NCBI GenBank assembly: GCA_018110825.1
Contig: JAGBCL010000052.1
Span: forward strand, 124,001 to 188,000
Reading direction: 5' to 3'
Length of the DNA stretch: 64,000 nt
Origin: Oscillospiraceae bacterium
GTDB lineage: Bacteria > Bacillota > Clostridia > Oscillospirales > Ruminococcaceae
Made by a program: the position numbers and the translations under genes. The notes below the pieces were generated by a model, which saw nothing but the letters and a program-made list of their open reading frames with translations, ran no database searches and was not told where the DNA came from. Shown one piece after another: positions 1 through 64,000 of this stretch (position 1 is its first letter; the number at the start of each line of letters is the position of its first letter).

Positions 1-591
1 TTCTGTCAGGCTGAAAAGGATACTGCAAAACTTATGGGTGTTGACGAATACTACCTTATGGACAAGGAAGCAGAAACCGTGCCAATCGGTGCAAACCGTC
101 TGCTTTATCTCCCATACCTTATGGGTGAACGTACACCGCACCTTGACCCTGATGCAAGAGGTATGTTCTTTGGTCTTTCCGCAATCCACACAAAGAAGGA
201 TATGCTCCGTGCGGTAATGGAAGGAGTTGCGTACTCTCTCCGTGACTGCGTTGAAATTTGCCGTGAAATGAACATCAACGTTTCCGATATGATGGCTTGC
301 GGCGGCGGCGGTACATCTCCGCTGTGGAGACAGATGCTTGCTGACCTTTATGCTTGCCCTGTAAAGACTGCTTCCTCCAAGGAAGGTCCTGCCCTCGGTG
401 TAGCAATCCTCGCACTTGTTGGTGCAGGTGTTTATGCAACAGTACCTGAGGCTTGCGAAAAGCTTGTAGGCGTTGACAAGGTGCAGGAGCCTGTGGCTGA
501 AAATGTTCCTGTTTACGAAAAGTATTTCAGACTTTACGACGAGATTTATCCTGCGGTTCAGGATAAATGTGCAAAACTTGCCAAATTGTAA
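1..591 (+). CDS. xylB: Xylulokinase, C-terminal part (5' end outside window)
   Basis: The reading frame is open from base 1, so the gene begins upstream and only the last 196 residues are seen. They match the C-terminal half of an FGGY-family sugar kinase: YLPYLMGERTPHLDPDARG followed by the GGGGTSPLWRQMLADLY segment that closes over ADP, and an EGPALGVAILA motif. Xylulokinase phosphorylates D-xylulose to xylulose 5-phosphate in the cytoplasm. The GERTPH and EGPALGVA segments favour XylB over glycerol or gluconate kinases. Nothing of a xyl operon is visible downstream; a palindrome and a terminator hairpin follow directly. Confidence 0.85.
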   Translation, partial: FCQAEKDTAKLMGVDEYYLMDKEAETVPIGANRLLYLPYLMGERTPHLDPDARGMFFGLSAIHTKKDMLRAVMEGVAYSLRDCVEICREMNINVSDMMACGGGGTSPLWRQMLADLYACPVKTASSKEGPALGVAILALVGAGVYATVPEACEKLVGVDKVQEPVAENVPVYEKYFRLYDEIYPAVQDKCAKLAKL

Positions 592-607
592 TTCGGCAAC
601 TCTCCGA

Positions 608-624
608 GTTTTGCTTCGCAAAAC
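608..624. repeat. Short palindrome GTTTTGCTTCGCAAAAC, copy 1
   Basis: A 7-bp perfect stem with a TTC loop lies 17 bases after the xylB stop codon. An identical 17-base copy lies at 19172-19188, also just after a stop codon. There is no T-run, so it is not a convincing terminator on its own. Confidence 0.5.
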
Positions 625-655
625 ATCGGTAACTGGCTAAATTATAATCAACAAA

Positions 656-686
656 ACGGGTACCGTGCAAATTGTACGGTACCCGT
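656..686. terminator. Terminator hairpin between xylB and the AraC-GGDEF gene
   Basis: An 11-bp perfect stem, ACGGGTACCGT pairing with ACGGTACCCGT, has a 9-base loop and short T-rich tails on both sides. It lies between convergent genes and probably serves both. Confidence 0.75.
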
Positions 687-701
687 TTAAAAATAAATGA
701 A

Positions 702-1511
702 TTATCCTCTGCCAGCGATTACACAATTGTCAAAAAAGTCACTATATTTGAGATTGCCGTTAGGAATTACAACATAACCTGCGTGCATCGAAACATCAAA
801 TTCCTTTTCACCGTACTTGACAGTTTCTCCATTATGGGCAAGAATTTTTTCAACAGCTGCCTTTGCGTCATCTTCATTGTCAATATCGGTAATCAGCACA
901 AATTCATCTCCACCGATTCGGATTGGAAGCATACTGTCATCTGAATATTCATCAATCCTTCGCAGACACTCAGCAATAGCTATATCCCCTGCTGCTGAAC
1001 CGAGATTATCGTTAATCCACATAAGATGAACCATATCAAAGCACAGCACATATTTGCCGTTTTTGGATTTAATATAATCATAGAGATGTGAAACATCAAA
1101 TTTTCTTGAACTCATCTTAATAATTTCCTTCCCTTCATAATTGACAACTCTTTCCGATTTGCCAAGCTTAGGGAAAATCTCACTGAACTTACGGTTCTTA
1201 CGATACTTTGAAGGAGTAACACCCCACAGTCTCATAAACGCACGGGTAAACACCTCATGAGAATTATAGCCGTATTTCACAGCAATATCCAACACCGATT
1301 CATCTGTTTCCAGCAAATCACGGGCTGCAACAGTGAGCTTTCTCCTTGAAATATAATCGCTTATTCCTATATGAAAAACACAGCTGAACATTTTCTGAAG
1401 ATTTGACAAGGAATAACCGCACTTCTCCGCACACATTTCAGGAGTTAGACCGCTTGTGAGATTTTCTTCAACATATTCAAGCACAACGGACAGAATTTCA
1501 AATTTGTTCAT
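702..1511 (-). CDS. AraC-type HTH fused to a GGDEF domain
   Basis: Residues 1-105 form an AraC/XylS DNA-binding module (LTPEMCAEKCGYSLSNLQKMF, then a second helix-turn-helix ending RLWGVTPSKYRK). Residues 135-269 form a GGDEF domain with an intact GGDEF signature near residue 202 and the upstream IND...GD motif. The usual DxD metal pair is reduced to a single Asp (FDMV) and the FK of the FKxIND element is missing, so cyclase activity is uncertain. I chose the ATG at 1511, preceded by GGTGA, over the ATG 12 bases upstream, which has no ribosome site. It may be a transcription factor that makes or senses c-di-GMP. No partner gene is adjacent. Confidence 0.75.
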   Translation of the reverse strand: MNKFEILSVVLEYVEENLTSGLTPEMCAEKCGYSLSNLQKMFSCVFHIGISDYISRRKLTVAARDLLETDESVLDIAVKYGYNSHEVFTRAFMRLWGVTPSKYRKNRKFSEIFPKLGKSERVVNYEGKEIIKMSSRKFDVSHLYDYIKSKNGKYVLCFDMVHLMWINDNLGSAAGDIAIAECLRRIDEYSDDSMLPIRIGGDEFVLITDIDNEDDAKAAVEKILAHNGETVKYGEKEFDVSMHAGYVVIPNGNLKYSDFFDNCVIAGRG

Positions 1512-1674
1512 AATGGTCACCATTGTTTCAGTTTCGATATCGTATTTTTATTTTAACATGGCTTATCGCAAAATTCTTGATGATTTGAGTAAATTACATT
1601 TTATTATACAATGTATTTTCCTATTATTCAAATTATATTAATTGAAAATTGTGCAGAAAATTTCGCATTATGAC

Positions 1675-1703
1675 TTGACAAGTTCATAAAAATAGTATAT
1701 CAT
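1675..1703 (+). promoter_or_regulatory. Sigma-A promoter of the GntR/ABC operon
   Basis: TTGACA (1675-1680), a 17-base spacer, and TATCAT (1698-1703), 35 bases before the GntR start codon. Confidence 0.65.
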
Positions 1704-1738
1704 TGTATTAAACGAATAATACACAAAGGAGGAAGCAT

Positions 1739-2113
1739 ATGCCTTGGAGCTTTGATTCATCAACTCCGCTTTATCTTCAGATTATGGAACAGATAAAGTT
1801 CAGGATTGCTGTAGGTGACTATAAAGCCGGCGATAAGCTTGCATCAGTTAGAGAACTTGCTGCTGAGGCAGAAGTTAACCCTAATACTATGCAGAAAGCG
1901 CTTTCCGAACTTGAACGTGAAGGCCTGCTCTTTACTCAGCGTACCTCGGGCAGATTTGTTACAGAAAACTCGGAATCGATTACAAGTTTAAGAAGAGGTC
2001 TTGCCAATACACAGCTTGACTTGTTCCTTAAAAAAATGTATAATCTTGGATATGACAATGAAGAAGTTGTTAAGCTTCTTCAGGATTATATTGGACAGGA
2101 GGAACAAGCATAA
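1739..2113 (+). CDS. GntR-family regulator, YtrA subfamily
   Basis: The protein has 124 residues, the size of the short YtrA type: a winged helix at about residues 10-75 (STPLYLQIMEQIKFRIAVGDY, VNPNTMQKALSELEREGLL) and only a short helical tail for dimerisation instead of an effector domain. The GGAGG site 7 bases before the ATG is strong. The stop codon overlaps the ATG of the ABC ATPase (TAATG), so the two are translationally coupled. YtrA-type regulators normally repress the ABC transporter in their own operon, which fits this layout. Confidence 0.85.
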   Translation: MPWSFDSSTPLYLQIMEQIKFRIAVGDYKAGDKLASVRELAAEAEVNPNTMQKALSELEREGLLFTQRTSGRFVTENSESITSLRRGLANTQLDLFLKKMYNLGYDNEEVVKLLQDYIGQEEQA

Positions 2114-2805
2114 TGCTGATTGAATGTAAGAATCTGTGCAAAACTTACGGCGAAACCATTGCACTAAATAATATTAATCTTAATATTGAACACGGGAAAA
2201 TAATTGGCCTGCTGGGTCCGAACGGCAGCGGCAAAACCACACTTATCAAGATATTAAGCGGTTTGCTGACCAAAAGCAGCGGCGAGCTTACAATTTCAGG
2301 AAAAGAAATCGGTATTGAAACGAAGAAAATAGTTTCCTATCTTCCCGAAAGAACTTACCTTAGCGAGTGGATGACCGTCAAGCAGACGGTGGATTTTTTT
2401 AAGGATTTTTACGAGGATTTTAATGAAGAAACCGCATATGGTATGCTTGAAAAGCTGGGCATCAAACCTGGTGACAGACTTAAAACAATGTCAAAGGGTA
2501 CAAAAGAAAAGGTGCAGCTTATTCTTGTTATGAGCCGTAATGCTGAACTTTTCCTGCTTGACGAACCGATTGCGGGTGTTGACCCTGCGGCACGTGACTA
2601 CATAATAAAGACCATTATCGGCAACTATAACGAAAATGCATCGGTTATCATTTCAACGCATCTTATCAGCGACGTTGAAAAAATTCTTGACGAGGTTGTT
2701 ATGATTAAATACGGTTGCCTTGTGATGCACAAGACCGTTGATGAAATCCGTGACGAGCACGGCAAATCCGTGGATGCACTGTTCAGGGAGGTGTTCGCAT
2801 GCTGA
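2113..2805 (+). CDS. ABC transporter ATP-binding protein
   Basis: A 230-residue ABC ATPase with Walker A GPNGSGKTT near residue 40, a diverged signature (TMSKGTKEKVQL in place of LSGGQ), Walker B ELFLLDEPIAGVD, and the H-loop STHL. The diverged signature and the lack of a C-terminal extension are typical of the YtrB/BcrA-like exporters paired with GntR-YtrA regulators. It should energise the permease encoded next, with which it overlaps by 7 bases. The substrate cannot be read from the sequence; lantibiotic or cell-envelope stress export is the usual guess for this class. Confidence 0.85.
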   Translation: MLIECKNLCKTYGETIALNNINLNIEHGKIIGLLGPNGSGKTTLIKILSGLLTKSSGELTISGKEIGIETKKIVSYLPERTYLSEWMTVKQTVDFFKDFYEDFNEETAYGMLEKLGIKPGDRLKTMSKGTKEKVQLILVMSRNAELFLLDEPIAGVDPAARDYIIKTIIGNYNENASVIISTHLISDVEKILDEVVMIKYGCLVMHKTVDEIRDEHGKSVDALFREVFAC

Positions 2806-3632
2806 AAAAACTTATCAAGTATGACATTCTTGCTGATTATAAGCGTTACGGAATTGTATTTGCGGCAATGTTCCTTTTCAGTATTCTGCTTATGACACTG
2901 GACAGACTGACAGATATGTTCAAGGAGAACCGTTTCTTTCAGGTAATGATGATTATCTGTGTAATGCTGTTCTTTGCGGCAGCTATTGTAATGTTTACAA
3001 TGATTTTTGTAATTGCAACAATCCGCTTCTACAAGAACCTTGTCCGTGATGAGGGTTATCTGATGCATACACTTCCTGTTCCTACATGGAAGCTTATTAT
3101 GTCAAAGTTCATCACAACTTACATCTGGTCAGCAGCTGCGGTAATAGTAATGGGTATCTGCTTCGGAATTGTTTCAGGCGAGCCGCTGTGGCTGTTCAAG
3201 CTGGACATCGGCTGGGAATTGCTTTCATCAGCTTTTGTTGAGGATACCATTAATGGTACACCTGAACAGCTCCGCAATTTCTTTGTGGTTTGCTTCATAG
3301 TTTTGGTACTTACCCCAGGGTTCATGGTGCTTCATACCTATATGAGCCTTGCACTGGGTAACCTTTTCCACACACATAAGCTGGGAATGGCTGTACTGAT
3401 GTTCTTTGCACTTTATATTGCCGAACAGCTTCTTTCAGGTGTGGCAATGTTGTTCATGTCATCTGAAATGATTGAATATCTGACAGTTATCGAATCTGTA
3501 GTTCCATTTGAGACTGGCTACAAGTACATGATGACATCACTGATTTTCTCCATTGTTTATACAATTGTACTGATGATTGTATTCTTTATCGGTGCAGAAA
3601 GAATTTTCTCGAAAAAACTTAATCTTGAATAA
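2799..3632 (+). CDS. ABC transporter permease, six or more membrane helices
   Basis: A 277-residue hydrophobic protein with membrane segments near residues 20-37, 50-75, 105-125, 165-190, 198-220 and 245-267, giving the ABC-2 type exporter topology. The start has a GGAGG site 8 bases upstream and overlaps the end of the ATPase gene. It is the membrane half of the preceding GntR-regulated exporter. The MHTLPVPTWKLIMSKF stretch resembles the conserved cytoplasmic motif of such permeases (YLMHTLPV). The substrate is unknown. Confidence 0.75.
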   Translation: MLKKLIKYDILADYKRYGIVFAAMFLFSILLMTLDRLTDMFKENRFFQVMMIICVMLFFAAAIVMFTMIFVIATIRFYKNLVRDEGYLMHTLPVPTWKLIMSKFITTYIWSAAAVIVMGICFGIVSGEPLWLFKLDIGWELLSSAFVEDTINGTPEQLRNFFVVCFIVLVLTPGFMVLHTYMSLALGNLFHTHKLGMAVLMFFALYIAEQLLSGVAMLFMSSEMIEYLTVIESVVPFETGYKYMMTSLIFSIVYTIVLMIVFFIGAERIFSKKLNLE

Positions 3633-3636
3633 AACA

Positions 3637-3672
3637 AAGGCCTGGAATTGGGAACACCCATTTCCAAGCCTT
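3637..3672. terminator. Terminator between convergent permease gene and pyrD
   Basis: A long stem with two mismatches pairs AAGGC...TGGAA...TGGG with CCCA...TTCCA...GCCTT around an AACA loop. T-rich sequence follows on the + side. Confidence 0.7.
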
Positions 3673-3679
3673 ATTTTAT

Positions 3680-4600
3680 TTACCAGGGCTGAACAGTGCC
3701 TACGATATCCTGGAGGCTGTTCAGGTTGTTGTCAGCAACATACTTTTCAAGTCCCTCGATAATCTCAACAGGAGCCATCGGATTGGAGAAAAGCGCTGCA
3801 CCAATCTGTACTGTCTGTGCGCCAGCCATCATCATTTCAACAACGTCCTCCCAGCGTGAAATACCGCCCATACCGCATACGGGGATATTTACTGCGTTGG
3901 CAACCTGCCAAACCATCCTTACCGCAACTGGGAAAATTGCTGGGCCTGAAAGTCCGCCAACATTGTTGTGGAGAATAGGTCTGCGGGTCTTGATGTCGAT
4001 ACGCATACCGAGAAGTGTATTGATAAGGGAAACTGCGTCAGCACCCTCAGCTTCAACAGCCTTTGCGATTTCAGCAATGTTTGTAACGTTAGGGGAAAGC
4101 TTCATCATAACAGGCTTGCTTGTTACAGCTCTTACGATTTTTGTGATTGAAGCCGCGCCCTCACAGCTTACGCCGAAAGCCGCGCCGCCAGCCTTAACGT
4201 TAGGGCAGGAAATGTTTACCTCAATCATATCAACGTCTGTGCTGTCAAGCTTTTCAGCAATTTCACGGTACTCGTCAGCTGTTGAACCTGCAATGTTAGC
4301 AATTACAACAGTGTCCTTTGTCTTAAGGTTAGGAAGCTCAACTGCGATAAAGTGGTCAACACCAGGATTCTGGAGTCCCACGCTGTTGAGCATACCGCTT
4401 GGAGTTTCAGCAATTCTTGGTGGGAGATTACCTGTGCGCTGTCTTGGAGTTGTACCCTTTACTGAGATACCGCCGAGAGTTGACAGTGGGTAGAAGTGCT
4501 CGAATTCTCTGCCGTAGCCGAATGCACCCGACGCAGGGATAAGCGGATTTTTGAAGTCAACGCCGCAGAAATTCACGGCAAGCTTGTTTGAATTACTCAT
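3680..4600 (-). CDS. pyrD: Dihydroorotate dehydrogenase B, catalytic subunit
   Basis: This 306-residue class 1B enzyme oxidises dihydroorotate to orotate, passing electrons to NAD through PyrK. Visible motifs are NPLIPASGAFGYG near the start, EVNISCPNVK, MKLSPNVTNI, and the FMN phosphate segment GMGGISRWEDVVEMMMAGAQTVQIGAAL. The start is the ATG at 4600, with GGAGGTG 8 bases upstream; a longer open frame runs back into pyrK but has no ribosome site. It overlaps the end of pyrK by 8 bases, as expected for two subunits made together. It is the last gene of the pyr operon. Confidence 0.93.
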   Translation of the reverse strand: MSNSNKLAVNFCGVDFKNPLIPASGAFGYGREFEHFYPLSTLGGISVKGTTPRQRTGNLPPRIAETPSGMLNSVGLQNPGVDHFIAVELPNLKTKDTVVIANIAGSTADEYREIAEKLDSTDVDMIEVNISCPNVKAGGAAFGVSCEGAASITKIVRAVTSKPVMMKLSPNVTNIAEIAKAVEAEGADAVSLINTLLGMRIDIKTRRPILHNNVGGLSGPAIFPVAVRMVWQVANAVNIPVCGMGGISRWEDVVEMMMAGAQTVQIGAALFSNPMAPVEIIEGLEKYVADNNLNSLQDIVGTVQPW

Positions 4601-5369
4601 CGAAAAGCACCTCCTCAGCATTGAAAACAGGGCCGTCCTTGCAGACGTGAGCGTAATATTCGTTGCCGTCACGGATTGTTCTGCAAGCACAAACGAGGCA
4701 CGCACCAACGCCGCAGCCCATTCTTTCTTCAAGGGAAACCTGACACTTTACGCCGTTTTCCTTTGCGATTTCGATAATTCTGCGGAGCATTACATTTGGC
4801 CCGCAAGCGTAGATTACGTCAGGCTTTTTGGAAGCAAGAACTTCCTTGAGGGCGTCTGTTACGAAGCCCTTTCTGCCTGCTGAACCGTCATCTGTACAGA
4901 GAATTGTTTCTGCGCCTGTTGCCGCAAAATCCTCCTGAAGAATTACAGCGGAAGCGTTTCTGTAGCCGCTGATTACGGTAGCGTTCTTGCCGAAGTTTTC
5001 AGCAACCGCAAGCATTGGAGGGTTACCGATACCGCCGCCGATGATGACAGCAGTTTCGTGGCCATCCATTTCGAAGCCGCGTCCGCCGAGAGGTGCAACG
5101 ATATCAATCATTGCGCCCTCTGCAAGCTGGGACATAACCTTTGTACCCTCACCTCTTACCTCGAAGATAATGCGGAGAGTACCCTTGTTCTTGTCAATTG
5201 AGCAGATGGAAATCGGACGGCGGAGCATAAAGCCGTCAACCTTGACGTTGACAAACTGACCTGCCACAGCCGCTTCTGCAACGTCGGGGCAGAGAATTGT
5301 CAGGTCATAGATTTCCTTTGCAAGTGTTTTCTTTGAGAGGATAAGATATTTACCCTGTGTGTATTTCAT
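4593..5369 (-). CDS. pyrK: Dihydroorotate dehydrogenase B, electron-transfer subunit
   Basis: A 258-residue FAD and [2Fe-2S] protein of the ferredoxin-reductase fold. The FAD-binding part carries LRRPISICSID, the NAD-binding part GGGIGNPPML, and the C-terminal iron-sulfur motif is CGVGACLVCACRT with a later Cys in HVCKDGP, giving the four cluster ligands. AAAGGAG stands 10 bases before the ATG. It moves electrons from PyrD to NAD+. It is the second-last gene of the pyr operon and is preceded by two genes that have no obvious role in pyrimidine synthesis. Confidence 0.93.
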   Translation of the reverse strand: MKYTQGKYLILSKKTLAKEIYDLTILCPDVAEAAVAGQFVNVKVDGFMLRRPISICSIDKNKGTLRIIFEVRGEGTKVMSQLAEGAMIDIVAPLGGRGFEMDGHETAVIIGGGIGNPPMLAVAENFGKNATVISGYRNASAVILQEDFAATGAETILCTDDGSAGRKGFVTDALKEVLASKKPDVIYACGPNVMLRRIIEIAKENGVKCQVSLEERMGCGVGACLVCACRTIRDGNEYYAHVCKDGPVFNAEEVLFDE

Positions 5370-5384
5370 TGGGAGTTTCTCCTT

Positions 5385-5573
5385 TCATATTATTTTGGTT
5401 ATTATTTTTGTTATTTGGTTTATTCCTTTTTTACAAATAACGAATGTACCTGATAATACAGTTGCTACAATACCTGCCTTCTTCACAGCATCCCAATTTT
5501 TGGATTCGCAGTTTTTACAATACTTTCGTTCGGTATTACCAGTAAGTTCTTTACCACATTTTTTACAAGTCAT
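5385..5573 (-). CDS. Small zinc-ribbon protein with one membrane helix
   Basis: A 62-residue protein. Residues 3-23 hold two Cys pairs, CKKCG and CKNCE, of a zinc ribbon. Residues 32-48 (AGIVATVLSGTFVIC) can span a membrane, and a basic tail follows. GGAGG lies 8 bases before the ATG, and the gap to pyrK is only 15 bases, so it is very likely expressed. I do not know its function. It sits with the next unknown gene between carB and pyrK inside the pyrimidine operon. Confidence 0.65.
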   Translation of the reverse strand: MTCKKCGKELTGNTERKYCKNCESKNWDAVKKAGIVATVLSGTFVICKKGINQITKIITKII

Positions 5574-5588
5574 ATGTATACCTCCACA

Positions 5589-6572
5589 TTAATAAAATTC
5601 GTCTTTTAACAAACTAATATTTTCTCGTTGGTTAACAGTTAATTTATTAAGTTCATTATATACAATACGAGGTTTATCAATCCAAAAATTATTATCCGAA
5701 ATACTATCATCATATTCCTGAAGCATTTCATAAGCCTTATTTTTAATAATATTAGAATTAATAAAATCCTTATATTCAGTAATGCTTTGTAACATAGCAT
5801 CTTTTTCTCCGAATGCCATATAACCCTGGGCACAAATGCTTGTTGCTTCATTAATATACATAAACGCGGTGCGTATATTTTTTACTGTTTCGGCTGTGGT
5901 CTTCTGTGAACTGAAAATTGTAGAAAGTGGAGCTGCTGTCTTTTCAGAAAGATATTTTATATCGTACTTCATTGTTTCCATCAACTGTGCTCTGCCATTA
6001 TTTGCAGTTTGAATTGCGGTAGCCATCAAATGTCGTTGTAATTCACTATCATTGACGGAAAGAGCTTGTCTGAAAATGTTTTCAGCACTACACACAAGTC
6101 CTATTCTGTCATTACGTTGTCCAGCTTCAACTTTACCGAGTGTTTCGTTGATTTCATCAAGTTTTTTGCTTATTTCAGCCAATTGCTTATTAATTACATA
6201 ATTATTAATTCCATCTGCCAATTCTGGGGTCATATCTTTGGGATGTAATCTTACTTGAGCGGCAAATTTATTATCAGGACCTGATAATATAGGTAAAAAT
6301 CCATCTCCATCATTCCTTGGAACAAATTTTAATGTACCTTCATCAAGTAATTTTTTTGCTTCTTCACCTAATGAAATATCCCAACCTTGTTCCGATTTTA
6401 AACTTTGAACAAACTGACCCAAAGCATTTGAATTGCCCAAAACATACATAAAATTCTTTTCAGCCTGCTTTAATGCAATATCAGCAATTGAACCTTGATA
6501 TTCTTCAATTTGTGTACCCATATCAAGCGTATTCAACATCAATTGAAAATCATCATCAACAGTATTACACAT
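5589..6572 (-). CDS. Unknown 327-residue protein inside the pyr operon
   Basis: I do not recognise this family. The protein is soluble, with no signal peptide or membrane segment. Residues 130-155 (NKQLAEISKKLDEINETLGKVE) look like a short coiled coil, and the remainder is mostly predicted helix. The start is the ATG at 6572 with GAGGTGA upstream; a TTG three bases earlier is less likely. It uses many AT-rich codons (AAT, TTA, ATA) compared with carB and pyrK, which suggests later arrival. It lies 15 bases before the zinc-ribbon gene, and the pair could form a unit, for example effector and membrane partner; that is a guess. Confidence 0.7.
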   Translation of the reverse strand: MCNTVDDDFQLMLNTLDMGTQIEEYQGSIADIALKQAEKNFMYVLGNSNALGQFVQSLKSEQGWDISLGEEAKKLLDEGTLKFVPRNDGDGFLPILSGPDNKFAAQVRLHPKDMTPELADGINNYVINKQLAEISKKLDEINETLGKVEAGQRNDRIGLVCSAENIFRQALSVNDSELQRHLMATAIQTANNGRAQLMETMKYDIKYLSEKTAAPLSTIFSSQKTTAETVKNIRTAFMYINEATSICAQGYMAFGEKDAMLQSITEYKDFINSNIIKNKAYEMLQEYDDSISDNNFWIDKPRIVYNELNKLTVNQRENISLLKDEFY

Positions 6573-6600
6573 CAATTGTCACCTCACATAAGCTTTACGA

Positions 6601-6624
6601 AAATCGGGGCAAAAGCCCCGATTT
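6601..6624 (-). terminator. Strong hairpin just after carB
   Basis: A 10-bp perfect stem (AAATCGGGGC with GCCCCGATTT, loop AAAA) begins 2 bases past the carB stop. The following T-run is short (ATTTTCG), so it may be a partial terminator or an mRNA-stability element that lowers expression of the four downstream genes. Confidence 0.6.
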
Positions 6625-6625
6625 A

Positions 6626-9600
6626 TCATATTTCCGTAATATCAATCATTTCCATATCGTCGATGTTCTTGCCCATCATAAGGATGTCAGCAACAGCGTT
6701 TGCTGTGTCGATTGCTGTCAGACAGCAGATGGAACGTTCAACGGTCTTACGGCGGATTTTTACGCTGTCAAATGCAGGGATACGTCCCTTTGCGGAGGTG
6801 GAAATTACATAGTCAATCTTGCCGCTGTCAAGGAGAGTCATAACGTTAGGCGCTTCCTCAGATGCACGTCTTGTAACGCTTGCGGCAACCATATTTCTGT
6901 TCAGCATTGAAGCTGTTCCGCTTGTCGCGTAAATATCGAAGCCAAGATGCTCAAATTTTTCAGCAACATAGATAATTTCCTGCTTGTCGGTGTCACGAAC
7001 TGTAATCAGTACGCCGCCGCCCTTCTTCTTTTCAAGGCTGTAGCCTGCAGCAACAAGTCCCTTGTAGAGTGCGTCCTCAAAGCTTTTTGCAATACCAAGG
7101 CACTCACCTGTAGACTTCATCTCAGGGCCGAGGGCTGTATCAACATCGTGAAGCTTTTCAAAGCTGAACACAGGAACCTTTACAGCGATAAAGTCAGCTT
7201 CTTTGTAGAGTCCACTTGTGTAGCCCTGATCCTTAAGGCTTTCGCCCAGCATAATCTTTGTTGCAACGTCAACCATCGGCACGCCTGTTACCTTGGAAAT
7301 GTAAGGAACAGTTCTGGAGGAACGTGGGTTAACCTCAATAACGTAAACCTCGTCATTGTAAACAACGTACTGAATATTTACAAGACCAATAACCTTGAGT
7401 TCCATAGCAAGTCTGCGTGTGTATTCGATAATTGTTTCACGGATTTTCTTTGTGAGAGTGAGGGCAGGATATACGGAAATTGAGTCGCCCGAGTGGATAC
7501 CAGCACGCTCGATATGCTCCATAATACCGGGGATAACGTAGTCTGTACCGTCACAGATTGCGTCAACTTCAACTTCCTTACCCATCATATATTTGTCGAT
7601 GAGAACAGGATTTTCAAGTCCACCACGCATAATGATTTCCATATACTCGATGATATCCTGATTGGAGTGAGCGATAATCATATTCTGACCGCCGAGAACA
7701 TAGGAAGGACGCATAAGAACAGGGTAGCCAAGCTGTTCAGCAGCCTTGAGTGCTTCCTCTGTGTTCATTACTGTAAAGCCCTCAGGACGTGGAATACCGC
7801 ACTTGTTGAGGAGCTCGTCAAAACGTTCTCTGTCCTCTGCTGCGTCAATGCTGTCAGCAGAAGTACCGAGGATATTTACACCCATATCGGAGAGGTGCTT
7901 TGTAAGCTTGATAGCGGTCTGACCGCCGAACTGTACAACAACGCCGTATGGCTTTTCAGTTTCGATAATAGCTTCAACATCTTCTCTTGTGAGTGGGTCG
8001 AAGTAAAGTCTGTCGCCTGTGTCGAAATCGGTGGAAACAGTTTCAGGGTTGTTGTTGCAGATAACAGCCTCGTAACCCATTTCTTTAAGTGCCCATACAC
8101 AGTGTACAGAACAGTAGTCGAACTCGATACCCTGACCGATACGGATTGGGCCTGAGCCGAAAACAATGATTTTCTTCTTGCCTGTGTCGTTGTTCTCAAT
8201 GAACTGCTTTGCTTCGTTCTCCTCGTCAAATGTGGAGTAGAAGTAAGGTGTTTCAGCCTTGAATTCACCTGCGCAGGTATCAACCATCTTGAACACGGCT
8301 CTTGTTCTCTTAGGACACTTCTGACCGCTGATGCGCTCGATTGTGCTGTCGAGGTAGCCGTACTTCTTGGCAATATCGTACTTTTCTTCTGTAAGCTCGC
8401 CGTCAGCAAGATATCTTTCAAGCTCGACAAGATTGTTCAGCTTGGAGATGAACCAACGGTCAATCTTTGTGATTTCGTGGATTGTATCAATTGAAATACC
8501 ACGCTTCAGCGCCTCAAATACAACGAATGCACGCTCGTCATCAACGTTGTAAAGACGGCTTCTGATTTCAGCGTCATCAAGACGTTCAAGCTTCTTCAGA
8601 TTCATTGTATCAAGTCCCAGCTCGATTGAACGTACAGCCTTCATCATAGCCTGTTCAAAGGAAGTACCGATGGACATAACCTCACCTGTTGCCATCATCT
8701 GTGTGCCGAGTGTACGTTTAGCATAAACAAACTTATCAAAAGCCCACTTCGGGAACTTTACTACACAGTAGTCAACAGCAGGCTCGAAGCAAGCGTAGGT
8801 GTTGCCTGTAACCTGATTTACGATTTCATCAAGGCTGTAGCCGATAGCGATTTTTGAAGCAACCTTTGCAATCGGGTAGCCTGTTGCCTTGGAAGCAAGT
8901 GCAGAAGAACGTGAAACTCGTGGATTAACCTCGATAACAGCGTACTCAAAGCTTGTTGGGTGGAGTGCAAACTGACAGTTACAGCCGCCCTCAACCTTGA
9001 GCTCGGAAACAATGTTCAGCGCTGCTGTACGGAGCATCTGATATTCTCTGTCTGTAAGGGATACAGCAGGAGCAATAACGATTGAGTCACCAGTGTGAAC
9101 GCCTACAGGGTCGAAGTTTTCCATTGAGCAGACTGTGATAACGTTGCCCTTACTGTCACGGATAACCTCAAATTCGATTTCCTTCCAGCCGCTGATACAC
9201 TTCTCAACAAGAATCTGTGTAATCGGTGAAAGACGCAGACCATTTGTAGCAATATCACGAAGCTCGTCCTCATTGTATGCGATACCGCCGCCTGTACCGC
9301 CGAGGGTAAATGCAGGACGCACGATTACAGGGTAGTCGATAACTTCAGCAAAGTCAACTGCGTCCTCAACTGTTTCAACAACCTTTGAAGGGATGCAAGG
9401 CTCACCGATTTTTTCCATTGTATCCTTGAATGCCTGTCTGTCCTCTGCCTTGTGGATAGTTTCAGGGTTTGCGCCGAGAAGCTTTACGCCCTGTTCAGCG
9501 AGGAATCCGCACTCTGCAAGCTGCATTGAAAGTGTAAGACCTGTCTGTCCGCCGAGGGTGGAAAGAACGCTGTCAGGCTTTTCGATTTTGATAATCTTCT

Positions 9601-9823
9601 TTACTACATCAAGGGTCAGCGGTTCGATGTAAACCTTGTCCGCCATAGCCTTGTCGGTCATAATTGTAGCAGGGTTGGAGTTGATAAGTACAACCTCAAG
9701 ACCCTCCTGCTTCAGTGTGCGGCAAGCCTGTGTGCCTGCATAGTCAAACTCAGCAGCCTGACCGATGATGATTGGTCCCGAACCGATAACGAGGACTTTC
9801 TTTATATCTTTTCTCAGTGGCAT
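6626..9823 (-). CDS. carB: Carbamoyl phosphate synthase, large subunit
   Basis: Full-length 1065-residue CarB, which makes carbamoyl phosphate from ammonia, bicarbonate and two ATP. Two homologous ATP-grasp halves are visible, each with a pre-ATP-grasp start (KVLVIGSGPIIIGQAAEFDYAG and IIVFGSGPIRIGQGIEFDY, shown here only as landmarks), GGTGGGIAYN in the first half, and the VNPRVSRSSALASKATG / VNPRSSRTVPYISKVTG metal-binding strands. A C-terminal MGS-like regulatory domain ends the protein. GGAGG precedes the ATG, and the gap from carA is one base. Nothing suggests loss of function, in contrast to its partner CarA. Confidence 0.95.
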   Translation of the reverse strand: MPLRKDIKKVLVIGSGPIIIGQAAEFDYAGTQACRTLKQEGLEVVLINSNPATIMTDKAMADKVYIEPLTLDVVKKIIKIEKPDSVLSTLGGQTGLTLSMQLAECGFLAEQGVKLLGANPETIHKAEDRQAFKDTMEKIGEPCIPSKVVETVEDAVDFAEVIDYPVIVRPAFTLGGTGGGIAYNEDELRDIATNGLRLSPITQILVEKCISGWKEIEFEVIRDSKGNVITVCSMENFDPVGVHTGDSIVIAPAVSLTDREYQMLRTAALNIVSELKVEGGCNCQFALHPTSFEYAVIEVNPRVSRSSALASKATGYPIAKVASKIAIGYSLDEIVNQVTGNTYACFEPAVDYCVVKFPKWAFDKFVYAKRTLGTQMMATGEVMSIGTSFEQAMMKAVRSIELGLDTMNLKKLERLDDAEIRSRLYNVDDERAFVVFEALKRGISIDTIHEITKIDRWFISKLNNLVELERYLADGELTEEKYDIAKKYGYLDSTIERISGQKCPKRTRAVFKMVDTCAGEFKAETPYFYSTFDEENEAKQFIENNDTGKKKIIVFGSGPIRIGQGIEFDYCSVHCVWALKEMGYEAVICNNNPETVSTDFDTGDRLYFDPLTREDVEAIIETEKPYGVVVQFGGQTAIKLTKHLSDMGVNILGTSADSIDAAEDRERFDELLNKCGIPRPEGFTVMNTEEALKAAEQLGYPVLMRPSYVLGGQNMIIAHSNQDIIEYMEIIMRGGLENPVLIDKYMMGKEVEVDAICDGTDYVIPGIMEHIERAGIHSGDSISVYPALTLTKKIRETIIEYTRRLAMELKVIGLVNIQYVVYNDEVYVIEVNPRSSRTVPYISKVTGVPMVDVATKIMLGESLKDQGYTSGLYKEADFIAVKVPVFSFEKLHDVDTALGPEMKSTGECLGIAKSFEDALYKGLVAAGYSLEKKKGGGVLITVRDTDKQEIIYVAEKFEHLGFDIYATSGTASMLNRNMVAASVTRRASEEAPNVMTLLDSGKIDYVISTSAKGRIPAFDSVKIRRKTVERSICCLTAIDTANAVADILMMGKNIDDMEMIDITEI

Positions 9824-9824
9824 A

Positions 9825-10925
9825 TTACTTGTCCTCCTTATTCATCATTGAAACGAAATCATCGAAGAAGGAAACGGTTTCCTGCGGTCCGCCGCTTACC
9901 TTCGGATAGAACTGAAGTGTGAAGCAAGGAATATCCTTGTATCTGATTCCCTCGCAAGTACCGTCATTAGCGTTTGTATGTGTAATCTCGCAGGAAATTC
10001 CGTCAAGATTTGCAACAACGTAACCATGATTCTGTGCTGTAACGAAGGTTCTCTCGCCGTTTGTTTCCTTAACAGGCTGGCTTGCACCACGATGACCATG
10101 TTTCATCTTTTCAACCTTTGCACCCATAGCAAGTGCGGCAAGCTGATGACCTAAGCCTGTTCCGAAAACAGGAATATTCATACCGAGAATTTCACGGATA
10201 TTTGTGATAATTTCCGTATTTTCAGCAGGATTGCCCGGACCTGCGGAAAGAACGATACCGTCAGGATTCATAGCCTTAACCTGCTCAGCTGTTGTGTCGG
10301 CAGGAAGCACGGTAACGTTACAGCCACGGCTCAGAAGCTCATTGCGGAAACTCTTTGTGTGACCGAAATCAAGCATTGCAACATTGTACTTACCGTTTTC
10401 TGCTGTGTAGGTTTTCTGTTCCTTTGCAGTAACAGCCTTAACAGCGTTTTCAATCTTGTACTCGGCAAGCTTCTTCATAAGCTCGTCCTTTTTCTCGTAC
10501 ACGTTTTCAGTTGTAATAACGCCGTTCATTGCACCGTTTTCACGGATAATTCTTGTAAGACAGCGTGTGTCGATGGAGTGGATACCAACAACACCATGCT
10601 TCTTCATAAACTCGTCAATGTTGCCCTCGCAACGGAAGTTTGAAGGAGCGTTGCACCATTCTCTCACAACGTAGCCGCTGAGAGCAGGTGCGTCGGACTC
10701 GTAGTCCTCATCGTTGACACCATAGTTGCCAACGAGAGGGAAAGTCTGAGTTAAAATCTGTCCGTAGTAGGAAGGGTCGGTAAGAGCCTCCTGATAGCCT
10801 GTCATACTTGTGGAAAAGACGATTTCGCCGTATGCTGTACCTGTTGCGCCAAAGGAGTAACCCTCGAAAATTCTGCCGTCAGCAAGCATAAGATAAGCCT
10901 TATCGCCCATATTGAATAAAGACAT
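9825..10925 (-). CDS. carA: Carbamoyl phosphate synthase small subunit with dead glutaminase site
   Basis: A 366-residue CarA with the usual N-terminal small-subunit domain (MTGYQEALTDPSYYGQI) and a class I glutamine amidotransferase domain from about residue 180. The catalytic triad is gone. The nucleophile motif normally GICLGHQ reads GTGLGHQ (Cys to Gly257), and the HPE motif normally QxHPEASPGP reads QFYPKVSGGP (His to Tyr340, Glu to Lys342). All three changes are clear at codon level (GGC, TAT, AAG). The frame is intact, sits between pyrF and carB, and has a good ribosome site, so this is not simple decay. I infer an ammonia-dependent synthase in which CarA is only structural or allosteric, analogous to vertebrate CPS1, which also lacks the Cys. 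Confidence 0.92.
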   Translation of the reverse strand: MSLFNMGDKAYLMLADGRIFEGYSFGATGTAYGEIVFSTSMTGYQEALTDPSYYGQILTQTFPLVGNYGVNDEDYESDAPALSGYVVREWCNAPSNFRCEGNIDEFMKKHGVVGIHSIDTRCLTRIIRENGAMNGVITTENVYEKKDELMKKLAEYKIENAVKAVTAKEQKTYTAENGKYNVAMLDFGHTKSFRNELLSRGCNVTVLPADTTAEQVKAMNPDGIVLSAGPGNPAENTEIITNIREILGMNIPVFGTGLGHQLAALAMGAKVEKMKHGHRGASQPVKETNGERTFVTAQNHGYVVANLDGISCEITHTNANDGTCEGIRYKDIPCFTLQFYPKVSGGPQETVSFFDDFVSMMNKEDK

Positions 10926-10957
10926 TGAAGTTTCCCCCAGTCAAAAATTTGGATTAA

Positions 10958-11890
10958 TTACTTTTTGAGAGCTGTTACGAAGCCTGTGATATCCTCTCTC
11001 ATTCTGATGCACTCACGTCTTGCTGCACCTGCAAAATCTGTTTCGTCGCAGTTTTCCTTCTGGTAAGCGCACATTACAGCTCTGGAGGAGTTTACGATTG
11101 CGCCGAGGCCCTTGTCATCGAATGCCTTTGCAACGCCTTCTGCACCGCCGCCCTGTGCACCGTAACCAGGTACAAGGAAGAATGTGTGTGGGAGCTTTGC
11201 TCTCATTTCAGCAAGCTGTTCAGGGTAAGTTGCACCAACAACAGCACCTACTGCGGAGTAACCGTATTCGCCGATTGTGTCAGCACCCCAGTTTTCGCAC
11301 ATATCACCCATTGTTTCGTAAACGCTCTTGCCGTCGTCAAGCTTTCTGTCCTGAAGCTCACCGCTGGACTTGTTGGAAGTCTTTACGAGAACGAAGATAC
11401 CCTTGTCCTTTTCCTTGCAGACAGCTGTAAGAGGAGCGATACCGTCTGTACCGAGGTAGCCGTTTACTGTAAGAGCGTCAGCACCGAAGCCCTCGAAAAC
11501 CTGACCGTCAACAGTTGTGCTGCCGAGGTAAGCGTTTGTGTAAGCTTCCATAGTTGCACCGATGTCGTTTCTCTTACCGTCAACCATTACGAACATACCC
11601 TTTTCCTGAGCGTACTTAACTGTCTTGTAGAGAGTCTGAACGCCCTGCCAGCCGTACATTTCGTAGTAAGCTGCCTGTGGCTTGATTGCAGGAACGATAT
11701 CATAAACTGCATCGATGATTGCCTTGTTGAACTGCCAGAGTGCTTCTGCCGCACCCTCGAGTGTTGCACCCTTTTCAGCGAAAGCCTTTTCCTTGATGAA
11801 GTTTGGAACGTAGTCCAGCTTAGGGTCAAGACCTACAACTGTTGGGTTGCCTGTTTCCACGATTTTCTTGATAAGTCTGTCAAATGACAT
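10958..11890 (-). CDS. pyrF: Orotidine 5'-phosphate decarboxylase, long type
   Basis: A 310-residue OMP decarboxylase, which makes UMP in the last step of the pathway. It is of the longer class 2 type: VVGLDPKLDYVP at the start, MVDGKRNDIGATMEAYTNAYLG carrying the catalytic Lys-Asp pair, and LVPGYGAQGG near the phosphate site. The ATG at 11890 has AGGAG 8 bases upstream; an in-frame GTG three codons earlier has none. It lies 32 bases before carA. Confidence 0.93.
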   Translation of the reverse strand: MSFDRLIKKIVETGNPTVVGLDPKLDYVPNFIKEKAFAEKGATLEGAAEALWQFNKAIIDAVYDIVPAIKPQAAYYEMYGWQGVQTLYKTVKYAQEKGMFVMVDGKRNDIGATMEAYTNAYLGSTTVDGQVFEGFGADALTVNGYLGTDGIAPLTAVCKEKDKGIFVLVKTSNKSSGELQDRKLDDGKSVYETMGDMCENWGADTIGEYGYSAVGAVVGATYPEQLAEMRAKLPHTFFLVPGYGAQGGGAEGVAKAFDDKGLGAIVNSSRAVMCAYQKENCDETDFAGAARRECIRMREDITGFVTALKK

Positions 11891-11939
11891 TACTACCACT
11901 CCTTATATAAATTTAAATTTTTAACTTTATAAAACTGCA

Positions 11940-12605
11940 TTATTGTTTCGTGCAGAAATAACCTGCTGTTACGAAAAATGCAATTACAAAAACTACCCAG
12001 AGAACGTCGCTCAGCTTTGTCTTTTTCTTCTCGGCATTTTCAAGCTCGTCAGCACAGAAAGCCACACCGTCAACCACATTACTCGGAACGTGCTTCATTA
12101 CATTTCCGTTTGAGTCCTGAACACTCAGCATAGGTTTTATGTTCAGCTTTGGCGGATAATCAGGATTTTCACAAGCCTCGTAAACGGTGCAGGTCAGTCC
12201 CTCGTACTCCTCAAATTCAGAATGAAGAGCAGGTGTTTCAAAGGTTACTTCCCTGTTGAGCATAGTGCTGAAACAGCTGACTTTCAGATACCTGCTGTAG
12301 CGTTTATTGCTATGACTACTGGCATTTCTTTTTTCTATCAGTTCAACAACCTGCCCGCTGATGCAATTACCCTCATTGAGCATACGCTCACGTTCTTTTT
12401 TGTGGGCCTTGACTTCTTTTGCCGCAAATCTGCTTGCAAAGAGAATAAATGCAGCTATGCCAAACATAAAAAGCGAAGCGGACAACTGTGGCTTATCCAG
12501 TTCTCCAACCGTAAGATTCCATATTGCAAGTCCTGTAAGAATCAAGCAAACAACAACGCACACCGTTGCCGTAGGGTTTTCTTCCTTGCTGTATTTTATC
12601 TTCAT
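11940..12605 (-). CDS. Unknown membrane protein between pyrC and pyrF
   Basis: A 221-residue protein I do not recognise. Two hydrophobic segments lie near residues 17-37 and 41-60, then a soluble region of about 110 residues with a beta-rich pattern (RYLKVSCFSTMLNREVTFETP), and a third membrane segment at about 196-216. This resembles DUF3592-like membrane proteins, but I am not certain. The ATG at 12605 has GGGAG 8 bases upstream and lies 17 bases past pyrC, so it is co-transcribed with pyrimidine genes. No link to nucleotide synthesis can be seen. Confidence 0.65.
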   Translation of the reverse strand: MKIKYSKEENPTATVCVVVCLILTGLAIWNLTVGELDKPQLSASLFMFGIAAFILFASRFAAKEVKAHKKERERMLNEGNCISGQVVELIEKRNASSHSNKRYSRYLKVSCFSTMLNREVTFETPALHSEFEEYEGLTCTVYEACENPDYPPKLNIKPMLSVQDSNGNVMKHVPSNVVDGVAFCADELENAEKKKTKLSDVLWVVFVIAFFVTAGYFCTKQ

Positions 12606-12622
12606 TATGTCAGCTCCCTTAA

Positions 12623-13879
12623 TCAAGCTTCAAATCTGATTTCACCGTTTGTAATTGTCATAATATTCTTGCCCCTGAGCTTCTCACCCTTGAACACAGT
12701 ATTTTTTGACTTTGAGTGAAGCTCCTCAGGAACAACCGTCCACTCCCTGTCAAGGTCAACAACCGCAAGGTCAGCCTTTGCACCATTTTCAATTCGTGTA
12801 ACCTCAATACCGAGAAGCTTTCTCGGATTGATTGCCATAAGCTCAGCAATTCTATTCAGCGTAAGCTTGCCTGTATGATAAAGCTGTGTAAGAGTTACTG
12901 CAAGTGAAGTTTCAAGCCCCACAACACCGTTAGGCGCCTTGAGGAAGTCAGCCTTTTCCTCAGCGGCGTGAGGAGCGTGGTCTGTTACGATACAGTCAAC
13001 CGTACCGTCAAGCACCGCTTCAAGCACCGCAAGTCTGTCATCCTCGCTTCTGAGAGGAGGGTTCATTCTGTAGTCAGCGTCACGGCTGAGAAGCTTATCC
13101 TCAGTGTATGTGAAGTAGTGCGGACATGTTTCACAGGTAACTTTTATTCCGTTTTTCTTTGCGTCACGGATAAAGTTCATACTGCCTCTTGTAGAAACGT
13201 GGCAGATATGGATTCGTGCACCGCAGGAATCTGCAAGCGCAATTTCACGTGCAGTAATGCTGTCCTCTGAGGCTCTGTCCATACCCTTTACGCCAAGCTT
13301 TTCAGAAACGGCACCCTTGTGAATTATACCGCCGTTGATGATTGCCAAATCCTCACAGTGAGAAACCACAAGAAGTCCGTTTTCGTTTGTTGCTTCAAGT
13401 GTCTGACGCATCATTTCAGCATTTGCAACAGGACGTCCGTCATCGGAAATCAGCTTTACACCAAGCTCTGTCCAATCGTAAAGCTCGCCGCCCTGCATAC
13501 CCTTTGTGATACAGCCAACGGGGTACACATCAACGCCTGTGTCCTTTGCCTTGTCAAGAATATAATCAACTGTTTCCTTGCTGTCAATTGCGGGGCTTGT
13601 GTTAGGCATACAAGCAACACCGCTTACACCGCCTGCCAGCGCCGCCGCACAGCCTGTTTCAACGGTTTCCTTGTGAGTCTGACCGGGGTCACGGAAGTGA
13701 ACGTGCATATCAAAAAGTGCAGGCATAACCGCAAGCTTTCCGCTGCCGTCAACTACTCTGTCAGCTGTTACCGAAAGATTTTCGCCGACCTCGGCAATTT
13801 TTCCGTCGTCAACAAATATATCGCAGATTTTATCAGTCTTATCATCAACTGCTCTTACATTTTTAATAAGAATACTCAT
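12623..13879 (-). CDS. pyrC: Dihydroorotase
   Basis: A 418-residue type I dihydroorotase that closes carbamoyl aspartate to dihydroorotate. Zinc-binding motifs are visible: DMHVHFRDPGQTHKET near residue 57, the second-metal His in ICHVSTRGS, and TDHAPHAAEEK near residue 300 with the catalytic Asp. GGAGG lies 6 bases before the ATG. It is the second gene of the operon, 12 bases after pyrR. pyrB and pyrE are not in this operon and must be elsewhere if the pathway is complete. Confidence 0.95.
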   Translation of the reverse strand: MSILIKNVRAVDDKTDKICDIFVDDGKIAEVGENLSVTADRVVDGSGKLAVMPALFDMHVHFRDPGQTHKETVETGCAAALAGGVSGVACMPNTSPAIDSKETVDYILDKAKDTGVDVYPVGCITKGMQGGELYDWTELGVKLISDDGRPVANAEMMRQTLEATNENGLLVVSHCEDLAIINGGIIHKGAVSEKLGVKGMDRASEDSITAREIALADSCGARIHICHVSTRGSMNFIRDAKKNGIKVTCETCPHYFTYTEDKLLSRDADYRMNPPLRSEDDRLAVLEAVLDGTVDCIVTDHAPHAAEEKADFLKAPNGVVGLETSLAVTLTQLYHTGKLTLNRIAELMAINPRKLLGIEVTRIENGAKADLAVVDLDREWTVVPEELHSKSKNTVFKGEKLRGKNIMTITNGEIRFEA

Positions 13880-13891
13880 TTATTTCCTCCA

Positions 13892-14503
<612 letters not shown>

Positions 14504-14571
14504 TTACATTACAGGTACAGCTTACCCAAAGGTACGGCTTACACCTGCCGCAGAATTACTATAAGCGACTG

Positions 14572-14592
14572 CCTTGTCAATCTCACAGGATT
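14572..14592 (-). promoter_or_regulatory. PyrR-binding loop (anti-antiterminator)
   Basis: The minus strand reads AATCCTGTGAGATT followed by GACAAGG, matching the known PyrR site pattern (AGTCC-AGAGAG-RCT..AAGG): AATC/GATT stem, GTGAGA loop and downstream AAGG. Between this site and the terminator, GCAGGTGTAAGCCGTACC and a second CTGTACCTG can form the competing antiterminator. Confidence 0.8.
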
Positions 14593-14619
14593 AACTTAAA
14601 GGTTGTCTAAACTTCAAAT

Positions 14620-14648
14620 ATTATAGCACATTCTGCACAACTTGTCAA
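14620..14648 (-). promoter_or_regulatory. Sigma-A promoter of the pyr operon
   Basis: On the minus strand TTGACA, a 17-base spacer, and TATAAT: perfect consensus boxes. Transcription would start about 20 bases before the PyrR loop. Confidence 0.9.
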
Positions 14649-14676
14649 CACAAAAATCGTCATTTTAACAAAATAA

Positions 14677-15738
14677 TCATATTTTTTCAGCCTGCTTATC
14701 CTCAATTGTTTCATCAGCCTTTTTTTCAGGATTACCCTTGAATCCGCTTTCAATTTTAACCTTTGAGGAAATAACCTTCAGCCTGCGCTTCAGACTTTCC
14801 ATTGTATCACTGTATGATGTAGAACGCAGCTGAGGAAACGCTTTAATAAGACGTTCAACCGAACGGTCACGTGAGTCCATCAGCTTATCATATTTTTCAC
14901 GCCATTCACTGAGTTTAAAGTCAGCAGCATCAACAATTTTACCATATTTTGCCTTAATTTCTGCAAAACGCGACTCGCCGTCCTTTGTAGATTTCAACTG
15001 CTCATATTTTTCACGGAAGCTCTGGGTTGTAGCGTCGGTTTTTTCAGCAATTTTTTCTTTAAGTTCCTGAGTCTTTGCATCAGCCTTTTCAACGGCATTA
15101 TCGTATATTTCCTTACCTTCAAGAGTTTTCTGAGAAAGAGTTCCTCCGATTTTTTCAGCACTCAGAAGCATTACCTTTGAAATTTCATCAAGCTGCTTCA
15201 GACGCAGATTAAGCTTTCGGATTGCACCCAATGAAGCAACGATATCAATCACAAGCAGAGCTGACCAGAGCAGAATAAAGAAAAATCCCAACTTTACAGG
15301 CATTTTATCTATTGCAAGCTCAACCATAGGCTGAACAAAACGGACAACTGTAAGACATCCGACACCCCAAAGAATGGACACCTTCAGGCAGATATACCCT
15401 CGGAAATTGAATTTTTCATGAGAATAATCCCACCACCTTGCGTGGAAAAGCTTTTCCATTCCCATTCCGACAAACAGTTCAAAGGTTGTGCAGAGAATTG
15501 CCGTTACAAAGAAAAGTGGAATTATTGTATGGGAAAGCGGTCGGAAGGAAATCGTAACCATAATTACGCCGAAGCCATAAATCGGGCATATAGGCATATT
15601 AAGAAAGCCTCTGTTCTGATATTCGCCCGTTTCCAGCGTCATATAGCAAACCTCTACGCACCAGCCTATAAATGACCAAAAAATAAACATATGAAACATT
15701 TCATATAAGCTGAATTCTATAAATGGTATCGGTGTCAC
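14677..15738 (-). CDS. CmpB-like membrane protein (putative ABC permease type IV family)
   Basis: The N-terminal half (about residues 5-195) has five or so membrane helices and the family motif GWCVEVCY...RGFLNMPICPIYGFG, which I associate with the ABC_trans_CmpB family. The C-terminal 150 residues are hydrophilic and charged, with long helices and repeats of the EKxDATTQxFREKYE type, probably a coiled coil in the cytoplasm. The GTG at 15738 has GGAGG 7 bases upstream; longer starts would overlap the promoter. The function is not established for this family. No ATPase is adjacent. Confidence 0.7.
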   Translation of the reverse strand: MTPIPFIEFSLYEMFHMFIFWSFIGWCVEVCYMTLETGEYQNRGFLNMPICPIYGFGVIMVTISFRPLSHTIIPLFFVTAILCTTFELFVGMGMEKLFHARWWDYSHEKFNFRGYICLKVSILWGVGCLTVVRFVQPMVELAIDKMPVKLGFFFILLWSALLVIDIVASLGAIRKLNLRLKQLDEISKVMLLSAEKIGGTLSQKTLEGKEIYDNAVEKADAKTQELKEKIAEKTDATTQSFREKYEQLKSTKDGESRFAEIKAKYGKIVDAADFKLSEWREKYDKLMDSRDRSVERLIKAFPQLRSTSYSDTMESLKRRLKVISSKVKIESGFKGNPEKKADETIEDKQAEKI

Positions 15739-15774
15739 GCTTCTTCCTCCTTCCACAAAAAATCTATGGGATAT

Positions 15775-15802
15775 ATTATACCACATATAGCATTGTTGTC
15801 AA
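15775..15802 (-). promoter_or_regulatory. Promoter of the CmpB-like gene
   Basis: Minus strand TTGACA, 16-base spacer, TATAAT. It is divergent from the promoter at 15895. Confidence 0.8.
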
Positions 15803-15894
15803 TACAATTTTTGAATTTGTTACTTTTTGTAATCATTTGCACACAATTTTTGATACATTAAACAAAAAGCAGTTAATCAAATGTCAATGGATTG

Positions 15895-15923
15895 TTGACA
15901 TTTTTACCATTGTCAGATATAAT
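15895..15923 (+). promoter_or_regulatory. Promoter of the large membrane protein gene
   Basis: TTGACA, exactly 17 bases, TATAAT, placed 51 bases before the chosen ATG at 15975. Confidence 0.85.
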
Positions 15924-15974
15924 TATCATAGGTAAGTGTTTCACATTACAGTCCGACATGATGGAGGTAAGAAT

Positions 15975-18900
15975 ATGCTTTTTATTATACTATGGCTTAT
16001 TTCGCCTATTGTTCTGCTTATAATGTTCCTTGTTCAGCTGTCTACCTGCTCTGAGCTTAAACGTTCAAACAAATTTCTCAGCCAGCAAGTCAATGAACTT
16101 CTTGCACAGCTTGCTGAAAAGTCAGCAAAATCATCTGCTGATAATAAATCTGACGAACCACAACCGGCAAATATTCCGCAAACCGAAACGATTCCCGAAC
16201 AGCCTAAGGCTGTACCGTCCCATATCCCGCCGGTTTACAATGTTTCCGCTGTCACTCAGTCCTCTGTGCAGCCTATTCACTCAGAATCTGTTGCCCATAT
16301 ACAAAAGGTTGACGCTTATGTAAACCCTGAACCTGCTGCACCCAAAAAGAAAATCAGCACTATTAATATTATTCTTATTCTCGGTGCATTGTTCCTATCA
16401 CTTTCAGGATTTATTTTTGCAGCTGCAACATGGGGAGTGCTCAACAGCTTCTTCAAGGCAGTTGTCCTTGTTTCATTCTCTGCAATTTTCTTTGGAATCC
16501 ACTCCTTTACAGAACGCAAGCTGAAGCTTGAACAGACGGGACGCATTTTCTACATACTCGGAAGTGTATTTCTCCCTGCGGCAATTATTGCAGCAGGTCT
16601 GCTGGAAGTTTTCGGACACTACCTTTCTTTCTATGGCGACGGAAATCTGCTTGTCTTTGCAATGGTTGCACTCAGCGTTTGCATACCATTCTTCAAGGGT
16701 GCTTACGATTACAAAAACAAGTTTTTCGCAGCTGTTTCCCACTACAGCTTCTCAGCGGCGGTTGCATTCGTTCTCTTACATGTTATTCCGAGAGCAGATA
16801 TTGCTGTGCTCGCTATTGCAATTTACTCTCTGCTGATTGTAATTGCTGAACCGTTCATAAAGGGTTTTTACGACGAAACATTCGGTGAGGACAATGTCTT
16901 TTCTTCGCAGTACAGTTATTTTGCACTCATAAGCACCACAATCCTCGGTATATTCTCAAACTGCGTGTTCCTTGACGATACATTCAGCGTTGTAACCCTA
17001 ATTGCATTTGCAATTTACTCCGCCTGCTTCCTTACAAAAAGCTTCACCGAAAAAAGCGGTGTATTCAGTCCAATTGCCTTTGCTTCATTTATCACAATTT
17101 CTCTTTTCTCAGGCTTCGACCCTGACAACATTTCCGGGATTGCATGCGTAATTGCGGCAACTGCCCTCATTTATGCAACCCTTTCCGCAATGGGACTTCT
17201 TCCCGAATTTATCAGAAATATAATGAAAGGTTTTGCAATTGCAGCCGCTTGTATAGCAGGTCTGTTCGGTGTTGTTGAGAATATCCTCTACCTTGCTGAT
17301 GAGTCTGTCCCATCATGGGAAATGGTTCTTGCTTCGGGTGTGGTATTTGCTGAAATGCTTATTCTCGCAATACGCTACAAATCAAAAGAATTCAAGGGTT
17401 TCACCTTTGCCGCTCTTATATGGTTTGCAACTGACTTTGTACTGTTGCTTGAACTTGGTATGTACGGAAGTCTTATTTCCTTTGCAATAATAACAGCATA
17501 TTTCCTTGTAACACGTCTTAGCCTGCTTAATAACAGACTTTACAGCGGAGCAAACGATATTGTATTTGCGGTTTATACTATTGTAACTTCATTCTGCTGT
17601 CTTACTGACAGTGAGCTTGCGGCAATCGCTGTACTTGCTGTGGGAATTATCTGTACAATTATTTCCAGCCACCCAAAATCATCCGCTGTCCTTTGCCCTA
17701 TACTTACATTTCAATTTGTGATACCTATAGCTATGCTTTTGGATATTCACAGCATAATTCTCCCGTATGCAACAGATATAGGCGACTCTGCAATGTCGAT
17801 AATTCTCATCCTTTTCTGCACAATTGCATCTGTACTGCTGTTTATCCCCAAGGCAACACGCTACGTAAAATCCTATGGCATTTCAGTGATTTGCCTGATT
17901 CCTGTATTCCTTATTTCCTGTATGATATGGGAAAGCGCAGACTTTGTTTCAATGCTTGCAGTATGTGTGTACACTGCTATATTCCTCGCAAAGCAATCTT
18001 TCCCGAAAGAAAAGTTTGAACACATTAATCTGCTTAATGCGGCACTTCTCCTGACCTCGGTTATTGCAGGCTACAAATTCGCTGATGACTTTTACTATCA
18101 TATGTTCTTCCCTGCTGTTACGATAATGCTTATATTTGCAGTTTACGCATTGGGGGAAGCATTTGACACATTCAGTAAAGTAAATCCGCATACCTGCTCA
18201 TTTATTTGGGGAATTGCCCCTCTCTACAGCTCTTATCTTTTCTTTGTAAATAACGATGCAGATGACACCGCAATAATGATTTTCGGAGCAATTCTTGCAA
18301 TCTGCTCAGCATTTGCCTCTTTCAAAAAGAAAAATACACTTAACCTTATCCTGCCGATACTTGTCCTTACATTCACATTTGCCAACATCTATTCTGCTGA
18401 AATGCTGATTGTTCCGTTTATAGTGCTTGTTATCTCAGGACGTGTTCTTTTCAGCGATAAGCTTATCAAAAATCTCTGCATCGACGTTTTCTCACTTGGT
18501 GCATACGTTCCTGTTATTGCATATCTAGCCGAAACATATGATGACCTCAGGGAATGGACAGCACTCCTTGTTCTTGCTCTGCTTACACTTAACCTTGTTC
18601 GCAAAGAGCAGACTTCCAACACAAAACGCACGTGCATAACTGCGGCAGGCGTATTTATGTTTCCTTTGTTCTGGACGCAGCCATTCTTTGAAGTACCTGA
18701 ACTTATCAACGTTCAGTTCAACCTGCTGCCCGTATTCTTCTTCTGTTTGCTTGTAAAGCTTATCTGGAAGGACGCAGCCGAAACGGCAGACAACTTCTCT
18801 TTCGTTGCAGCAATCATTTCTCTGGTAATTCTCTTTATGGAGTCCTTTACATCAAGCGACAGCTTCGACGCCGTATTTATCGGAGTAGTGCTGTTCATAA

Positions 18901-19142
18901 TGCTTGCTGTATCCTTTATCATCAAGAAAAAACGCTGGTTCGTGCTTGCGGTTGCTTCAATGGTAGCTTCGGGTATTCTCCTTAGCTTTGGTCAGCGTGA
19001 CAGCATCGCTTGGCTTGTGTACCTTGCCCTTGCAGGTGCGGCACTCATCGCTCTGGGACTTGCAAACGAACTCAAAAAGCAACAGCAGAAAACAGGCGAA
19101 GAAACCAAACTTAGCAGATTTATGTCCGACTGGACCTGGTAA
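15975..19142 (+). CDS. Very large polytopic membrane protein, 1055 residues
   Basis: The N-terminus has one membrane helix (LFIILWLISPIVLLIMFLV), a short coiled coil (ELKRSNKFLSQQVNELLAQL), then about 75 residues rich in Pro, Ser and Gln. From about residue 120 to 1030 the chain is almost continuous hydrophobic helices, I estimate 25-30, in pairs of about 20 residues. It resembles the large DUF2157/SCO7613-like membrane proteins of Clostridia and Actinobacteria; function unknown. The ATG at 15975 has GGAGGTAA upstream, while the earlier in-frame ATG has none. It is monocistronic, closed by a terminator. Confidence 0.75.
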   Translation: MLFIILWLISPIVLLIMFLVQLSTCSELKRSNKFLSQQVNELLAQLAEKSAKSSADNKSDEPQPANIPQTETIPEQPKAVPSHIPPVYNVSAVTQSSVQPIHSESVAHIQKVDAYVNPEPAAPKKKISTINIILILGALFLSLSGFIFAAATWGVLNSFFKAVVLVSFSAIFFGIHSFTERKLKLEQTGRIFYILGSVFLPAAIIAAGLLEVFGHYLSFYGDGNLLVFAMVALSVCIPFFKGAYDYKNKFFAAVSHYSFSAAVAFVLLHVIPRADIAVLAIAIYSLLIVIAEPFIKGFYDETFGEDNVFSSQYSYFALISTTILGIFSNCVFLDDTFSVVTLIAFAIYSACFLTKSFTEKSGVFSPIAFASFITISLFSGFDPDNISGIACVIAATALIYATLSAMGLLPEFIRNIMKGFAIAAACIAGLFGVVENILYLADESVPSWEMVLASGVVFAEMLILAIRYKSKEFKGFTFAALIWFATDFVLLLELGMYGSLISFAIITAYFLVTRLSLLNNRLYSGANDIVFAVYTIVTSFCCLTDSELAAIAVLAVGIICTIISSHPKSSAVLCPILTFQFVIPIAMLLDIHSIILPYATDIGDSAMSIILILFCTIASVLLFIPKATRYVKSYGISVICLIPVFLISCMIWESADFVSMLAVCVYTAIFLAKQSFPKEKFEHINLLNAALLLTSVIAGYKFADDFYYHMFFPAVTIMLIFAVYALGEAFDTFSKVNPHTCSFIWGIAPLYSSYLFFVNNDADDTAIMIFGAILAICSAFASFKKKNTLNLILPILVLTFTFANIYSAEMLIVPFIVLVISGRVLFSDKLIKNLCIDVFSLGAYVPVIAYLAETYDDLREWTALLVLALLTLNLVRKEQTSNTKRTCITAAGVFMFPLFWTQPFFEVPELINVQFNLLPVFFFCLLVKLIWKDAAETADNFSFVAAIISLVILFMESFTSSDSFDAVFIGVVLFIMLAVSFIIKKKRWFVLAVASMVASGILLSFGQRDSIAWLVYLALAGAALIALGLANELKKQQQKTGEETKLSRFMSDWTW

Positions 19143-19144
19143 AA

Positions 19145-19168
19145 ACAAGCCACATAGTGGCTTGTTTA
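19145..19168 (+). terminator. Terminator of the large membrane protein gene
   Basis: A 9-bp perfect stem ACAAGCCAC / GTGGCTTGT with an ATA loop and a short T tail begins 2 bases after the stop codon. Confidence 0.75.
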
Positions 19169-19171
19169 CGG

Positions 19172-19188
19172 GTTTTGCTTCGCAAAAC
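19172..19188. repeat. Short palindrome GTTTTGCTTCGCAAAAC, copy 2
   Basis: Identical over 17 bases to 608-624. It lies just past the preceding terminator, again in a spacer after a gene. Confidence 0.5.
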
Positions 19189-19231
19189 GCCGTAGTTTTC
19201 CGTTTCACAAACTTTTTATGAGGTGAAAATA

Positions 19232-19762
19232 ATGGCTGAAATATTTGATATTATCAACAACCGCACAAGCTACCGTGGTGCTTACAAGGACACAAAAATT
19301 CCTCGTGAACATCTTGTGCAGATTATGGAAGCGGGACTTGCCGCACCGTCAGGATGCAACAAGCAGACAACTTCACTTATCTGCGTTGACGACCCGATTG
19401 TCCTTGACAAGCTTAAAGGTATGATTGACCCGCCGATTTGCGAAACCGCACCAGCGATAATCTGCGTGCTTACGCAGAAAATTTTTGCATACCGTGACAA
19501 GTGCTTCAATGTGCAGGACTATTCTGCGGCAATTCAGAATATGCTTCTTGCGATAAAAGCACTTGGCTATGAAAGCTGCTGGTATGAGGGGCACATCACC
19601 GACGATGACGATATCGGCGGACAGCTTGCAAAGGTGCTTGGTGTGCCCGATGATTACAAAATGGTGTGTATTCTCCCCGTGGGAATTGCCGACGGACAGC
19701 TTACCCACGCAAAAAAGAAAAGCTTTGAGGAGCGTGCGTGGTTTAATAAATTTGGAAATTAG
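19232..19762 (+). CDS. Nitroreductase-family flavoprotein
   Basis: A 176-residue FMN enzyme of the nitroreductase fold. The N-terminal FMN phosphate motif is NRTSYRGAYKDTKIP, followed by GLAAPSGCNKQT, a central DYSAAIQNMLLAIKALGYESCWYEG and a C-terminal LPVGIADG. It is shorter than classical NfsB enzymes and matches the small NADH/FMN type of anaerobes. The ATG at 19232 has AGGTGA 5 bases upstream. The substrate is unknown. An unknown small gene follows 21 bases later. Confidence 0.82.
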   Translation: MAEIFDIINNRTSYRGAYKDTKIPREHLVQIMEAGLAAPSGCNKQTTSLICVDDPIVLDKLKGMIDPPICETAPAIICVLTQKIFAYRDKCFNVQDYSAAIQNMLLAIKALGYESCWYEGHITDDDDIGGQLAKVLGVPDDYKMVCILPVGIADGQLTHAKKKSFEERAWFNKFGN

Positions 19763-19780
19763 GAATGTGGAAAGTGAAAT
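19762..19780 (+). repeat. GGAATNT-type heptamer repeats, left copy
   Basis: GGAATGT GGAAAGT GAAAT follows directly on the nitroreductase stop. Together with 20150-20183, which has the same units in inverted orientation, it brackets the 114-residue gene. Confidence 0.45.
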
Positions 19781-19783
19781 TTT

Positions 19784-20128
19784 ATGGTTACACAACAAGA
19801 TTATTTAGCTGATAATTTTTGGAATAAGTTTAATTTCTCAAACGGTAAAATTGAATATATGGAAACATACTTGGACGAAGATATGTTACAGGTTGAATAT
19901 CCTAATAAGCTACTGCTTGATGCAGGATATTACAGTGGTATTTTCGGTATTGAAATTATATGGGACTGCAATTGGCAGACACCTGTTGCAAAATATATAT
20001 GCAAAACACAGGACGATTTTGAGAAATTGATGCATATCGCAATTAATCAGATTGGAAAAGAAATTGAACAGAACCGATTTTCCTATTATGGACCTCTTTG
20101 GGAAACTATCGAAATTAGTTACTTATAA
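19784..20128 (+). CDS. Unknown 114-residue acidic protein
   Basis: I do not recognise the family. The protein is acidic, rich in Tyr, Trp and Asn, and soluble (NFWNKFNFSNGKIEYMETYLDED at the start). Size and composition resemble immunity-type or YolD-like proteins, but there is no toxin gene beside it, so I assign no role. GGAAAGTGAAATTTT stands in the ribosome-site position. Its AT-rich codons differ from the flanking genes, and inverted heptamer repeats bracket it, both of which suggest insertion. Confidence 0.55.
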   Translation: MVTQQDYLADNFWNKFNFSNGKIEYMETYLDEDMLQVEYPNKLLLDAGYYSGIFGIEIIWDCNWQTPVAKYICKTQDDFEKLMHIAINQIGKEIEQNRFSYYGPLWETIEISYL

Positions 20129-20149
20129 TAAAGTTGGAATGTAACACTC

Positions 20150-20183
20150 TAATTCCTCATTCCACTTTCCAAATTCCACATTC
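20150..20183 (-). repeat. GGAATNT-type heptamer repeats, right copy (inverted)
   Basis: Read on the minus strand: GAATGT GGAATTT GGAAAGT GGAATGA GGAATTA, five consecutive 7-base units. Orientation is opposite to the units at 19762. Confidence 0.5.
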
Positions 20184-20207
20184 AAAAAAGAAAGGAACAT
20201 CACCCCA

Positions 20208-21341
20208 ATGAACAAAAAAGAAGTAGCCGAAATCAAAAAGAATTTTACCGACAGCAGCGGATTTTTTACGCTTAACCACATTGTTTCCGCTTACATTGAC
20301 CCTCAGAAGAATATCCGCTGCAACCAGAACAAGCTTTACTCCCTTATCGAGGAGGACGCTGGTGCGGTTATGATGGAGTCGCTGAAAAAGGTGCTGGGCG
20401 GAAGCGTTGGCAAAAATCTTATGGAGTACGGCTTCCCCAATACCGAATATGACGAGGAGGGCGCACAGAACATTCTCTATGCCGCTGTCAAGGGCAAGCT
20501 TGAGGACGAAACTGCTAACGCAAAGCTGATTGAGCGTATCGTCAACAACATGGAGTACGAAATGGCATACACGCTGATTATGGGCTATTGCTCATATAGC
20601 ATTATGACCAAGGACAAGAATGACGAGTCCTACGACGACGCAACCGAGGAATACAACTTTATCGTGGTTGCCGTATGTCCAGTTTGCACAGGTGACGACG
20701 GTCTTATGTTTGACAGCGAAGCAAACGAAATCGTGAAGAAGTCCAACACTGACCTCATCGTAAGCCGTGCACCAACGGACGGTTTCTTCTATCCTGTTTT
20801 CAGCGATAGAAGTCCTGATGTTAACCGTGTTATGTACTACACCAAGACACCGAAAAAGCCAAACATTTCCGTGGTTGAGGACGTTCTCGGCTGCAGCTTT
20901 GTAATGACCTGTCAGAACGAGAAGGACACCTTCCGCGAGGTGCTTAACGATGTTGTGGGTGACGAACTCAGCTACACGCTTATTACTCAGGTGAACGAAA
21001 CTCTCCGTGAGATTGTTACCAAGTCCAAGAACGAAACTGAGCTTCCGATTATCGACGACAACAAGCTCCACAACATTCTTTTTGATGCAGGTGTAAGCAG
21101 TGAAAAGCTTGACGCACTTCCTGCCGTGTTCAAGGAAAAGGTTGGCGACGCTGACGGACTTATCGTGGAAAATCTCGTTGAGAACAAGACCGTACTTGAA
21201 ACACCTGAAATCACAATCAACATCAGCCGTGACGGAACAAACAAGGTACGTACAAGCGTTATCGACGGCAGACGTTGCCTTGTTATTGACCTTGACGACC
21301 CGAGTATTTCCATCAACGGACTTGTTACAAGCGTTACATAA
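20208..21341 (+). CDS. DUF4317 family protein
   Basis: A 377-residue soluble protein starting MNKKEVAEIKKNF, with the family's early ...GFFTLNHIVSAYIDPQKNI segment. Such proteins are common in Lachnospiraceae and Oscillospiraceae, and no biochemical role is known to me. No metal-binding or nucleotide-binding motif is evident, and no membrane segment is present. AAAGGAA is 9 bases before the ATG. It has its own terminator, so it is likely a single-gene unit. Confidence 0.75.
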   Translation: MNKKEVAEIKKNFTDSSGFFTLNHIVSAYIDPQKNIRCNQNKLYSLIEEDAGAVMMESLKKVLGGSVGKNLMEYGFPNTEYDEEGAQNILYAAVKGKLEDETANAKLIERIVNNMEYEMAYTLIMGYCSYSIMTKDKNDESYDDATEEYNFIVVAVCPVCTGDDGLMFDSEANEIVKKSNTDLIVSRAPTDGFFYPVFSDRSPDVNRVMYYTKTPKKPNISVVEDVLGCSFVMTCQNEKDTFREVLNDVVGDELSYTLITQVNETLREIVTKSKNETELPIIDDNKLHNILFDAGVSSEKLDALPAVFKEKVGDADGLIVENLVENKTVLETPEITINISRDGTNKVRTSVIDGRRCLVIDLDDPSISINGLVTSVT

Positions 21342-21348
21342 ATCCATT

Positions 21349-21378
21349 GGGACAGCAAAAGCTGTCCCTTATTTTTTC
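21349..21378 (+). terminator. Terminator of the DUF4317 gene
   Basis: GGGACAGC / GCTGTCCC stem, AAAA loop, followed by TTATTTTTTC. Confidence 0.9.
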
Positions 21379-21386
21379 TCAAACGC

Positions 21387-21415
21387 TTGACATCAGCTTA
21401 TCATAGTTGTATAAT
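21387..21415 (+). promoter_or_regulatory. Promoter of the DUF6796-like gene
   Basis: TTGACA, 17-base spacer, TATAAT. The -10 box runs into the inverted repeat described next. Confidence 0.88.
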
Positions 21416-21442
21416 GTAGTTAGTTAAAGCTAACTACATTAT
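21411..21442. promoter_or_regulatory. Operator-like inverted repeat over the -10 and start site
   Basis: Two perfect 13-base arms, ATAATGTAGTTAG and CTAACTACATTAT, separated by TTAAAG. The arrangement over the -10 box and +1 is typical of a repressor site of the MarR/TetR/PadR kind. No regulator gene is adjacent. Confidence 0.7.
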
Positions 21443-21458
21443 GAAATGAGGGGTAAAA

Positions 21459-22109
21459 ATGTATCTGACATTATCAGTTTTCGGTTTAATCGGCGGGCTT
21501 CTCTGCGCAATCGGCGATATTCTTTTTGATTTGAAGGGCAATGACAACCAAAAGACAGGCCCCGGCGGCAACATTGACACCAACTGGGTAAAGATGTCCG
21601 ACTGGAGATTTGTTGCTTCAATTATTGTTGCGTTTTTCGGTGATATAGCGGCAATGCTTGGACTTTACTCACTTGGTATGCAGATTGCGGAAAAGAATAC
21701 CGTCCTCGGTTATGTGACGACAATCTGCGGCTGTGCGGGTACAATCGGCGGTTTTTTTGTACACTCCACGCTGTGTATTCAGCCGCTTCTGTACAAGCGA
21801 CTTGTTGATTGCGGCCACGCCGACCTTGTGGATAAGATTTTCCCGACCTTTTACAAAGCCGCAGCTTTCCCATTTTTCTTCGGGTACATACTTCTTATGG
21901 TGCCGTCCGTTACGTCGGTAATTGCAATCCTCACAGGTTGTCTTGACGTACCGAAATGGTTTGCACTTCTCAACTCAATAGTGTTTATGATTATAGGAAT
22001 AACCCTGCGAAAGCTTAATCGCCGTGTATTCTGCGACCTGCCCGGAATTATTATGCCAAGTATGGGTCTTGCAATGCTTGGTCTTATCGGAATTGTCAAT
22101 CTGCTGTGA
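21459..22109 (+). CDS. Seven-helix membrane protein, DUF6796-like
   Basis: A 216-residue polytopic protein with membrane segments near residues 4-22, 48-72, 80-105, 140-162, 168-185 and 192-214. Distinctive stretches are AIGDILFDLKGN and VHSTLCIQPLLYKR. I associate it with an uncharacterised Firmicutes membrane family (DUF6796), with moderate certainty. ATGAGGGGT precedes the ATG at 21459. The operator-like repeat in its promoter suggests it is induced by some signal, perhaps a compound it handles; that is inference. Confidence 0.65.
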   Translation: MYLTLSVFGLIGGLLCAIGDILFDLKGNDNQKTGPGGNIDTNWVKMSDWRFVASIIVAFFGDIAAMLGLYSLGMQIAEKNTVLGYVTTICGCAGTIGGFFVHSTLCIQPLLYKRLVDCGHADLVDKIFPTFYKAAAFPFFFGYILLMVPSVTSVIAILTGCLDVPKWFALLNSIVFMIIGITLRKLNRRVFCDLPGIIMPSMGLAMLGLIGIVNLL

Positions 22110-22110
22110 A

Positions 22111-22142
22111 AAAAGAGGTATCAGAAATCTGATACCTCTTTT
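22111..22142. terminator. Bidirectional terminator
   Basis: A 14-bp perfect stem, AAAAGAGGTATCAG with CTGATACCTCTTTT, loop AAAT, lies between convergent genes with A and T runs on the two sides. Confidence 0.92.
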
Positions 22143-22144
22143 GA

Positions 22145-22741
22145 TTATCTGTAAACTTCCGTCAGCTTATCCCAGTTTTCAAGCGCAAGCCTTGCAATTT
22201 CAGGATCATACATAATTCCCACGTTTTTTTCAATCTCCGCCTTGCAGACTTCAAGCGGCAATGCATTTCTGTAGGCACGCTTTGAAGCCATAGCGTCAAT
22301 CGAGTCGCAGACAGCGATAATCCGTGCACCGAGAGGAATTTCCGTACCCTTTGCGCCGAATGGGTAACCCTTGCCGTCCCAACGCTCGTGATGATGAAGG
22401 ATTATTGCGGCAAGACGTGCGAAATGGGATGACCTCGACAGAATATCCGCACCGATTTCGGGGTGCTTCTTCATCAGCTTCCATTCCTCGTCATCAAGCT
22501 TTCCCTCTTTAAGCAGAACACGGTCAGGAATACCGATTTTGCCGATATCGTGCAGATGTCCTGCAATGTGTATTTCCTGAATATCTTCCTCGGATAAGCC
22601 CATAAGTTCGCTTATCATGCAAGCCATATCGCTGACCCGTGCCGAATGTTTACCTGTGTACGGGTCACGGGCATCAAGTGCTGATGTTATACACTCCACA
22701 AATTCGTGGTACTCATAATCTATTTCACATTCACAGTTCAT
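22145..22741 (-). CDS. Stand-alone HD-GYP phosphodiesterase
   Basis: A 198-residue protein consisting of an HD-GYP domain alone. Metal ligands are visible at His31 (TGKHS), the HD pair His64-Asp65 in HLHDIGKIGIPD, and HHHERWDGKGYPFG at 116-129 with the GYP motif at 125-127. The full signature predicts hydrolysis of c-di-GMP to GMP. No sensor domain is present, so it would act as a free soluble enzyme. It has its own promoter. It could oppose the GGDEF proteins at 702-1511 and 52406-53809. Confidence 0.87.
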   Translation of the reverse strand: MNCECEIDYEYHEFVECITSALDARDPYTGKHSARVSDMACMISELMGLSEEDIQEIHIAGHLHDIGKIGIPDRVLLKEGKLDDEEWKLMKKHPEIGADILSRSSHFARLAAIILHHHERWDGKGYPFGAKGTEIPLGARIIAVCDSIDAMASKRAYRNALPLEVCKAEIEKNVGIMYDPEIARLALENWDKLTEVYR

Positions 22742-22779
22742 TATTACACCACCTTGTACAGTTAGTTTACGCTTACTTT

Positions 22780-22808
22780 ATTTTACACCATTTAATTCGT
22801 TCTGTCAA
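22780..22808 (-). promoter_or_regulatory. Promoter of the HD-GYP gene
   Basis: Minus strand TTGACA, 17-base spacer, TAAAAT. Confidence 0.8.
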
Positions 22809-22864
22809 GGTGCAAAACGTCAACTGTATTTATTGTACAAATTTCCAAAATTAAAAAAATAGTG

Positions 22865-22893
22865 TTGATTTGGAAGGAAAAGCATAGTATAAT
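22865..22893 (+). promoter_or_regulatory. Promoter of the cysteine synthase gene
   Basis: TTGATT, 17-base spacer, TATAAT, 35 bases before the ATG. Confidence 0.75.
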
Positions 22894-22927
22894 ATTGTAC
22901 TGTAGTTTGTTGTTAAGGAGTAAATTT

Positions 22928-23923
22928 ATGGATAGATTTGACCGTATTAAAAATATGATTGGCAACACTCCGCTGCTGGAAATTACCCTTAAATATAAGG
23001 GCAAGGAAATGAAGGTTTACGCTAAGGCTGAATATATGAACCTTTCAGGCAGCATCAAGGACCGTGTTGCATTCTACATAATGAAAAAGGCTTACGAAAC
23101 AGGCACAATTAAACCAGGGGACATCATTGCCGAGGCTACAAGCGGCAACACTGGTATTGCTTTTTCCGCAATGAGCAGCTATCTCGGTCACAAGGCTATA
23201 ATTTTTATGCCTGACTGGATGAGCCGCGAGCGTATCAATATGATGAAGAGCTTTGGTGCAGAAGTAAGACTTGTTTCCCGTGAAGAGGGCGGCTTCCTCG
23301 GTTCAATCAAGATGACAGAGGAACTTGCCGCAAAGGGCGGTGTATTCCTCCCAGGACAGTTCTCAAACGAGGATAACTGTGACGCACATTACTACACAAC
23401 AGGTGAGGAAATCGTTCGCCAGCTTGCTTCAATCGGCAAGGTTGCTGACGCTGTTGTTGCAGGCGTAGGTACAGGCGGTACTGTAATGGGTATCGGCAGA
23501 CGTCTTAAAGAGGCTAATCCGAACTGCATTTCTTACCCCCTCGAACCGCTGAACTCCCCTACTCTTTCCACAGGCTACAAGGTTGGCAATCATCGTATCC
23601 AGGGCATTTCCGACGAGTTTATCCCGCCAATCCTCAAGCTTGACGAGTGCGGAGAGGTTGTTTCTGTTGATGACATCGACTCAATCATTATGGCGCAGAG
23701 AATTTCCCGTGAATTCGGTATCGGCGTAGGTATTTCCTCCGGTGCAAATCTTCTTGGTGCAATTATTGCAAATGAACGTCTTGGCGAAAATGCAGTTGTT
23801 ACAACAGTTTTTGCTGACGATAACAAGAAGTATCTCTCCACTGACTACTGCAGCGAAATTACTCCTGCAGAAGACAGCATGAGCAAGGACATTGAGCTTA
23901 TCAGCATAAATGCAATAAAATAA
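22928..23923 (+). CDS. cysK: Cysteine synthase family PLP enzyme
   Basis: A 331-residue fold type II PLP enzyme. The PLP lysine is in NLSGSIKDRVA near residue 42, the substrate Asn loop is TSGNTGIAFSA, and the phosphate cup is GVGTGGTVMGIGR. These fit O-acetylserine sulfhydrylase, which makes cysteine from O-acetylserine and sulfide. The C-terminal 60 residues (PLEPLNSPTLS..., TTVFADDNKKYLSTDYC) differ somewhat from classical CysK, so a related role such as cystathionine synthase or sulfur transfer is possible. AAGGAG lies 7 bases before the ATG at 22928. No T-box or S-box is visible. Confidence 0.82.
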   Translation: MDRFDRIKNMIGNTPLLEITLKYKGKEMKVYAKAEYMNLSGSIKDRVAFYIMKKAYETGTIKPGDIIAEATSGNTGIAFSAMSSYLGHKAIIFMPDWMSRERINMMKSFGAEVRLVSREEGGFLGSIKMTEELAAKGGVFLPGQFSNEDNCDAHYYTTGEEIVRQLASIGKVADAVVAGVGTGGTVMGIGRRLKEANPNCISYPLEPLNSPTLSTGYKVGNHRIQGISDEFIPPILKLDECGEVVSVDDIDSIIMAQRISREFGIGVGISSGANLLGAIIANERLGENAVVTTVFADDNKKYLSTDYCSEITPAEDSMSKDIELISINAIK

Positions 23924-23928
23924 AAAAT

Positions 23929-23957
23929 GGCTGTTACCACACAGGTAACAGCCTTAT
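23929..23957. terminator. Bidirectional terminator
   Basis: A 10-bp stem GGCTGTTACC / GGTAACAGCC around ACACA, with an A-run before and TTATTTTT after, between convergent genes. Confidence 0.9.
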
Positions 23958-23959
23958 TT

Positions 23960-25498
23960 TTATCTCTTCACGAAATATTCCTCGTACCAGACAAGGAAGG
24001 TGTAAATTGTCCAGATTTTACGCCAGTTATCGGAATTTCCGCCGATGTAGTCCTGCCAGATTGCATCAACCTCGTCAAGGTTGAAGAACTTGCCAGCTAT
24101 TTCGCTCGTAAGCTTCTTCTGTACGTCCTGATTGTAGCGTTCATCTGCAAGCCACATTCTGATTGGCACGATAAAACCAAGCTTCTTGCGGAATGCAATT
24201 TCATCGGGAATAACATTTGACGCAGCGGTACGGAAAGCAACCTTGTTCTGCTCCTCGTTGACCTTGAAGCGTGACGGCATTCTTGAAGCAATGTCGAAAA
24301 TTCTTCTGTCGGTAAGAGGCATTCTTACCTCAAGACCTGCAGCCGTACTCATTTTGTCAACGTTAAGATAGATGTCGCCCTCAAGCCATACCTGAATGTC
24401 AATGTCGGACATCTTTGACAGCGGGTCAAGTCCCTCGTTTTCCTCGTAAATATGCTTCACAAGGTTGATGGGAAGGAAATCTTCGTTGTAATGCTTGAGA
24501 ATACGCTTTTTCTCGTCCTCTTTCATAATGTTGGTGTTGCCAACGTAAAAGGTCTTTAAATTTTCGCCGTAGCGTTCAGCGTTGCGATACATATTGTAGC
24601 CGCCGAAAAATTCGTCAGCACCCTCACCCGAGTAGCAGATAGGTGTATGCTCAACTGTTGCTTTGCAGCCCAGTGCGAAAGCAATTGCAGAAGCGTCGCC
24701 CAAAGGCTGCTCCATATTGTACATTACATAGGGCACAATATCAAAGTAAGCTTCCGGAGTTACAAGACAACGATTGAACTTTCTGCCGAGAATGTCAGCG
24801 GTCTGCTTTGCAAGTCCAGACTCGTCAAAACGCTCATCGTCGTAACCGCAGGAATTTGCTGCTTCAACGTCTGTCATTGCCAGCACATAGGACGAGTCAA
24901 CTCCGCCGGAAAGGAATGACTCAGCTGTTTCGTCAGCCGTCTTTACCTCGGGAATAATTTCTTTGATTGTGGAATGAATTTCCTCCGCCCAGTCTTCAAG
25001 TGACTTGCTTTCGTCAGCCTTGAAGGTAGGCTTCCAGTAGCGGGTTATCTCCATTTTGCCGTTCTTCCACACAAGATAATGTCCCGGCATAAGCTTCTTT
25101 ACACCCTTGAAGAAAGTGTCCTCGCCTGCAACATAAGTAAGGCTCATATAAATCTGCAAAAGTTCCTCGTTAAGCTCCTTGACGAAGCCGTCCTGCTCCA
25201 TAATTGCACGGATTGTTGTGCCGCAGAGGAGCTTACCGTCAGCTGTCACATAGTAGTAGAATGTCTTTGTACCGAAGTGGTCACGCAGACAGAAAAGCTG
25301 TTGATTTTCCTCGTCCCAAAGCGCAAATGCAAACATACCGTGCATATGCTCTGCCATATCGAAGCCCCACTTTTGGTATGCCTTTTTCAGAATTTCGTTT
25401 TCACGCTCCTGACGGGAAAGTGTTTCAGAAATTTCAAGCTCAGCACACAATGCGTGCCAGTTTCTTATATGTCCTCTGTAATCTTTAATTTCAATCAT
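23960..25498 (-). CDS. Asparagine-synthetase-like protein lacking the glutaminase nucleophile
   Basis: A 512-residue protein. Residues 190-500 are an AsnB synthetase domain with the ATP pyrophosphatase loop SGGVDSS at 197-203 and a YSGEGADEFFGGYNMYR segment. The N-terminal Ntn glutaminase domain is incomplete. It begins MIEIKDYRGHIRNWHALC, which aligns with the GEIYN...L region about 70 residues into normal AsnB. The Cys at position 2 and the first beta strands are therefore absent. A promoter lies directly upstream at 25532 and no coding sequence is left there, so this is not a frameshift. It may make asparagine or another amide from free ammonia, or act in a different amidation. Confidence 0.82.
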   Translation of the reverse strand: MIEIKDYRGHIRNWHALCAELEISETLSRQERENEILKKAYQKWGFDMAEHMHGMFAFALWDEENQQLFCLRDHFGTKTFYYYVTADGKLLCGTTIRAIMEQDGFVKELNEELLQIYMSLTYVAGEDTFFKGVKKLMPGHYLVWKNGKMEITRYWKPTFKADESKSLEDWAEEIHSTIKEIIPEVKTADETAESFLSGGVDSSYVLAMTDVEAANSCGYDDERFDESGLAKQTADILGRKFNRCLVTPEAYFDIVPYVMYNMEQPLGDASAIAFALGCKATVEHTPICYSGEGADEFFGGYNMYRNAERYGENLKTFYVGNTNIMKEDEKKRILKHYNEDFLPINLVKHIYEENEGLDPLSKMSDIDIQVWLEGDIYLNVDKMSTAAGLEVRMPLTDRRIFDIASRMPSRFKVNEEQNKVAFRTAASNVIPDEIAFRKKLGFIVPIRMWLADERYNQDVQKKLTSEIAGKFFNLDEVDAIWQDYIGGNSDNWRKIWTIYTFLVWYEEYFVKR

Positions 25499-25531
25499 AG
25501 GGATTACCTCATCTCAAAAAAATCTATAAAA

Positions 25532-25560
25532 ATAATACCACAAATCAGTTTATTAGTCAA
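25532..25560 (-). promoter_or_regulatory. Promoter of the AsnB-like gene
   Basis: Minus strand TTGACT, 17-base spacer, TATTAT, 34 bases before the ATG. Its position fixes the short N-terminus of the product. Confidence 0.75.
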
Positions 25561-25607
25561 TTAGAAAAATTATTCCCATGAAATTTCAGTTTATTGAACT
25601 TGCATTA

Positions 25608-25636
25608 TTGACATATCCGTGCTAAAATTGTATATG
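25608..25636 (+). promoter_or_regulatory. Probable promoter of the MaoC gene
   Basis: TTGACA, 17-base spacer, TATATG. The -10 box is weak; TATGAT two bases later is an alternative. Confidence 0.5.
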
Positions 25637-25664
25637 ATAACAAAAACGGCAAAGGAGAAAAAAG

Positions 25665-26096
25665 ATGTATTTTGATGACCTTACACTCGGTCACGAGTTT
25701 GATATTCCGCCTGCTGTGATTGACAAGCAGCAGATGATTGATTTCGCAAAGCTTTACGACAACATTCCGCTTCACACCGATGAGGAGTACGCAAAGACAA
25801 CCCATTTCGGACAGCTTATCGCCCCAGGTATGATGTCCTTTATGGCGGTATGGGCGAAGTACCTTGAAGTTGACCTTTTCGGCGATGACCTGCTTGCAGG
25901 AAAGTCCTCAAAGGTTGAATGGTTCAAGCCTGTTTTTGCGGGTGACGTGCTGACGGGTAAGGGCGTTATCTCAAAGCTTACCCCACGAAGCGAGAAAAAC
26001 GGAACAGCTGAAATTACCATTACCGTGACAAATCAGCACGGCGAGGTTGTGCTTTCTAATGTTACGGAAGCGGTTGTTAAGAGGAAAATGGTATAA
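25665..26096 (+). CDS. MaoC-like hotdog-fold hydratase
   Basis: A 143-residue single-hotdog protein of the (R)-enoyl-CoA hydratase family. DFAKLYDNIPLHTDEEYAKTTHFGQLIAPGMM contains the hydratase catalytic region, with Asp and His in the order expected for MaoC (D-x4-H, then the F/GxxIAxG loop). GGAG lies 8 bases before the ATG. Proteins of this kind hydrate enoyl thioesters in fatty acid or branched acid metabolism. No neighbouring lipid genes help define the substrate. It is flanked by its own promoter and terminator. Confidence 0.82.
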   Translation: MYFDDLTLGHEFDIPPAVIDKQQMIDFAKLYDNIPLHTDEEYAKTTHFGQLIAPGMMSFMAVWAKYLEVDLFGDDLLAGKSSKVEWFKPVFAGDVLTGKGVISKLTPRSEKNGTAEITITVTNQHGEVVLSNVTEAVVKRKMV

Positions 26097-26103
26097 AGCA
26101 ATA

Positions 26104-26135
26104 AATCCAGAGAATTTAAGTTTCTCTGGATTTTG
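26104..26135. terminator. Terminator between MaoC and GNAT genes
   Basis: An 11-bp stem AATCCAGAGAA / TTCTCTGGATT with T-rich tail, between convergent genes. Confidence 0.88.
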
Positions 26136-26158
26136 TTATTTTATTGATGAATTAGGAT

Positions 26159-26602
26159 TTAGCGTTTCATTTTTACAACATATTCTGTTGTGCCTTCTTC
26201 ATATTTTCTTTCTTCTGTAATCACAAAACCATGCCTTTGATAAAATTTTATTGCTTTTACATTCTTTTCAAGAACCCATAAATAATCGCATTCTTGCTTC
26301 TCAATGGCATATTTTATAAGTCTACTGCCAATGCCTTGATTTTCAAAAAATGTATCAACATATAATTCTACAATCTGTTTTCCTTCAATATGTATCATGC
26401 CCTTAACAAATTCATCATCATAAACCCATATTCTATCTAATTCATCAGAATTATCAATATACCTCTTTGCTAATGGGTATACTTGCATTTCGCCAAATGA
26501 CACACTATCATTCTTAAAAATCTTTCTATAATTCATTCTCTTAGAAAAAATCAGTATTTCTGCTATTCTTGATGCATCTGCTATCGCTGCATGTCGTATC
26601 AT
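26159..26602 (-). CDS. GNAT-family N-acetyltransferase
   Basis: A 147-residue acetyltransferase starting MIRHAAIADASRIAEIL. The acetyl-CoA loop is FFENQGIGSRLIKYAIE (Q/RxxGxG/A pattern) and the C-terminal motif is KAIKFYQRHGFVITEERKYEEG. The ATG at 26602 has GGAGAG 10 bases upstream; an in-frame GTG 18 bases earlier overlaps that site. The substrate, small molecule or protein N-terminus, is not predictable. Its codons are more AT-rich than those of the neighbouring genes. Confidence 0.85.
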   Translation of the reverse strand: MIRHAAIADASRIAEILIFSKRMNYRKIFKNDSVSFGEMQVYPLAKRYIDNSDELDRIWVYDDEFVKGMIHIEGKQIVELYVDTFFENQGIGSRLIKYAIEKQECDYLWVLEKNVKAIKFYQRHGFVITEERKYEEGTTEYVVKMKR

Positions 26603-26715
26603 AATATTACTACTCTCCACCGATTTCTATTTGTTACCTTAACAATTATAACATCCACAGCTAACACTGTCAACAAAAATGCCCGAAGCAATACTCCACA
26701 TTTTTTCTGATTACA

Positions 26716-26744
26716 TTGACTTTCATCATATTATATGCTATAAT
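26716..26744 (+). promoter_or_regulatory. Promoter of the PfkB-family kinase gene
   Basis: TTGACT, 17-base spacer, TATAAT. Confidence 0.82.
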
Positions 26745-26784
26745 CCACTAAACAATAATCGCTTACCCACAAAGGAGGCTTTTT

Positions 26785-27687
26785 ATGAATTGCGAAGTTT
26801 ATATGCACGGACAAGTTCTCGGTACACATTCCTTTTTATTGAAGGGTGAATTTTTACAACCCGACGAATACTCGGAAATCAAAGCGAAATACTTTCTGCC
26901 GGGTGGTGAAACTGGAACTGCTGCAACGGTTCTTGCTTCTCTTGGCGTAAATGTTAAAATCGACGGCACACATATCGGAACAGAAGTTGCGCCGCTTTTA
27001 AAAGAATTTTACAAGGACAAAACCGTGGATTTATCCTCTCTTTATTTTGACCCCGATTATGAAGGTCTTATGGATTACGTTGTAATTTCGGGGCTTGTGC
27101 GTTCACCGATGGGTGTGTTCGGGTCGCTGTATGAAAAGGGGGCAAAGAAACGCTGGAGCATGCCAAAGGAAGAGGACATTGCAAACTGCACAGTCGGAGC
27201 AATTGACCCGTTCTTCCTTGAAGAAACACAGGCTGCTGCTGAACTTTTTGTAAAACACAGAAAGCCGTTCGTTACAATAGATTGCCGACACGACAGTTAC
27301 CTTCATCAGCATTGTGCGGTCAACGTAGTATCGAAAGAATGCACTGGCTGTGAACAGTACAAGGACAAGAGCGTTGAGGAAATCTATCAATTGCTTACAG
27401 ACACTACTGACGGTCTTGTAATTATTACCCGCGGAGAAAAGGAAATGCTGTACGGCAGAAAAGGTCAGCCAATGAAGAAAATGAAGCCTTTTTCTGTTGA
27501 GGTAAAGAGCACTCTCGGAGCGGGTGACACATTCAAGGCAGGCTGTGTTTACGGCTTGCTGAACAATATGTCAGATATTGAGCTTGTACGTTTTGCAAGC
27601 GCTTGTTCCGCAATTGCAATATCACGTTTTCCTCTGCCACTTAATCCGCCTACTTTGGAAGAAATTAAAAAGCTGTTGAGCTTATAA
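26785..27687 (+). CDS. PfkB-family sugar or nucleoside kinase
   Basis: A 300-residue ribokinase-like enzyme. The C-terminal signature TLGAGDTFKAGCVYGLL holds the catalytic Asp and anion hole, and the N-terminal region has the substrate-binding GGETGTAATVLASLG. AAAGGAGG precedes the ATG by 8 bases. The unusually short first part (no long lid, GLVRSPMGVFG) does not match ribokinase, fructokinase or adenosine kinase closely, so the sugar is undetermined. No transporter or isomerase gene is adjacent. It has its own promoter and a terminator shared with asnA. Confidence 0.8.
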   Translation: MNCEVYMHGQVLGTHSFLLKGEFLQPDEYSEIKAKYFLPGGETGTAATVLASLGVNVKIDGTHIGTEVAPLLKEFYKDKTVDLSSLYFDPDYEGLMDYVVISGLVRSPMGVFGSLYEKGAKKRWSMPKEEDIANCTVGAIDPFFLEETQAAAELFVKHRKPFVTIDCRHDSYLHQHCAVNVVSKECTGCEQYKDKSVEEIYQLLTDTTDGLVIITRGEKEMLYGRKGQPMKKMKPFSVEVKSTLGAGDTFKAGCVYGLLNNMSDIELVRFASACSAIAISRFPLPLNPPTLEEIKKLLSL

Positions 27688-27694
27688 AAAATAA

Positions 27695-27736
27695 AATCCA
27701 CCGTATCAATTCCGACACGGTGGATTATTGTTTTTT
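27695..27736. terminator. Terminator between PfkB kinase and asnA
   Basis: A 10-bp stem AATCCACCGT / ACGGTGGATT with a 12-base loop. On the + side GTTTTTT follows, overlapping the asnA stop codon. Confidence 0.85.
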
Positions 27737-28745
27737 AGAGCAACTTAACTCCCTTTTCTTCACATTCCTTGATCATATCGCTTGGCCATACAGATACCTG
27801 CACCTCGCCGATATGAGCCTTTTCAAGCAGAAGCATACAAAGTCTTGACTGACCGATACCGCCGCCGATTGTAAGTGGAAGTGTATCGTTTGCGATAAGC
27901 TGGTGGTACTCGTACTTTATTCTTTCCTGCTGACCGCTGATTTCAAGCTGTTTTTTCAGACTTTCAGCGTCAACACGGATACCCATTGAGGAAATCTCGA
28001 TAGGTGTTTTCAGCACGTTGTTCCAGATGAGCAGGTCACCGTTGAGTGCCCAGTCGTCATAGTCCGGTGCACGTCCGTCGTGACGCACGCCGCTTTTCAG
28101 CTTGCCGCCAATCTGCATAATGAAAACTGTCTTGTGCTTCTCGGTAATGAGCCACTCACGCTCCTTGGGAGTCTTGTCGGGATACATATCCTCAAGCTCC
28201 TGAGAAGTAATGAAGTAAGTTACGTCGCAGATAGTTTCCTTAAGCTGAGGGTAACGGAGGTTAACCTTTCTCTTTGCGTTGGAAAGGGATTTAACAATAT
28301 TTTCAACGGTATTCTTCAGAAAATCAATGTTGCGGTTTTCTCTTGTGATAACCTTTTCCCAGTCCCACTGGTCAACGAAAATCGAGTGCATATTGTCAAC
28401 ATCGTCATCACGTCGGATAGCGTTCATATCTGTATAGATGCCCTCGCCTGCTGTGTAGCCGTAACGGTGGAGAGCCATTCTCTTCCACTTTGCAAGTGAC
28501 TGCACAACCTCTGCTTCATTGTCCATTTCCTTGATGGAGAACTCAACCTTACGCTCAACACCGCTGAGGTCGTCGTTGATACCGCTGTCCTTGCGAACAA
28601 GGAGAGGTGCAGTAACTCTGTCAAGGGTAAGCGCAAAGGAAAGCGCCTGCTGGAATACGTCCTTGATATACTTGATGGCGTGCTGTGTTTCACGGAGCGT
28701 CAGTGCAGATTTATAGCCGTCAGGGATATAAAGCGACTTTGACAT
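27735..28745 (-). CDS. asnA: Aspartate-ammonia ligase
   Basis: A 336-residue AsnA, close to the usual 330. It makes asparagine from aspartate, ATP and free ammonia, and shares the class II aminoacyl-tRNA synthetase fold. Clear segments are ALTLRETQHAIKYIK, LSGVERKVEF, DQWDWEKVI and GGGIGQSRLCMLLLEKAHIGEVQ. The ATG at 28745 has AAGGA 9 bases upstream. It lies 47 bases after asnS and shares the Asn T-box leader, so cellular charging of tRNA-Asn controls both asparagine supply and its use. Confidence 0.95.
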   Translation of the reverse strand: MSKSLYIPDGYKSALTLRETQHAIKYIKDVFQQALSFALTLDRVTAPLLVRKDSGINDDLSGVERKVEFSIKEMDNEAEVVQSLAKWKRMALHRYGYTAGEGIYTDMNAIRRDDDVDNMHSIFVDQWDWEKVITRENRNIDFLKNTVENIVKSLSNAKRKVNLRYPQLKETICDVTYFITSQELEDMYPDKTPKEREWLITEKHKTVFIMQIGGKLKSGVRHDGRAPDYDDWALNGDLLIWNNVLKTPIEISSMGIRVDAESLKKQLEISGQQERIKYEYHQLIANDTLPLTIGGGIGQSRLCMLLLEKAHIGEVQVSVWPSDMIKECEEKGVKLL

Positions 28746-28792
28746 ATCAATCATTCCTTTCTGAATTATCCGATTAAAGTATATGTGCAAAA

Positions 28793-30163
28793 TTAGCGAA
28801 CATTACCTACTGTTCTTGGGTAGAGGATTACGTCTCTGATGTTGGAAACACCTGTTACATACATAATAAGACGCTCGAAGCCGAGACCGAAGCCGCCGTG
28901 CGGTACGGAACCGAACTTACGGAGTTCGAGGTAGTCTGTATAGAGGTCGAGGTTCATATTTCTCTCGTTCATTGCTGCAACAAGCTTATCGTAATCAGCC
29001 TCACGCTCACTGCCGCCGATGATTTCGCCTACACCGGGCACGAGCAGGTCAACAGCTGCAACTGTCTTTCCGTCAGGGTTCTGCTTCATATAGAAGGACT
29101 TGATTTCCTTAGGATAGTTTGTTACGAAAACAGCCTTGTTGAACACTTCCTCGGAGATGTAGCGTTCGTGTTCGGTCTGAAGGTCGCAGCCCCATTCAAC
29201 AGGGTAAACGAATTCCTTATCAGCCTTCTTGAGAAGCTCGATTGCTTCTGTGTAATCGCAAACCGCAAAATCATTGGAGATAAGGTTCTGGAGCTTTTCG
29301 ATGAGTCCGTTTTCGAAGTGTGTATCGAAGAACTTCATTTCGTCAGGGCACTTGTCAAGAACTGTCTTAACAACTGTCTTAATCATTTCTTCGGCAATTT
29401 CGATTACGTCAGGAAGTTCAGCAAATGCGATTTCAGGCTCAACGTGCCAGAATTCTGCAACGTGCTTAGGTGTATTACTGTTTTCAGCACGGAAGCTTGG
29501 GCCGAATGTGTAAATCTTACCGAAAGCCATAGCTGCAACTTCACCTTCAAGCTGACCCGAAACGCTGAGACCAGCCTTCTTGCCAAAGAAGTCGTTGCTG
29601 TAGTATTCATCTTCATTCTTATATTCTGTGTTGTAGCCGATAGTTGTAACCTGGAACATTTCGCCTGCACCCTCACAGTCGCTGCCTGTGATGAGTGGTG
29701 TGTTTACGTAAACATAGTTCTTGCTCTGGAAGAAGCTGTGGATTGCTTCAGCCATTACGGAACGTACACGGAAAACAGCGTTGAATGTGTTTGTTCTGCC
29801 GCGGAGATGTGGCATTGTACGGAGAAATTCGAGAGTATGGCGCTTCTTCTGGAGTGGGTACTCAGGAGGACAAGTGCCAAGGACTTCGATTTCGGAAGCG
29901 TTGATTTCAACAGCAGCCTGACGTGCTTCTACAACTGTACCTGTAACCTTGAGGGAAGTACCCAGCTTGAGAGCCTGGTCAAGTGCGATATCGGAAGCCT
30001 TGTCAATAACAATCTGGAGGTGCTTCAAGGAAGTACCGTCGTTAAGCTCGATAAATGCTACATTCTTGGAATCTCTTGATGTTCTTACCCAGCCGCAGAC
30101 TGTTACTGTCTTGTTGATAAGAGCGGAATTGCTGAAAACTTCTTTGATATCAATGTGTTTCAT
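28793..30163 (-). CDS. asnS: Asparaginyl-tRNA synthetase
   Basis: A 456-residue class IIb synthetase. The N-terminal OB fold (TVCGWVRTSRDSKNVAFIELNDGT) binds the anticodon. Motif 2 is FRAENSNTPKHVAEFWHVEPE, and motif 3 is HGGFGLGFERLIMYVTG. It charges tRNA-Asn directly. The ATG at 30163 has AAAGGA 8 bases upstream and is preferred to the ATG two codons earlier, which is too close. The T-box leader upstream confirms its amino-acid specificity. Confidence 0.95.
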   Translation of the reverse strand: MKHIDIKEVFSNSALINKTVTVCGWVRTSRDSKNVAFIELNDGTSLKHLQIVIDKASDIALDQALKLGTSLKVTGTVVEARQAAVEINASEIEVLGTCPPEYPLQKKRHTLEFLRTMPHLRGRTNTFNAVFRVRSVMAEAIHSFFQSKNYVYVNTPLITGSDCEGAGEMFQVTTIGYNTEYKNEDEYYSNDFFGKKAGLSVSGQLEGEVAAMAFGKIYTFGPSFRAENSNTPKHVAEFWHVEPEIAFAELPDVIEIAEEMIKTVVKTVLDKCPDEMKFFDTHFENGLIEKLQNLISNDFAVCDYTEAIELLKKADKEFVYPVEWGCDLQTEHERYISEEVFNKAVFVTNYPKEIKSFYMKQNPDGKTVAAVDLLVPGVGEIIGGSEREADYDKLVAAMNERNMNLDLYTDYLELRKFGSVPHGGFGLGFERLIMYVTGVSNIRDVILYPRTVGNVR

Positions 30164-30183
30164 AATCATTTTCCTTTCTGATA

Positions 30184-30221
30184 AAAAATAAAAACTCCCG
30201 TCCTAACACTTAGGACGGGAG
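30184..30221 (-). terminator. T-box terminator
   Basis: Minus strand CTCCCGTCCTA pairs with TAGGACGGGAG (5-base loop), followed by TTTTTATTTTTT, 20 bases before the asnS start. Confidence 0.92.
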
Positions 30222-30466
30222 AAAAATTAACCCGTGGTACCACCTAAATTACCGCATAGCGGTCACTCATCAGCAGGAACGTCAAAGCGTTCTCCCTGCC
30301 TTCCGTTTAACGCACAGAACACGGCGCCCCTACTTACCTTAACGGCTTTCAGTTTGCTGCTCGGAAGTGTTATTCACAAGGACTCTGATATGCGGTTTCC
30401 ACTATCCCGCACTCACTGAAAACGAATTTCCCTGCTACTTCTCTTCGTCATAGCATTTCAAAAATC
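30190..30466 (-). promoter_or_regulatory. T-box riboswitch, Asn type, controlling asnS-asnA
   Basis: The minus-strand leader of about 275 bases contains the conserved T-box AGGTGGTACCACGG at 30232-30245, which pairs with the tRNA acceptor end and competes with the terminator just below. Stem I lies further upstream. In its expected specifier loop the sequence GTGAATAACACTTCC offers AAC, an Asn codon. Uncharged tRNA-Asn would bind and allow read-through into asnS and asnA. The specifier position is read by eye and is less certain than the T-box itself. Confidence 0.9.
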
Positions 30467-30472
30467 TAATTT

Positions 30473-30501
30473 ATTTTAGCATATCTTTATAATTATGTCA
30501 A
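30473..30501 (-). promoter_or_regulatory. Promoter of the T-box asnS-asnA operon
   Basis: Minus strand TTGACA, 17-base spacer, TAAAAT. The stretch 30502-30611 between this and the next rightward promoter shows nothing I can assign. Confidence 0.85.
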
Positions 30502-30611
30502 GGGGTTTGCTAAAAATTATTATATGGTAAATTCGTTGTTGCGTTTTGTCAATAATGCACATCACAATCCGCATTGTTATGTGCAACAGCAACAAACTTA
30601 GAATTACCCCA

Positions 30612-30640
30612 TTGACAACTATGTCGCACCGTGATATACT
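30612..30640 (+). promoter_or_regulatory. Promoter of the Sm-like/PadR/DUF2812 operon
   Basis: TTGACA, 17-base spacer, TATACT. Operator site A occupies the spacer and the start of the -10 box. Confidence 0.8.
30621..30637. promoter_or_regulatory. Candidate PadR operator, site A
   Basis: ATGTCGCACCGTGATAT is a pseudo-palindrome: half-sites ATGTCGC and, reverse-complemented, ATATCAC, around ACC. It fits the shared form AYRTCRC-ACC-GYGAYRT. Confidence 0.6.
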
Positions 30641-30653
30641 CAAACCATGATAT

Positions 30654-30670
30654 ACATCGCACCGTGACAT
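30654..30670. promoter_or_regulatory. Candidate PadR operator, site B
   Basis: ACATCGCACCGTGACAT repeats site A with 33-base spacing, three helical turns. A 7-bp hairpin, TCGCAGT / ACTGCGA at 30672-30697, follows in the 5' leader. Confidence 0.6.
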
Positions 30671-30732
30671 ATCGCAGTACAACACATCGAACTGCGACAG
30701 AAAAAACTGTTACAAAAAGGAGGAAGGCAAGC

Positions 30733-31074
30733 TTGAGCAACTGGTTTATATACTTTGTAATAATATACCTTTGTATTATTCTGCCGATGATACGCAGAAA
30801 GAAAAATGCCGCTGTTATTGCGACAAGGAAAATCAAAAACAAAAAGCTAAACAAAGAGGAGCGAATGAAAATGTACGAATTACTTAAAAGATTTATCGGA
30901 AAGAAATGCAACATTTCCATTATGAATTCAAACTCAGGCATACTCGGTACAATTACAGAGGTGCAGGACAACTGGGTTATCGTTGACACAGACAACAACG
31001 GCACTGACGCTGTAAACATTGATTACATCACTCAGATAAGTGAGTGGCCAACCAAGGAAAAGAAAAAGAAGTAA
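30733..31074 (+). CDS. Membrane-anchored Sm-like (DUF6897-type) protein
   Basis: I start it at TTG 30733, which has AAAGGAGG 9 bases upstream; the frame is open further but runs into the promoter and operators. The 113-residue product has one membrane helix at about residues 3-20 (WFIYFVIIYLCIILPMI), a very basic linker, and a C-terminal domain of about 65 residues: LLKRFIGKKCNISIMNSNSG...VNIDYITQI. The short strand pattern and the NW-V-I-V-D pairing look like an Sm/Hfq-type barrel. A weaker internal start near 30869 could release the domain alone. Its function is unknown. Confidence 0.6.
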   Translation: MSNWFIYFVIIYLCIILPMIRRKKNAAVIATRKIKNKKLNKEERMKMYELLKRFIGKKCNISIMNSNSGILGTITEVQDNWVIVDTDNNGTDAVNIDYITQISEWPTKEKKKK

Positions 31075-31091
31075 GATAAAGGAGAATTGCT

Positions 31092-31310
31092 ATGGAAATG
31101 ATGAAAAGATTTATCGACAAGGAAGTTATTATCACAACCCTGCACAATGAGTCAGCAATGCTGGAAGGCTTTGTCCGTGAGGTAAACGAAAACTGGCTTG
31201 TTATCGAAACCGCTAACAAGGGACTTGATATGGTCAACATTGAATACATCGTAAGAATTCGTGAGTATCCAAGAAAAGCAAACGGCAAGAAAAAGCAGAT
31301 TTTCGCTTAA
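31092..31310 (+). CDS. Soluble Sm-like (DUF6897-type) paralogue
   Basis: A 72-residue protein that is a clear paralogue of the C-terminal domain encoded just before it: MKRFIDKEVIITTLHNES...VREVNENWLVIE...GLDMVNIEYIVRIREYP aligns throughout without gaps. It has no membrane segment and a basic tail. AAAGGAG is 7 bases before the ATG. It shares the operon with PadR and DUF2812. An RNA-binding or oligomeric-ring role is a structural guess only. Confidence 0.7.
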   Translation: MEMMKRFIDKEVIITTLHNESAMLEGFVREVNENWLVIETANKGLDMVNIEYIVRIREYPRKANGKKKQIFA

Positions 31311-31322
31311 TGTGAGGTAACT

Positions 31323-31655
31323 ATGACTGATCTGGAAAAGCTTATTAAAAAGCACCTGCCGATGACGGAAACGGCGTTTTACATTCTGCTTGCGCTGAAT
31401 GAACCCCGTCACGGCTACGGAATAACAAAGTTTGTTGCCGAGCTTACCGAGGACCGCATAAAGCTTGGCTCCGGTACGGTTTACGGCACGCTGACAAAGA
31501 TGCAGAAGGACAAACTTATTGACGTTTACGATGACAGCGACAAGAAAATCATCTACGAAATCACCGATATGGGCAGAGAGGTGCTGAAAGCGGAAATAGC
31601 CCGTATCAAGCTGGTTTACGGCAACATTCTTTCACAGGAGGCGAACCTGAAATGA
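31323..31655 (+). CDS. PadR-family transcriptional regulator
   Basis: A 110-residue winged-helix regulator: MTETAFYILLALNEPRHGYGI, then LGSGTVYGTLTKMQKDKLI with the recognition helix, and the wing DDSDKKIIYEITDMG. The short C-terminus is that of PadR subfamily 2. Its stop codon overlaps the ATG of the DUF2812 gene by 4 bases. PadR genes beside DUF2812 membrane proteins are a common Firmicutes pair. The two pseudo-palindromes at 30621 and 30654 are its likely autoregulatory sites. Confidence 0.88.
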   Translation: MTDLEKLIKKHLPMTETAFYILLALNEPRHGYGITKFVAELTEDRIKLGSGTVYGTLTKMQKDKLIDVYDDSDKKIIYEITDMGREVLKAEIARIKLVYGNILSQEANLK

Positions 31656-32803
31656 CTGTAAAATTTATGCCGTTCTGGTTTGCTGATGTGGTCAAATCAG
31701 AGGAAAAGCTTTCACGTCTTGCATCCGAGGGACTTATGCTGACAGGCTTCAAGCCTTACGGATTGTTCACCTTTGAACATGGTGAGGCTGAGCAGGTAAA
31801 ATACCGTATTGTCCGTGAAAAGAAATGCGAGGGCAGAGTGCCTAAGCGTTTAACGGAAAACGGCTGGGTAAAATGTGCTGACAGCAAGCACTATTACATT
31901 ATAAAAAATGCTGACAAGGAAACCGACGCTGAACCGTCCTACAAAAGCTGGGTTACGCTTTACAGAACATTGCAGACGGTTATGTTCTTTATCATATGCT
32001 TTGTGGTAGGTATGTTCATCGGTGCAGGTGCAGCAACGCTTGAAGATATTGCAACAAAGAAAATACGCTGGCAAGCACTTATTGTGCCGTTTGTGCTGTC
32101 GGTTATCTTTATACTTATCTGGCGGAAATTACATAAATCCAACAAGAAGGTGCTTGAAAAAAATCCCGATGCGGTAAAGTTTGCTTTCACCATTCCCGAG
32201 GAGAATTTCATCTACACCAAGGAACAGGAAAAGGCTATGCTGAAATCTAAGGAAATGATTAAGAAATCGCCGTTTTTCTGGGTTGCCGCACCTGACAAAG
32301 CAGAGGCTATGGTTGAGAAAATGGCGGCGGAAGGCTGGAAATTTTACCGCTTTGACAAGTTGGGTCAGGATTTCTACTTCATCAAGTCAGAACCTTGCAA
32401 GCTGAGATTTGTAGTGGATTTTCAAAGTGAAATCTCTGAAGAATATATTGCACTCACAAAAGAAAACGGCTGGAAGCTTGAATTTGCGTCCGTTACAAAG
32501 AAGGACGGATATTGCATCTGGTCTAAGGAATACACTGACGATGAGGACATTCCTGAACTTTACAGCGATAATGAGTCGGCACTCAACCACGCAAAGGATT
32601 ATCTGAAAAAGATGATTATCCCGTTGACTGTTGATGTAATACTTTCCGTACTGCTTATCATATGGTGCTTCACGGACGACCTCGGAATGACACCATTCAA
32701 AATCGTATTTATAATTTTTATGGCGGTTATCGCTTTGGAATACGGCTTCTTTGCAATCAAATCTCTCGGTTACTATTTAAGATTGAGGAAAAAGAATGAT
32801 TAA
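31652..32803 (+). CDS. DUF2812 membrane protein
   Basis: A 383-residue protein with two DUF2812-like modules (residues 1-85, FWFADVVKSEEKLSRLASEGLMLTGF, and about 205-300, FFWVAAPDKAEAMVEKMAAEGWKFYRF), each followed by two membrane helices (about 105-125 and 138-155, then 325-345 and 350-370). The duplicated sensor-like soluble module is the typical form. Function is unknown in this family, but it is routinely paired with PadR regulators, as here. It is translationally coupled to PadR by the overlapping ATGA. Confidence 0.82.
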   Translation: MTVKFMPFWFADVVKSEEKLSRLASEGLMLTGFKPYGLFTFEHGEAEQVKYRIVREKKCEGRVPKRLTENGWVKCADSKHYYIIKNADKETDAEPSYKSWVTLYRTLQTVMFFIICFVVGMFIGAGAATLEDIATKKIRWQALIVPFVLSVIFILIWRKLHKSNKKVLEKNPDAVKFAFTIPEENFIYTKEQEKAMLKSKEMIKKSPFFWVAAPDKAEAMVEKMAAEGWKFYRFDKLGQDFYFIKSEPCKLRFVVDFQSEISEEYIALTKENGWKLEFASVTKKDGYCIWSKEYTDDEDIPELYSDNESALNHAKDYLKKMIIPLTVDVILSVLLIIWCFTDDLGMTPFKIVFIIFMAVIALEYGFFAIKSLGYYLRLRKKND

Positions 32804-32854
32804 TCTGTACAAAATTTTTTCAATTATATTCAACAGCTTGTTGGATATTGACAG

Positions 32855-32883
32855 TTGACAATTCACCAAAAACATAGTATTAT
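32855..32883 (+). promoter_or_regulatory. Promoter of the CPBP protease gene
   Basis: TTGACA, 17-base spacer, TATTAT, 45 bases before the ATG. Confidence 0.78.
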
Positions 32884-32928
32884 TGTATTAGTTCTTTAAT
32901 ACAAATTAATTACGAAAGGTCGGTCACT

Positions 32929-33996
32929 ATGGACACAAACACAAATTACACCACTCCTCCTGCCTACGCAATCTCACCACGCCATCAGGTAAAGAAATGC
33001 TACAACAGAGCTTGTATGGCAATGCTTTTCCAGTTTCTTATTGCCAATATTATTGTTATGATTCCGCTGACAATCTATCAGGGAATGATAATGTCCCAGC
33101 TTATGCTTGAGGAGGGCATCACTGACCCTGTGGTACTTTCCGTACGTACAACAGAGCTTATGAATCCTATGTTTATGATTCTGCTCAACGCAATTGCATT
33201 CCTTATCGCAAACCCTGTTGCTTACCTTATCGGTAATACTATGACGAAAAAATATTACAAGGCAAAGCCTTTCAGCAAAATCCAGCTTCCTGCTGCAGAC
33301 TGCGTGATCGCTGTTCTTGCTGTTGTCGGATTACAAGGCTTCTCACTTCTTGTTCAGTACGCAATTATGTCTGTTACAAAAATGAGTGGCGTCAATGAGT
33401 CAACTGCGGCTATGTTTGCATTTTCCGATGACATCACCAAAAACATTATAATGGTTATCTACTTTGTATTCATCGCTGCAATTACCGAAGAACTTCTCTG
33501 CCGAGGTCTTGTTCTCAAGCTTTTCTCCCCTGTAAGCAAGAAATTCGCAGTTGTTGCTTCCGCAGTTCTTTTCGGTGTTATGCACGGCAACTTCAATCAG
33601 ATGTTCAACGGCTTCCTGCTTGGTCTTGTTATTGGTTACGTTGCTGTAAAAAGCAAGTCAATCTGGATTCCTATAATCTGCCACATGGCTGCAAACACAA
33701 ACGCTATGGTACTAAGCTACTTTGAATATAAAATTGGCGAGGACTTCTTTACAACAGAGCTTATTTACGGCGCAGTGCTTACTGTAATCGCAATCGTTGC
33801 AATCGTGCTTCTCCTCAAGAGAAATGGCAAAATTGACGAAGAAAAGGACGGTTTCCCTGTTGAACAGGCACTTGAAGTTCCTGAGGAAGAAAAGCCGAAG
33901 TGCAAGTGGAAGGCTCTCCTTTCAACACCTTGCTTCTGGATTTTTATTGTAGTTTACGCTTTCAACGCACTTCTTATGCTCACACCGCTTGTTTAA
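32929..33996 (+). CDS. CPBP-family intramembrane metalloprotease
   Basis: A 355-residue protein with about eight membrane helices. The three CPBP motifs are present: EELLCRG (EExxxR) near residue 185, FGVMHGNFNQ (FxxxH) near residue 215 and the C-terminal ICHMAANTNA (HxxxN/B). Relatives process prenylated or bacteriocin peptides or act in self-immunity. A hydrophilic acidic segment at about 300-325 and a last membrane helix extend the usual domain. AAAGGTCGG lies before the ATG. The next small gene starts 12 bases after the stop. Confidence 0.85.
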   Translation: MDTNTNYTTPPAYAISPRHQVKKCYNRACMAMLFQFLIANIIVMIPLTIYQGMIMSQLMLEEGITDPVVLSVRTTELMNPMFMILLNAIAFLIANPVAYLIGNTMTKKYYKAKPFSKIQLPAADCVIAVLAVVGLQGFSLLVQYAIMSVTKMSGVNESTAAMFAFSDDITKNIIMVIYFVFIAAITEELLCRGLVLKLFSPVSKKFAVVASAVLFGVMHGNFNQMFNGFLLGLVIGYVAVKSKSIWIPIICHMAANTNAMVLSYFEYKIGEDFFTTELIYGAVLTVIAIVAIVLLLKRNGKIDEEKDGFPVEQALEVPEEEKPKCKWKALLSTPCFWIFIVVYAFNALLMLTPLV

Positions 33997-34008
33997 GGAG
34001 AAATTAAA

Positions 34009-34170
34009 ATGAAAGAATATAAAGCAGTAACAGTTAAGTGGGACGTACACCTTGAAAAGCTCAACAATGAGCTGAACGAATTTACAAAAGAGGGTTGGAA
34101 TATTGTCAACGTTACAACCGAACCGCCCAACACTCTGAATTTTGTAGTTATACTTTGCCGTGAAGTTTAA
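34009..34170 (+). CDS. DUF4177-like small protein, 53 residues
   Basis: The sequence encodes MKEYKAVTVKWDVHLEKLNN and on to FVVILCREV. The plan is a strand, a helix (LEKLNNELNEFTKEGW), then strands ending in VxxxxR, the pattern of DUF4177 proteins. AAGGAG lies 8 bases before the ATG, and the gene follows the CPBP protease closely, so they are probably one transcript. Function unknown. Confidence 0.7.
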   Translation: MKEYKAVTVKWDVHLEKLNNELNEFTKEGWNIVNVTTEPPNTLNFVVILCREV

Positions 34171-34180
34171 CAGAACGCAG

Positions 34181-34217
34181 AAATGCCTGAGAGGATAAAT
34201 TCCCCTCAGGCATTTTT
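34181..34217. terminator. Terminator between the small gene and pcrA
   Basis: An 11-bp stem AAATGCCTGAG / CTCAGGCATTT, 13-base loop, then TTCCT. The genes on either side converge. Confidence 0.85.
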
Positions 34218-34223
34218 CCTAAG

Positions 34224-36584
34224 TTATATCTTTGTAATCTTCGCAAAATTAGCCATAAGCTTCTTTGTACCTACGCTGTCGAATGCAATTTCAAGCATAG
34301 CGTCATTGCTTATCTTCTTGACGGAGAGAACTGTTCCCTCGCCGAAAATATTATGCTTAACACGCTCGCCGACGGAGAAATCCGCTTCGGCTTTTTTCTT
34401 TGCCTGTTCTACTTTACGGTTTGCAAGCTCGCTCTGCAAGGTATATTTCGGCACACTCTGCACGATTACGTCATTGTTATCATCAGCAATCTTCATCGTG
34501 CTGTCGATACGTTCAACGTAATCCGAGTCAATTTCCTTTGCAAAACGAGAAATGAGATTGCGGTTTGTTGAACCAAACAACATTCTCTGTTTAGCATGGG
34601 AAATGTACAGCTTCTTCTTTGCACGAGTAATCGCAACATACGCAAGACGTCGCTCTTCCTCCATATCTTCGAGACTGTTCATACTTCTTATGCCTGGGAA
34701 AATTCCCTCTTCCATTCCAACTACGAAAACTGTGGGGAATTCAAGCCCCTTTGCGCTGTGCATTGTCATCATATAAACCACATCGCTGTCTTCCTCAAGC
34801 TTGTCAACGTCGGTATAGAGGCTGATTTCCTCCAGGAAGCCTGAAAGGCTTGCTTCCTCGCCGTTAGCTTCGGTATACTGCTCCATAGTTGTTTTAAGTT
34901 CGCTGATATTTTCAAGTCTGCCTGCACCCTCGTCACCGAGAGCCTTCATAGCGTTTGCGTAGCCTGTCTTATCCAGCAGCTCATCAAGCAATTCGCTGAG
35001 AGTATGTGTTTCAGCAAACTCAATCAGATGGTCGAACATTGCCGCAGTCTTTGTAAGCAGCGCAGACTTCTTTGCAACAGGTGCATAGCTTTCGCTGTCA
35101 CGCATTACATCAATCGGAGAAACATTCAGGTCAACGGAAATCTGCTCAATCATTGACAGGGTTGTATCACCGATACCGCGCTTAGGCTCGTTAATGATAC
35201 GCTTGAAACGAAGCATATCTCGGTTATTATTAAGCACGGAAAGATACGCTGTCATATCCTTGATTTCCTTGCGGTCATAGAATCGCATACCGCCGATAAC
35301 CTTGTAAGGAATACCGCTGTGTGTAAACGCACGTTCAATGCTGTTGGACTGTGCGTTCATTCTGTAGAGGATTGCAAAATCCTTATAGGAAGCACCATCC
35401 TTGACCTGCTCCAGAATTGTTTCCGCAACAAATCTTGACTCGGCAGACTCGTCATAGGCTTTGAACACGGTAACCTTGTCACCGTCGCCTGCATCTGTCC
35501 AGAGCTTCTTCACCTTACGGGAGATGTTGTTGGAAATAACGGAATTTGCAGCACTGAGGATATTCTGTGTTGAACGGTAATTCTGTTCAAGACGGATTAC
35601 AGTTGCGTTGTCGAACTGTTCCTCAAAATTGAGGATATTTTCAATTGTTGCGCCACGGAATTTATAGATAGACTGGTCATCGTCACCAACAACGCAGAGA
35701 TTGCCGTGTCCGCCTGCAAGGAGTGAAACCAGTCTGAACTGTGCTTCATTTGTGTCCTGATACTCGTCAACCATTATGTACTTGTAAAGGTTGCGGTAAT
35801 GTGCAAGGGCCTCAGGCTCCTGCTCAAAAAGTTCAACTGTAAGTCGGATAATATCGTCAAAGTCAAGAGCGTTGGCCTCACGCAGACGCTGCTGATAAAG
35901 CTTATAAAGCTTTGCAATTCCGAGCTTACGGTAATCACCTGTTGCTTCCTTTTCAAACTCATCGGGAGTGATAAGCTTGTCCTTTGCGGATGAAATCACG
36001 CCAAGAACTGTTTTCACAGGGAAAGTTTTGTCCGAAAGGTCAAGTGGGTCATAGCAGGACTTCAGCAGACGTTGGCTATCGTCGCTGTCATAGATTGTAA
36101 AGCTTGAAGTATAGCCGAGTTTGTCAATTTCACGTCTTAAAATTCGTACACAAGCGGAATGGAATGTAGCCGCACAAATGCTGTCAGCCTGTTCGCCCAA
36201 CATTGCACGCAGACGCTCTTTGAGTTCACCTGCTGCTTTATTTGTAAATGTTATTGCAAGAATATTCCATGGGTTGACACGATTTTCAGCAACAATTTCA
36301 GCAAGATGTGAAACATCACTTCCGTCAGAATAGCTGTCAAGAAAAGCAATATCGTCATCATTAACAGATGCAGGCACATTTTCGCATGCATAAGCATTGC
36401 CGAAAGTAACCATATTTGCGATACGGTTTACAAGCACAGAAGTCTTTCCGCTTCCTGCTCCTGCAAGGATAAGTACAGGACCATTAACTGTGAAAACCGC
36501 TTTCTTCTGCATATCGTTAAGCTTCCCGAAATGCACTTCGAGAGCCTTTCTTTTTACATCAATAAAACCAAGATTTTTCGCCAT
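34224..36584 (-). CDS. pcrA: ATP-dependent DNA helicase PcrA/UvrD
   Basis: A 786-residue superfamily 1A helicase. Motifs in order: Q motif and Walker A LAGAGSGKTS at 41-49, Ia TFTNKAAGELKERL, II VDEYQDTNEAQ, III VGDDDQSIYKFRG, IV LEQNYRST, V MTMHSAKGLEFPTVFV and VI VAITRAKKKLY. The C-terminus has the Tudor-like VGERVKHNIFGEGTVL domain used by PcrA to bind RNA polymerase. An acidic insertion (about residues 75-110) follows motif I. The ATG at 36584 has GGAGG 5 bases upstream. Works in repair and rolling-circle replication. Confidence 0.95.
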   Translation of the reverse strand: MAKNLGFIDVKRKALEVHFGKLNDMQKKAVFTVNGPVLILAGAGSGKTSVLVNRIANMVTFGNAYACENVPASVNDDDIAFLDSYSDGSDVSHLAEIVAENRVNPWNILAITFTNKAAGELKERLRAMLGEQADSICAATFHSACVRILRREIDKLGYTSSFTIYDSDDSQRLLKSCYDPLDLSDKTFPVKTVLGVISSAKDKLITPDEFEKEATGDYRKLGIAKLYKLYQQRLREANALDFDDIIRLTVELFEQEPEALAHYRNLYKYIMVDEYQDTNEAQFRLVSLLAGGHGNLCVVGDDDQSIYKFRGATIENILNFEEQFDNATVIRLEQNYRSTQNILSAANSVISNNISRKVKKLWTDAGDGDKVTVFKAYDESAESRFVAETILEQVKDGASYKDFAILYRMNAQSNSIERAFTHSGIPYKVIGGMRFYDRKEIKDMTAYLSVLNNNRDMLRFKRIINEPKRGIGDTTLSMIEQISVDLNVSPIDVMRDSESYAPVAKKSALLTKTAAMFDHLIEFAETHTLSELLDELLDKTGYANAMKALGDEGAGRLENISELKTTMEQYTEANGEEASLSGFLEEISLYTDVDKLEEDSDVVYMMTMHSAKGLEFPTVFVVGMEEGIFPGIRSMNSLEDMEEERRLAYVAITRAKKKLYISHAKQRMLFGSTNRNLISRFAKEIDSDYVERIDSTMKIADDNNDVIVQSVPKYTLQSELANRKVEQAKKKAEADFSVGERVKHNIFGEGTVLSVKKISNDAMLEIAFDSVGTKKLMANFAKITKI

Positions 36585-36787
36585 AAGAACCTCCAATGTA
36601 GTAACGCAGACCTGAGCGGTCTATAAGTGGGTATATTAGATATTATACCATATCCGCAGATGGAAAAAAAGTCCCCTTTTTCATATTTAACAGTTTTATA
36701 ATATTTGCCGCTGATTTTAAATAAAGTGTATAAAAATACTCGTTCACGGGAATACTTCAACAGAAAAAGCAAGAAAGGACTTGTCAA

Positions 36788-38143
36788 ATGAAAGCAACCA
36801 AAGAACAATGGTCCTCAAAATTCGGATTTATTATGGCTGCAGCAGGCTCGGCAATCGGTCTGGGCAACCTCTGGAAGTTTCCTTATATTACAGGAACAAG
36901 TGGTGGAGCTGTATTTGTAGCAGTGTATATTGTATTCCTGCTTCTTCTCGGAATACCTATTCTTCTTTCTGAACTTGCAATAGGACGTTTTGCAGGCATG
37001 AACGCAATTGACTCCTGTGCAAAAATCCATCCCAGGTGGGGCTTCGCAGGTGCATTTGGGGTTATCGGTGCATTCGGAGTTATGGCAAGCTACAGCGTTG
37101 TAGGCGGATGGGTAATACGTTACATTATAAACAGCTTTACCGATACAAATATGAATTCAGATTATTTTACTTCCTTTTCTGCACAAAGCTTTGAACCGAT
37201 TTTATGGATGGCTGTATTTCTGCTTCTGAATTGCCTTATTGTAAAAAGCGGCGTATCAAATGGTATTGAAAAAGTAAGCACGGTACTTCTTCCTCTGCTG
37301 ATTATCTTTCTTATCGCAATAATGATTTACAGCCTTACCCTACCCAATGCTGCTGATGGAGTAAAATTTTTTCTTGTACCTGATTTTTCCGCAGTAGCAA
37401 GTCTTTCCGACTTTATGTCAATCGTATTCAATGCTATGGGACAAGTTTTCTTTTCTCTTTCCCTCGGCATGGGCACACTTATAACTTACGGCAGCTATCT
37501 CCCTAAAGACAACAACCTCGCATCAAGCACTGTAACAATTGTCACTCTTGATACAATTATAGCAATAATTTCCGGACTTGCAATTCTCCCGGCAGTATTT
37601 TCCTTTGGTTTTGAACCAACCGAAGGGTTCGGACTTATGTTCCGAACTTTACCTGCAGTTTTTTCAAGAATTACAGGCGGAACAATTATTGCAACAGCCT
37701 TTTTTATACTTGTCCTTTTTGCGGCGCTTACCTCTTCCATTTCTCTTCTCGAAGTAATCGTATCATGGGTTTGCAGCAACACAAAATTAACCCGTACATG
37801 GGCATCTGTAATTGTTACGGTACTGATTTTTATTGCAGGTATTTTTTCATCACTTTCTGTAGGTGCAATTCCCGACATAAAAATCGGCAACATGAGTCTT
37901 TTTGAATTTTTTAATTTTTTCTCCGACAAAATCATCATGCCGCTTGGTGGACTCTTTATCTGTATCCTTACCGGCTATGTATGGGGAATTGACAATGCTG
38001 TAAAAGAAATAACAAATAATGGCAGATTTAAATTTGCAGCAAAAAAACTTTTTGCCTTTTCAATAAGATATATAGCCCCTGCACTTATTGCTGTAATATT
38101 TGCCAGTTCACTGATTAGCTTTATCTTACCTCTGTTCAGATAA
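36788..38143 (+). CDS. Sodium-dependent transporter, NSS family
   Basis: A 451-residue LeuT-fold symporter with twelve helices by my count. Helix 1 holds the diagnostic AAAGSAIGLGNLWKFPYITG sodium and substrate site; ELAIGRFAGMNAI follows helix 2, and helix 6 is SLSLGMGTLITYGSYLP. Bacterial members carry amino acids such as tryptophan, tyrosine or leucine. The first 10 residues (MKATKEQWSSKFGF) are typical of the clostridial group. AAAGGA precedes the ATG by 8 bases. The gene stands alone. Confidence 0.92.
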   Translation: MKATKEQWSSKFGFIMAAAGSAIGLGNLWKFPYITGTSGGAVFVAVYIVFLLLLGIPILLSELAIGRFAGMNAIDSCAKIHPRWGFAGAFGVIGAFGVMASYSVVGGWVIRYIINSFTDTNMNSDYFTSFSAQSFEPILWMAVFLLLNCLIVKSGVSNGIEKVSTVLLPLLIIFLIAIMIYSLTLPNAADGVKFFLVPDFSAVASLSDFMSIVFNAMGQVFFSLSLGMGTLITYGSYLPKDNNLASSTVTIVTLDTIIAIISGLAILPAVFSFGFEPTEGFGLMFRTLPAVFSRITGGTIIATAFFILVLFAALTSSISLLEVIVSWVCSNTKLTRTWASVIVTVLIFIAGIFSSLSVGAIPDIKIGNMSLFEFFNFFSDKIIMPLGGLFICILTGYVWGIDNAVKEITNNGRFKFAAKKLFAFSIRYIAPALIAVIFASSLISFILPLFR

Positions 38144-38180
38144 GAAATGGTAAAAAAATCAATATTTTTCACAAAAAAAC

Positions 38181-38209
38181 TTTACTTTTGCTTTTGAAAG
38201 GTGTATAAT
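38181..38209 (+). promoter_or_regulatory. Promoter of the AI-2E family gene
   Basis: TTTACT, 17-base spacer, TATAAT. The -10 box overlaps an in-frame GTG and ATG, which therefore cannot be the true start codon. Confidence 0.7.
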
Positions 38210-38245
38210 ATGCTTATAGACTTTCATAAGAAAGGACGTATTCCG

Positions 38246-39547
38246 TTGAAAATAGATATCAATAAAAAGTATAATACCATTTCTGTTTATTGCATATTCA
38301 CTTTTGCTGTTTGCCTTGCACTTGTTCTGCTATGTATTAAATCCTCCGTTATCGGAGGTTACATAAGCGAATTTTTCAGAGTTATTGCCCCTGTGACCTG
38401 GGGTATAGTTATTGCATATATCTGCAATCCCTTGATGAAGTCTTTTGAGAAATTATTTGCAAAGCTTATTGAAAAGAAAAAGCCGCATCCGAAAATCAAC
38501 CGCTGTCTCAGCATTTTTGTCAGTCTTTCTTTACTTATTGCTGTAATTGTTGCTTTGCTTACAGTTATTATTATTCAGGTGCGCGACAGTATTATGGAAA
38601 TCCTGTATAATATTCCGACCTACATTTCTCAGATTGAAGTCTTTATCACAAAGTGGCTGGGCGACTATCCTGAAGTTGTAAATTACTTTGAATCACAACT
38701 TGAAACAATCCAGCCGAAGCTTATTGAATATGCAAACAATATGCTTGAATCCCTCGGTGATTTGTCTGTGAAGCTCAAGGACGGAGCGATTGTTTTCCTT
38801 GTAGCACTCAAGGATTTTGTAATCGGATTTATCGTTGCCATTTACCTTTTGTACAGTAAGGAAACTTTCGCTGCTCAGGCAAGAAAAATTGTCTATGCTA
38901 TATTCCCAAGAGGAATGAGCAAAACAGTACTACGTATTTCATCAAAAGCCAATTATACACTTTCAGGCTTTCTCTCAGGAAAGCTTCTCGACTCTTTCAT
39001 TATCGGACTTCTTTGCTTCATATGCATGACAATTATGAAGATGGAATTTGTAGCCCTTATCAGTGTTATCATTGGCGTAACAAATATAATTCCATTCTTC
39101 GGACCATTTTTCGGAGCAATTCCAAGTGCATTTCTTTTGCTCATAACCACTCCGAAACAGGTTATTCCATTTGTCATATTCATTTTCATTCTCCAGCAGT
39201 TTGACGGAAATATTCTTGGTCCGAAAATTCTCGGCGACTCTACCGGACTTACACCTTTCTGGGTTATGTTTGCAATTTTCGTAGGCGGCGGCCTTTTCGG
39301 ATTTGCAGGAATGGTTCTTGGTGTACCAGTCTTTGCAGTAATATATGCACTTATCAGTGAATTTGTTGCATACCTGCTCAAACGCAAACGTCTTTCCCAC
39401 CGTACAGAGGATTACATCGACTTTGACATAAGCAATCCACCCGCAGCAGTAACAATAAGTCAGGAAAAAGCTGAAACTGCTCCTGATGAAAAAAAAGAAG
39501 CAGCTGATTCTGCTACTGAAACAAAAACAGATAAATTTGCCACATAA
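38246..39547 (+). CDS. AI-2E family transporter
   Basis: A 433-residue permease of the YdgG/TqsA family with eight membrane helices and the long amphipathic stretch between helices 3 and 4 (SIMEILYNIPTYISQIEVFI). LLLITTPKQVIPFVIFIFILQQ and GLFGFAGMVLGVPVFAVIYALI are typical of the C-terminal half. I start it at TTG 38246, with AAGGA 9 bases upstream, because the promoter lies over the earlier in-frame ATG. Family members export AI-2 or act as Na+/H+ antiporters; the substrate here is open. The last 45 residues are a hydrophilic Ala/Glu/Lys tail. Confidence 0.85.
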   Translation: MKIDINKKYNTISVYCIFTFAVCLALVLLCIKSSVIGGYISEFFRVIAPVTWGIVIAYICNPLMKSFEKLFAKLIEKKKPHPKINRCLSIFVSLSLLIAVIVALLTVIIIQVRDSIMEILYNIPTYISQIEVFITKWLGDYPEVVNYFESQLETIQPKLIEYANNMLESLGDLSVKLKDGAIVFLVALKDFVIGFIVAIYLLYSKETFAAQARKIVYAIFPRGMSKTVLRISSKANYTLSGFLSGKLLDSFIIGLLCFICMTIMKMEFVALISVIIGVTNIIPFFGPFFGAIPSAFLLLITTPKQVIPFVIFIFILQQFDGNILGPKILGDSTGLTPFWVMFAIFVGGGLFGFAGMVLGVPVFAVIYALISEFVAYLLKRKRLSHRTEDYIDFDISNPPAAVTISQEKAETAPDEKKEAADSATETKTDKFAT

Positions 39548-39549
39548 TT

Positions 39550-39587
39550 AAAGCCTGAGAGATTGGTATTTCTCTCAGGCTTTTTAT
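39550..39587. terminator. Terminator between AI-2E gene and copZ
   Basis: A 13-bp stem AAAGCCTGAGAGA / TCTCTCAGGCTTT, 8-base loop, TTATT tail. Confidence 0.92.
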
Positions 39588-39589
39588 TA

Positions 39590-39790
39590 TTATTGAATGT
39601 CTGTTACGTCATATCCTTCGTCTTCAATAAGATTCTTCAGCTCGTCATTTGACTTGTCAGTGTCGCAGACAGCGTAACCTCCGTCAAGTGAAACCTCAAT
39701 GTTTGCCGCACCGATACCTTCAAGTGCTTCCCTGACGTGTGCAACACAATGCCCGCACATCATACCTTCAATCATAATTTTCTTTGCCAT
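39590..39790 (-). CDS. copZ: Copper chaperone, heavy-metal-associated domain
   Basis: A 66-residue HMA domain: KKIMIEGMMCGHCVAHVREAL with the MxCxxC copper site, then ...VSLDGGYAVCDTDKSNDELKNLIEDEGYDV. It carries Cu(I) to CopA. The start at 39790 has AAAGGA 9 bases upstream and lies 14 bases after the copA stop; a longer frame overlaps copA without a ribosome site. Last gene of the csoR-copA-copZ operon. Confidence 0.9.
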   Translation of the reverse strand: MAKKIMIEGMMCGHCVAHVREALEGIGAANIEVSLDGGYAVCDTDKSNDELKNLIEDEGYDVTDIQ

Positions 39791-39804
39791 TTCAATCAAT
39801 CCTT

Positions 39805-42006
39805 TCACTTATCTATTTTCACCTTTTTAAGGCGCAATGCATTTGAAACAACCGATACGGAGCTGAGACTCATTGCCGCGGCACCAATCATCGGATTAAG
39901 AAGCGGTCCGCCAAAAATGTGCAGCAGACCCATTGCTATCGGAATACCCAACGAATTGTAGCCGAATGCCCAGAAAAGATTCTGCTTGATATTACGGATT
40001 GTTGCCTTTGAAAGACGAATCGCCTTGCACACATCACGCAAATCATCCTTGATAAGTACTATATCAGCACACTCGATTGCCACGTCAGTACCCTGACCCA
40101 CGGCAATTCCAACATCTGCCTGCGTAAGTGCAACAGCGTCGTTTATGCCGTCGCCTGCCATAGCCACAATTTCACCTGCTTCCTGCAGTTTCTTGATGTG
40201 CATAGCCTTTTCCTCGGGAAGCACCTCTGCAATGCAGGTGTCAATTCCGAGTTCATCTGCAACATTTTTCGCTGTAAGTTCATTATCGCCAGTAAGCATA
40301 ACCGTTTTGATGCCCATTTCCTTAAGCTGTCTGACCGCATCAATGCTTTCACGGTTTATCGTATCTGCCGCCGCAATCATACCGATGAATACTCCGTCTG
40401 CAGCCGCATACATAGGAGTTTTTCCGCTGTCGGCAAACTTCTGAGAATCAACAACCAATTTCATCGGCACACCGATATTTTGTTCCTTCATCAACCTTAA
40501 ATTGCCGATTAAAATTTTCTTGCCGTCAACAGTTACAGAAATTCCACGACCATCAAGATTAGTATAATCCGTTGCTTCGACAAGTTCAGCACCGAGTTTC
40601 CCAGCGTATTCCATAACAGCTTCGCTGAGCGGGTGACCTGAAGATGCCTCGCCGCTGGCAATAATCCGAATGAATTCGCTTTCCTCAATCTTATACGGAA
40701 CAACATCTGTCAGCGACGGCTTACCTGCGGTAAGCGTACCAGTCTTGTCAAAAACAACCGTAGTAACCTTGCAGGCCTGCTCCAAAGGCTGACCGCCCTT
40801 GATGAGGATTCCGTTTTCAGCACCCTTTCCTGTGCCGACCATAATTGCTGTCGGGGTAGCAAGTCCAAGAGCACAAGGACAAGCTATTACAAGCACGCTG
40901 ATTAAAATTGTCACGCAGAATTCAGCGTCCTTGCCCGCAATTGCCCAGCCCACGCAGGCAAGTACAGCGAGTGCAAGGACAGCAGGCACAAAGTAAGCCG
41001 CAATAATATCCGCAAGGCGTGCGATAGGTGCCTTGCTTCCCTGTGCTTCTTCAACAAATTTTATAATACGTGCCAGAGCCGTATCTTCGCCAACCTTTTC
41101 GGAGCGATACTTAACAAAACCATTTTTGTTAAGCGTTGCACCAACAACCTTATCGCCCACCTTTTTGGAAATCGGCACGCTTTCGCCCGTCAGCATCGAC
41201 TCGTCAACAACAGCTGTACCCTCAATGATTTCGCCGTCCACAGCAAAGCTTTCACCTGCTCGTGAAACAACGATGTCGCCTACCTTGACCTGACTGAGTG
41301 CAACCTCAAGCTCCTTTTCACCACGCATTACAAACGCAGTTTTCGGAGCAAGGTTCATCAGCTTCTTAACCGACTCGTCAGTTTTGCCGCGGGAACGTGC
41401 TTCGAGATATTTGCCCATAGTAATCAGCGCAAGAATTGTTGCACAAGACTCAAAATAGAGATGCGCATCGGTCATTCCCTGCGTAATTTTGTACATCATA
41501 AACATACTGTACACAAACGCCGCAATTGAACCCAAAGCGATAAGGCTGTCCATATTCGGTGACAGGTGAAACAGATTGCGGAAACCATCATAATAGAATT
41601 TCCAGCCGATTATCATAACAGGCACCGTCAGCACAAGCTGTACCAGTGCGTAATTCATAGCATTGTGATGTGGGTCAATCACCGCAGGAAGCGGCATTCC
41701 CACCATATGCCCCATACATATTACAAGCAATGGTAAAGCAAAAACTGCCGACAGAATAAGCCTTATCAGCATTACTTTTTCGTGGGACATTTTCTTCTTT
41801 GCATTCTTGTCAGCAAATGCGTAACCTGCCTTTACAACCGCCGCTTCAATTTCCTTTGCGCCGATTTTTTCGTACTCAACAGTAAGCGTTTCAGCCGCAA
41901 AATTCACGCTTGCGTCGGTTACTCCATCAAGCTTTTTCACGAAGCGCTCAACTCTCGATGCACAAGCCGCACAGGTCATACCTGAAATCTTAAAGCTTTT
42001 TTTCAT
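39805..42006 (-). CDS. copA: Copper-exporting P1B-type ATPase
   Basis: A 733-residue Cu(I) exporter with one N-terminal HMA domain (GMTCAACASRVE, Cys12 and Cys15), eight membrane helices, the transport-site CPC at 376-378 (ACPCALGLATP), the phosphorylated Asp in DKTGT at 420-424, HPLSEAV of the nucleotide domain and GDGINDA. A His-containing loop (DPHHNAMNYA) after helix 2 is unusual but not part of the core. AAAGGAA is upstream of the ATG. It removes excess copper from the cytoplasm and lies 18 bases after csoR. Confidence 0.95.
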   Translation of the reverse strand: MKKSFKISGMTCAACASRVERFVKKLDGVTDASVNFAAETLTVEYEKIGAKEIEAAVVKAGYAFADKNAKKKMSHEKVMLIRLILSAVFALPLLVICMGHMVGMPLPAVIDPHHNAMNYALVQLVLTVPVMIIGWKFYYDGFRNLFHLSPNMDSLIALGSIAAFVYSMFMMYKITQGMTDAHLYFESCATILALITMGKYLEARSRGKTDESVKKLMNLAPKTAFVMRGEKELEVALSQVKVGDIVVSRAGESFAVDGEIIEGTAVVDESMLTGESVPISKKVGDKVVGATLNKNGFVKYRSEKVGEDTALARIIKFVEEAQGSKAPIARLADIIAAYFVPAVLALAVLACVGWAIAGKDAEFCVTILISVLVIACPCALGLATPTAIMVGTGKGAENGILIKGGQPLEQACKVTTVVFDKTGTLTAGKPSLTDVVPYKIEESEFIRIIASGEASSGHPLSEAVMEYAGKLGAELVEATDYTNLDGRGISVTVDGKKILIGNLRLMKEQNIGVPMKLVVDSQKFADSGKTPMYAAADGVFIGMIAAADTINRESIDAVRQLKEMGIKTVMLTGDNELTAKNVADELGIDTCIAEVLPEEKAMHIKKLQEAGEIVAMAGDGINDAVALTQADVGIAVGQGTDVAIECADIVLIKDDLRDVCKAIRLSKATIRNIKQNLFWAFGYNSLGIPIAMGLLHIFGGPLLNPMIGAAAMSLSSVSVVSNALRLKKVKIDK

Positions 42007-42024
42007 AGCTGTTCCTTTCCAAAA

Positions 42025-42324
42025 TCATTTCATAAGCTTCTGCAGCGTTGCAACAAGCTCATCTATCGTTTCGTCCTTGCCATTTTTGATATCGTCAGCA
42101 ACACAACTGCGTATATGGTTTGCCAGCAATTCACGGTTAAACGCGTTCAGTGCCGCATTTATCGCACTTACCTGCACAAGAATATCCGTGCAGTAAGTAT
42201 CTGTTTCAACCATTTTCTTTATGCCTCTGACCTGACCCTCAATACGGTTCAGACGATTTATCAGCGCCTTGTATTCATCTTCGGAACGCTGTTTCTTTTT
42301 ACATTCGCAACATTCTTTTCCCAT
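42025..42324 (-). CDS. csoR: CsoR-type copper-sensing repressor
   Basis: A 99-residue all-helical repressor. The Cu(I) ligands of CsoR are present: Cys in TYCTDILVQ and the HxxxC pair in NHIRSC. The N-terminus has an extra CxECK cluster (KECCECKKK). GGAGG is 7 bases before the ATG. Two G/C-rich palindromes in its promoter are the expected operators. Copper binding would release DNA and induce copA-copZ. Confidence 0.93.
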   Translation of the reverse strand: MGKECCECKKKQRSEDEYKALINRLNRIEGQVRGIKKMVETDTYCTDILVQVSAINAALNAFNRELLANHIRSCVADDIKNGKDETIDELVATLQKLMK

Positions 42325-42336
42325 TATAAACCTCCA

Positions 42337-42353
42337 ATACCCCCGTGGGGTAT
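42337..42353. promoter_or_regulatory. CsoR operator 1
   Basis: ATACCCCCGTGGGGTAT, the known CsoR box form, lies between the -10 box and the csoR ribosome site. Confidence 0.85.
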
Positions 42354-42359
42354 ACTTAC

Positions 42360-42388
42360 ATTATATACTCCACGGGGGTATTTGTCAA
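42360..42388 (-). promoter_or_regulatory. Promoter of csoR-copA-copZ
   Basis: Minus strand TTGACA, 17-base spacer, TATAAT. Operator 2 fills the spacer. Confidence 0.92.
42365..42381. promoter_or_regulatory. CsoR operator 2
   Basis: ATACTCCACGGGGGTAT, the second CsoR box, 28 bases from the first, between the -35 and -10 boxes. Confidence 0.85.
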
Positions 42389-42399
42389 TAGCTATTCAA

Positions 42400-44139
42400 T
42401 TATTCCTCATTAGGGTTTAATGGGGTAACGTACAGCGTACGATTGTTAGTAAATATAACCATTCCTGGTTTTGAGCCTGACGGCTTCTTTACAAACTTTA
42501 CCGGAACGTAATCCACTGGCACCTGCGAGGAATTTTTCGCCTTACTGTGGAACGCCGCAAGTCTTGCCGCATAAACAATAGTATCGTCAGGAACCTCCTG
42601 CCCGCCTGCACGGATTATTACGTGAGAGCCTGTTATATTCTTTGTATGCAGCCATATATCGCTTTTTTCAGCAAGCTTCGTGGTCAGCATATCATTCTGC
42701 TTGTTGTTCCTGCCAACAAGAATTGTGAAACCCTCAGGGGATTTGAACTCAAGGGGCGGATGCGATTTGGGCGGCTTGCCTTTAAGCTTTGCGGCACGGA
42801 TATACCCCTGCTCCGCAAGCTCCATACGAAGCTCGTTGACTTCGTCCTCGCCGTTTGTACGAGTCAGCGCATCGAATACGCTGTCAATATAAGCAAGCTC
42901 CTCCTCGCCCTTTGCAATCTGCTCGGTAAGAATTTTCTCTGCCGTATCAGCCTTGCGGTACTCCGCATAATAGTGCTGCATATTCTGCGACGGGGTAAGA
43001 CGTGGGTCAAGCTTTATCTCAATTTCAGGACAATTTTCATCATAAAAATTTTCCACCCTGACGCTTGCCATACCCTTTTCAACACGGTACAGATTAGCAG
43101 AAATCAAATCACCTTTCAGCTTGAATTCCTCACGGTTTTCCGACTCTTTAAGCTCCATACGCTGATTTGCAAGTCGGCGGGAAATTCTGTCTGTAGCATT
43201 GAGCAGAAGCTTGTACATATCCTGTGAACGCTGTTTCATTCGGGAAATGCTGTCACGCTCACTATAGAAGTAGTCAAGCAAATCACACGCGGAGTCAAGC
43301 TCCTTCGTGTCCATAAGACCAACATACTGATTTATCGGAATAAAGGAAAAATCCTTCAGCAGACCTTCCTTGTCCTTCACAACGGTAAAGGTACAACGGT
43401 TTTCGTCGCACTCCCTCGCCGTCTGATTGATAACAAAAGCAAGTCTTTCCAAAAGTTCACCATGCAAATCACTTTTAACAGCATCGTTGCCCTGTGCCGC
43501 GTAGTAAATCCATTCACGGGCAACAATGGGAGAAAGTCCCTCAAAAATTTTGATAAGTGCCTTTGACAGATCGCAGTCAGGCAATTGCTCCGCCGCATTT
43601 ATAATATCATCAGCTGTGCAATTGCGGAAATCAAGTCGGTTGTCACGTGGCGGATATGTGTAAGTCATTCCAGGAAGCACCATTCTCTCACGGGACATTT
43701 CCGCATCGACACGCTTGATGCTGTCGATAATCTTGCCCTCAGCGTTGATGATGACAAGGTTTGAGCAACGCCCCATAATTTCAACTGCAAGCGTAACCTT
43801 TACCATATCGCCAAGCTCGTTCATTGCCTCAAAATCGAAATAGAGGATACGTTCAAGACCGTCCTGACGGATATCTAAAAGCCTGCCGTTGCCGAGATGC
43901 TTACGCAGAAGCATACAGAACATCGGCGGCACTTTCGGATTTTCAATTGATTTTTTTGTAATGTGTACCCTCGCTGACCCTGCCGAAGCAGAAATCAACA
44001 GCTTGCAGTTGCCGCCGTGAGTACGGAAAGCGATAACCACTTCCTCACGGGAAGGCTGACTTATTTTATCAACTCTGCCGCCGATAAGGTGACCGAGTTC
44101 TTTTTTTACAATGTGGAGAAATGCTCCGTCAAGTGCCAT
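42400..44139 (-). CDS. rqcH: NFACT-family ribosome quality-control protein
   Basis: A 579-residue homologue of RqcH/Rqc2 (once called FbpA). The NFACT-N domain starts DGAFLHIVKKELGHLIGGRVDKI, a central coiled coil spans about 290-440, and the NFACT-R domain has WLHTKNITGSHVIIR near residue 490. RqcH adds C-terminal alanine tails to nascent chains on stalled 50S subunits. The older name fibronectin-binding protein is misleading, since there is no signal peptide. GGAGG precedes the ATG. It is the last gene of a leftward cluster with rlmA and trmK. Confidence 0.9.
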   Translation of the reverse strand: MALDGAFLHIVKKELGHLIGGRVDKISQPSREEVVIAFRTHGGNCKLLISASAGSARVHITKKSIENPKVPPMFCMLLRKHLGNGRLLDIRQDGLERILYFDFEAMNELGDMVKVTLAVEIMGRCSNLVIINAEGKIIDSIKRVDAEMSRERMVLPGMTYTYPPRDNRLDFRNCTADDIINAAEQLPDCDLSKALIKIFEGLSPIVAREWIYYAAQGNDAVKSDLHGELLERLAFVINQTARECDENRCTFTVVKDKEGLLKDFSFIPINQYVGLMDTKELDSACDLLDYFYSERDSISRMKQRSQDMYKLLLNATDRISRRLANQRMELKESENREEFKLKGDLISANLYRVEKGMASVRVENFYDENCPEIEIKLDPRLTPSQNMQHYYAEYRKADTAEKILTEQIAKGEEELAYIDSVFDALTRTNGEDEVNELRMELAEQGYIRAAKLKGKPPKSHPPLEFKSPEGFTILVGRNNKQNDMLTTKLAEKSDIWLHTKNITGSHVIIRAGGQEVPDDTIVYAARLAAFHSKAKNSSQVPVDYVPVKFVKKPSGSKPGMVIFTNNRTLYVTPLNPNEE

Positions 44140-44155
44140 AGTGACCTCCGATTAA

Positions 44156-44788
44156 TTACCAACCATTTATCATAGGCTTCATCTGCGAAAAAACAGTATG
44201 CAGAGCATAAAATAAATTTTCGGTATGTTTTTCTTTTGAAGTTAAATATGCGTTACCGTAATCTCGTATAAATACAAACTCCTCTGAATTATTTTCATTT
44301 TTTCTTATACCATACATACTTGACCAACCGCGTTCCGTATTGTCATAGAATGAACACGAAATCATTTTTTTATTTATATTTACCTGCAAAAGTTCAACAT
44401 AATATTGCTTAAGCACATCTGCATCAATTGTTTTATTTTCTGTGTTATTCGTAATATCTTTATACTGTTCAACAACAAGGTCGTGTACTTTTTTTATATT
44501 TCTAACGTCTGCATACTGATTTATTTTTTTTACTGTTGAAAATTTTGGGTAGCTATTATCTAATTCAGTATAAAGTTCCATATCACAAAACTCAAAGCTT
44601 CTGATACAACCATATTTGTCAATATACTCACCTGTAATTATATCATTATAGTCCCAATAAAATTTGACAAAAACAATATCAGGCATTTCCGCATAAAGTT
44701 TTTCCGAGTCCTTTTCATCAGAAACAAAGCAGGTCAGAAGCATTAATGCTCCGAGAAATACGGTAACAAATATTCTTTTCAAATTCAA
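44156..44788 (-). CDS. Unknown secreted or membrane-anchored protein
   Basis: A 210-residue protein with an N-terminal hydrophobic segment (RIFVTVFLGALMLLTCFVS) that could be a signal peptide. The LLTC at its end only loosely fits a lipobox. The rest is hydrophilic and rich in Tyr, Asn and Asp, with no motif known to me. I place the start at TTG 44788 because GAGGT stands 7 bases upstream; the GTG 9 bases earlier has no ribosome site. Codons are AT-rich relative to the flanking genes. It lies between rqcH and the 140-residue gene. Confidence 0.6.
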   Translation of the reverse strand: MNLKRIFVTVFLGALMLLTCFVSDEKDSEKLYAEMPDIVFVKFYWDYNDIITGEYIDKYGCIRSFEFCDMELYTELDNSYPKFSTVKKINQYADVRNIKKVHDLVVEQYKDITNNTENKTIDADVLKQYYVELLQVNINKKMISCSFYDNTERGWSSMYGIRKNENNSEEFVFIRDYGNAYLTSKEKHTENLFYALHTVFSQMKPMINGW

Positions 44789-44818
44789 AGCTGTCACCTC
44801 AATTCGTTTGTTCTGAAC

Positions 44819-45241
44819 TTACTCCGCAAACTCGCTGATTGCAACAATTACCACAAACGGGTCACGGTCGGACGCACGGGAAATCTTAACGTAGATTTCC
44901 ATTTCCACGTCGTCAACCTCCTCGTAATCATAGCCCTCGATTTCACGTCCGCCCTCGTAGGTTTCGAAATCACTCATTTCGTCAACAAATCCGTTGAAAA
45001 GCTTTTTCAGCTTTCTTCTGAGTACAAAGTCGTTCTTCAAATCAAGGAACAAATTCATCTTGTCGAGAATTTCCAGCGGGTCAAGGTCGTGAATTTTACT
45101 TGTGCGAATAACAGTCTTATCCTTCAGGCGGCGGTCAGCCTCGGCATAAAAGTCGGTTGCTCTTGCCTTGAGAAGTTCTTCAGCTGCTTCCTCTGCTTCC
45201 TTATCTTTAAATAAATTCTTGAAAAAATCTGCTATTGACAT
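44819..45241 (-). CDS. Unknown acidic 140-residue protein
   Basis: A soluble, acidic protein (MSIADFFKNLFKDKEAEEAAEE at the start) with predicted helices and a beta-rich end (EMEIYVKISRASDRDPFVVIVAIS). I do not recognise the family. GGGGGA lies 7 bases before the ATG at 45241. It follows rlmA by 14 bases and is probably co-transcribed. Confidence 0.65.
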   Translation of the reverse strand: MSIADFFKNLFKDKEAEEAAEELLKARATDFYAEADRRLKDKTVIRTSKIHDLDPLEILDKMNLFLDLKNDFVLRRKLKKLFNGFVDEMSDFETYEGGREIEGYDYEEVDDVEMEIYVKISRASDRDPFVVIVAISEFAE

Positions 45242-45255
45242 AATAGTTTCCCCCA

Positions 45256-46059
45256 TCATATTTTTTTATATACCAACACCTCAAAACCGATTTCCGTAGT
45301 CAGGGTGTCAATTTCTGATAATCTTTTCTGTCCCTCGGTGCTCGTTTTATAGTAATACGGCGTCATAGAGAACAGTGCTGTTATATCTTCGTTACAAGGC
45401 AAACTAATCTCACCTGTAACTGTTTCACGTTTCAGCAATTCAAATCCGTCAAGTGCGAAGTCCTTCACCTCATTGAGGTACGGCTCATCATAAACCGCAC
45501 ATTTCAATTGCCAAAGATGTCTTTCGGCAGGTATGACCATAATCATTACCCCGTCATTTTTCAGCACACGCTGAAATTCCTCACCGCAATACGGTGCAAA
45601 CAGCGTTGTCAGCACATCACAGCTTCCGTCCGCAACAGGAAGATGAAACACGCTTCCAACCGCAAATTTAACAGCTTTTGTACGACGTGCAGCATAGTCC
45701 ACCGCATTCTTGGAAATGTCTATTCCCACGATTTCCATATCGGGACAAGCTACAGCAATTTTCTCGGTGTAGTAACCCTCCCCACAGCCTGCGTCAAGGA
45801 TTTTACATCCTTTTGAAGCGTACTCCGAAACCGCCCTGCACAGCGCCTCAGCAAGGGGTGCATAGTAACCCTTGTCGAGAAAAGCCTTTCTCGCATGCAC
45901 CATAAGCTTGTTGTCCCCGGGCAGTGCCGAGTTCATCTGATTGGCAAGAAGCAGGTTGACGTAACCGCTTTTTGCAGTATCATAGCAATGGCGGTTCACG
46001 CAGGTGTATGTACGCCCCTCTGTATTAAGTTTTTCCTTGCATTTAGGGCAGATTAACAT
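45256..46059 (-). CDS. rlmA: 23S rRNA (guanine-N1) methyltransferase RlmA type
   Basis: A 267-residue SAM-dependent methyltransferase. The N-terminal zinc finger is CPKC...CVNRHCYD, followed by GYVNLLLANQ and GDNKLMVHARKAFLDKGYY, both diagnostic for RlmA I/II. The SAM motif I is ILDAGCGEGYYTEKIA near residue 90. The enzyme methylates N1 of G745 or G748 of 23S rRNA. It lies 11 bases after the trmK-NIF3 fusion gene. The ATG follows AGAGGTG. Confidence 0.87.
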   Translation of the reverse strand: MLICPKCKEKLNTEGRTYTCVNRHCYDTAKSGYVNLLLANQMNSALPGDNKLMVHARKAFLDKGYYAPLAEALCRAVSEYASKGCKILDAGCGEGYYTEKIAVACPDMEIVGIDISKNAVDYAARRTKAVKFAVGSVFHLPVADGSCDVLTTLFAPYCGEEFQRVLKNDGVMIMVIPAERHLWQLKCAVYDEPYLNEVKDFALDGFELLKRETVTGEISLPCNEDITALFSMTPYYYKTSTEGQKRLSEIDTLTTEIGFEVLVYKKI

Positions 46060-46070
46060 TTTCGCACCTC

Positions 46071-47525
46071 TTAAAGAATGTAGTCAACAGGGTCAGTATC
46101 AGCCTTTGCCTGAACAAGCTCAAGACCTGCGTAAGCCGCCTTGAAACGGCTGATAAGATACGGAATTGCAATATCTTCAGTGTGAAAGTGTCCGCAGTCA
46201 TAAAGTGCAATGCCATTGTTTCTTGCGGTAATCCACTGGTCGTGCTTCACGTCGCCTGTGATGTAAGCGTCAGCACCCTGTGCGATTGCAAGAGGAAGAT
46301 TGCCACCTGCACCGCCTGAACAGAACGCAAGCTTTGAGATTTTCTTGCCGCTGTTTGTATAACGTACAACCGTACAGCCAAAAATATCCTTGAGAAGTTT
46401 GCCCAAATCCTCGGGAAGAATTTCCTCGCCAACCGAGCAGGTAAAGCCGTAACCCCTGCCGTCGGAATGGATTGGCTCAAGTGTTTCAAGCTTTTTCAGC
46501 TTCAGAGTCGAGTTAAGCATATCAAAAATAATATCGTTTATGCCGCCGTCCGCCATATCAAGCGGTGAATGGAAGCAGATACAAGCAATATTATTCTTGA
46601 ACGCAAGACAAGCAGTATTGATGTCATCAAGTGCATAGAGCGGGTGGAAAATTATCGGGTGATGCGCAACAATAACATTTGCACCTATTTCGATTGCTTC
46701 ACAGACAACATCGCAGGTAATATCCAACGCAAACAGTACCTTCTTTACCTCTGCGTCGGGATTGCCCACAATAAGCCCCGAATTGTCGCCCTTGTGAAGA
46801 TTTTTCATAGGCGCAATTTCGTCCATCATCGCATATATATCTTTAACAGTATACATTGGTTTACCTCCGCTTGCACAAATAATTTCCGCCGCAAGGCCTA
46901 TATTTTTAACAGCCTCTGCCGACCGTCCCGCATCACGTAATGAACGTCCCGAGGCATAAAGCCTTTCAGCCTGTTTTTCAGCATATGTCACAGCTGCTTC
47001 ATCAGCAAAATCAAGCTTGCCAACCTGCTCAAAAAGCGGCGTAACACTTGTCGGTGCGGCATTGGTTTTCACGGCATTTATAACCGTGTAGCAAAAACGT
47101 CCGTCAATTACGGCACGCTGTTCAATAATTTCAAAACCATTGCCGTAAAGCCACTTCACAAGGTACGGTGCTTGGGTCATAGGCTGTAAAATAAGATTTT
47201 TGCCCATAAGCCAGTCGCAGGCCTCAAGAATACGGGAAATCAACTCGCCGCCCATGCCCGCAATAACAATGTCGGTTATTCCGCTTTCGGGCACGCTTTT
47301 CAATCCGTCCGAAAGAATAACGTCCGCCTTGTCAAGCACGCCTGACTTTTCGAGAGTTGCCCTTGCCGCCGCAAGAGGACCCTCATTTATATCTGCGGCA
47401 ACCGCCGTGCTGCATTTACCCTGCGAAAGCAATTCAGCAACAAGGTAAGCATGGTCGGTGCCTATATCGCAAATGCGGTCGCCCTTGACGAACTCCGCAC
47501 ATAAATTCAATCTTTTATCCAGCAT
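46071..47525 (-). CDS. TrmK tRNA methyltransferase fused to NIF3-like protein
   Basis: A 484-residue fusion. Residues 1-220 are TrmK, tRNA (adenine22-N1)-methyltransferase, with the SAM motif CDIGTDHAYL at 19-28 and VIAGMGGELISRIL. Residues 224-484 are a complete NIF3/DUF34 protein with the dinuclear-metal motifs VIVAHHPIIFHP, CFHSPLDMADGGIND and a C-terminal GHFHTEDIAIP. In most Firmicutes these are neighbouring separate genes. The junction holds GGAGGT 7 bases before an in-frame ATG at 46856, a relic ribosome site that may still give free NIF3 protein. The initial ATG has a weak AGGCGG site. Confidence 0.88.
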   Translation of the reverse strand: MLDKRLNLCAEFVKGDRICDIGTDHAYLVAELLSQGKCSTAVAADINEGPLAAARATLEKSGVLDKADVILSDGLKSVPESGITDIVIAGMGGELISRILEACDWLMGKNLILQPMTQAPYLVKWLYGNGFEIIEQRAVIDGRFCYTVINAVKTNAAPTSVTPLFEQVGKLDFADEAAVTYAEKQAERLYASGRSLRDAGRSAEAVKNIGLAAEIICASGGKPMYTVKDIYAMMDEIAPMKNLHKGDNSGLIVGNPDAEVKKVLFALDITCDVVCEAIEIGANVIVAHHPIIFHPLYALDDINTACLAFKNNIACICFHSPLDMADGGINDIIFDMLNSTLKLKKLETLEPIHSDGRGYGFTCSVGEEILPEDLGKLLKDIFGCTVVRYTNSGKKISKLAFCSGGAGGNLPLAIAQGADAYITGDVKHDQWITARNNGIALYDCGHFHTEDIAIPYLISRFKAAYAGLELVQAKADTDPVDYIL

Positions 47526-47560
47526 AATAAGCCGCCTTTTCAGGTATGTAAAATTATATA

Positions 47561-47654
47561 CTAATCAGCAATTTAAAACTATACAAAAAATCAAGCATAA
47601 TCCTGCGTTATTGATTATGCGATGACTTTTGTATATAGTTTTATCGGTGATTAG
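47561..47654. repeat. Long imperfect palindrome, element 1
   Basis: Three nested stems: CTAATCA (47561-47567) with TGATTAG (47648-47654), AAAACTATACAAAA (47575-47588) with TTTTGTATATAGTTTT (47627-47642), and GCATAATC with GATTATGC around a 10-base loop. It could form one 94-base hairpin. No coding frame is convincing here. Confidence 0.7.
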
Positions 47655-47660
47655 GAAAAA

Positions 47661-47757
47661 GCTGATTAAAGCAAAGCGTTAGTTTCACCGTTTTCAAAAT
47701 GCACGAATTTGCGTCTTTGAGTGCATTTTTTAAAACGGTAGAAACGTATTAATCAGC
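47661..47757. repeat. Long imperfect palindrome, element 2
   Basis: Outer arms GCTGATTAA and TTAATCAGC enclose GTTTCACCG-TTTT-AAAATGCAC and its near-complement ending at 47745. Its ends carry the same TAATCAGC motif as element 1, six bases away. Confidence 0.7.
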
Positions 47758-47773
47758 GTTTCCTTAGTATTAA

Positions 47774-47811
47774 GCGCCGAGTATGAAAGGCTTACCTGAC
47801 ATATTCGGCGC
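47774..47811. other. Hairpin between element 2 and the DUF1858 gene
   Basis: GCGCCGAGTATG pairs with CATATTCGGCGC (one G-U pair) around a 14-base loop, 6 bases from the DUF1858 stop codon. There is no T-run in the gene's direction, so termination is doubtful. Confidence 0.5.
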
Positions 47812-47817
47812 ACGCTC

Positions 47818-48018
47818 TTACTTGTTGTCGAAATGCTTGTTGAGCTTTGCAACCATTTCAGCTGCGCTTACGCCGTGAACAGCACAAGCGTCTGCAAGGC
47901 TTTCGCCTCTTGCGGAAGGACAGCCGAGGCAGTGCATACCCATTTCAAGGAAGTAAGGTGCAGTATCAGGATCAAGGTCGAGGATATCGCCGATGATCAT
48001 ATCTTCTGTAATTCTCAT
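47818..48018 (-). CDS. DUF1858 domain protein
   Basis: A 66-residue protein beginning MRITEDMIIGDILDLDPDTAPYF and continuing to a MGMHCLGCPSA segment with a CxxC pair. DUF1858 domains of this form occur alone or joined to hybrid-cluster and ferredoxin-like proteins, and probably have a redox or metal-linked role not yet defined. GGAGG lies 9 bases before the ATG at 48018. It is a single gene, with structured repeats downstream. Confidence 0.85.
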   Translation of the reverse strand: MRITEDMIIGDILDLDPDTAPYFLEMGMHCLGCPSARGESLADACAVHGVSAAEMVAKLNKHFDNK

Positions 48019-48086
48019 TTGTTTTTCCTCCATATATAATATACTTATTTATTATACCCTATTTTTCAAACATTTGCAATAGCATA

Positions 48087-48115
48087 TTGTTTTTTTTCTT
48101 TTTTGGTGGTATAAT
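48087..48115 (+). promoter_or_regulatory. Promoter of the rhomboid-like gene
   Basis: TTGTTT, 17-base spacer with a T-run, TATAAT. It excludes any start codon upstream of about 48122. Confidence 0.65.
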
Positions 48116-48158
48116 ACTTGATATACTGATTTTTCCAACCACGAAAGGAGATAATTTC

Positions 48159-48896
48159 TTGAATTTTTTAAACAAGCTTGAACGCAAATTCGGCAAATTC
48201 TGCATTGAAAATCTTATGCTTTATATAGTCATCGGTACAGCAATTGTATTCGGATTCTGGTATCTTTTCACCGATATTCCGCTGGTGGAGTATCTTACCT
48301 TTGACCGTGACGCAATTTTCAGCGGACAGGTGTGGAGAGTTATTTCCTTCATATTCATACCCGAAAGCGCAAACCCGATAAATATGGTTTTCTGGCTGTA
48401 TCTCTACTGGTTTTTCGGTTCAAGCCTTGAAAGTTACTGGGGAACATTCAAATTCAATGTTTTCTATTTTTCCGGAGTAATCTTTGCAATTATCGCCGGT
48501 CTTATCACGGGTTACGGAACAGTACATTACCTTAACCTTTCCTTGTTCCTTGCAATGGCTGTAATTGCACCGAATATGGAAATGCGTCTTTTCTATATCA
48601 TTCCCGTAAAAATGAAGTGGCTTGCGTGGATTGATGCCGCACTACTGATTTATAACTTTATCCCTGTTTCAGCAATTGTTATTGCAATACGTGCAAAGCT
48701 TTCCTTTGCTTCAGCAATGTCATTTATGTGGCAGTTCAACGACATCCGACTGGCAATTTTTGTTTCCCTGCTTAACTTTTTCCTATTCTTCGGCGGAGAT
48801 TTCTTCCGCAAAATCCGTGATAAGTTCAAGTACAGAAAAGTACGCAGGAACTTTAAGAAGAACATCAAGATGACACGGTATGATGAGGAAGATTGA
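48159..48896 (+). CDS. Rhomboid-like membrane protein without catalytic residues
   Basis: A 245-residue protein with six membrane helices. The GQVWRVISFIFIPES entry into the core and the overall spacing are rhomboid-like. However, where an active rhomboid has GxSG, this one reads HYLNLSLFLAMAVIAP, and no His is seen in the last helix, so it is probably a pseudoprotease. The start is TTG 48159 with AAAGGAG 8 bases upstream. The C-terminal 35 residues are very basic. Role unknown. Confidence 0.7.
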   Translation: MNFLNKLERKFGKFCIENLMLYIVIGTAIVFGFWYLFTDIPLVEYLTFDRDAIFSGQVWRVISFIFIPESANPINMVFWLYLYWFFGSSLESYWGTFKFNVFYFSGVIFAIIAGLITGYGTVHYLNLSLFLAMAVIAPNMEMRLFYIIPVKMKWLAWIDAALLIYNFIPVSAIVIAIRAKLSFASAMSFMWQFNDIRLAIFVSLLNFFLFFGGDFFRKIRDKFKYRKVRRNFKKNIKMTRYDEED

Positions 48897-48938
48897 CAAT
48901 GTTGTAAGCTATACTCATCGTAATTTTCCAAATACCCC

Positions 48939-48967
48939 TTGACAAATCATATTATATGCTGTATAGT
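48939..48967 (+). promoter_or_regulatory. Promoter of the flavodoxin gene
   Basis: TTGACA, 17-base spacer, TATAGT. Confidence 0.75.
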
Positions 48968-48998
48968 ATAATTACAGAAAGAAAAGAGGCGGTAAAAT

Positions 48999-49529
48999 AT
49001 GAAAACTCTCGTTATTTATAATTCCCAGACAGGCTTCACAAAACATTATGCCGAATGGATTGCCGAGGCGGCAAATGGTGACTGCCTTGAACTATCTGAG
49101 GCTAAAAAGAGAAACACTGACGAATATGATGTGATTGTTTTCGGCGGCTGGGCAATGGCTGGTGGAATAAGCAAGCTTAACTGGTTCAAGAAAAAAATGC
49201 CAAAGTGGGAAGGTAAAAAGCTGATTGCTTTCTGTGTGGGCGGTAGTCCCCTTGAAAATCCCGAAATTGAACCGACGCTGAAAAAGAATTTCACTGAAGA
49301 CGAACTGAAAAAGGTTGATATTTTCTATTGCCCAGGCGGATTTAATTACGATAAGATGTCTGCACCGTCAAAAATGGCGATGAAAATGTTCATCAAGGCA
49401 CTGAAGGCACAGAAAAACAAAACGGAAAAGGACGAGATAATGATAAAGATGATTTCGTCTTCCTACGACATTTCTGACAAAAAATACATTGAACCTATCC
49501 TGGAATGTATAAATTCCAACCAAAAATAA
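48999..49529 (+). CDS. Flavodoxin-domain protein
   Basis: A 176-residue protein whose first 10 residues, MKTLVIYNSQTGFTKHYAEW, form the FMN phosphate loop (T/SxTGxT). DVIVFGGWAMAGGISKL and FCVGGSPL follow as flavin-contacting loops. The type resembles HemG-like flavodoxins. The lysine-rich C-terminal half (residues 100-176) is longer than in electron-carrier flavodoxins. The partner is unknown. A GAGGCGG site precedes the ATG. Confidence 0.82.
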   Translation: MKTLVIYNSQTGFTKHYAEWIAEAANGDCLELSEAKKRNTDEYDVIVFGGWAMAGGISKLNWFKKKMPKWEGKKLIAFCVGGSPLENPEIEPTLKKNFTEDELKKVDIFYCPGGFNYDKMSAPSKMAMKMFIKALKAQKNKTEKDEIMIKMISSSYDISDKKYIEPILECINSNQK

Positions 49530-49546
49530 AAAAGTTGCAAAAAGTC

Positions 49547-49575
49547 TTGACAAGCCGTATTTTGTGTGGTATAAT
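49547..49575 (+). promoter_or_regulatory. Promoter of rplJ-rplL
   Basis: TTGACA, 17-base spacer, TATAAT, about 205 bases before rplJ. Confidence 0.9.
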
Positions 49576-49584
49576 ACAGAAGTT

Positions 49585-49760
49585 GTGTTACAACAAGCTA
49601 TCGTATTCTAAAGACAGCAGGTGATTGAAAAATCGTAAGTCCTGCCGAGGAAAAGATGGTAAGTATTATATGTATACTTCCGACCTTTTCCTATCTGGAA
49701 AAGGTTTTCTTTTTGAATCCGTTAGCAAAAAGCAAAATGAATACATTTTGTTTTATTGAA
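49585..49760 (+). ncRNA. Ribosomal protein L10 leader RNA
   Basis: The leader contains GCAGGTGATTGAAAAATCG...TAAGTCCTGCCGAGG at 49618-49651, the conserved kink-turn stem of the L10 leader bound by the L10(L12)4 complex. Binding would favour the terminator below and limit rplJ-rplL expression. Confidence 0.87.
49684..49714 (+). terminator. Attenuator in the L10 leader
   Basis: CCTTTTCC pairs with GGAAAAGG (loop TATCT), followed by TTTTCTTTTT, 67 bases before rplJ. Confidence 0.82.
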
Positions 49761-49780
49761 TTATCGGAGGTGAAATTTTA

Positions 49781-50293
49781 ATGCCAAGCGCAAAGATTCT
49801 CGAATCCAAGCAGGCAAGAGTTGAAGCTCTTACCGAAATGCTCAAGAATGCAACAGCAGGTGTTATCGTTGACTACAAGGGTATCACTGTTGAAGAAGAC
49901 ACTAAGCTCCGTAAGGAACTTCGTGAAGCAGGCGTAAACTACTTCGTAGAGAAGAACTCTATGCTCCGTTTCGCTGCTAAGAATGCAGGTCTTGAAGGTC
50001 TTACAGAGGTTCTCAAGGGTACTTCCGCTATCGCTCTCACAGACGGTGACGAAACTGCTCCTGCTCGTATCCTCGGTAAGTTTGCTGAAGAAGCTAAGGA
50101 CAAGTTCAACCTTAAGGCTGGCTTCATCGGTGAAGAAATCTACGACGAAAAGGGTGTTACTGCTCTTTCCAAGATTCCTTCCAGAGAAACTCTTCTCGCA
50201 CAGCTCCTCGGTTCTCTCCAGGCTCCAATGCAGAACCTCGCTGCTACACTTCAGGCTCTCGTGGACAAGAAGAACGAAGAAGAAGCTGCATAA
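49781..50293 (+). CDS. rplJ: Ribosomal protein L10
   Basis: The 170-residue stalk base protein (uL10). It begins MPSAKILESKQARVEAL and contains the typical VDYKGITVEEDTKLRKELREAGV and NSMLRFAAKNAG segments; the C-terminal helix (LLGSLQAPMQNLAATLQALVD) binds the L7/L12 dimers. GGAGG lies 10 bases before the ATG. Codon usage is strongly biased (CTC, AAG, GGT), as expected for a highly expressed gene. Confidence 0.97.
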   Translation: MPSAKILESKQARVEALTEMLKNATAGVIVDYKGITVEEDTKLRKELREAGVNYFVEKNSMLRFAAKNAGLEGLTEVLKGTSAIALTDGDETAPARILGKFAEEAKDKFNLKAGFIGEEIYDEKGVTALSKIPSRETLLAQLLGSLQAPMQNLAATLQALVDKKNEEEAA

Positions 50294-50395
50294 TTGCAAC
50301 ATTGCAATTAATCAAGCCGTTATCGGCTTAACAAATTCAAAAACAAGATGCGCTTAATTATCGGCGCAAATAAAATTTAAAAGGAGATTATTATC

Positions 50396-50767
50396 ATGGC
50401 ATCTGAGAAAATTACAAATATTCTTGATTTAATTGACGCTCTTTCCATCCTCGAACTTTCCGAACTCGTTGAAGGTATCCAGGAAAAGTACGGTGTATCC
50501 GCTGTTGTTGCTGCTGCAGCTCCTGCTGCTGGCGCTGCTGCTGGTGCAGCTGAAAAGACAGAATTTGACGTTGTTCTTGCTTCCTTCGGTGACAAGAAGA
50601 TGGACGTTATCAAGGCTGTTAAGGACGTTTGCGGTCTTTCCCTTAAGGAAGCTAAGGAACTCGTTGAGTCCGCTCCTAAGACAATCAAGGAAGGTGCTTC
50701 CAAGGCTGACGCTGATGACCTCAAGGCTAAGCTCGAAGCTGCTGGCGCTACAATCGAACTCAAGTAA
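50396..50767 (+). CDS. rplL: Ribosomal protein L7/L12
   Basis: The 123-residue stalk protein (bL12). An N-terminal dimerisation helix ([23 protein letters not shown]) leads through the Ala-rich hinge to the conserved C-terminal domain with [20 protein letters not shown] and [12 protein letters not shown], which recruits elongation factors. AAAGGAG is 9 bases before the ATG. rplK and rplA are not next to it here. Confidence 0.97.
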
Positions 50768-50789
50768 GTTTGATTTACATTACAAAATC

Positions 50790-50818
50790 AAGCCGTACCT
50801 TTTTGGTACGGCTTTTTT
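50790..50818 (+). terminator. Terminator of rplJ-rplL
   Basis: A 10-bp stem AAGCCGTACC / GGTACGGCTT around TTTTT with TTTT tail. Confidence 0.93.
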
Positions 50819-50883
50819 GTGTTTACTTGACTATCTTCCAAAAATAAAGTAAAATATTCCTATAAAATTTTTTCCAAAAAGTT

Positions 50884-50911
50884 TGTAACGAAACGGAAAC
50901 TGCGTTGTCTA
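50884..50911 (+). promoter_or_regulatory. ECF-type autoregulated promoter
   Basis: TGTAAC, a 17-base gap, GTCTA, immediately before the ECF sigma gene. The two boxes match the ECF pattern (T-G-x-AAC and CGTCTA-like) and no sigma-A boxes are evident. Confidence 0.65.
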
Positions 50912-50931
50912 ATTATTGAAAGGGGGTAAAT

Positions 50932-51423
50932 ATGAAAAATATTGAAGAGCTCTACAATACATATTTTCACGATGTTTACCTTTACATAAAATCAGTTTCC
51001 CGTGACGATGAGATTGCGCAAGAAATCACACAGGACACCTTTTTCAAGGCGATGAAGTCCCTTGACAGCTTCAAGGGAGATTGCAGCGTTAAAAGCTGGC
51101 TTTGTCAGATTGCTAAAAATCTTTTTTTCAACCATTGCAAAAAACAAAACCGCTTCACTGACGAGGAAATCCCCGCTGACATTCCTGACACGCAGGTTTG
51201 CTTTGAAGAAAAAATTTCCGACGCTTCACAGGCGCTTGAAATCCACCGCATCCTACATACAATGGAGGAACCTTACAAAGAGGTATTTTCCCTGCGTATT
51301 TTCAGCGAGCTTTCCTTTAAACAGATTGCTGACATTTTCGGCAAAACTGAAAGCTGGGCAAGAGTAACGTTTCATCGTGCAAAAGTAAAAATCATTGACG
51401 AACTGGAGGAAAAATATGAGTAA
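50932..51423 (+). CDS. ECF-type RNA polymerase sigma factor
   Basis: A 163-residue sigma-70 group IV protein. Region 2 is IAQEITQDTFFKAMKSLDSF...KSWLCQIAKNLFFNHCKK, and region 4 is EPYKEVFSLRIFSELSFKQIADIF...ESWARVTFHRAK. It lacks regions 1 and 3. AAAGGGGG is 6 bases before the ATG. It overlaps the anti-sigma gene by 8 bases, so the two are made together, and the promoter at 50884 looks autoregulatory. The inducing stress is unknown. Confidence 0.9.
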   Translation: MKNIEELYNTYFHDVYLYIKSVSRDDEIAQEITQDTFFKAMKSLDSFKGDCSVKSWLCQIAKNLFFNHCKKQNRFTDEEIPADIPDTQVCFEEKISDASQALEIHRILHTMEEPYKEVFSLRIFSELSFKQIADIFGKTESWARVTFHRAKVKIIDELEEKYE

Positions 51424-52072
51424 GAACACTTGCGAACTTATAAATGACCTGCTTCCCCTTTACGCTGATAATGTATGCAGCGAGGAAAGCAAGGCGGCTG
51501 TTGCGGAACATATTGCTGATTGCGATAAGTGCCGTACACAGCTTGAAAAAATGGGACGCCCCATAAGCGTTGACCCTGCGGAAGATATTGCTGTCATGAA
51601 GCGTATCAAGAAAAGAATACATATAGAAAAAATTGTTATCGGTGCTTTGATAGCAGTTGTTGTGATGATTGCACTTTTTGTGCTGAACTTCTTTTTGTTT
51701 GCGGCTGACTTTACTATGGATTATTACGATTGTAATCTTGCAAAAAATATTGCTGTTGAAGAGGACGAAAACGGCGATGTATGGCTTATCAGAAAAAATG
51801 AAGCCTGCGAAGCATGGCATATGTTTCCGAATATGATTGACGCAAATGGTAATACACTTTTTGACAAGGATTTTGACAAGAATAACATTGTTGCCCAGTG
51901 CTACACACTCAAGGTACGCGGCTCAACCGCTATCGGAAACCGAAGCGTTGTTATGGGCGGCATTGAGGAGCAGGAATTCCTGTTCAACAAAAATGACAAG
52001 CCGAATATCGAAACGATTTACTATTACGATGACACAAACGATGAGATGTATGTACTTTGGGAAAGGGGTTAA
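51416..52072 (+). CDS. Membrane anti-sigma factor with zinc-finger domain
   Basis: A 218-residue protein. The cytoplasmic N-terminus is a zinc-binding anti-sigma module: ELINDLLPLYADNVCS... then HIADCDKC, the HxxxCxxC motif of ZAS proteins. A single membrane helix lies at about residues 75-98, and the C-terminal 120 residues would be outside. The ATG at 51416 overlaps the sigma gene and has GGAGG upstream. It should hold the sigma factor at the membrane until a signal is sensed by the outer domain, which matches no family I know. Confidence 0.87.
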   Translation: MSKNTCELINDLLPLYADNVCSEESKAAVAEHIADCDKCRTQLEKMGRPISVDPAEDIAVMKRIKKRIHIEKIVIGALIAVVVMIALFVLNFFLFAADFTMDYYDCNLAKNIAVEEDENGDVWLIRKNEACEAWHMFPNMIDANGNTLFDKDFDKNNIVAQCYTLKVRGSTAIGNRSVVMGGIEEQEFLFNKNDKPNIETIYYYDDTNDEMYVLWERG

Positions 52073-52075
52073 ATT

Positions 52076-52357
52076 ATGACGGAAAAGAAATTTCATATAC
52101 CATCAATAATCATTGCCTCTGCGGCAGTTATACTTGAATTGTTTTCGTTTATTTTAGAGGGTGCAATCGTAGCAATTATTGCGCTTGTAATCTGTGGCTT
52201 AAAAAGAAAAACACACCGCATAAAAATTGGCGTTGCACTGGCTATATTTGCTCTGATATTCGGAATAGGCGCATTTTTTGCATTTATGCTAATAGCATCA
52301 CAGATTGGACCTGACCTTTTTGAAACAGGCTACTGGTTTATTGACTTGATATTCTAA
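52076..52357 (+). CDS. Small membrane protein of the sigma operon
   Basis: A 93-residue protein with three hydrophobic segments (about residues 8-25, 27-42 and 50-75) and a basic loop. GGGG precedes the ATG, which lies 3 bases past the anti-sigma stop. Similar small membrane proteins (DUF4190/DUF4064-like) often close such operons, but I cannot assign a family. It may assist the anti-sigma factor or be part of the regulon. Confidence 0.65.
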   Translation: MTEKKFHIPSIIIASAAVILELFSFILEGAIVAIIALVICGLKRKTHRIKIGVALAIFALIFGIGAFFAFMLIASQIGPDLFETGYWFIDLIF

Positions 52358-52397
52358 AAAAACACGGTATCATCAATTCAGATGATACCGTGTTTTT
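52358..52397. terminator. Bidirectional terminator
   Basis: A 17-bp perfect stem, AAAAACACGGTATCATC with its complement, loop AATTCA, between convergent operons, with A and T runs at the two ends. Confidence 0.95.
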
Positions 52398-52405
52398 AAT
52401 TCATC

Positions 52406-53809
52406 TCATAGTTTGACAACTTCGCTGTCTGCATTTCTTCGTCCGTTTTTCATCAAGCCGCTGTTTTCCATCTTTACAATGTCATATCCAAAGGTAAGAT
52501 TACCCGTATATAGCTTTTCATAACAGGAAAGTATTCTCTCCGCACAAATCTGTCCGCCATTATCCTTTGAATCATATAACATTACAATTACCTGACGGCT
52601 GGAATATCTTGCCGAAACGTCTGCCTTTCTGAGTGATGTAAAAATTGCACGGTCAAGAAGCTCTACTGCCTGCTCAATTTCAGATGGGTCAGCATTCTCA
52701 TTCTGCAATGTGAAGAGAATTGTATTCACATCCTCGCCGTGTCTTTCCACAACTCTGCGTATGAAATTATAAACATAGTGGAAGTTATCAAAATCAAGCA
52801 TATACGCTCCCTTGCCGGGGTCATTTCTGTGCATCATTTCACGCAGATATTCAAGGTCAACGCTGTTGCTTGCACGTTTATTTTCGGCTGCATACTGGTC
52901 ACTGTAAAAATGGTAGGAATTCTTGCCATTCTGCTTAACACAGTAAAGAGCCTTGTCTGCAGCATTGTACAAGCTTTTGAAATCTCCGCCATCCTCAGGA
53001 AATTGAGCAATACCTACAGAAACAGAAGAATTGGTTTCAAACTTGCTATTGTCGAGGAAATATCCTACCTCTGCTATAATATCAGCAGCATGCTTTCCCA
53101 AAGCGGACTTTGACGATGGTTCTGCAACAAAGGTCATAAATTCATCACCGCCGATACGGCAGATAACATCGTCCTCGCCTGCATATTTCTGCAAGGCTTC
53201 AGCAAATGCTTTCAAAGTGCTGTCCCCTGCCATGTGACCGTAATTATCGTTAATCGCCTTGAAGTTGTCCATGTCCATCATGAACAGCGCACCCTTTACT
53301 CCTTTTGCAAGCAGTTCACTTACCTTTTCTTCAGTATAGGCACGATTCCAGAGTCCCGTAAGTACATCCTTGTTTGACTTACTCTTAATATCGGAAACCT
53401 CCTTGATTTTCTCATCAAGACGATTTGCAAGGCTCTTTCTCAGCTCCTCAAGTTCAAGAGTCCTGCCTATTCTTGAACGCATTACCGCAGGTACAAATGG
53501 CTTTGCAATAAAGTCAACCGCACCTGCATCAAAACATTTCTGCTCTGTTTCTGCATCACTGTCTGCTGTCAGAAAAATCACCGGAATATGTGAGATTTCA
53601 GGTGTTGATTTTATTTTTTCAAGAACCTCAAAGCCATCCATTTCAGGCATATTGATGTCAAGCAAAATAATGTCAGGTATATTCTTTTCAAGGAATTTCA
53701 GTGTCTGTGCTCCGGAAAGCACCGCAGTTGTTTTATATATATCGGAAAGTGCTGCCTTCGCTGCGGTAAGATTTGCCTTGTTGTCATCAACAATCAATAT
53801 ATGCTTCAT
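52406..53809 (-). CDS. Response regulator with GGDEF and a degenerate second GGDEF
   Basis: A 467-residue protein. The receiver (1-120) has LIVDDNKANL, the phosphoacceptor Asp in ILLDINMPEMDG, and the Lys in IAKPF. A GGDEF domain follows at about 148-310, with DMDNFKAINDNYGHMAGD and intact RIGGDEF; the inhibitory RxxD site is absent (GEDD instead), so no obvious product inhibition. The last 145 residues repeat the fold (MLDFDNFHYVYNFIRRVV) but read RYSSRQVIVML where GGDEF should be. This is a phosphorylation-controlled diguanylate cyclase, the probable output of the kinase two genes upstream. Confidence 0.87.
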   Translation of the reverse strand: MKHILIVDDNKANLTAAKAALSDIYKTTAVLSGAQTLKFLEKNIPDIILLDINMPEMDGFEVLEKIKSTPEISHIPVIFLTADSDAETEQKCFDAGAVDFIAKPFVPAVMRSRIGRTLELEELRKSLANRLDEKIKEVSDIKSKSNKDVLTGLWNRAYTEEKVSELLAKGVKGALFMMDMDNFKAINDNYGHMAGDSTLKAFAEALQKYAGEDDVICRIGGDEFMTFVAEPSSKSALGKHAADIIAEVGYFLDNSKFETNSSVSVGIAQFPEDGGDFKSLYNAADKALYCVKQNGKNSYHFYSDQYAAENKRASNSVDLEYLREMMHRNDPGKGAYMLDFDNFHYVYNFIRRVVERHGEDVNTILFTLQNENADPSEIEQAVELLDRAIFTSLRKADVSARYSSRQVIVMLYDSKDNGGQICAERILSCYEKLYTGNLTFGYDIVKMENSGLMKNGRRNADSEVVKL

Positions 53810-53841
53810 AAAAATATCCTTTCTGCATTACGAAATGAATT

Positions 53842-54708
53842 TTATTTTTCTTTAATATAAAGAAGTCCGAAAGTTCTTGGACCGCTGTTGCTTGAAATTG
53901 TTGCAGAAGCTTTTGTTACAAAAACCTCATCGAATTTCATGAGACTGGCCACATATCTTTTAACCATTTTTATATCATTTGTACTGCAGCCTGCATGGGT
54001 GATAAACAACATGTTGCTTTTAATTTTCTTTCCCGATTTAAGTTCAGCACGGATATACCTTACCGCACTTTTTTTGTAATTTCCCACATGGCAGGCTTTA
54101 AGCTTCAGATATCCGTCCTGCATTGAAAGTACGGGATGAATTTTGAACATCGTGCATATCTTATGAATGCCCTTGCTTACCTGACCGTTAAGATAAAGAA
54201 AATCAGTGTTGTCTGCCATAAATGAAGTGGACACCCTATCACGCATATTCATCACTTCAGCAACTATCTGTTCTGTATTGTTTCCTTCTCTTACCATTTC
54301 TGCGGCACGCAAAACCAGATGTGCGATACCCGTTGAAAGATGTCCTGAATCGATTATATGAACATTCTTTCCTTCATCACCCATTTTTTTTACTGCTTCT
54401 TCAGCATTGCTGACAGATTTGCTTATCTTTGAGCTTATAGCAATATGTATAACATGCTCATAATTTCTGAGTTTTTCGGTAAAAAAGCTTACAAACTCAT
54501 CCGAAGGCGGTGCCTCGGTTATTGTTTTTGAACCTCCGTTTCTCAGATAATCAAATACATTCTGCGCAGTGATTTCATCAACATCCTTGAAACGTCCGCT
54601 GTCTGTCCTGATATAAAAGTAAATCAAATCAACATTGTTTTTTCTGAGTATTTCATCAGGCAGGTCACACACACAGTCGGTTGTTATGCATATTTTATTT
54701 TCCGCCAT
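53842..54708 (-). CDS. DegV-family fatty-acid-binding protein
   Basis: A 288-residue DegV protein. It starts KICITTDCVCDLPDEILRKNNVDLIYF and has TEAPPSDEFVSFF, IDSGHLSTGIAHLVL and the late FITHAGC motif. The fold binds a fatty acid between two domains; in some Firmicutes it acts as FakB, handing exogenous fatty acids to the FakA kinase. No fakA lies nearby. It sits between the hybrid kinase (1-base gap) and the cyclase gene (32 bases), an unusual place that suggests a lipid-linked input or output. The ATG at 54708 has GGAGG 9 bases upstream. Confidence 0.85.
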   Translation of the reverse strand: MAENKICITTDCVCDLPDEILRKNNVDLIYFYIRTDSGRFKDVDEITAQNVFDYLRNGGSKTITEAPPSDEFVSFFTEKLRNYEHVIHIAISSKISKSVSNAEEAVKKMGDEGKNVHIIDSGHLSTGIAHLVLRAAEMVREGNNTEQIVAEVMNMRDRVSTSFMADNTDFLYLNGQVSKGIHKICTMFKIHPVLSMQDGYLKLKACHVGNYKKSAVRYIRAELKSGKKIKSNMLFITHAGCSTNDIKMVKRYVASLMKFDEVFVTKASATISSNSGPRTFGLLYIKEK

Positions 54709-54709
54709 A

Positions 54710-57700
54710 TCATGCATCCTCCCTTTCTATACCAAACTCAATACACATTCTGTCAAGTTCCTCAAGTGCAAGTTCATACTCAAAATCAGCAGCATATTCA
54801 TTTATTTTCTCAAACCATCTCTTAAGCGGCTTTTCTTCATAGGAATACATCGATGCCTCTTCAGCAATCCGTACAGCTTCGTCACTGTCAAAATCGTTGC
54901 AGCTATTTTCCATCAATGATATATATTCTGTAAGTTTTTCAATAGTTATCGACTCTGTCTGAAGTGCATTTTCGTTATCCTTTGCTTCGTCGGTTTCTGA
55001 CTTTCCAACGGATATTCCCTTTTTGGCAAGCAGGTCTGTTCCTTCTTCGATAACCTCGCTGTATAGCTTCATAAGGTCGTTGTTTCCATTTCTGATTACT
55101 TCATAATCTCCGGATTTTCCTGCAAGTTCCAGCTTCTTTGCAAATTCAGAAAGCTTGACCGAACCGATGCTTAATGAAGTACTCTTGAGAGCATGAACCT
55201 CTATTATATAATTCTTCCAGTTTTCCTCCACTGCAAGACTGCTTATCAGCTCACGCTTTTCACTGCCCTTGCGCACATACATTTCCAATATTTCATAATA
55301 CGCTTCTTCACTTCCACCGGTATAAGTGAGTCCCTTTGCGACGGAAATAAGTGCACCCTCATTCACCAAATTAACACGTGCACTTCTTCTGCGGTCATTC
55401 TGATTATGCGATGACGTAAAAGAGACTACCTCCTGCTTATCAGCAGGAATCCATTTTTTCAGCACTCTGTCAAGTGCAGGAAGTTCAATAGGCTTTGCAA
55501 TAAAATCGTTGAACCCCGATTCTATAAACATTTCACGGACACCGCTTACCGCATTTGCAGTAAGCGCTATAATAGGCAGATTCTCGTAATATTCCCCGCC
55601 CATTTCTCTTATAATCCTTGTTGTTTCCACACCATCCATTTCAGGCATCATATGATCCATAAACACAAGGTCAATCTCCTTGGAATGAAGCATGGAAATT
55701 GCTGCCTTACCGCTGTTGGCAGTCATAATCTGCATGTGATACGGCTGCATAAGTCCTGCTGCAACTTTAAGATTTATCTCTGTATCATCAACAATCAGCA
55801 CACGTGCTCTTGGAGCCGAGAAAGAAATTGACAAACTGTGTCGGTCATTTAAATTATGCAGGATACTTTCGTTGTTCAGCGCAGAAGCTGCAGACATTGT
55901 ATAGAAAGGCTTATATATACATTTCATAGAATTCGGAAGCTGAACCGAATCAATAACGTCCTGAATCAGAACCACATTTATCTCTGAAGAAATCTTTACA
56001 AAATAATCCTTATAATTGAGATATTCCTCTTTACCGATAAAGCAATGGGTTATACGTCCGCTTTCAATTGAATTCATAAGTTCTGTAATCGAAGTTGTGT
56101 GCAGCATTTTCACCTTAAGCTGACGGCTGATTTCATTCATAAGTTCAAGGTACTGCTGTTCAACTGCAAGCTGTTCAAACTTCTTGAAATCAATAAATAC
56201 TGCCGCATTCAACTTTTCAGGTTCATTTATTGTAATAAACGGACGAGAATCACTTACCTTAAGGGGAATTACAATGCTGAAAACAGAACCCTGTCCGTAC
56301 ACGCTTGAAACATTGATAAATCCGCCCATCTGCGCTACAAGACGTTTTGAAATTGCCAGTCCCAGACCTGTACCTTCAATTGAACGGTTCTTTCTCGTAT
56401 CAACCTGTTGGAAACTTTCAAAAAGCTTTTCAAGATTTTCTTCTGTTATACCTATACCTGAGTCTTCAACGGAAATCTTAAGGTTTATTCCGTAATCCTG
56501 CACAGAACGTGAAACCTTGAGTGTTACTGCACCATTATGAGTAAACTTGATTGCATTCGTCATAAGATTTATCATTATCTGACGTATGCGCACCTCATCA
56601 CCGATAAGACCACATGGAATATCAGGGTCGGCGTGAACCATAATTTCAATTTTCTTTTCGCCTTTTCTCGTCATAGTCATATTTATGACATCATTGAGCA
56701 TAGCGGCAATATTGAATTCAGACTCAATAAGTTCCATCTTACCTGACTCAATCTTTGAAAAATCAAGTATATCATTTATAATCGACAGCAAACTTCTGCC
56801 TGAACTTTGAATATTGAAGCAGCTGTCCCTTACGCTGTCGCTGATATCCTGGTCACGGAGAATAAGCTCACACATTCCCACAATTGCATTCATAGGGGTT
56901 CTTATTTCGTGGGACATATTTGCAAGAAAATCACTCTTCGCACGGTTAGCTTCCTCAGCAGCAATTTTTGCAAGACGCATTTCTTCACTTTGCTGTACCT
57001 TATGTTCTGCACCGATAAGATATATGATAATTATAACAACAAGCAGCCACAATAAACCAAAAGTCCAGATTACCAATGGAATTATCAGGGATATATCTCC
57101 GGAAGGTACATCAGACGGAACGTGTCCCATTATATATAAACCTGGATAATTTGTTTCCGATGCAAAAATTATAATATTTCCGTCATCGCTGTGTGCTGCC
57201 GCAGAAACATTTACATTCATTGCCTTGCTGATTTCTTCAATGGCAGAAGCATTATTTTCATTGTTAAGGTCATTGATTTCCGATGTTGAATTCAATGAAC
57301 GAAGTATAATGTTACCGTCCGAATCCACGAGAAAACATTCACCCACACCGCCATAACATATAAGATTCAGCTTTTGCTCAAACACTGAACTATCATAAAG
57401 CTTATACAATGCATATTTCACATTTGACCCGCTATATACAGGTACAGCAAATAAAATAGTATCACCGCTGATGCTCACAGAAGGATTACCTCGCACGGCC
57501 TGAAAAAAGCCATCATAATCTGAAAAACTCAGACTCTCACCGTAAGCTGCAGAACCATCAATACGCATAACACCGTAAGATACTCCGTCTTGTTTGGCAA
57601 ATATATCATTAAGCTTCCCAGTCTCTATATCCACAAGTACCGCAGCTTCTGCAAGCGTATCCAACTCATTTTCCAATATATTATCCACAGATTGAGCTGC

Positions 57701-57856
57701 CATTCTGCTATAACCGGAAACATGATTTTCAACCTGACTCATTGTAATATCCTGAAGCTTCAACCACATAAATACACATATGATACCGATTATCAGAAAT
57801 CCGAGTATTATCAGTGCTGCTGCATAAAGCAGCCGCTTTCCGTCAACTTTCTTCAT
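54710..57856 (-). CDS. Hybrid histidine kinase with receiver and Hpt domains
   Basis: A 1048-residue protein. Domains in order: membrane helix at 8-32, an extracellular sensing region of about 220 residues (Cache-like, with VDSDGNIILRS), a second membrane helix at 258-282, HisKA with the phospho-His316 in NMSHEIRTPMN, an HATPase with GTGLGLAISKRLV, a pseudo-receiver at about 545-665 without Asp pocket, a true receiver with Asp734 in FMDHMMPEMDG, and an Hpt domain with His888 in VHALKST. An acidic helical tail of about 90 residues ends it. It overlaps the BMP gene before it by 14 bases. Confidence 0.9.
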   Translation of the reverse strand: MKKVDGKRLLYAAALIILGFLIIGIICVFMWLKLQDITMSQVENHVSGYSRMAAQSVDNILENELDTLAEAAVLVDIETGKLNDIFAKQDGVSYGVMRIDGSAAYGESLSFSDYDGFFQAVRGNPSVSISGDTILFAVPVYSGSNVKYALYKLYDSSVFEQKLNLICYGGVGECFLVDSDGNIILRSLNSTSEINDLNNENNASAIEEISKAMNVNVSAAAHSDDGNIIIFASETNYPGLYIMGHVPSDVPSGDISLIIPLVIWTFGLLWLLVVIIIIYLIGAEHKVQQSEEMRLAKIAAEEANRAKSDFLANMSHEIRTPMNAIVGMCELILRDQDISDSVRDSCFNIQSSGRSLLSIINDILDFSKIESGKMELIESEFNIAAMLNDVINMTMTRKGEKKIEIMVHADPDIPCGLIGDEVRIRQIMINLMTNAIKFTHNGAVTLKVSRSVQDYGINLKISVEDSGIGITEENLEKLFESFQQVDTRKNRSIEGTGLGLAISKRLVAQMGGFINVSSVYGQGSVFSIVIPLKVSDSRPFITINEPEKLNAAVFIDFKKFEQLAVEQQYLELMNEISRQLKVKMLHTTSITELMNSIESGRITHCFIGKEEYLNYKDYFVKISSEINVVLIQDVIDSVQLPNSMKCIYKPFYTMSAASALNNESILHNLNDRHSLSISFSAPRARVLIVDDTEINLKVAAGLMQPYHMQIMTANSGKAAISMLHSKEIDLVFMDHMMPEMDGVETTRIIREMGGEYYENLPIIALTANAVSGVREMFIESGFNDFIAKPIELPALDRVLKKWIPADKQEVVSFTSSHNQNDRRRSARVNLVNEGALISVAKGLTYTGGSEEAYYEILEMYVRKGSEKRELISSLAVEENWKNYIIEVHALKSTSLSIGSVKLSEFAKKLELAGKSGDYEVIRNGNNDLMKLYSEVIEEGTDLLAKKGISVGKSETDEAKDNENALQTESITIEKLTEYISLMENSCNDFDSDEAVRIAEEASMYSYEEKPLKRWFEKINEYAADFEYELALEELDRMCIEFGIEREDA

Positions 57857-58949
57857 TGTATATCTCCACTCCTTCAACAAACCAGTCCATGTTTTTCAGC
57901 AGGGTTTCATCGCTTAATATTTCACCCTCACTGCATTTCAAGACATTGTTGTTATCATAAATCAGACCTGAAAAAACATCATTTCCCATCAACAGCCTGT
58001 TCTGCGCAGCTTCAACTGCCTGACGTGATTCGTCGCCTACTTGTGCTGACAATTCTGACAGAGCAACCACACCGCTTTCAATAGAAAACCATCTGCGCTC
58101 CATTTCATTAGGCTGTCCTTGTATAAATTCTCTTATTATCTGAAAATAAAGCGTATCCCAATTCCATACTGCAGCTGTAAGATATTTGTCTGACAAACCT
58201 TCGGCAGGCTCGTTATAACCTATTGAATACACACCTGCTTTATCCGCCGCTTGTGCTGTATAATGCTGATTCTGATGATATGTTATAACATCGACAGATT
58301 TATTCTTAATCAGATTCTCAGTTAAGACCGTTTCTTTTTCTTCATCATCCCAGGAATTTGTCCAGCTCACATACACTGTTGCTTCAGGGTTGACACTTTT
58401 TACACCTAATGTAAATGCATTTATCCCTCTGTTAACCTCATTATTAGGCATTGCAGCAACATATCCGATTGCACCATTTTCCGTCTGCATTCCCGCAACG
58501 ATACCCGAAAGATATCTTGCCTGATACATTCTTCCGAAATATGAAGTAAGATTTTCTGCAACATATTCAGAAGAAATTGCATAAAATGCGATATCAGGGT
58601 AGCTTTCAATAACTGACTTTGCTTCGACAGGATAAGAATAACTTGAAAGTATTATCATCTCTGCCCCTTCATCTACAAGCTCATGTATGGCTTCAGCACA
58701 CATTCCGCTTCCCTCATTCACATTTTCCTTTACTATAAGCTCTGTACCAAGCTTTTCGCAAGCCGAAACCACGCCGTTATAATGTACGCCATTCCATCCG
58801 CTGTCATTTATTTCACCCGTAATTATAAGACCGATTTTCTGAGAAGTGTTCTTTTCTGCTCCCGTTACAGCTATGAGCAATATTACCGTAACAAGAACCA
58901 CCACCGCTGAAATAAGCAGGATTGCTTGTCTGAATCTATGCTTATTCAT
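57843..58949 (-). CDS. Membrane-anchored BMP/PnrA-type ligand-binding protein, second copy
   Basis: A 368-residue protein with an uncleaved-looking N-terminal membrane helix (AILLISAVVVLVTVILLIAV) and no lipobox Cys, followed by a BMP-family periplasmic-binding fold: ITGEINDSGWNGVHYNGV, SYFGRMYQARYLSGIVAG and NEVNRGINAFTLGVKSVNPEA. BMP proteins such as PnrA bind purine nucleosides. It is a paralogue of the next gene. No ABC ATPase or permease is in the operon, so I infer a sensing role, presenting a ligand state to the kinase. It overlaps both neighbours. Confidence 0.85.
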   Translation of the reverse strand: MNKHRFRQAILLISAVVVLVTVILLIAVTGAEKNTSQKIGLIITGEINDSGWNGVHYNGVVSACEKLGTELIVKENVNEGSGMCAEAIHELVDEGAEMIILSSYSYPVEAKSVIESYPDIAFYAISSEYVAENLTSYFGRMYQARYLSGIVAGMQTENGAIGYVAAMPNNEVNRGINAFTLGVKSVNPEATVYVSWTNSWDDEEKETVLTENLIKNKSVDVITYHQNQHYTAQAADKAGVYSIGYNEPAEGLSDKYLTAAVWNWDTLYFQIIREFIQGQPNEMERRWFSIESGVVALSELSAQVGDESRQAVEAAQNRLLMGNDVFSGLIYDNNNVLKCSEGEILSDETLLKNMDWFVEGVEIYNEES

Positions 58950-60033
58950 CAATCACTACCCCCTCTACATACCAGTCAAATTCGTTAAGCATAGCATTAT
59001 CTGTCATTGTTTCGCCTTCCGCTATGCGCAGATTACCCTCATTGTCATAAATCGGACCGTAAAAAACGTCGTATGTCCCGTTGTCAAGTCTTTCCCTTTC
59101 CGCTTCTATAACATCAGCAATTTCAAGCTTTGCATTGTATGACAAAGGAGCAATATCCATAATTCCAGTATCAGAACGTTCCCAGTAATTGTCTCCGTAA
59201 AATTTGCCCTGAAGACATTTAAGAATATGAGGGGTATAAAATTTTTCCCAATCCCATATTGCCGATGTAAGACATGTTGCAGGATACATAGCATGATTGT
59301 CGATATTGTATCCTATGGACATAATACCATGATCATCTGCAACCCGTAAAGGCTCCAAGGAATCGGAATGCATTGCAAGTATATCAATATTATGATCAGA
59401 AATCAGTTTTTCTGCCACATTTGCAGCTGCAGTATCATCAGTCCAGGAATTTATCCATTTTACATATACCTTTGCCTCCGGATTGACACTGCGTACTCCA
59501 AGAGTAAATGCATTAATTCCTCTGTTGACCTCAGAAATCGGAAAAGCTGCCGCATAACCGATTTCATTTGTTTTAGTATGCAATCCCGCCGCTATTCCTG
59601 TAAGATATCTTATCTGATACATGCGTCCGAAAAATGTAGACAAATTTTTTCCGCTGCTTGTTCCTGTTGCATGGAAAAAGAATATTTCAGGGTAAAGTTT
59701 GGCGGCCTCAACCATCTGTTCACTGTAAATTGCGGAATTGGCTATTATAATCTCACAATCATTCTCAACAAAGTTTTCTACAACATCCAGAACATTTTCA
59801 GCAGCCACATACTCCTCAAAAATAATATCAAGGTTAAGTTCTTCAGCTGTTTTCATAATTCCCTCATAATGAGATTGACTCCAGCTTTTGTCGTCCTTGA
59901 AGCCGTTAAGAATAACGCCCACCTTAGTAGCTTTTTTAGTTACATCAGTTTCTGATTCATATGTATTAACGAAAAAAATTCCACCTATGATTGCCGCAAT
60001 AATTATCACCAAGGTTATTATTATCTTTTTCAT
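58942..60033 (-). CDS. Membrane-anchored BMP/PnrA-type ligand-binding protein, first copy
   Basis: A 363-residue paralogue of the following gene, and the first gene of the sensory operon. N-terminal membrane anchor IIITLVIIIAAIIGGIFFV, no lipobox, then LNGFKDDKSWSQSHYEGI, TFFGRMYQIRYLTGIAAG and SEVNRGINAFTLGVRSVNPEA. The ligand pocket is probably nucleoside-like, but the aromatic and acidic contacts cannot be assigned by eye. GGAGTG is 5 bases before the ATG. Two related anchors in tandem suggest a pair or two ligands. Confidence 0.85.
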   Translation of the reverse strand: MKKIIITLVIIIAAIIGGIFFVNTYESETDVTKKATKVGVILNGFKDDKSWSQSHYEGIMKTAEELNLDIIFEEYVAAENVLDVVENFVENDCEIIIANSAIYSEQMVEAAKLYPEIFFFHATGTSSGKNLSTFFGRMYQIRYLTGIAAGLHTKTNEIGYAAAFPISEVNRGINAFTLGVRSVNPEAKVYVKWINSWTDDTAAANVAEKLISDHNIDILAMHSDSLEPLRVADDHGIMSIGYNIDNHAMYPATCLTSAIWDWEKFYTPHILKCLQGKFYGDNYWERSDTGIMDIAPLSYNAKLEIADVIEAERERLDNGTYDVFYGPIYDNEGNLRIAEGETMTDNAMLNEFDWYVEGVVIDE

Positions 60034-60072
60034 CTTATCACTCCGAAAAAATGTTTTTACAATTACTGTTAT

Positions 60073-60101
60073 ATTATAACATGTTTTTGATTCAAAAACA
60101 A
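60073..60101 (-). promoter_or_regulatory. Promoter of the BMP/kinase/DegV/cyclase operon
   Basis: Minus strand TTGTTT, 17-base spacer, TATAAT, 40 bases before the ATG. Confidence 0.72.
60082..60100. promoter_or_regulatory. Perfect palindromic operator in the sensory operon promoter
   Basis: TGTTTTTGATTCAAAAACA, two perfect 9-base arms around one T, occupies the spacer and most of the -35 box, as expected for a repressor site. No regulator gene is adjacent. Confidence 0.65.
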
Positions 60102-60141
60102 TGTTTTATTGTAAATGTATCCTGAGAAAATACATAAAAAA

Positions 60142-60177
60142 TGTGCAGAAAAACGCATTATTACGCTTTTCTGCACA
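60142..60177. other. Hairpin of unknown role
   Basis: TGTGCAGAAAA pairs perfectly with TTTTCTGCACA around a 14-base loop. A second palindrome, CGTGATTT-T-AAATCACG, lies at 60265-60281 just past the stop of the decayed gene. Either could stop transcripts coming from 60290. Otherwise 60102-60289 shows nothing. Confidence 0.5.
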
Positions 60178-60289
60178 ACATTATCCTGCATAAGGTTTTT
60201 TATCACAAAATCAATAACAAAAGATATTTGGTAATTTAACAAGTAAAGAGTAAAAGTATTATGTCGTGATTTTAAATCACGGCTTGAAA

Positions 60290-60951
60290 TTAACCATTAA
60301 CAATTTTCTCATTTTCAAATAGTCTGCCAGTAATGAATATTGCGACTGCAGCAAGCAGAAGATTTACAATGCAAGTTATTGCTACAAATTCAGGTGAGTA
60401 ATCACAGGCTACAACATCCTGCATTACGGCCATCGTATTCCAGGCAGGTATACAAGCGTTAATAGCACCTAAATCATCTACAATCTCCCCGAAACTTTCC
60501 ACAACTGTCAGCATACTTGCAACCATAAGAACCATCATAAGTGCAGGTGCAATGCTTGTAGCCTGTTTGACATCCTTTGCAACTGTAGAAAGGATAAGCA
60601 GAACGCCTGCAATAGACTCTGCGGCAAGGTTCATACAAACCATAAATTTATCTGCAAGGGAAGACGGATACATATCTTCCATTAAATATTCAGGAATACC
60701 CGGACCGCCACCGCAAACCAGCAGAACAGGATTACTGATATCCTTAGCCATAATAATCATTCCAAGGTCTGCACCGTCAACATTCAAATAACACTTTTCA
60801 GCTAAGCTGTTTTCAAGTACATTCCCATTCTCATCATAAAATTGTGGAAGTTTACCCCTGTTCGGCGGAAAAAAATCAAAGTTGTCAGCAATAATACTGC
60901 AACAAATATCAGAATACCGATTATCATTTTACGCACTCTCTTTCTTTGCAT
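60290..60951 (-). pseudogene. Deletion chimera: alpha/beta-hydrolase 5' end joined to ABC-2 permease 3' end
   Basis: Read leftwards from the ATG at 60951 (GGAGAC upstream, 9 bases after the TetR stop), the frame first gives a membrane anchor (MIIGILIFVAVLLLTTLIFF). It then needs a +1 shift at a run of seven T to continue PPNRGKLPQFYDENGN...VDGADLGMIIMAKD...LVCGGGPGIPEYLMEDMYP, the N-terminal third of an anchored prolyl-aminopeptidase-like hydrolase. At ADKF it changes abruptly into LAAESIAGVLLILSTVAKDVKQAT... and on to FITGRLFENEKI, the last four helices of an ABC-2 type permease. One frameshift and one internal deletion have fused and killed two genes. Confidence 0.75.
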
Positions 60952-60960
60952 ATATGTCTC

Positions 60961-61539
60961 CTATTCTATCAGAATCTTATCAAGAACATCTTCCCACTCA
61001 AAATCTTTTTTTATACCCTTCATTGATGCAATAGAGGCTATTCCGTGAACCTTTGCCCACATAGCAATTACGCCATACTTGATTCGTTCGGCACTCATTC
61101 CTTCATTTTGATAAACCAGATATGCTTTTTCTTTATAATATCGATAAGGTTCAAAATCGGTTTCTTCGCCACTTGCTGATAAATCTATATTCAGGCAAGG
61201 CTGAGTGAACAAGAAAGAATAATATTCAGGATACTCAATAAAAAAGCTTATATAGGCTTTACCGATATTAAATATTGCTTCAGGTGAATCGCTGAGTTCC
61301 GTATTCTCGTAAGCATTTTTCAGACATTCATATAACTGTTCGGTTACATATTTCTGCATTTCAATCAACAACTCGTCCTTGTTCTTGAAATGACTGTACG
61401 GTGCAGCGTGACTTACTCCGCAGGCTTGTGCAACCTTTCGCAGAGATAAGCTGTTCACCCCCTGCTCGTTGACTATTTGTATTCCTGTTTTGATAAGTTC
61501 ATTTTTCAAGTTTTTGTGATGATATGTTTTACTATCCAT
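60961..61539 (-). CDS. TetR-family transcriptional regulator
   Basis: A 192-residue repressor. The DNA-binding domain is INTIVNEQGVNSLSL-like (residues 16-60: IVNEQGVNSLSLRKVAQACG, then VSHAAPYSHFKNKDELL), with a WHG-type C-terminal domain (MWAKVHGIASIASM). GGAGG lies 6 bases before the ATG at 61539. It precedes the hydrolase/permease remnant and probably once controlled it. Its own promoter carries two dyads, so it likely represses itself. Confidence 0.88.
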   Translation of the reverse strand: MDSKTYHHKNLKNELIKTGIQIVNEQGVNSLSLRKVAQACGVSHAAPYSHFKNKDELLIEMQKYVTEQLYECLKNAYENTELSDSPEAIFNIGKAYISFFIEYPEYYSFLFTQPCLNIDLSASGEETDFEPYRYYKEKAYLVYQNEGMSAERIKYGVIAMWAKVHGIASIASMKGIKKDFEWEDVLDKILIE

Positions 61540-61548
61540 AGTAGCCTC

Positions 61549-61566
61549 CAATCTTTACACTGTAAA
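61549..61566. promoter_or_regulatory. TetR operator candidate 1
   Basis: CAATCTTTACACTGTAAA: the direct motif CAATCTTTACA plus a 13-base palindrome TTTACACTGTAAA, located at the transcription start. Confidence 0.6.
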
Positions 61567-61567
61567 C

Positions 61568-61596
61568 ATCATAACGCTCAATCTTTACATTGTCAA
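61568..61596 (-). promoter_or_regulatory. Promoter of the TetR gene
   Basis: Minus strand TTGACA, 17-base spacer, TATGAT. Confidence 0.78.
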
Positions 61597-61601
61597 GATT
61601 G
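61579..61601. promoter_or_regulatory. TetR operator candidate 2
   Basis: A second CAATCTTTACA copy forms a dyad CAATCTT...AAGATTG with 9 bases between arms. It covers the -35 box, 30 bases from the first copy. Confidence 0.6.
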
Positions 61602-61652
61602 TATGTTATAAAAGATTATTTAGTGTGAATATAAATTCAGAAGCAGCATAGA

Positions 61653-61696
61653 ACGAAAACGAAAATCCTATCGCCAATTTTTACTTGACGATAGGA
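61653..61696 (-). terminator. Terminator of the recombinase gene
   Basis: Minus strand TCCTATCG pairs with CGATAGGA (15-base loop), followed by TTTTCGTTTTCG. Confidence 0.72.
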
Positions 61697-61703
61697 CTTT
61701 TGA

Positions 61704-63248
61704 TTAAATATTTACAACTAACCCAAGCACAGTTTTACCCGGATAAAAAACGAAGAAACCCGAACCGCATTTACGGTTCAGGTTTATCCAATATGGCTCC
61801 CCCAGGCTCCTGCCATCCGAAACACACCCATCGGGCAAGGCGAGAGTACTCGCCTTTTCCCGACAGTTGAAGCTCACGACCATTCTGTCATCGTAAAGAT
61901 ACACAGAATTTACGAAAGTATCAACCATTATTCTCTTGTTATCATCACTTGCCAGATCAAGTGACTTCATCTTTTTCAGCCATTCAATGACCTGTCCCCT
62001 GCTGAGCTTGCGGCTGTTGATCTCCTCATTGATGATGTCCGCTTCAAGCTGCTCCTTTCTCGCTTCAAGTTCATCAAGCCGCTGCTTTGTAGATTTCGTA
62101 AGCATACCCATCTGCATTGCGTCGATAAGATTGTCGATATATTTTTCCGTTTCCGCCAACTCCTTTTTCAGCAGCGGAACAGCAGTATCTTCCTTATCCT
62201 GCAATACCATTACCTTGTCGGCAATTTTGTCTATCATATCCTCGGTGAACATCTTGTCCGCAACTTCCAAAAGCACCGCTTCTTCAATGTAGTCCTTGCG
62301 AACAGCCTTTTTGTGACAACCCTTGCGATTCTTTGCATTGGAACATTTATAATAGTTGTATGTAACATTCCCTCTGCCCGTTCCCGACTCTCCCACCATA
62401 CAAGCACCGCAATCACCGCAAAACAGCTTTGATGAAAGGAAATATTCTTCCTTTGCCTTAAAATGAGAACGGGAATGCTTATTCTTTTTCAAACGCTCCT
62501 GCACACGATTGAACAGTTCATCGGAAACTATTCTCGGAACACCGTCCGCTATCTCAACGTCCCTATACTTGTAAACTCCTTTGTACTTGCAGTTTGACAG
62601 CATTGTAGTAACAGATGTTTTCGTCATAGGCTTTTTGTATGCGCTGACCACGCCTTTTTCATTCAAATATTTCACAATATCCTTTATGAGATAACCGTCC
62701 GCATACATTCTGAATGCTTCTTTTACAAAAGGTGCCACCAGCGGGTCAATCACATAATGCTTGTTTTCATCAATAATGTACCCGATAGTTCCGGGACCTC
62801 CGTTGTACTGACATTTCAGTGCATTTTCCGTCATTCCACGAATTACCTTTTCCGAAAGCTCTGCCGAATAGTATTCCGCGTAACCCTCCAAAACCGACTC
62901 AAGAATAATTCCCTCCGCACCCTCGGAAATGACTTCCGTTGCTGAGATAACTTTTGCACCGTGCTTGCGAAGTACAGCCTTGTAGTGAGCCGAATCATAA
63001 CGGTTACGGGCAAATCGGTCAAGCTTCCACACTATAATAGTATCGAAAAGTCCCTTCTCGCTGTCCTTTATCATTTTCTGAAACTGAGGACGATTATCGG
63101 TTTTAGCAGACATTGCTCTGTCTATGTATGTGCCGACCAGCTTAATGCCCTTACGCTCTGCAAATTCCTTGCACTCTCGAAGCTGTCCCTCAATGCTTTC
63201 TTCTCTCTGATTATCGCAAGAATATCTTGCGTATATTACTGCATTCAT
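61704..63248 (-). CDS. Large serine site-specific recombinase
   Basis: A 514-residue recombinase. The resolvase domain starts AVIYARYSCDNQREESIEGQ with the catalytic Ser9, followed by IVWKLDRFARNRYDS. The recombinase domain (about 165-260) and a zinc ribbon (CGDCGACMVGES...CSNAKNRKGCHKK) follow, then a coiled coil at about 360-440. Such enzymes integrate and excise mobile elements without host factors. The last 45 residues (after FNCREKAST) do not resemble the family and read through a terminator-like hairpin, so the 3' end may be altered. GGAGG lies 8 bases before the ATG. Confidence 0.9.
   Translation of the reverse strand: MNAVIYARYSCDNQREESIEGQLRECKEFAERKGIKLVGTYIDRAMSAKTDNRPQFQKMIKDSEKGLFDTIIVWKLDRFARNRYDSAHYKAVLRKHGAKVISATEVISEGAEGIILESVLEGYAEYYSAELSEKVIRGMTENALKCQYNGGPGTIGYIIDENKHYVIDPLVAPFVKEAFRMYADGYLIKDIVKYLNEKGVVSAYKKPMTKTSVTTMLSNCKYKGVYKYRDVEIADGVPRIVSDELFNRVQERLKKNKHSRSHFKAKEEYFLSSKLFCGDCGACMVGESGTGRGNVTYNYYKCSNAKNRKGCHKKAVRKDYIEEAVLLEVADKMFTEDMIDKIADKVMVLQDKEDTAVPLLKKELAETEKYIDNLIDAMQMGMLTKSTKQRLDELEARKEQLEADIINEEINSRKLSRGQVIEWLKKMKSLDLASDDNKRIMVDTFVNSVYLYDDRMVVSFNCREKASTLALPDGCVSDGRSLGEPYWINLNRKCGSGFFVFYPGKTVLGLVVNI
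61757..61784 (-). terminator. Terminator-like hairpin inside the recombinase reading frame
   Basis: Minus strand AACCTGAACCG pairs with CGGTTCGGGTT (one U-G pair), then TTTCTTCGTTTTTT. It lies about 50 bases before the stop codon in the unusual C-terminal part. Confidence 0.6.
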
Positions 63249-63287
63249 AAACTTTCCTCCATTTCTTTTTGCTTTTTCATCAACAAT

Positions 63288-63316
63288 AGTATATCATATT
63301 TCAAGAAATTTGTCAA
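63288..63316 (-). promoter_or_regulatory. Promoter of the recombinase gene
   Basis: Minus strand TTGACA, 17-base spacer, TATACT. Confidence 0.82.
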
Positions 63317-63355
63317 CACTTTAAAGCGGTGAATTGAATATTTTTCTCAAAGCTA

Positions 63356-63384
63356 TTGACTTTTTAGATAATATCGAATATAAT
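63356..63384 (+). promoter_or_regulatory. Promoter of the Abi RNA and gene
   Basis: TTGACT, 17-base spacer, TATAAT. The start would be near 63391, just before the structured RNA. Confidence 0.82.
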
Positions 63385-63396
63385 AATAGTAACAGA

Positions 63397-63434
63397 ACCC
63401 GACACGCCTCTTAACAATGCGTACCACGTCGGGT
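63397..63434 (+). ncRNA. abiF-type structured RNA upstream of the Abi gene
   Basis: ACCCGAC pairs with GTCGGGT, and inside it ACGC pairs with GCGT around CTCTTAACAAT. Internal single-stranded bases (ACCAC) remain. The position, between promoter and an Abi_2 gene, fits the published abiF RNA motif, which accompanies this gene family; I cannot run the covariance model here. Confidence 0.6.
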
Positions 63435-63459
63435 CGTTTAATTTATCAGGGGAATTGCT

Positions 63460-64000
63460 ATGGAAATCAAAGAACATCAGCCATCAATGAACATTGACGA
63501 ACAAATCGAAAATTTAAAGGCTGTCGGCTTAAAAATCAACAATGAAGATTATGCTCGTCAGATTCTCAATGATATATCATATTTCCGTCTGATCAAGGCT
63601 TATGGACTTGGTCTGAAAAAGAAAAATGCAAATTTTGACGGAAAGGTTTCATTTGAGCAAATTGTGGAGCTTTATCTCTTCAATGCAAATTTCCGCCAGC
63701 TCTTATTTACTATGGTCGAACGCATTGAAATAAATCTCCGGTGCAGGATAGCTAATCACTTTTCTCATACATACGGTGTCCTCGGATATGAAGATGCCGC
63801 AAATTTCAATGATCCCGATTACCACAAAGAATTTCTCGATGACATTGATGATGAGATCGACCGAAACAGTAAAGCTCCGTTTGTAAAGAATTTCCGCAAC
63901 AATTATTCCGATGGCAAAATTCCATTTTACGCTTTAGTGGAATTATTTAGCTTCGGTACGCTTTCCAAATTCTACAAGAATATGAAGCCGCAGGATAAGA
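63460..64000 (+). CDS. Abi_2/AbiF-family abortive infection protein (3' end outside window)
   Basis: 180 residues are visible before the window ends. MNIDEQIENLKAVGLKINNEDYARQILNDISYFRLIKAYG and ELYLFNANFRQLLFTMVERIEINLRCRIANHFSH (landmarks split across the Abi_2 domain; the first spans about residues 10-48) identify the AbiD/AbiF family. RCRIANH is a candidate HEPN RNase motif (R-x4/6-H). AGGGGA is 6 bases before the ATG. Relatives stop phage spread, and some act with a structured RNA as antitoxin. The recombinase next door suggests arrival on a mobile element. Confidence 0.85.
   Translation, partial: MEIKEHQPSMNIDEQIENLKAVGLKINNEDYARQILNDISYFRLIKAYGLGLKKKNANFDGKVSFEQIVELYLFNANFRQLLFTMVERIEINLRCRIANHFSHTYGVLGYEDAANFNDPDYHKEFLDDIDDEIDRNSKAPFVKNFRNNYSDGKIPFYALVELFSFGTLSKFYKNMKPQDK

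Follow-up and report, generated by a model that had tools for sequence, protein, structure and literature searches.

The window, a stretch of 64,000 nucleotides, carries a pyrimidine (pyr) operon on its minus strand. The carA gene (9825-10925, minus strand) is a full-length open reading frame of 366 amino acids in which Pfam recognises the CPSase_sm_chain and GATase domains, and it is adjoined by carB (6626-9823, minus strand). The carB product was aligned with E. coli CarB (1bxr_A) over residues 1-1044 with 1029 bits, and the two ATP-grasp halves, the oligomerisation domain, and the MGS domain of a CPS large subunit are all present (Pfam CPSase_L D1-D3 and MGS). These assignments bear out the claims of the earlier note that carA is full length and lies next to a normal carB. 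The same operon contains pyrF for OMP decarboxylase (10958-11899; Pfam OMPdecase). On the same strand lie pyrC for dihydroorotase (12623-13879; Amidohydro_1/DHOase) and, upstream of pyrC, a phosphoribosyltransferase gene that is putatively named pyrR (13892-14491; Pribosyltran/UPRTase). Beyond carB, also on the minus strand, are genes for a pyrK-like electron-transfer subunit of dihydroorotate dehydrogenase (4593-5369; DHODB_Fe-S_bind) and a pyrD-like dihydroorotate dehydrogenase (3680-4732; an open reading frame with an uncertain start, named by eye). Between carB and the pyrK-like gene, a 328-residue protein (5589-6575, minus strand) has no Pfam match, and the corresponding gap in the sister genome G003 holds a different open reading frame of 178 residues (L161).

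When we aligned the window CarA with E. coli CarA (1t36) and relatives and checked the codons, Cys269, His353, and Glu355 of the E. coli protein corresponded to Gly257 (10155-10157), Tyr340 (9906-9908), and Lys342 (9900-9902), and the conserved Lys202 corresponded to Thr190 (10356-10358; all codons on the minus strand). The motifs of the open reading frame read VFGTGLGHQ, SAGPGNP, and QFYPKVSGGP. The glutamine site of E. coli CarA is lined by Lys202 together with Ser47, Gly241, Gly243, Gln273, Asn311, and Gly313, and the equivalents of these last six residues are still present in the window CarA. Both domains that mark a glutamine-hydrolysing CarA, CPSase_sm_chain and class-I GATase, score over their Pfam cut-offs, and TIGR01368 gives 424.7 bits against a cut-off of 307.35; the Cys-His-Glu triad that also marks such an enzyme is absent.

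The same four changes are found in the two sister genomes, in CarA L003 of G003 (98% amino acid identity) and L004 of G004 (96-97%), and the pyr operon DNA of both sisters is about 93% identical to that of the window. Since all four changes recur at this distance, an error in a single assembly is excluded, and with the gene intact in three assemblies we ruled out an assembly artefact. The replacement of the triad by Gly257, Tyr340, and Lys342, as read in the earlier note, is thus confirmed by the alignment, the codons, and the two sisters. CarA was obtained from 19 of the 21 genus genomes searched (none from G013 or G017), and the alignment across them gave a dead triad in three and Cys, His, and Glu in 16. 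In further relatives (L034-L047) the triad is intact, except that L047 stops before the His and Glu positions. We counted the changes found in all three dead copies at 192 positions that are constant in 26 intact relatives, some of which may be one organism in two collections. These changes concentrate in the GATase half, where 25 of 94 such positions are altered; the N-terminal half has 6 altered positions of 94, and the linker has 1 of 4. The change of the SNGPGDP loop to SAGPGNP, to which the earlier note had also pointed, turned out to be a weaker signal: its final Asn is ordinary, as SNGPGNP occurs in the intact CarAs L042 and L044, and the Asn-to-Ala change alone is unusual.

We then searched the genomes for other amidotransferases. 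The genome of the window (G000) is 96% complete, G003 is 93% complete, and G004 is 70% complete with 4% contamination. A search with PF00988 found one CarA each in the drafts of G000 and G003, in both cases the dead one, and no second copy. The main class-I glutaminase family, PF00117, is likewise represented by one domain in each of these two genomes, that of the dead CarA, and no PF00117 domain of HisH, TrpG, or PyrG was found in either draft; the congeners G010, G005, G016, G015, and G001 have 5, 7, 5, 7, and 4 such domains and the sister G004 has 6. These absences apply to PF00117 and PF13522; PurQ, PdxT, and the cobalamin synthesis types belong to Pfam families of their own. PurF-length PF13522 frames occur in G010, G005, and G015 (that of G010, the one read, is PurF-like), and none was seen in G000 or G003.

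The guaA frame of G000, G003, and G004 spans 338 codons and includes no GATase domain; its product shows about 51% identity to the synthetase portion of the full-length GuaA of G005. This low identity suggests that the short GuaA may be a foreign copy that replaced the native one. Several genera (L094 on G000 contig C75, L095, and L149-L155) encode a GMP synthetase domain on its own with no GATase, some 325 residues long and starting near RPxxMxRITT, and because it is common to these genera yet unlike the full-length GuaA of their relatives, it may have spread by transfer. The window also encodes an AsnB-like asparagine synthase (23960-25498, minus strand; TIGR01536, GATase_7) whose N-terminus is short by about 68 residues and has no class-II nucleophile Cys; in the alignment with TIGR01536 its residue 7 falls at position 75, and in that with GATase_7 at position 28, and the short start is identical in G003 (L105) and G004 (L184). 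We looked for a native N-terminus in another frame and found no remnant in the three minus-strand frames over 262 bases upstream. Nearby are asnA for the ammonia-dependent asparagine synthetase (27735-28790, minus strand; Pfam AsnA; TIGR00669 340 bits, cut-off 292.8) and, adjoining it, asnS (28793-30169; tRNA-synt_2). G000 has in addition a 630-residue AsnB with its Cys, encoded in the tail of contig C109, which may be foreign. Glutamine itself has not been abandoned: GlmS is retained with its Cys, and G000 and G003 each have two glutamine synthetase matches, which by length and score are a type-I-like enzyme (strong PF00120 match) and a long form common to G010, G005, and G015, so the clade still makes and uses glutamine. 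G000 also encodes a pair of class-II GATase-like proteins that resemble each other and are about 317 residues long (L157:4043-4999, minus strand; L158:4468-5415, plus strand), adjoined by genes that by eye are resolvase-like and zinc-ribbon-like, apparently a mobile cassette.

In the available part of PMC6245113, Cys-269 and His-353 of E. coli CarA are described as essential for glutamine hydrolysis, so that the dependence of glutamine use on the triad, which the earlier note gave as established, holds for these two residues. Given the lost triad, the single CarA found in the genome, the purifying selection on carA described below, the intact CarB, and the other amidotransferases that were lost or stripped of their glutaminase part, we consider it likely that the window CarAB makes carbamoyl phosphate from free ammonia. 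The proposal of an ammonia-only synthase stands in this form for the genome of the window, but contigs of G004 carry an intact second CarA, and this restricts how far 'only' can be applied to the whole lineage. On contigs C24 and C19 of G004 (L170 and L169) we found an apparently continuous nitrogen-metabolism cluster, with the intact-triad carA on a 12-kb contig. Its genes, named by eye from the sequence, are in order GSIII, amtB, AsnB-like, purC, purA, purB, full guaA, pyrG, purF, carA, and carB, followed by dapF, an aminotransferase gene, asnB, and a nadE-like gene, and its CarA has 41% amino acid identity to that of the window. The last three genes (dapL', asnB, and nadE, the first truncated) also occur on contig C109 of G000 (L171:9545-12954) with prophage-like genes beside them, at 99.6% identity to the G004 cluster over 3.4 kb; among the matches listed, the next genomes match these genes at 77% or less.

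These contigs could mean that the lineage has two nitrogen modes, in which the dead CarA serves under plentiful ammonia and a glutamine-dependent island (guaA, pyrG, purF, carAB, asnB, and nadE, with amtB and type-III glutamine synthetase beside it) has been assembled only in part or not at all in G000 and G003. We regard this as improbable, though it is the best of the alternatives. The cluster itself, its tail in G000, and a codon usage nearer to that of the window clade than to that of the congener G005 speak for it, but the codon usage fits contamination or transfer alike. Against it, neither a second CarA nor PyrG nor another PF00117 domain was found in the drafts of G000 or G003, no cluster genes were found in G003, the other 20 of the 21 genus genomes searched show no second CarA, and G004 is the incomplete and partly contaminated assembly of the three. 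Because 99.6% identity in the tail stands out from 93% in the pyr operon, recent transfer or a shared contaminant or chimera appears to fit better than a native island. Strains with a native island, if any, could still make carbamoyl phosphate from glutamine. We rejected a known plasmid element as the source, as a tblastn search of the island CarA against PLSDB gave 184 records that were all below 60% identity. G004 also holds pieces of trp and his operons with GATases (named by eye). Two glycogen-phosphorylase-like copies in G000 are 95% identical to each other (L171:17931-20000 and G000:C116:995-3064), possibly reflecting a strain mixture in the assembly.

A dead triad might also be expected if the organism salvaged its pyrimidines and the enzyme no longer mattered, and the missing PyrG in G000 and G003, along with the missing HisH and TrpG GATases, would agree with such a decay. 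We think this quite unlikely on account of the intact genes and of the selection on them. The dN/dS values (Nei-Gojobori) of carA were 0.030 against G003 and 0.048 against G004, and those of its GATase half alone were 0.027 and 0.047, respectively. For carB the value was 0.011 against G003, and 0.079 against G004 for a 129-codon fragment at a contig end only, while carA, pyrF, pyrC, and pyrR all stayed at or below 0.06 against both sisters. Six pairs of intact carA genes of the genus gave 0.010 to 0.040. Since these ranges are similar, the dead carA copies are constrained about as tightly as working ones, and both halves of the gene are under strong purifying selection. A CarA that uses other residues to go on hydrolysing glutamine or another amide, in favour of which the kept part of the pocket could be cited, is very improbable, because nucleophile, base, acid, and the Lys202 equivalent are all gone and we know of no class-I amidotransferase that works without its Cys.

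The earlier note had treated the dead CarA as a single oddity, which was not borne out, as six further genera and one archaeon carry a CarA with Cys and/or His replaced. When we counted PF00117 matches in 198 family genomes of at least 90% completeness, seven (G000 included) had one match, 12 had two, 15 had three, and the rest had at least four. From these we took the six other one-match genomes, all 12 two-match genomes, and eight of the 15 three-match genomes, and with G003 the sample came to 27. CarA was found in 14 of them, with an altered triad in eight (G003 being one) and an intact one in six. Both Cys and His are replaced in G079 (Gly, Asn), G056 (Gly, Arg), and G137 (Gly, Phe), Cys alone in G072 (Gly) and G145 (Ser), and His alone in G167 and G208 (both to Ile). 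The archaeal case, a Methanomethylophilaceae genome from roe deer omasum (L048:5001-6053, plus strand), has Cys changed to Ala and His to Arg; its carA adjoins a full-length carB frame, and the genome keeps PyrG. On a tree of 30 CarAs, no fewer than six changes are required for the altered state, which may be read as five bacterial changes plus one on the branch to the archaeon. This number is rough, as the bootstrap did not converge, several branches stay open, and L121 and L125 are joined by long branches. With the window clade and the archaeon included, there are eight altered lineages, and Gly replaces Cys in five of them. In the E. coli enzyme, a change of Cys269 to Gly or Ser reportedly kills glutamine use, while ammonia use persists or increases. 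In two genera with an altered CarA, the neighbouring CarB is fused in one frame to diaminopimelate epimerase, DapF (L168:501-4565, minus strand, 1355 residues; L166:1169-5257, minus strand, 1363 residues).

Loss of the triad goes together with other losses. PyrG (PF06418) is missing in nine of 10 bacterial genomes with an altered CarA against three of 11 with an intact one (Fisher p 0.0075), and in 9/9 (p 0.0014) without G004, the tenth, whose PyrG pieces lie on doubtful contigs. In the low-count sample the figures are 9/9 (G000 and G003 included) against 3/6 (p 0.044), or by genus 7/7 against 3/6 (p 0.07). The PyrG synthetase domain is absent from 20 of the 33 genomes searched (G000 and G003 included), some of them 99% complete, and the genomes without it include ones that keep carA, carB, and other pyr genes. 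The sample was picked for few GATase domains, PyrG being one, which biases the rate of PyrG loss upward, and related genomes are not independent. Contrasts within genera are of help here, with PyrG missing in G079 and present in G151 and G197, and missing in G145 and present in G073; among these five, CarA triads were read for G079 and G145.

For GuaA, the GATase is lost or changed in six of seven altered-CarA genomes that have GuaA against two of 13 intact ones (p 0.004), a comparison that leaves out G004, which has both a short and a full GuaA; for G145, the short GuaA is deduced from the length of a frame that lies at the edge of a contig. No GuaA match was found in G072 and G208 (altered CarA) or in G050 and G142 (intact). 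GuaA with an internally shortened GATase (L135 and L146, 440 and 426 residues) and full-length GuaA with Cys kept and His replaced (L143, Tyr; L141, Arg) were also seen, and we read such decay in place as a possible second route to an ammonia-dependent GuaA. The genome of L135 (G133) has PyrG and no CarA match. We also considered the lone GuaA as the missing CTP synthase, but rejected it because its distribution does not follow the loss of PyrG, which is also missing from G137 and G063, where GuaA is full length and carries both motifs. As the genes for de novo UMP synthesis are kept and PyrG is missing, one speculative picture, to which we give little weight, is that several lineages of the family dropped most class-I amidotransferases and run nucleotide amination on ammonia, using CarAB with a dead CarA and a GuaA whose GATase is absent or dead, with CTP perhaps coming from an unrecognised and possibly ammonia-dependent enzyme rather than from imported cytidine.

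Returning to a CarAB that runs on ammonia, we propose that CarA would act as the structural partner of CarB and keep the complex and its ammonia path working, in the manner of the dead glutaminase-like domain in human CPS1. In the available text of PMC4655335, E. coli variants whose tunnel was blocked or perforated and that could not use glutamine are reported to remain active with external ammonia. The same text describes human CPS1 as retaining a dead glutaminase-like domain with Cys changed to Ser294 and as using outside ammonia, possibly bypassing the old glutamine site; the comparison with vertebrate CPS1 drawn in the earlier note is thereby supported for the human enzyme. In the window enzyme, too, ammonia may enter by a route other than the glutamine site, as proposed for CPS1. 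The ammonia affinity of CarB would be the weakest step, and a kinetic change in CarB would be expected because the ammonia level required by the E. coli enzyme is said to be very high and likely outside the physiological range (PMC6245113, in its accessible part). A likely driver would be life in the ammonia-rich herbivore hindgut, where an ammonia-dependent enzyme could save glutamine. Such a hindgut would be expected to supply enough ammonia.

Like CPS1, the window CarA keeps an inactive glutaminase domain in which the nucleophile Cys is replaced, here by Gly. Unlike CPS1, which is fused, mitochondrial, and dependent on N-acetylglutamate and for which the Cys change is named, the window encodes the two subunits in distinct genes, carA and carB, of a pyrimidine operon rather than as the single polypeptide of a CPS I, and Cys, His, Glu, and Lys are all replaced. 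The two genes, the same domains, and the near full-length alignment of both subunits resemble E. coli CarAB (CPS II), from which the window CarA differs in lacking the defining triad. The window CarAB is probably a two-gene bacterial parallel to CPS1 that does not belong to CPS I itself. A carbamate-kinase-like enzyme that makes carbamoyl phosphate from ammonia is already known from Pyrococcus, as far as the available parts of PMC6245113 and PMC6022934 go; that prokaryotic route resembles the one predicted here, but its enzyme has an unrelated fold and involves neither CarA nor CarB. The short GuaA of the clade, whose best PDB match is 6jp9, resembles archaeal GMP synthetase subunit B in lacking a fused GATase. 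Many archaea have the GATase as a subunit of its own (PMC10526850, available part), whereas no separate PF00117 GATase domain was found in G000 or G003. Among open-access titles and the opening lines of abstracts, we recognised no report of a bacterial CarA without glutaminase or of gut bacteria without PyrG.

Two NCBIfam families expose annotation errors: 'glutamine-hydrolyzing carbamoyl-phosphate synthase small subunit', whose cut-off the dead CarA exceeds, and 'glutamine-hydrolyzing GMP synthase', whose cut-off is exceeded by the lone GuaA synthetase. The missing PyrG poses the concrete question of where CTP comes from. The altered CarAs also offer a natural replicate of the transition from CPS II to CPS I, with intermediates in which Cys only, His only, both, or all three residues are replaced. 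A review names glutamine as the nitrogen donor that matters for E. coli, and bacteria have been described as using glutamine for this step; repeated loss of the triad in these lineages would contradict both.
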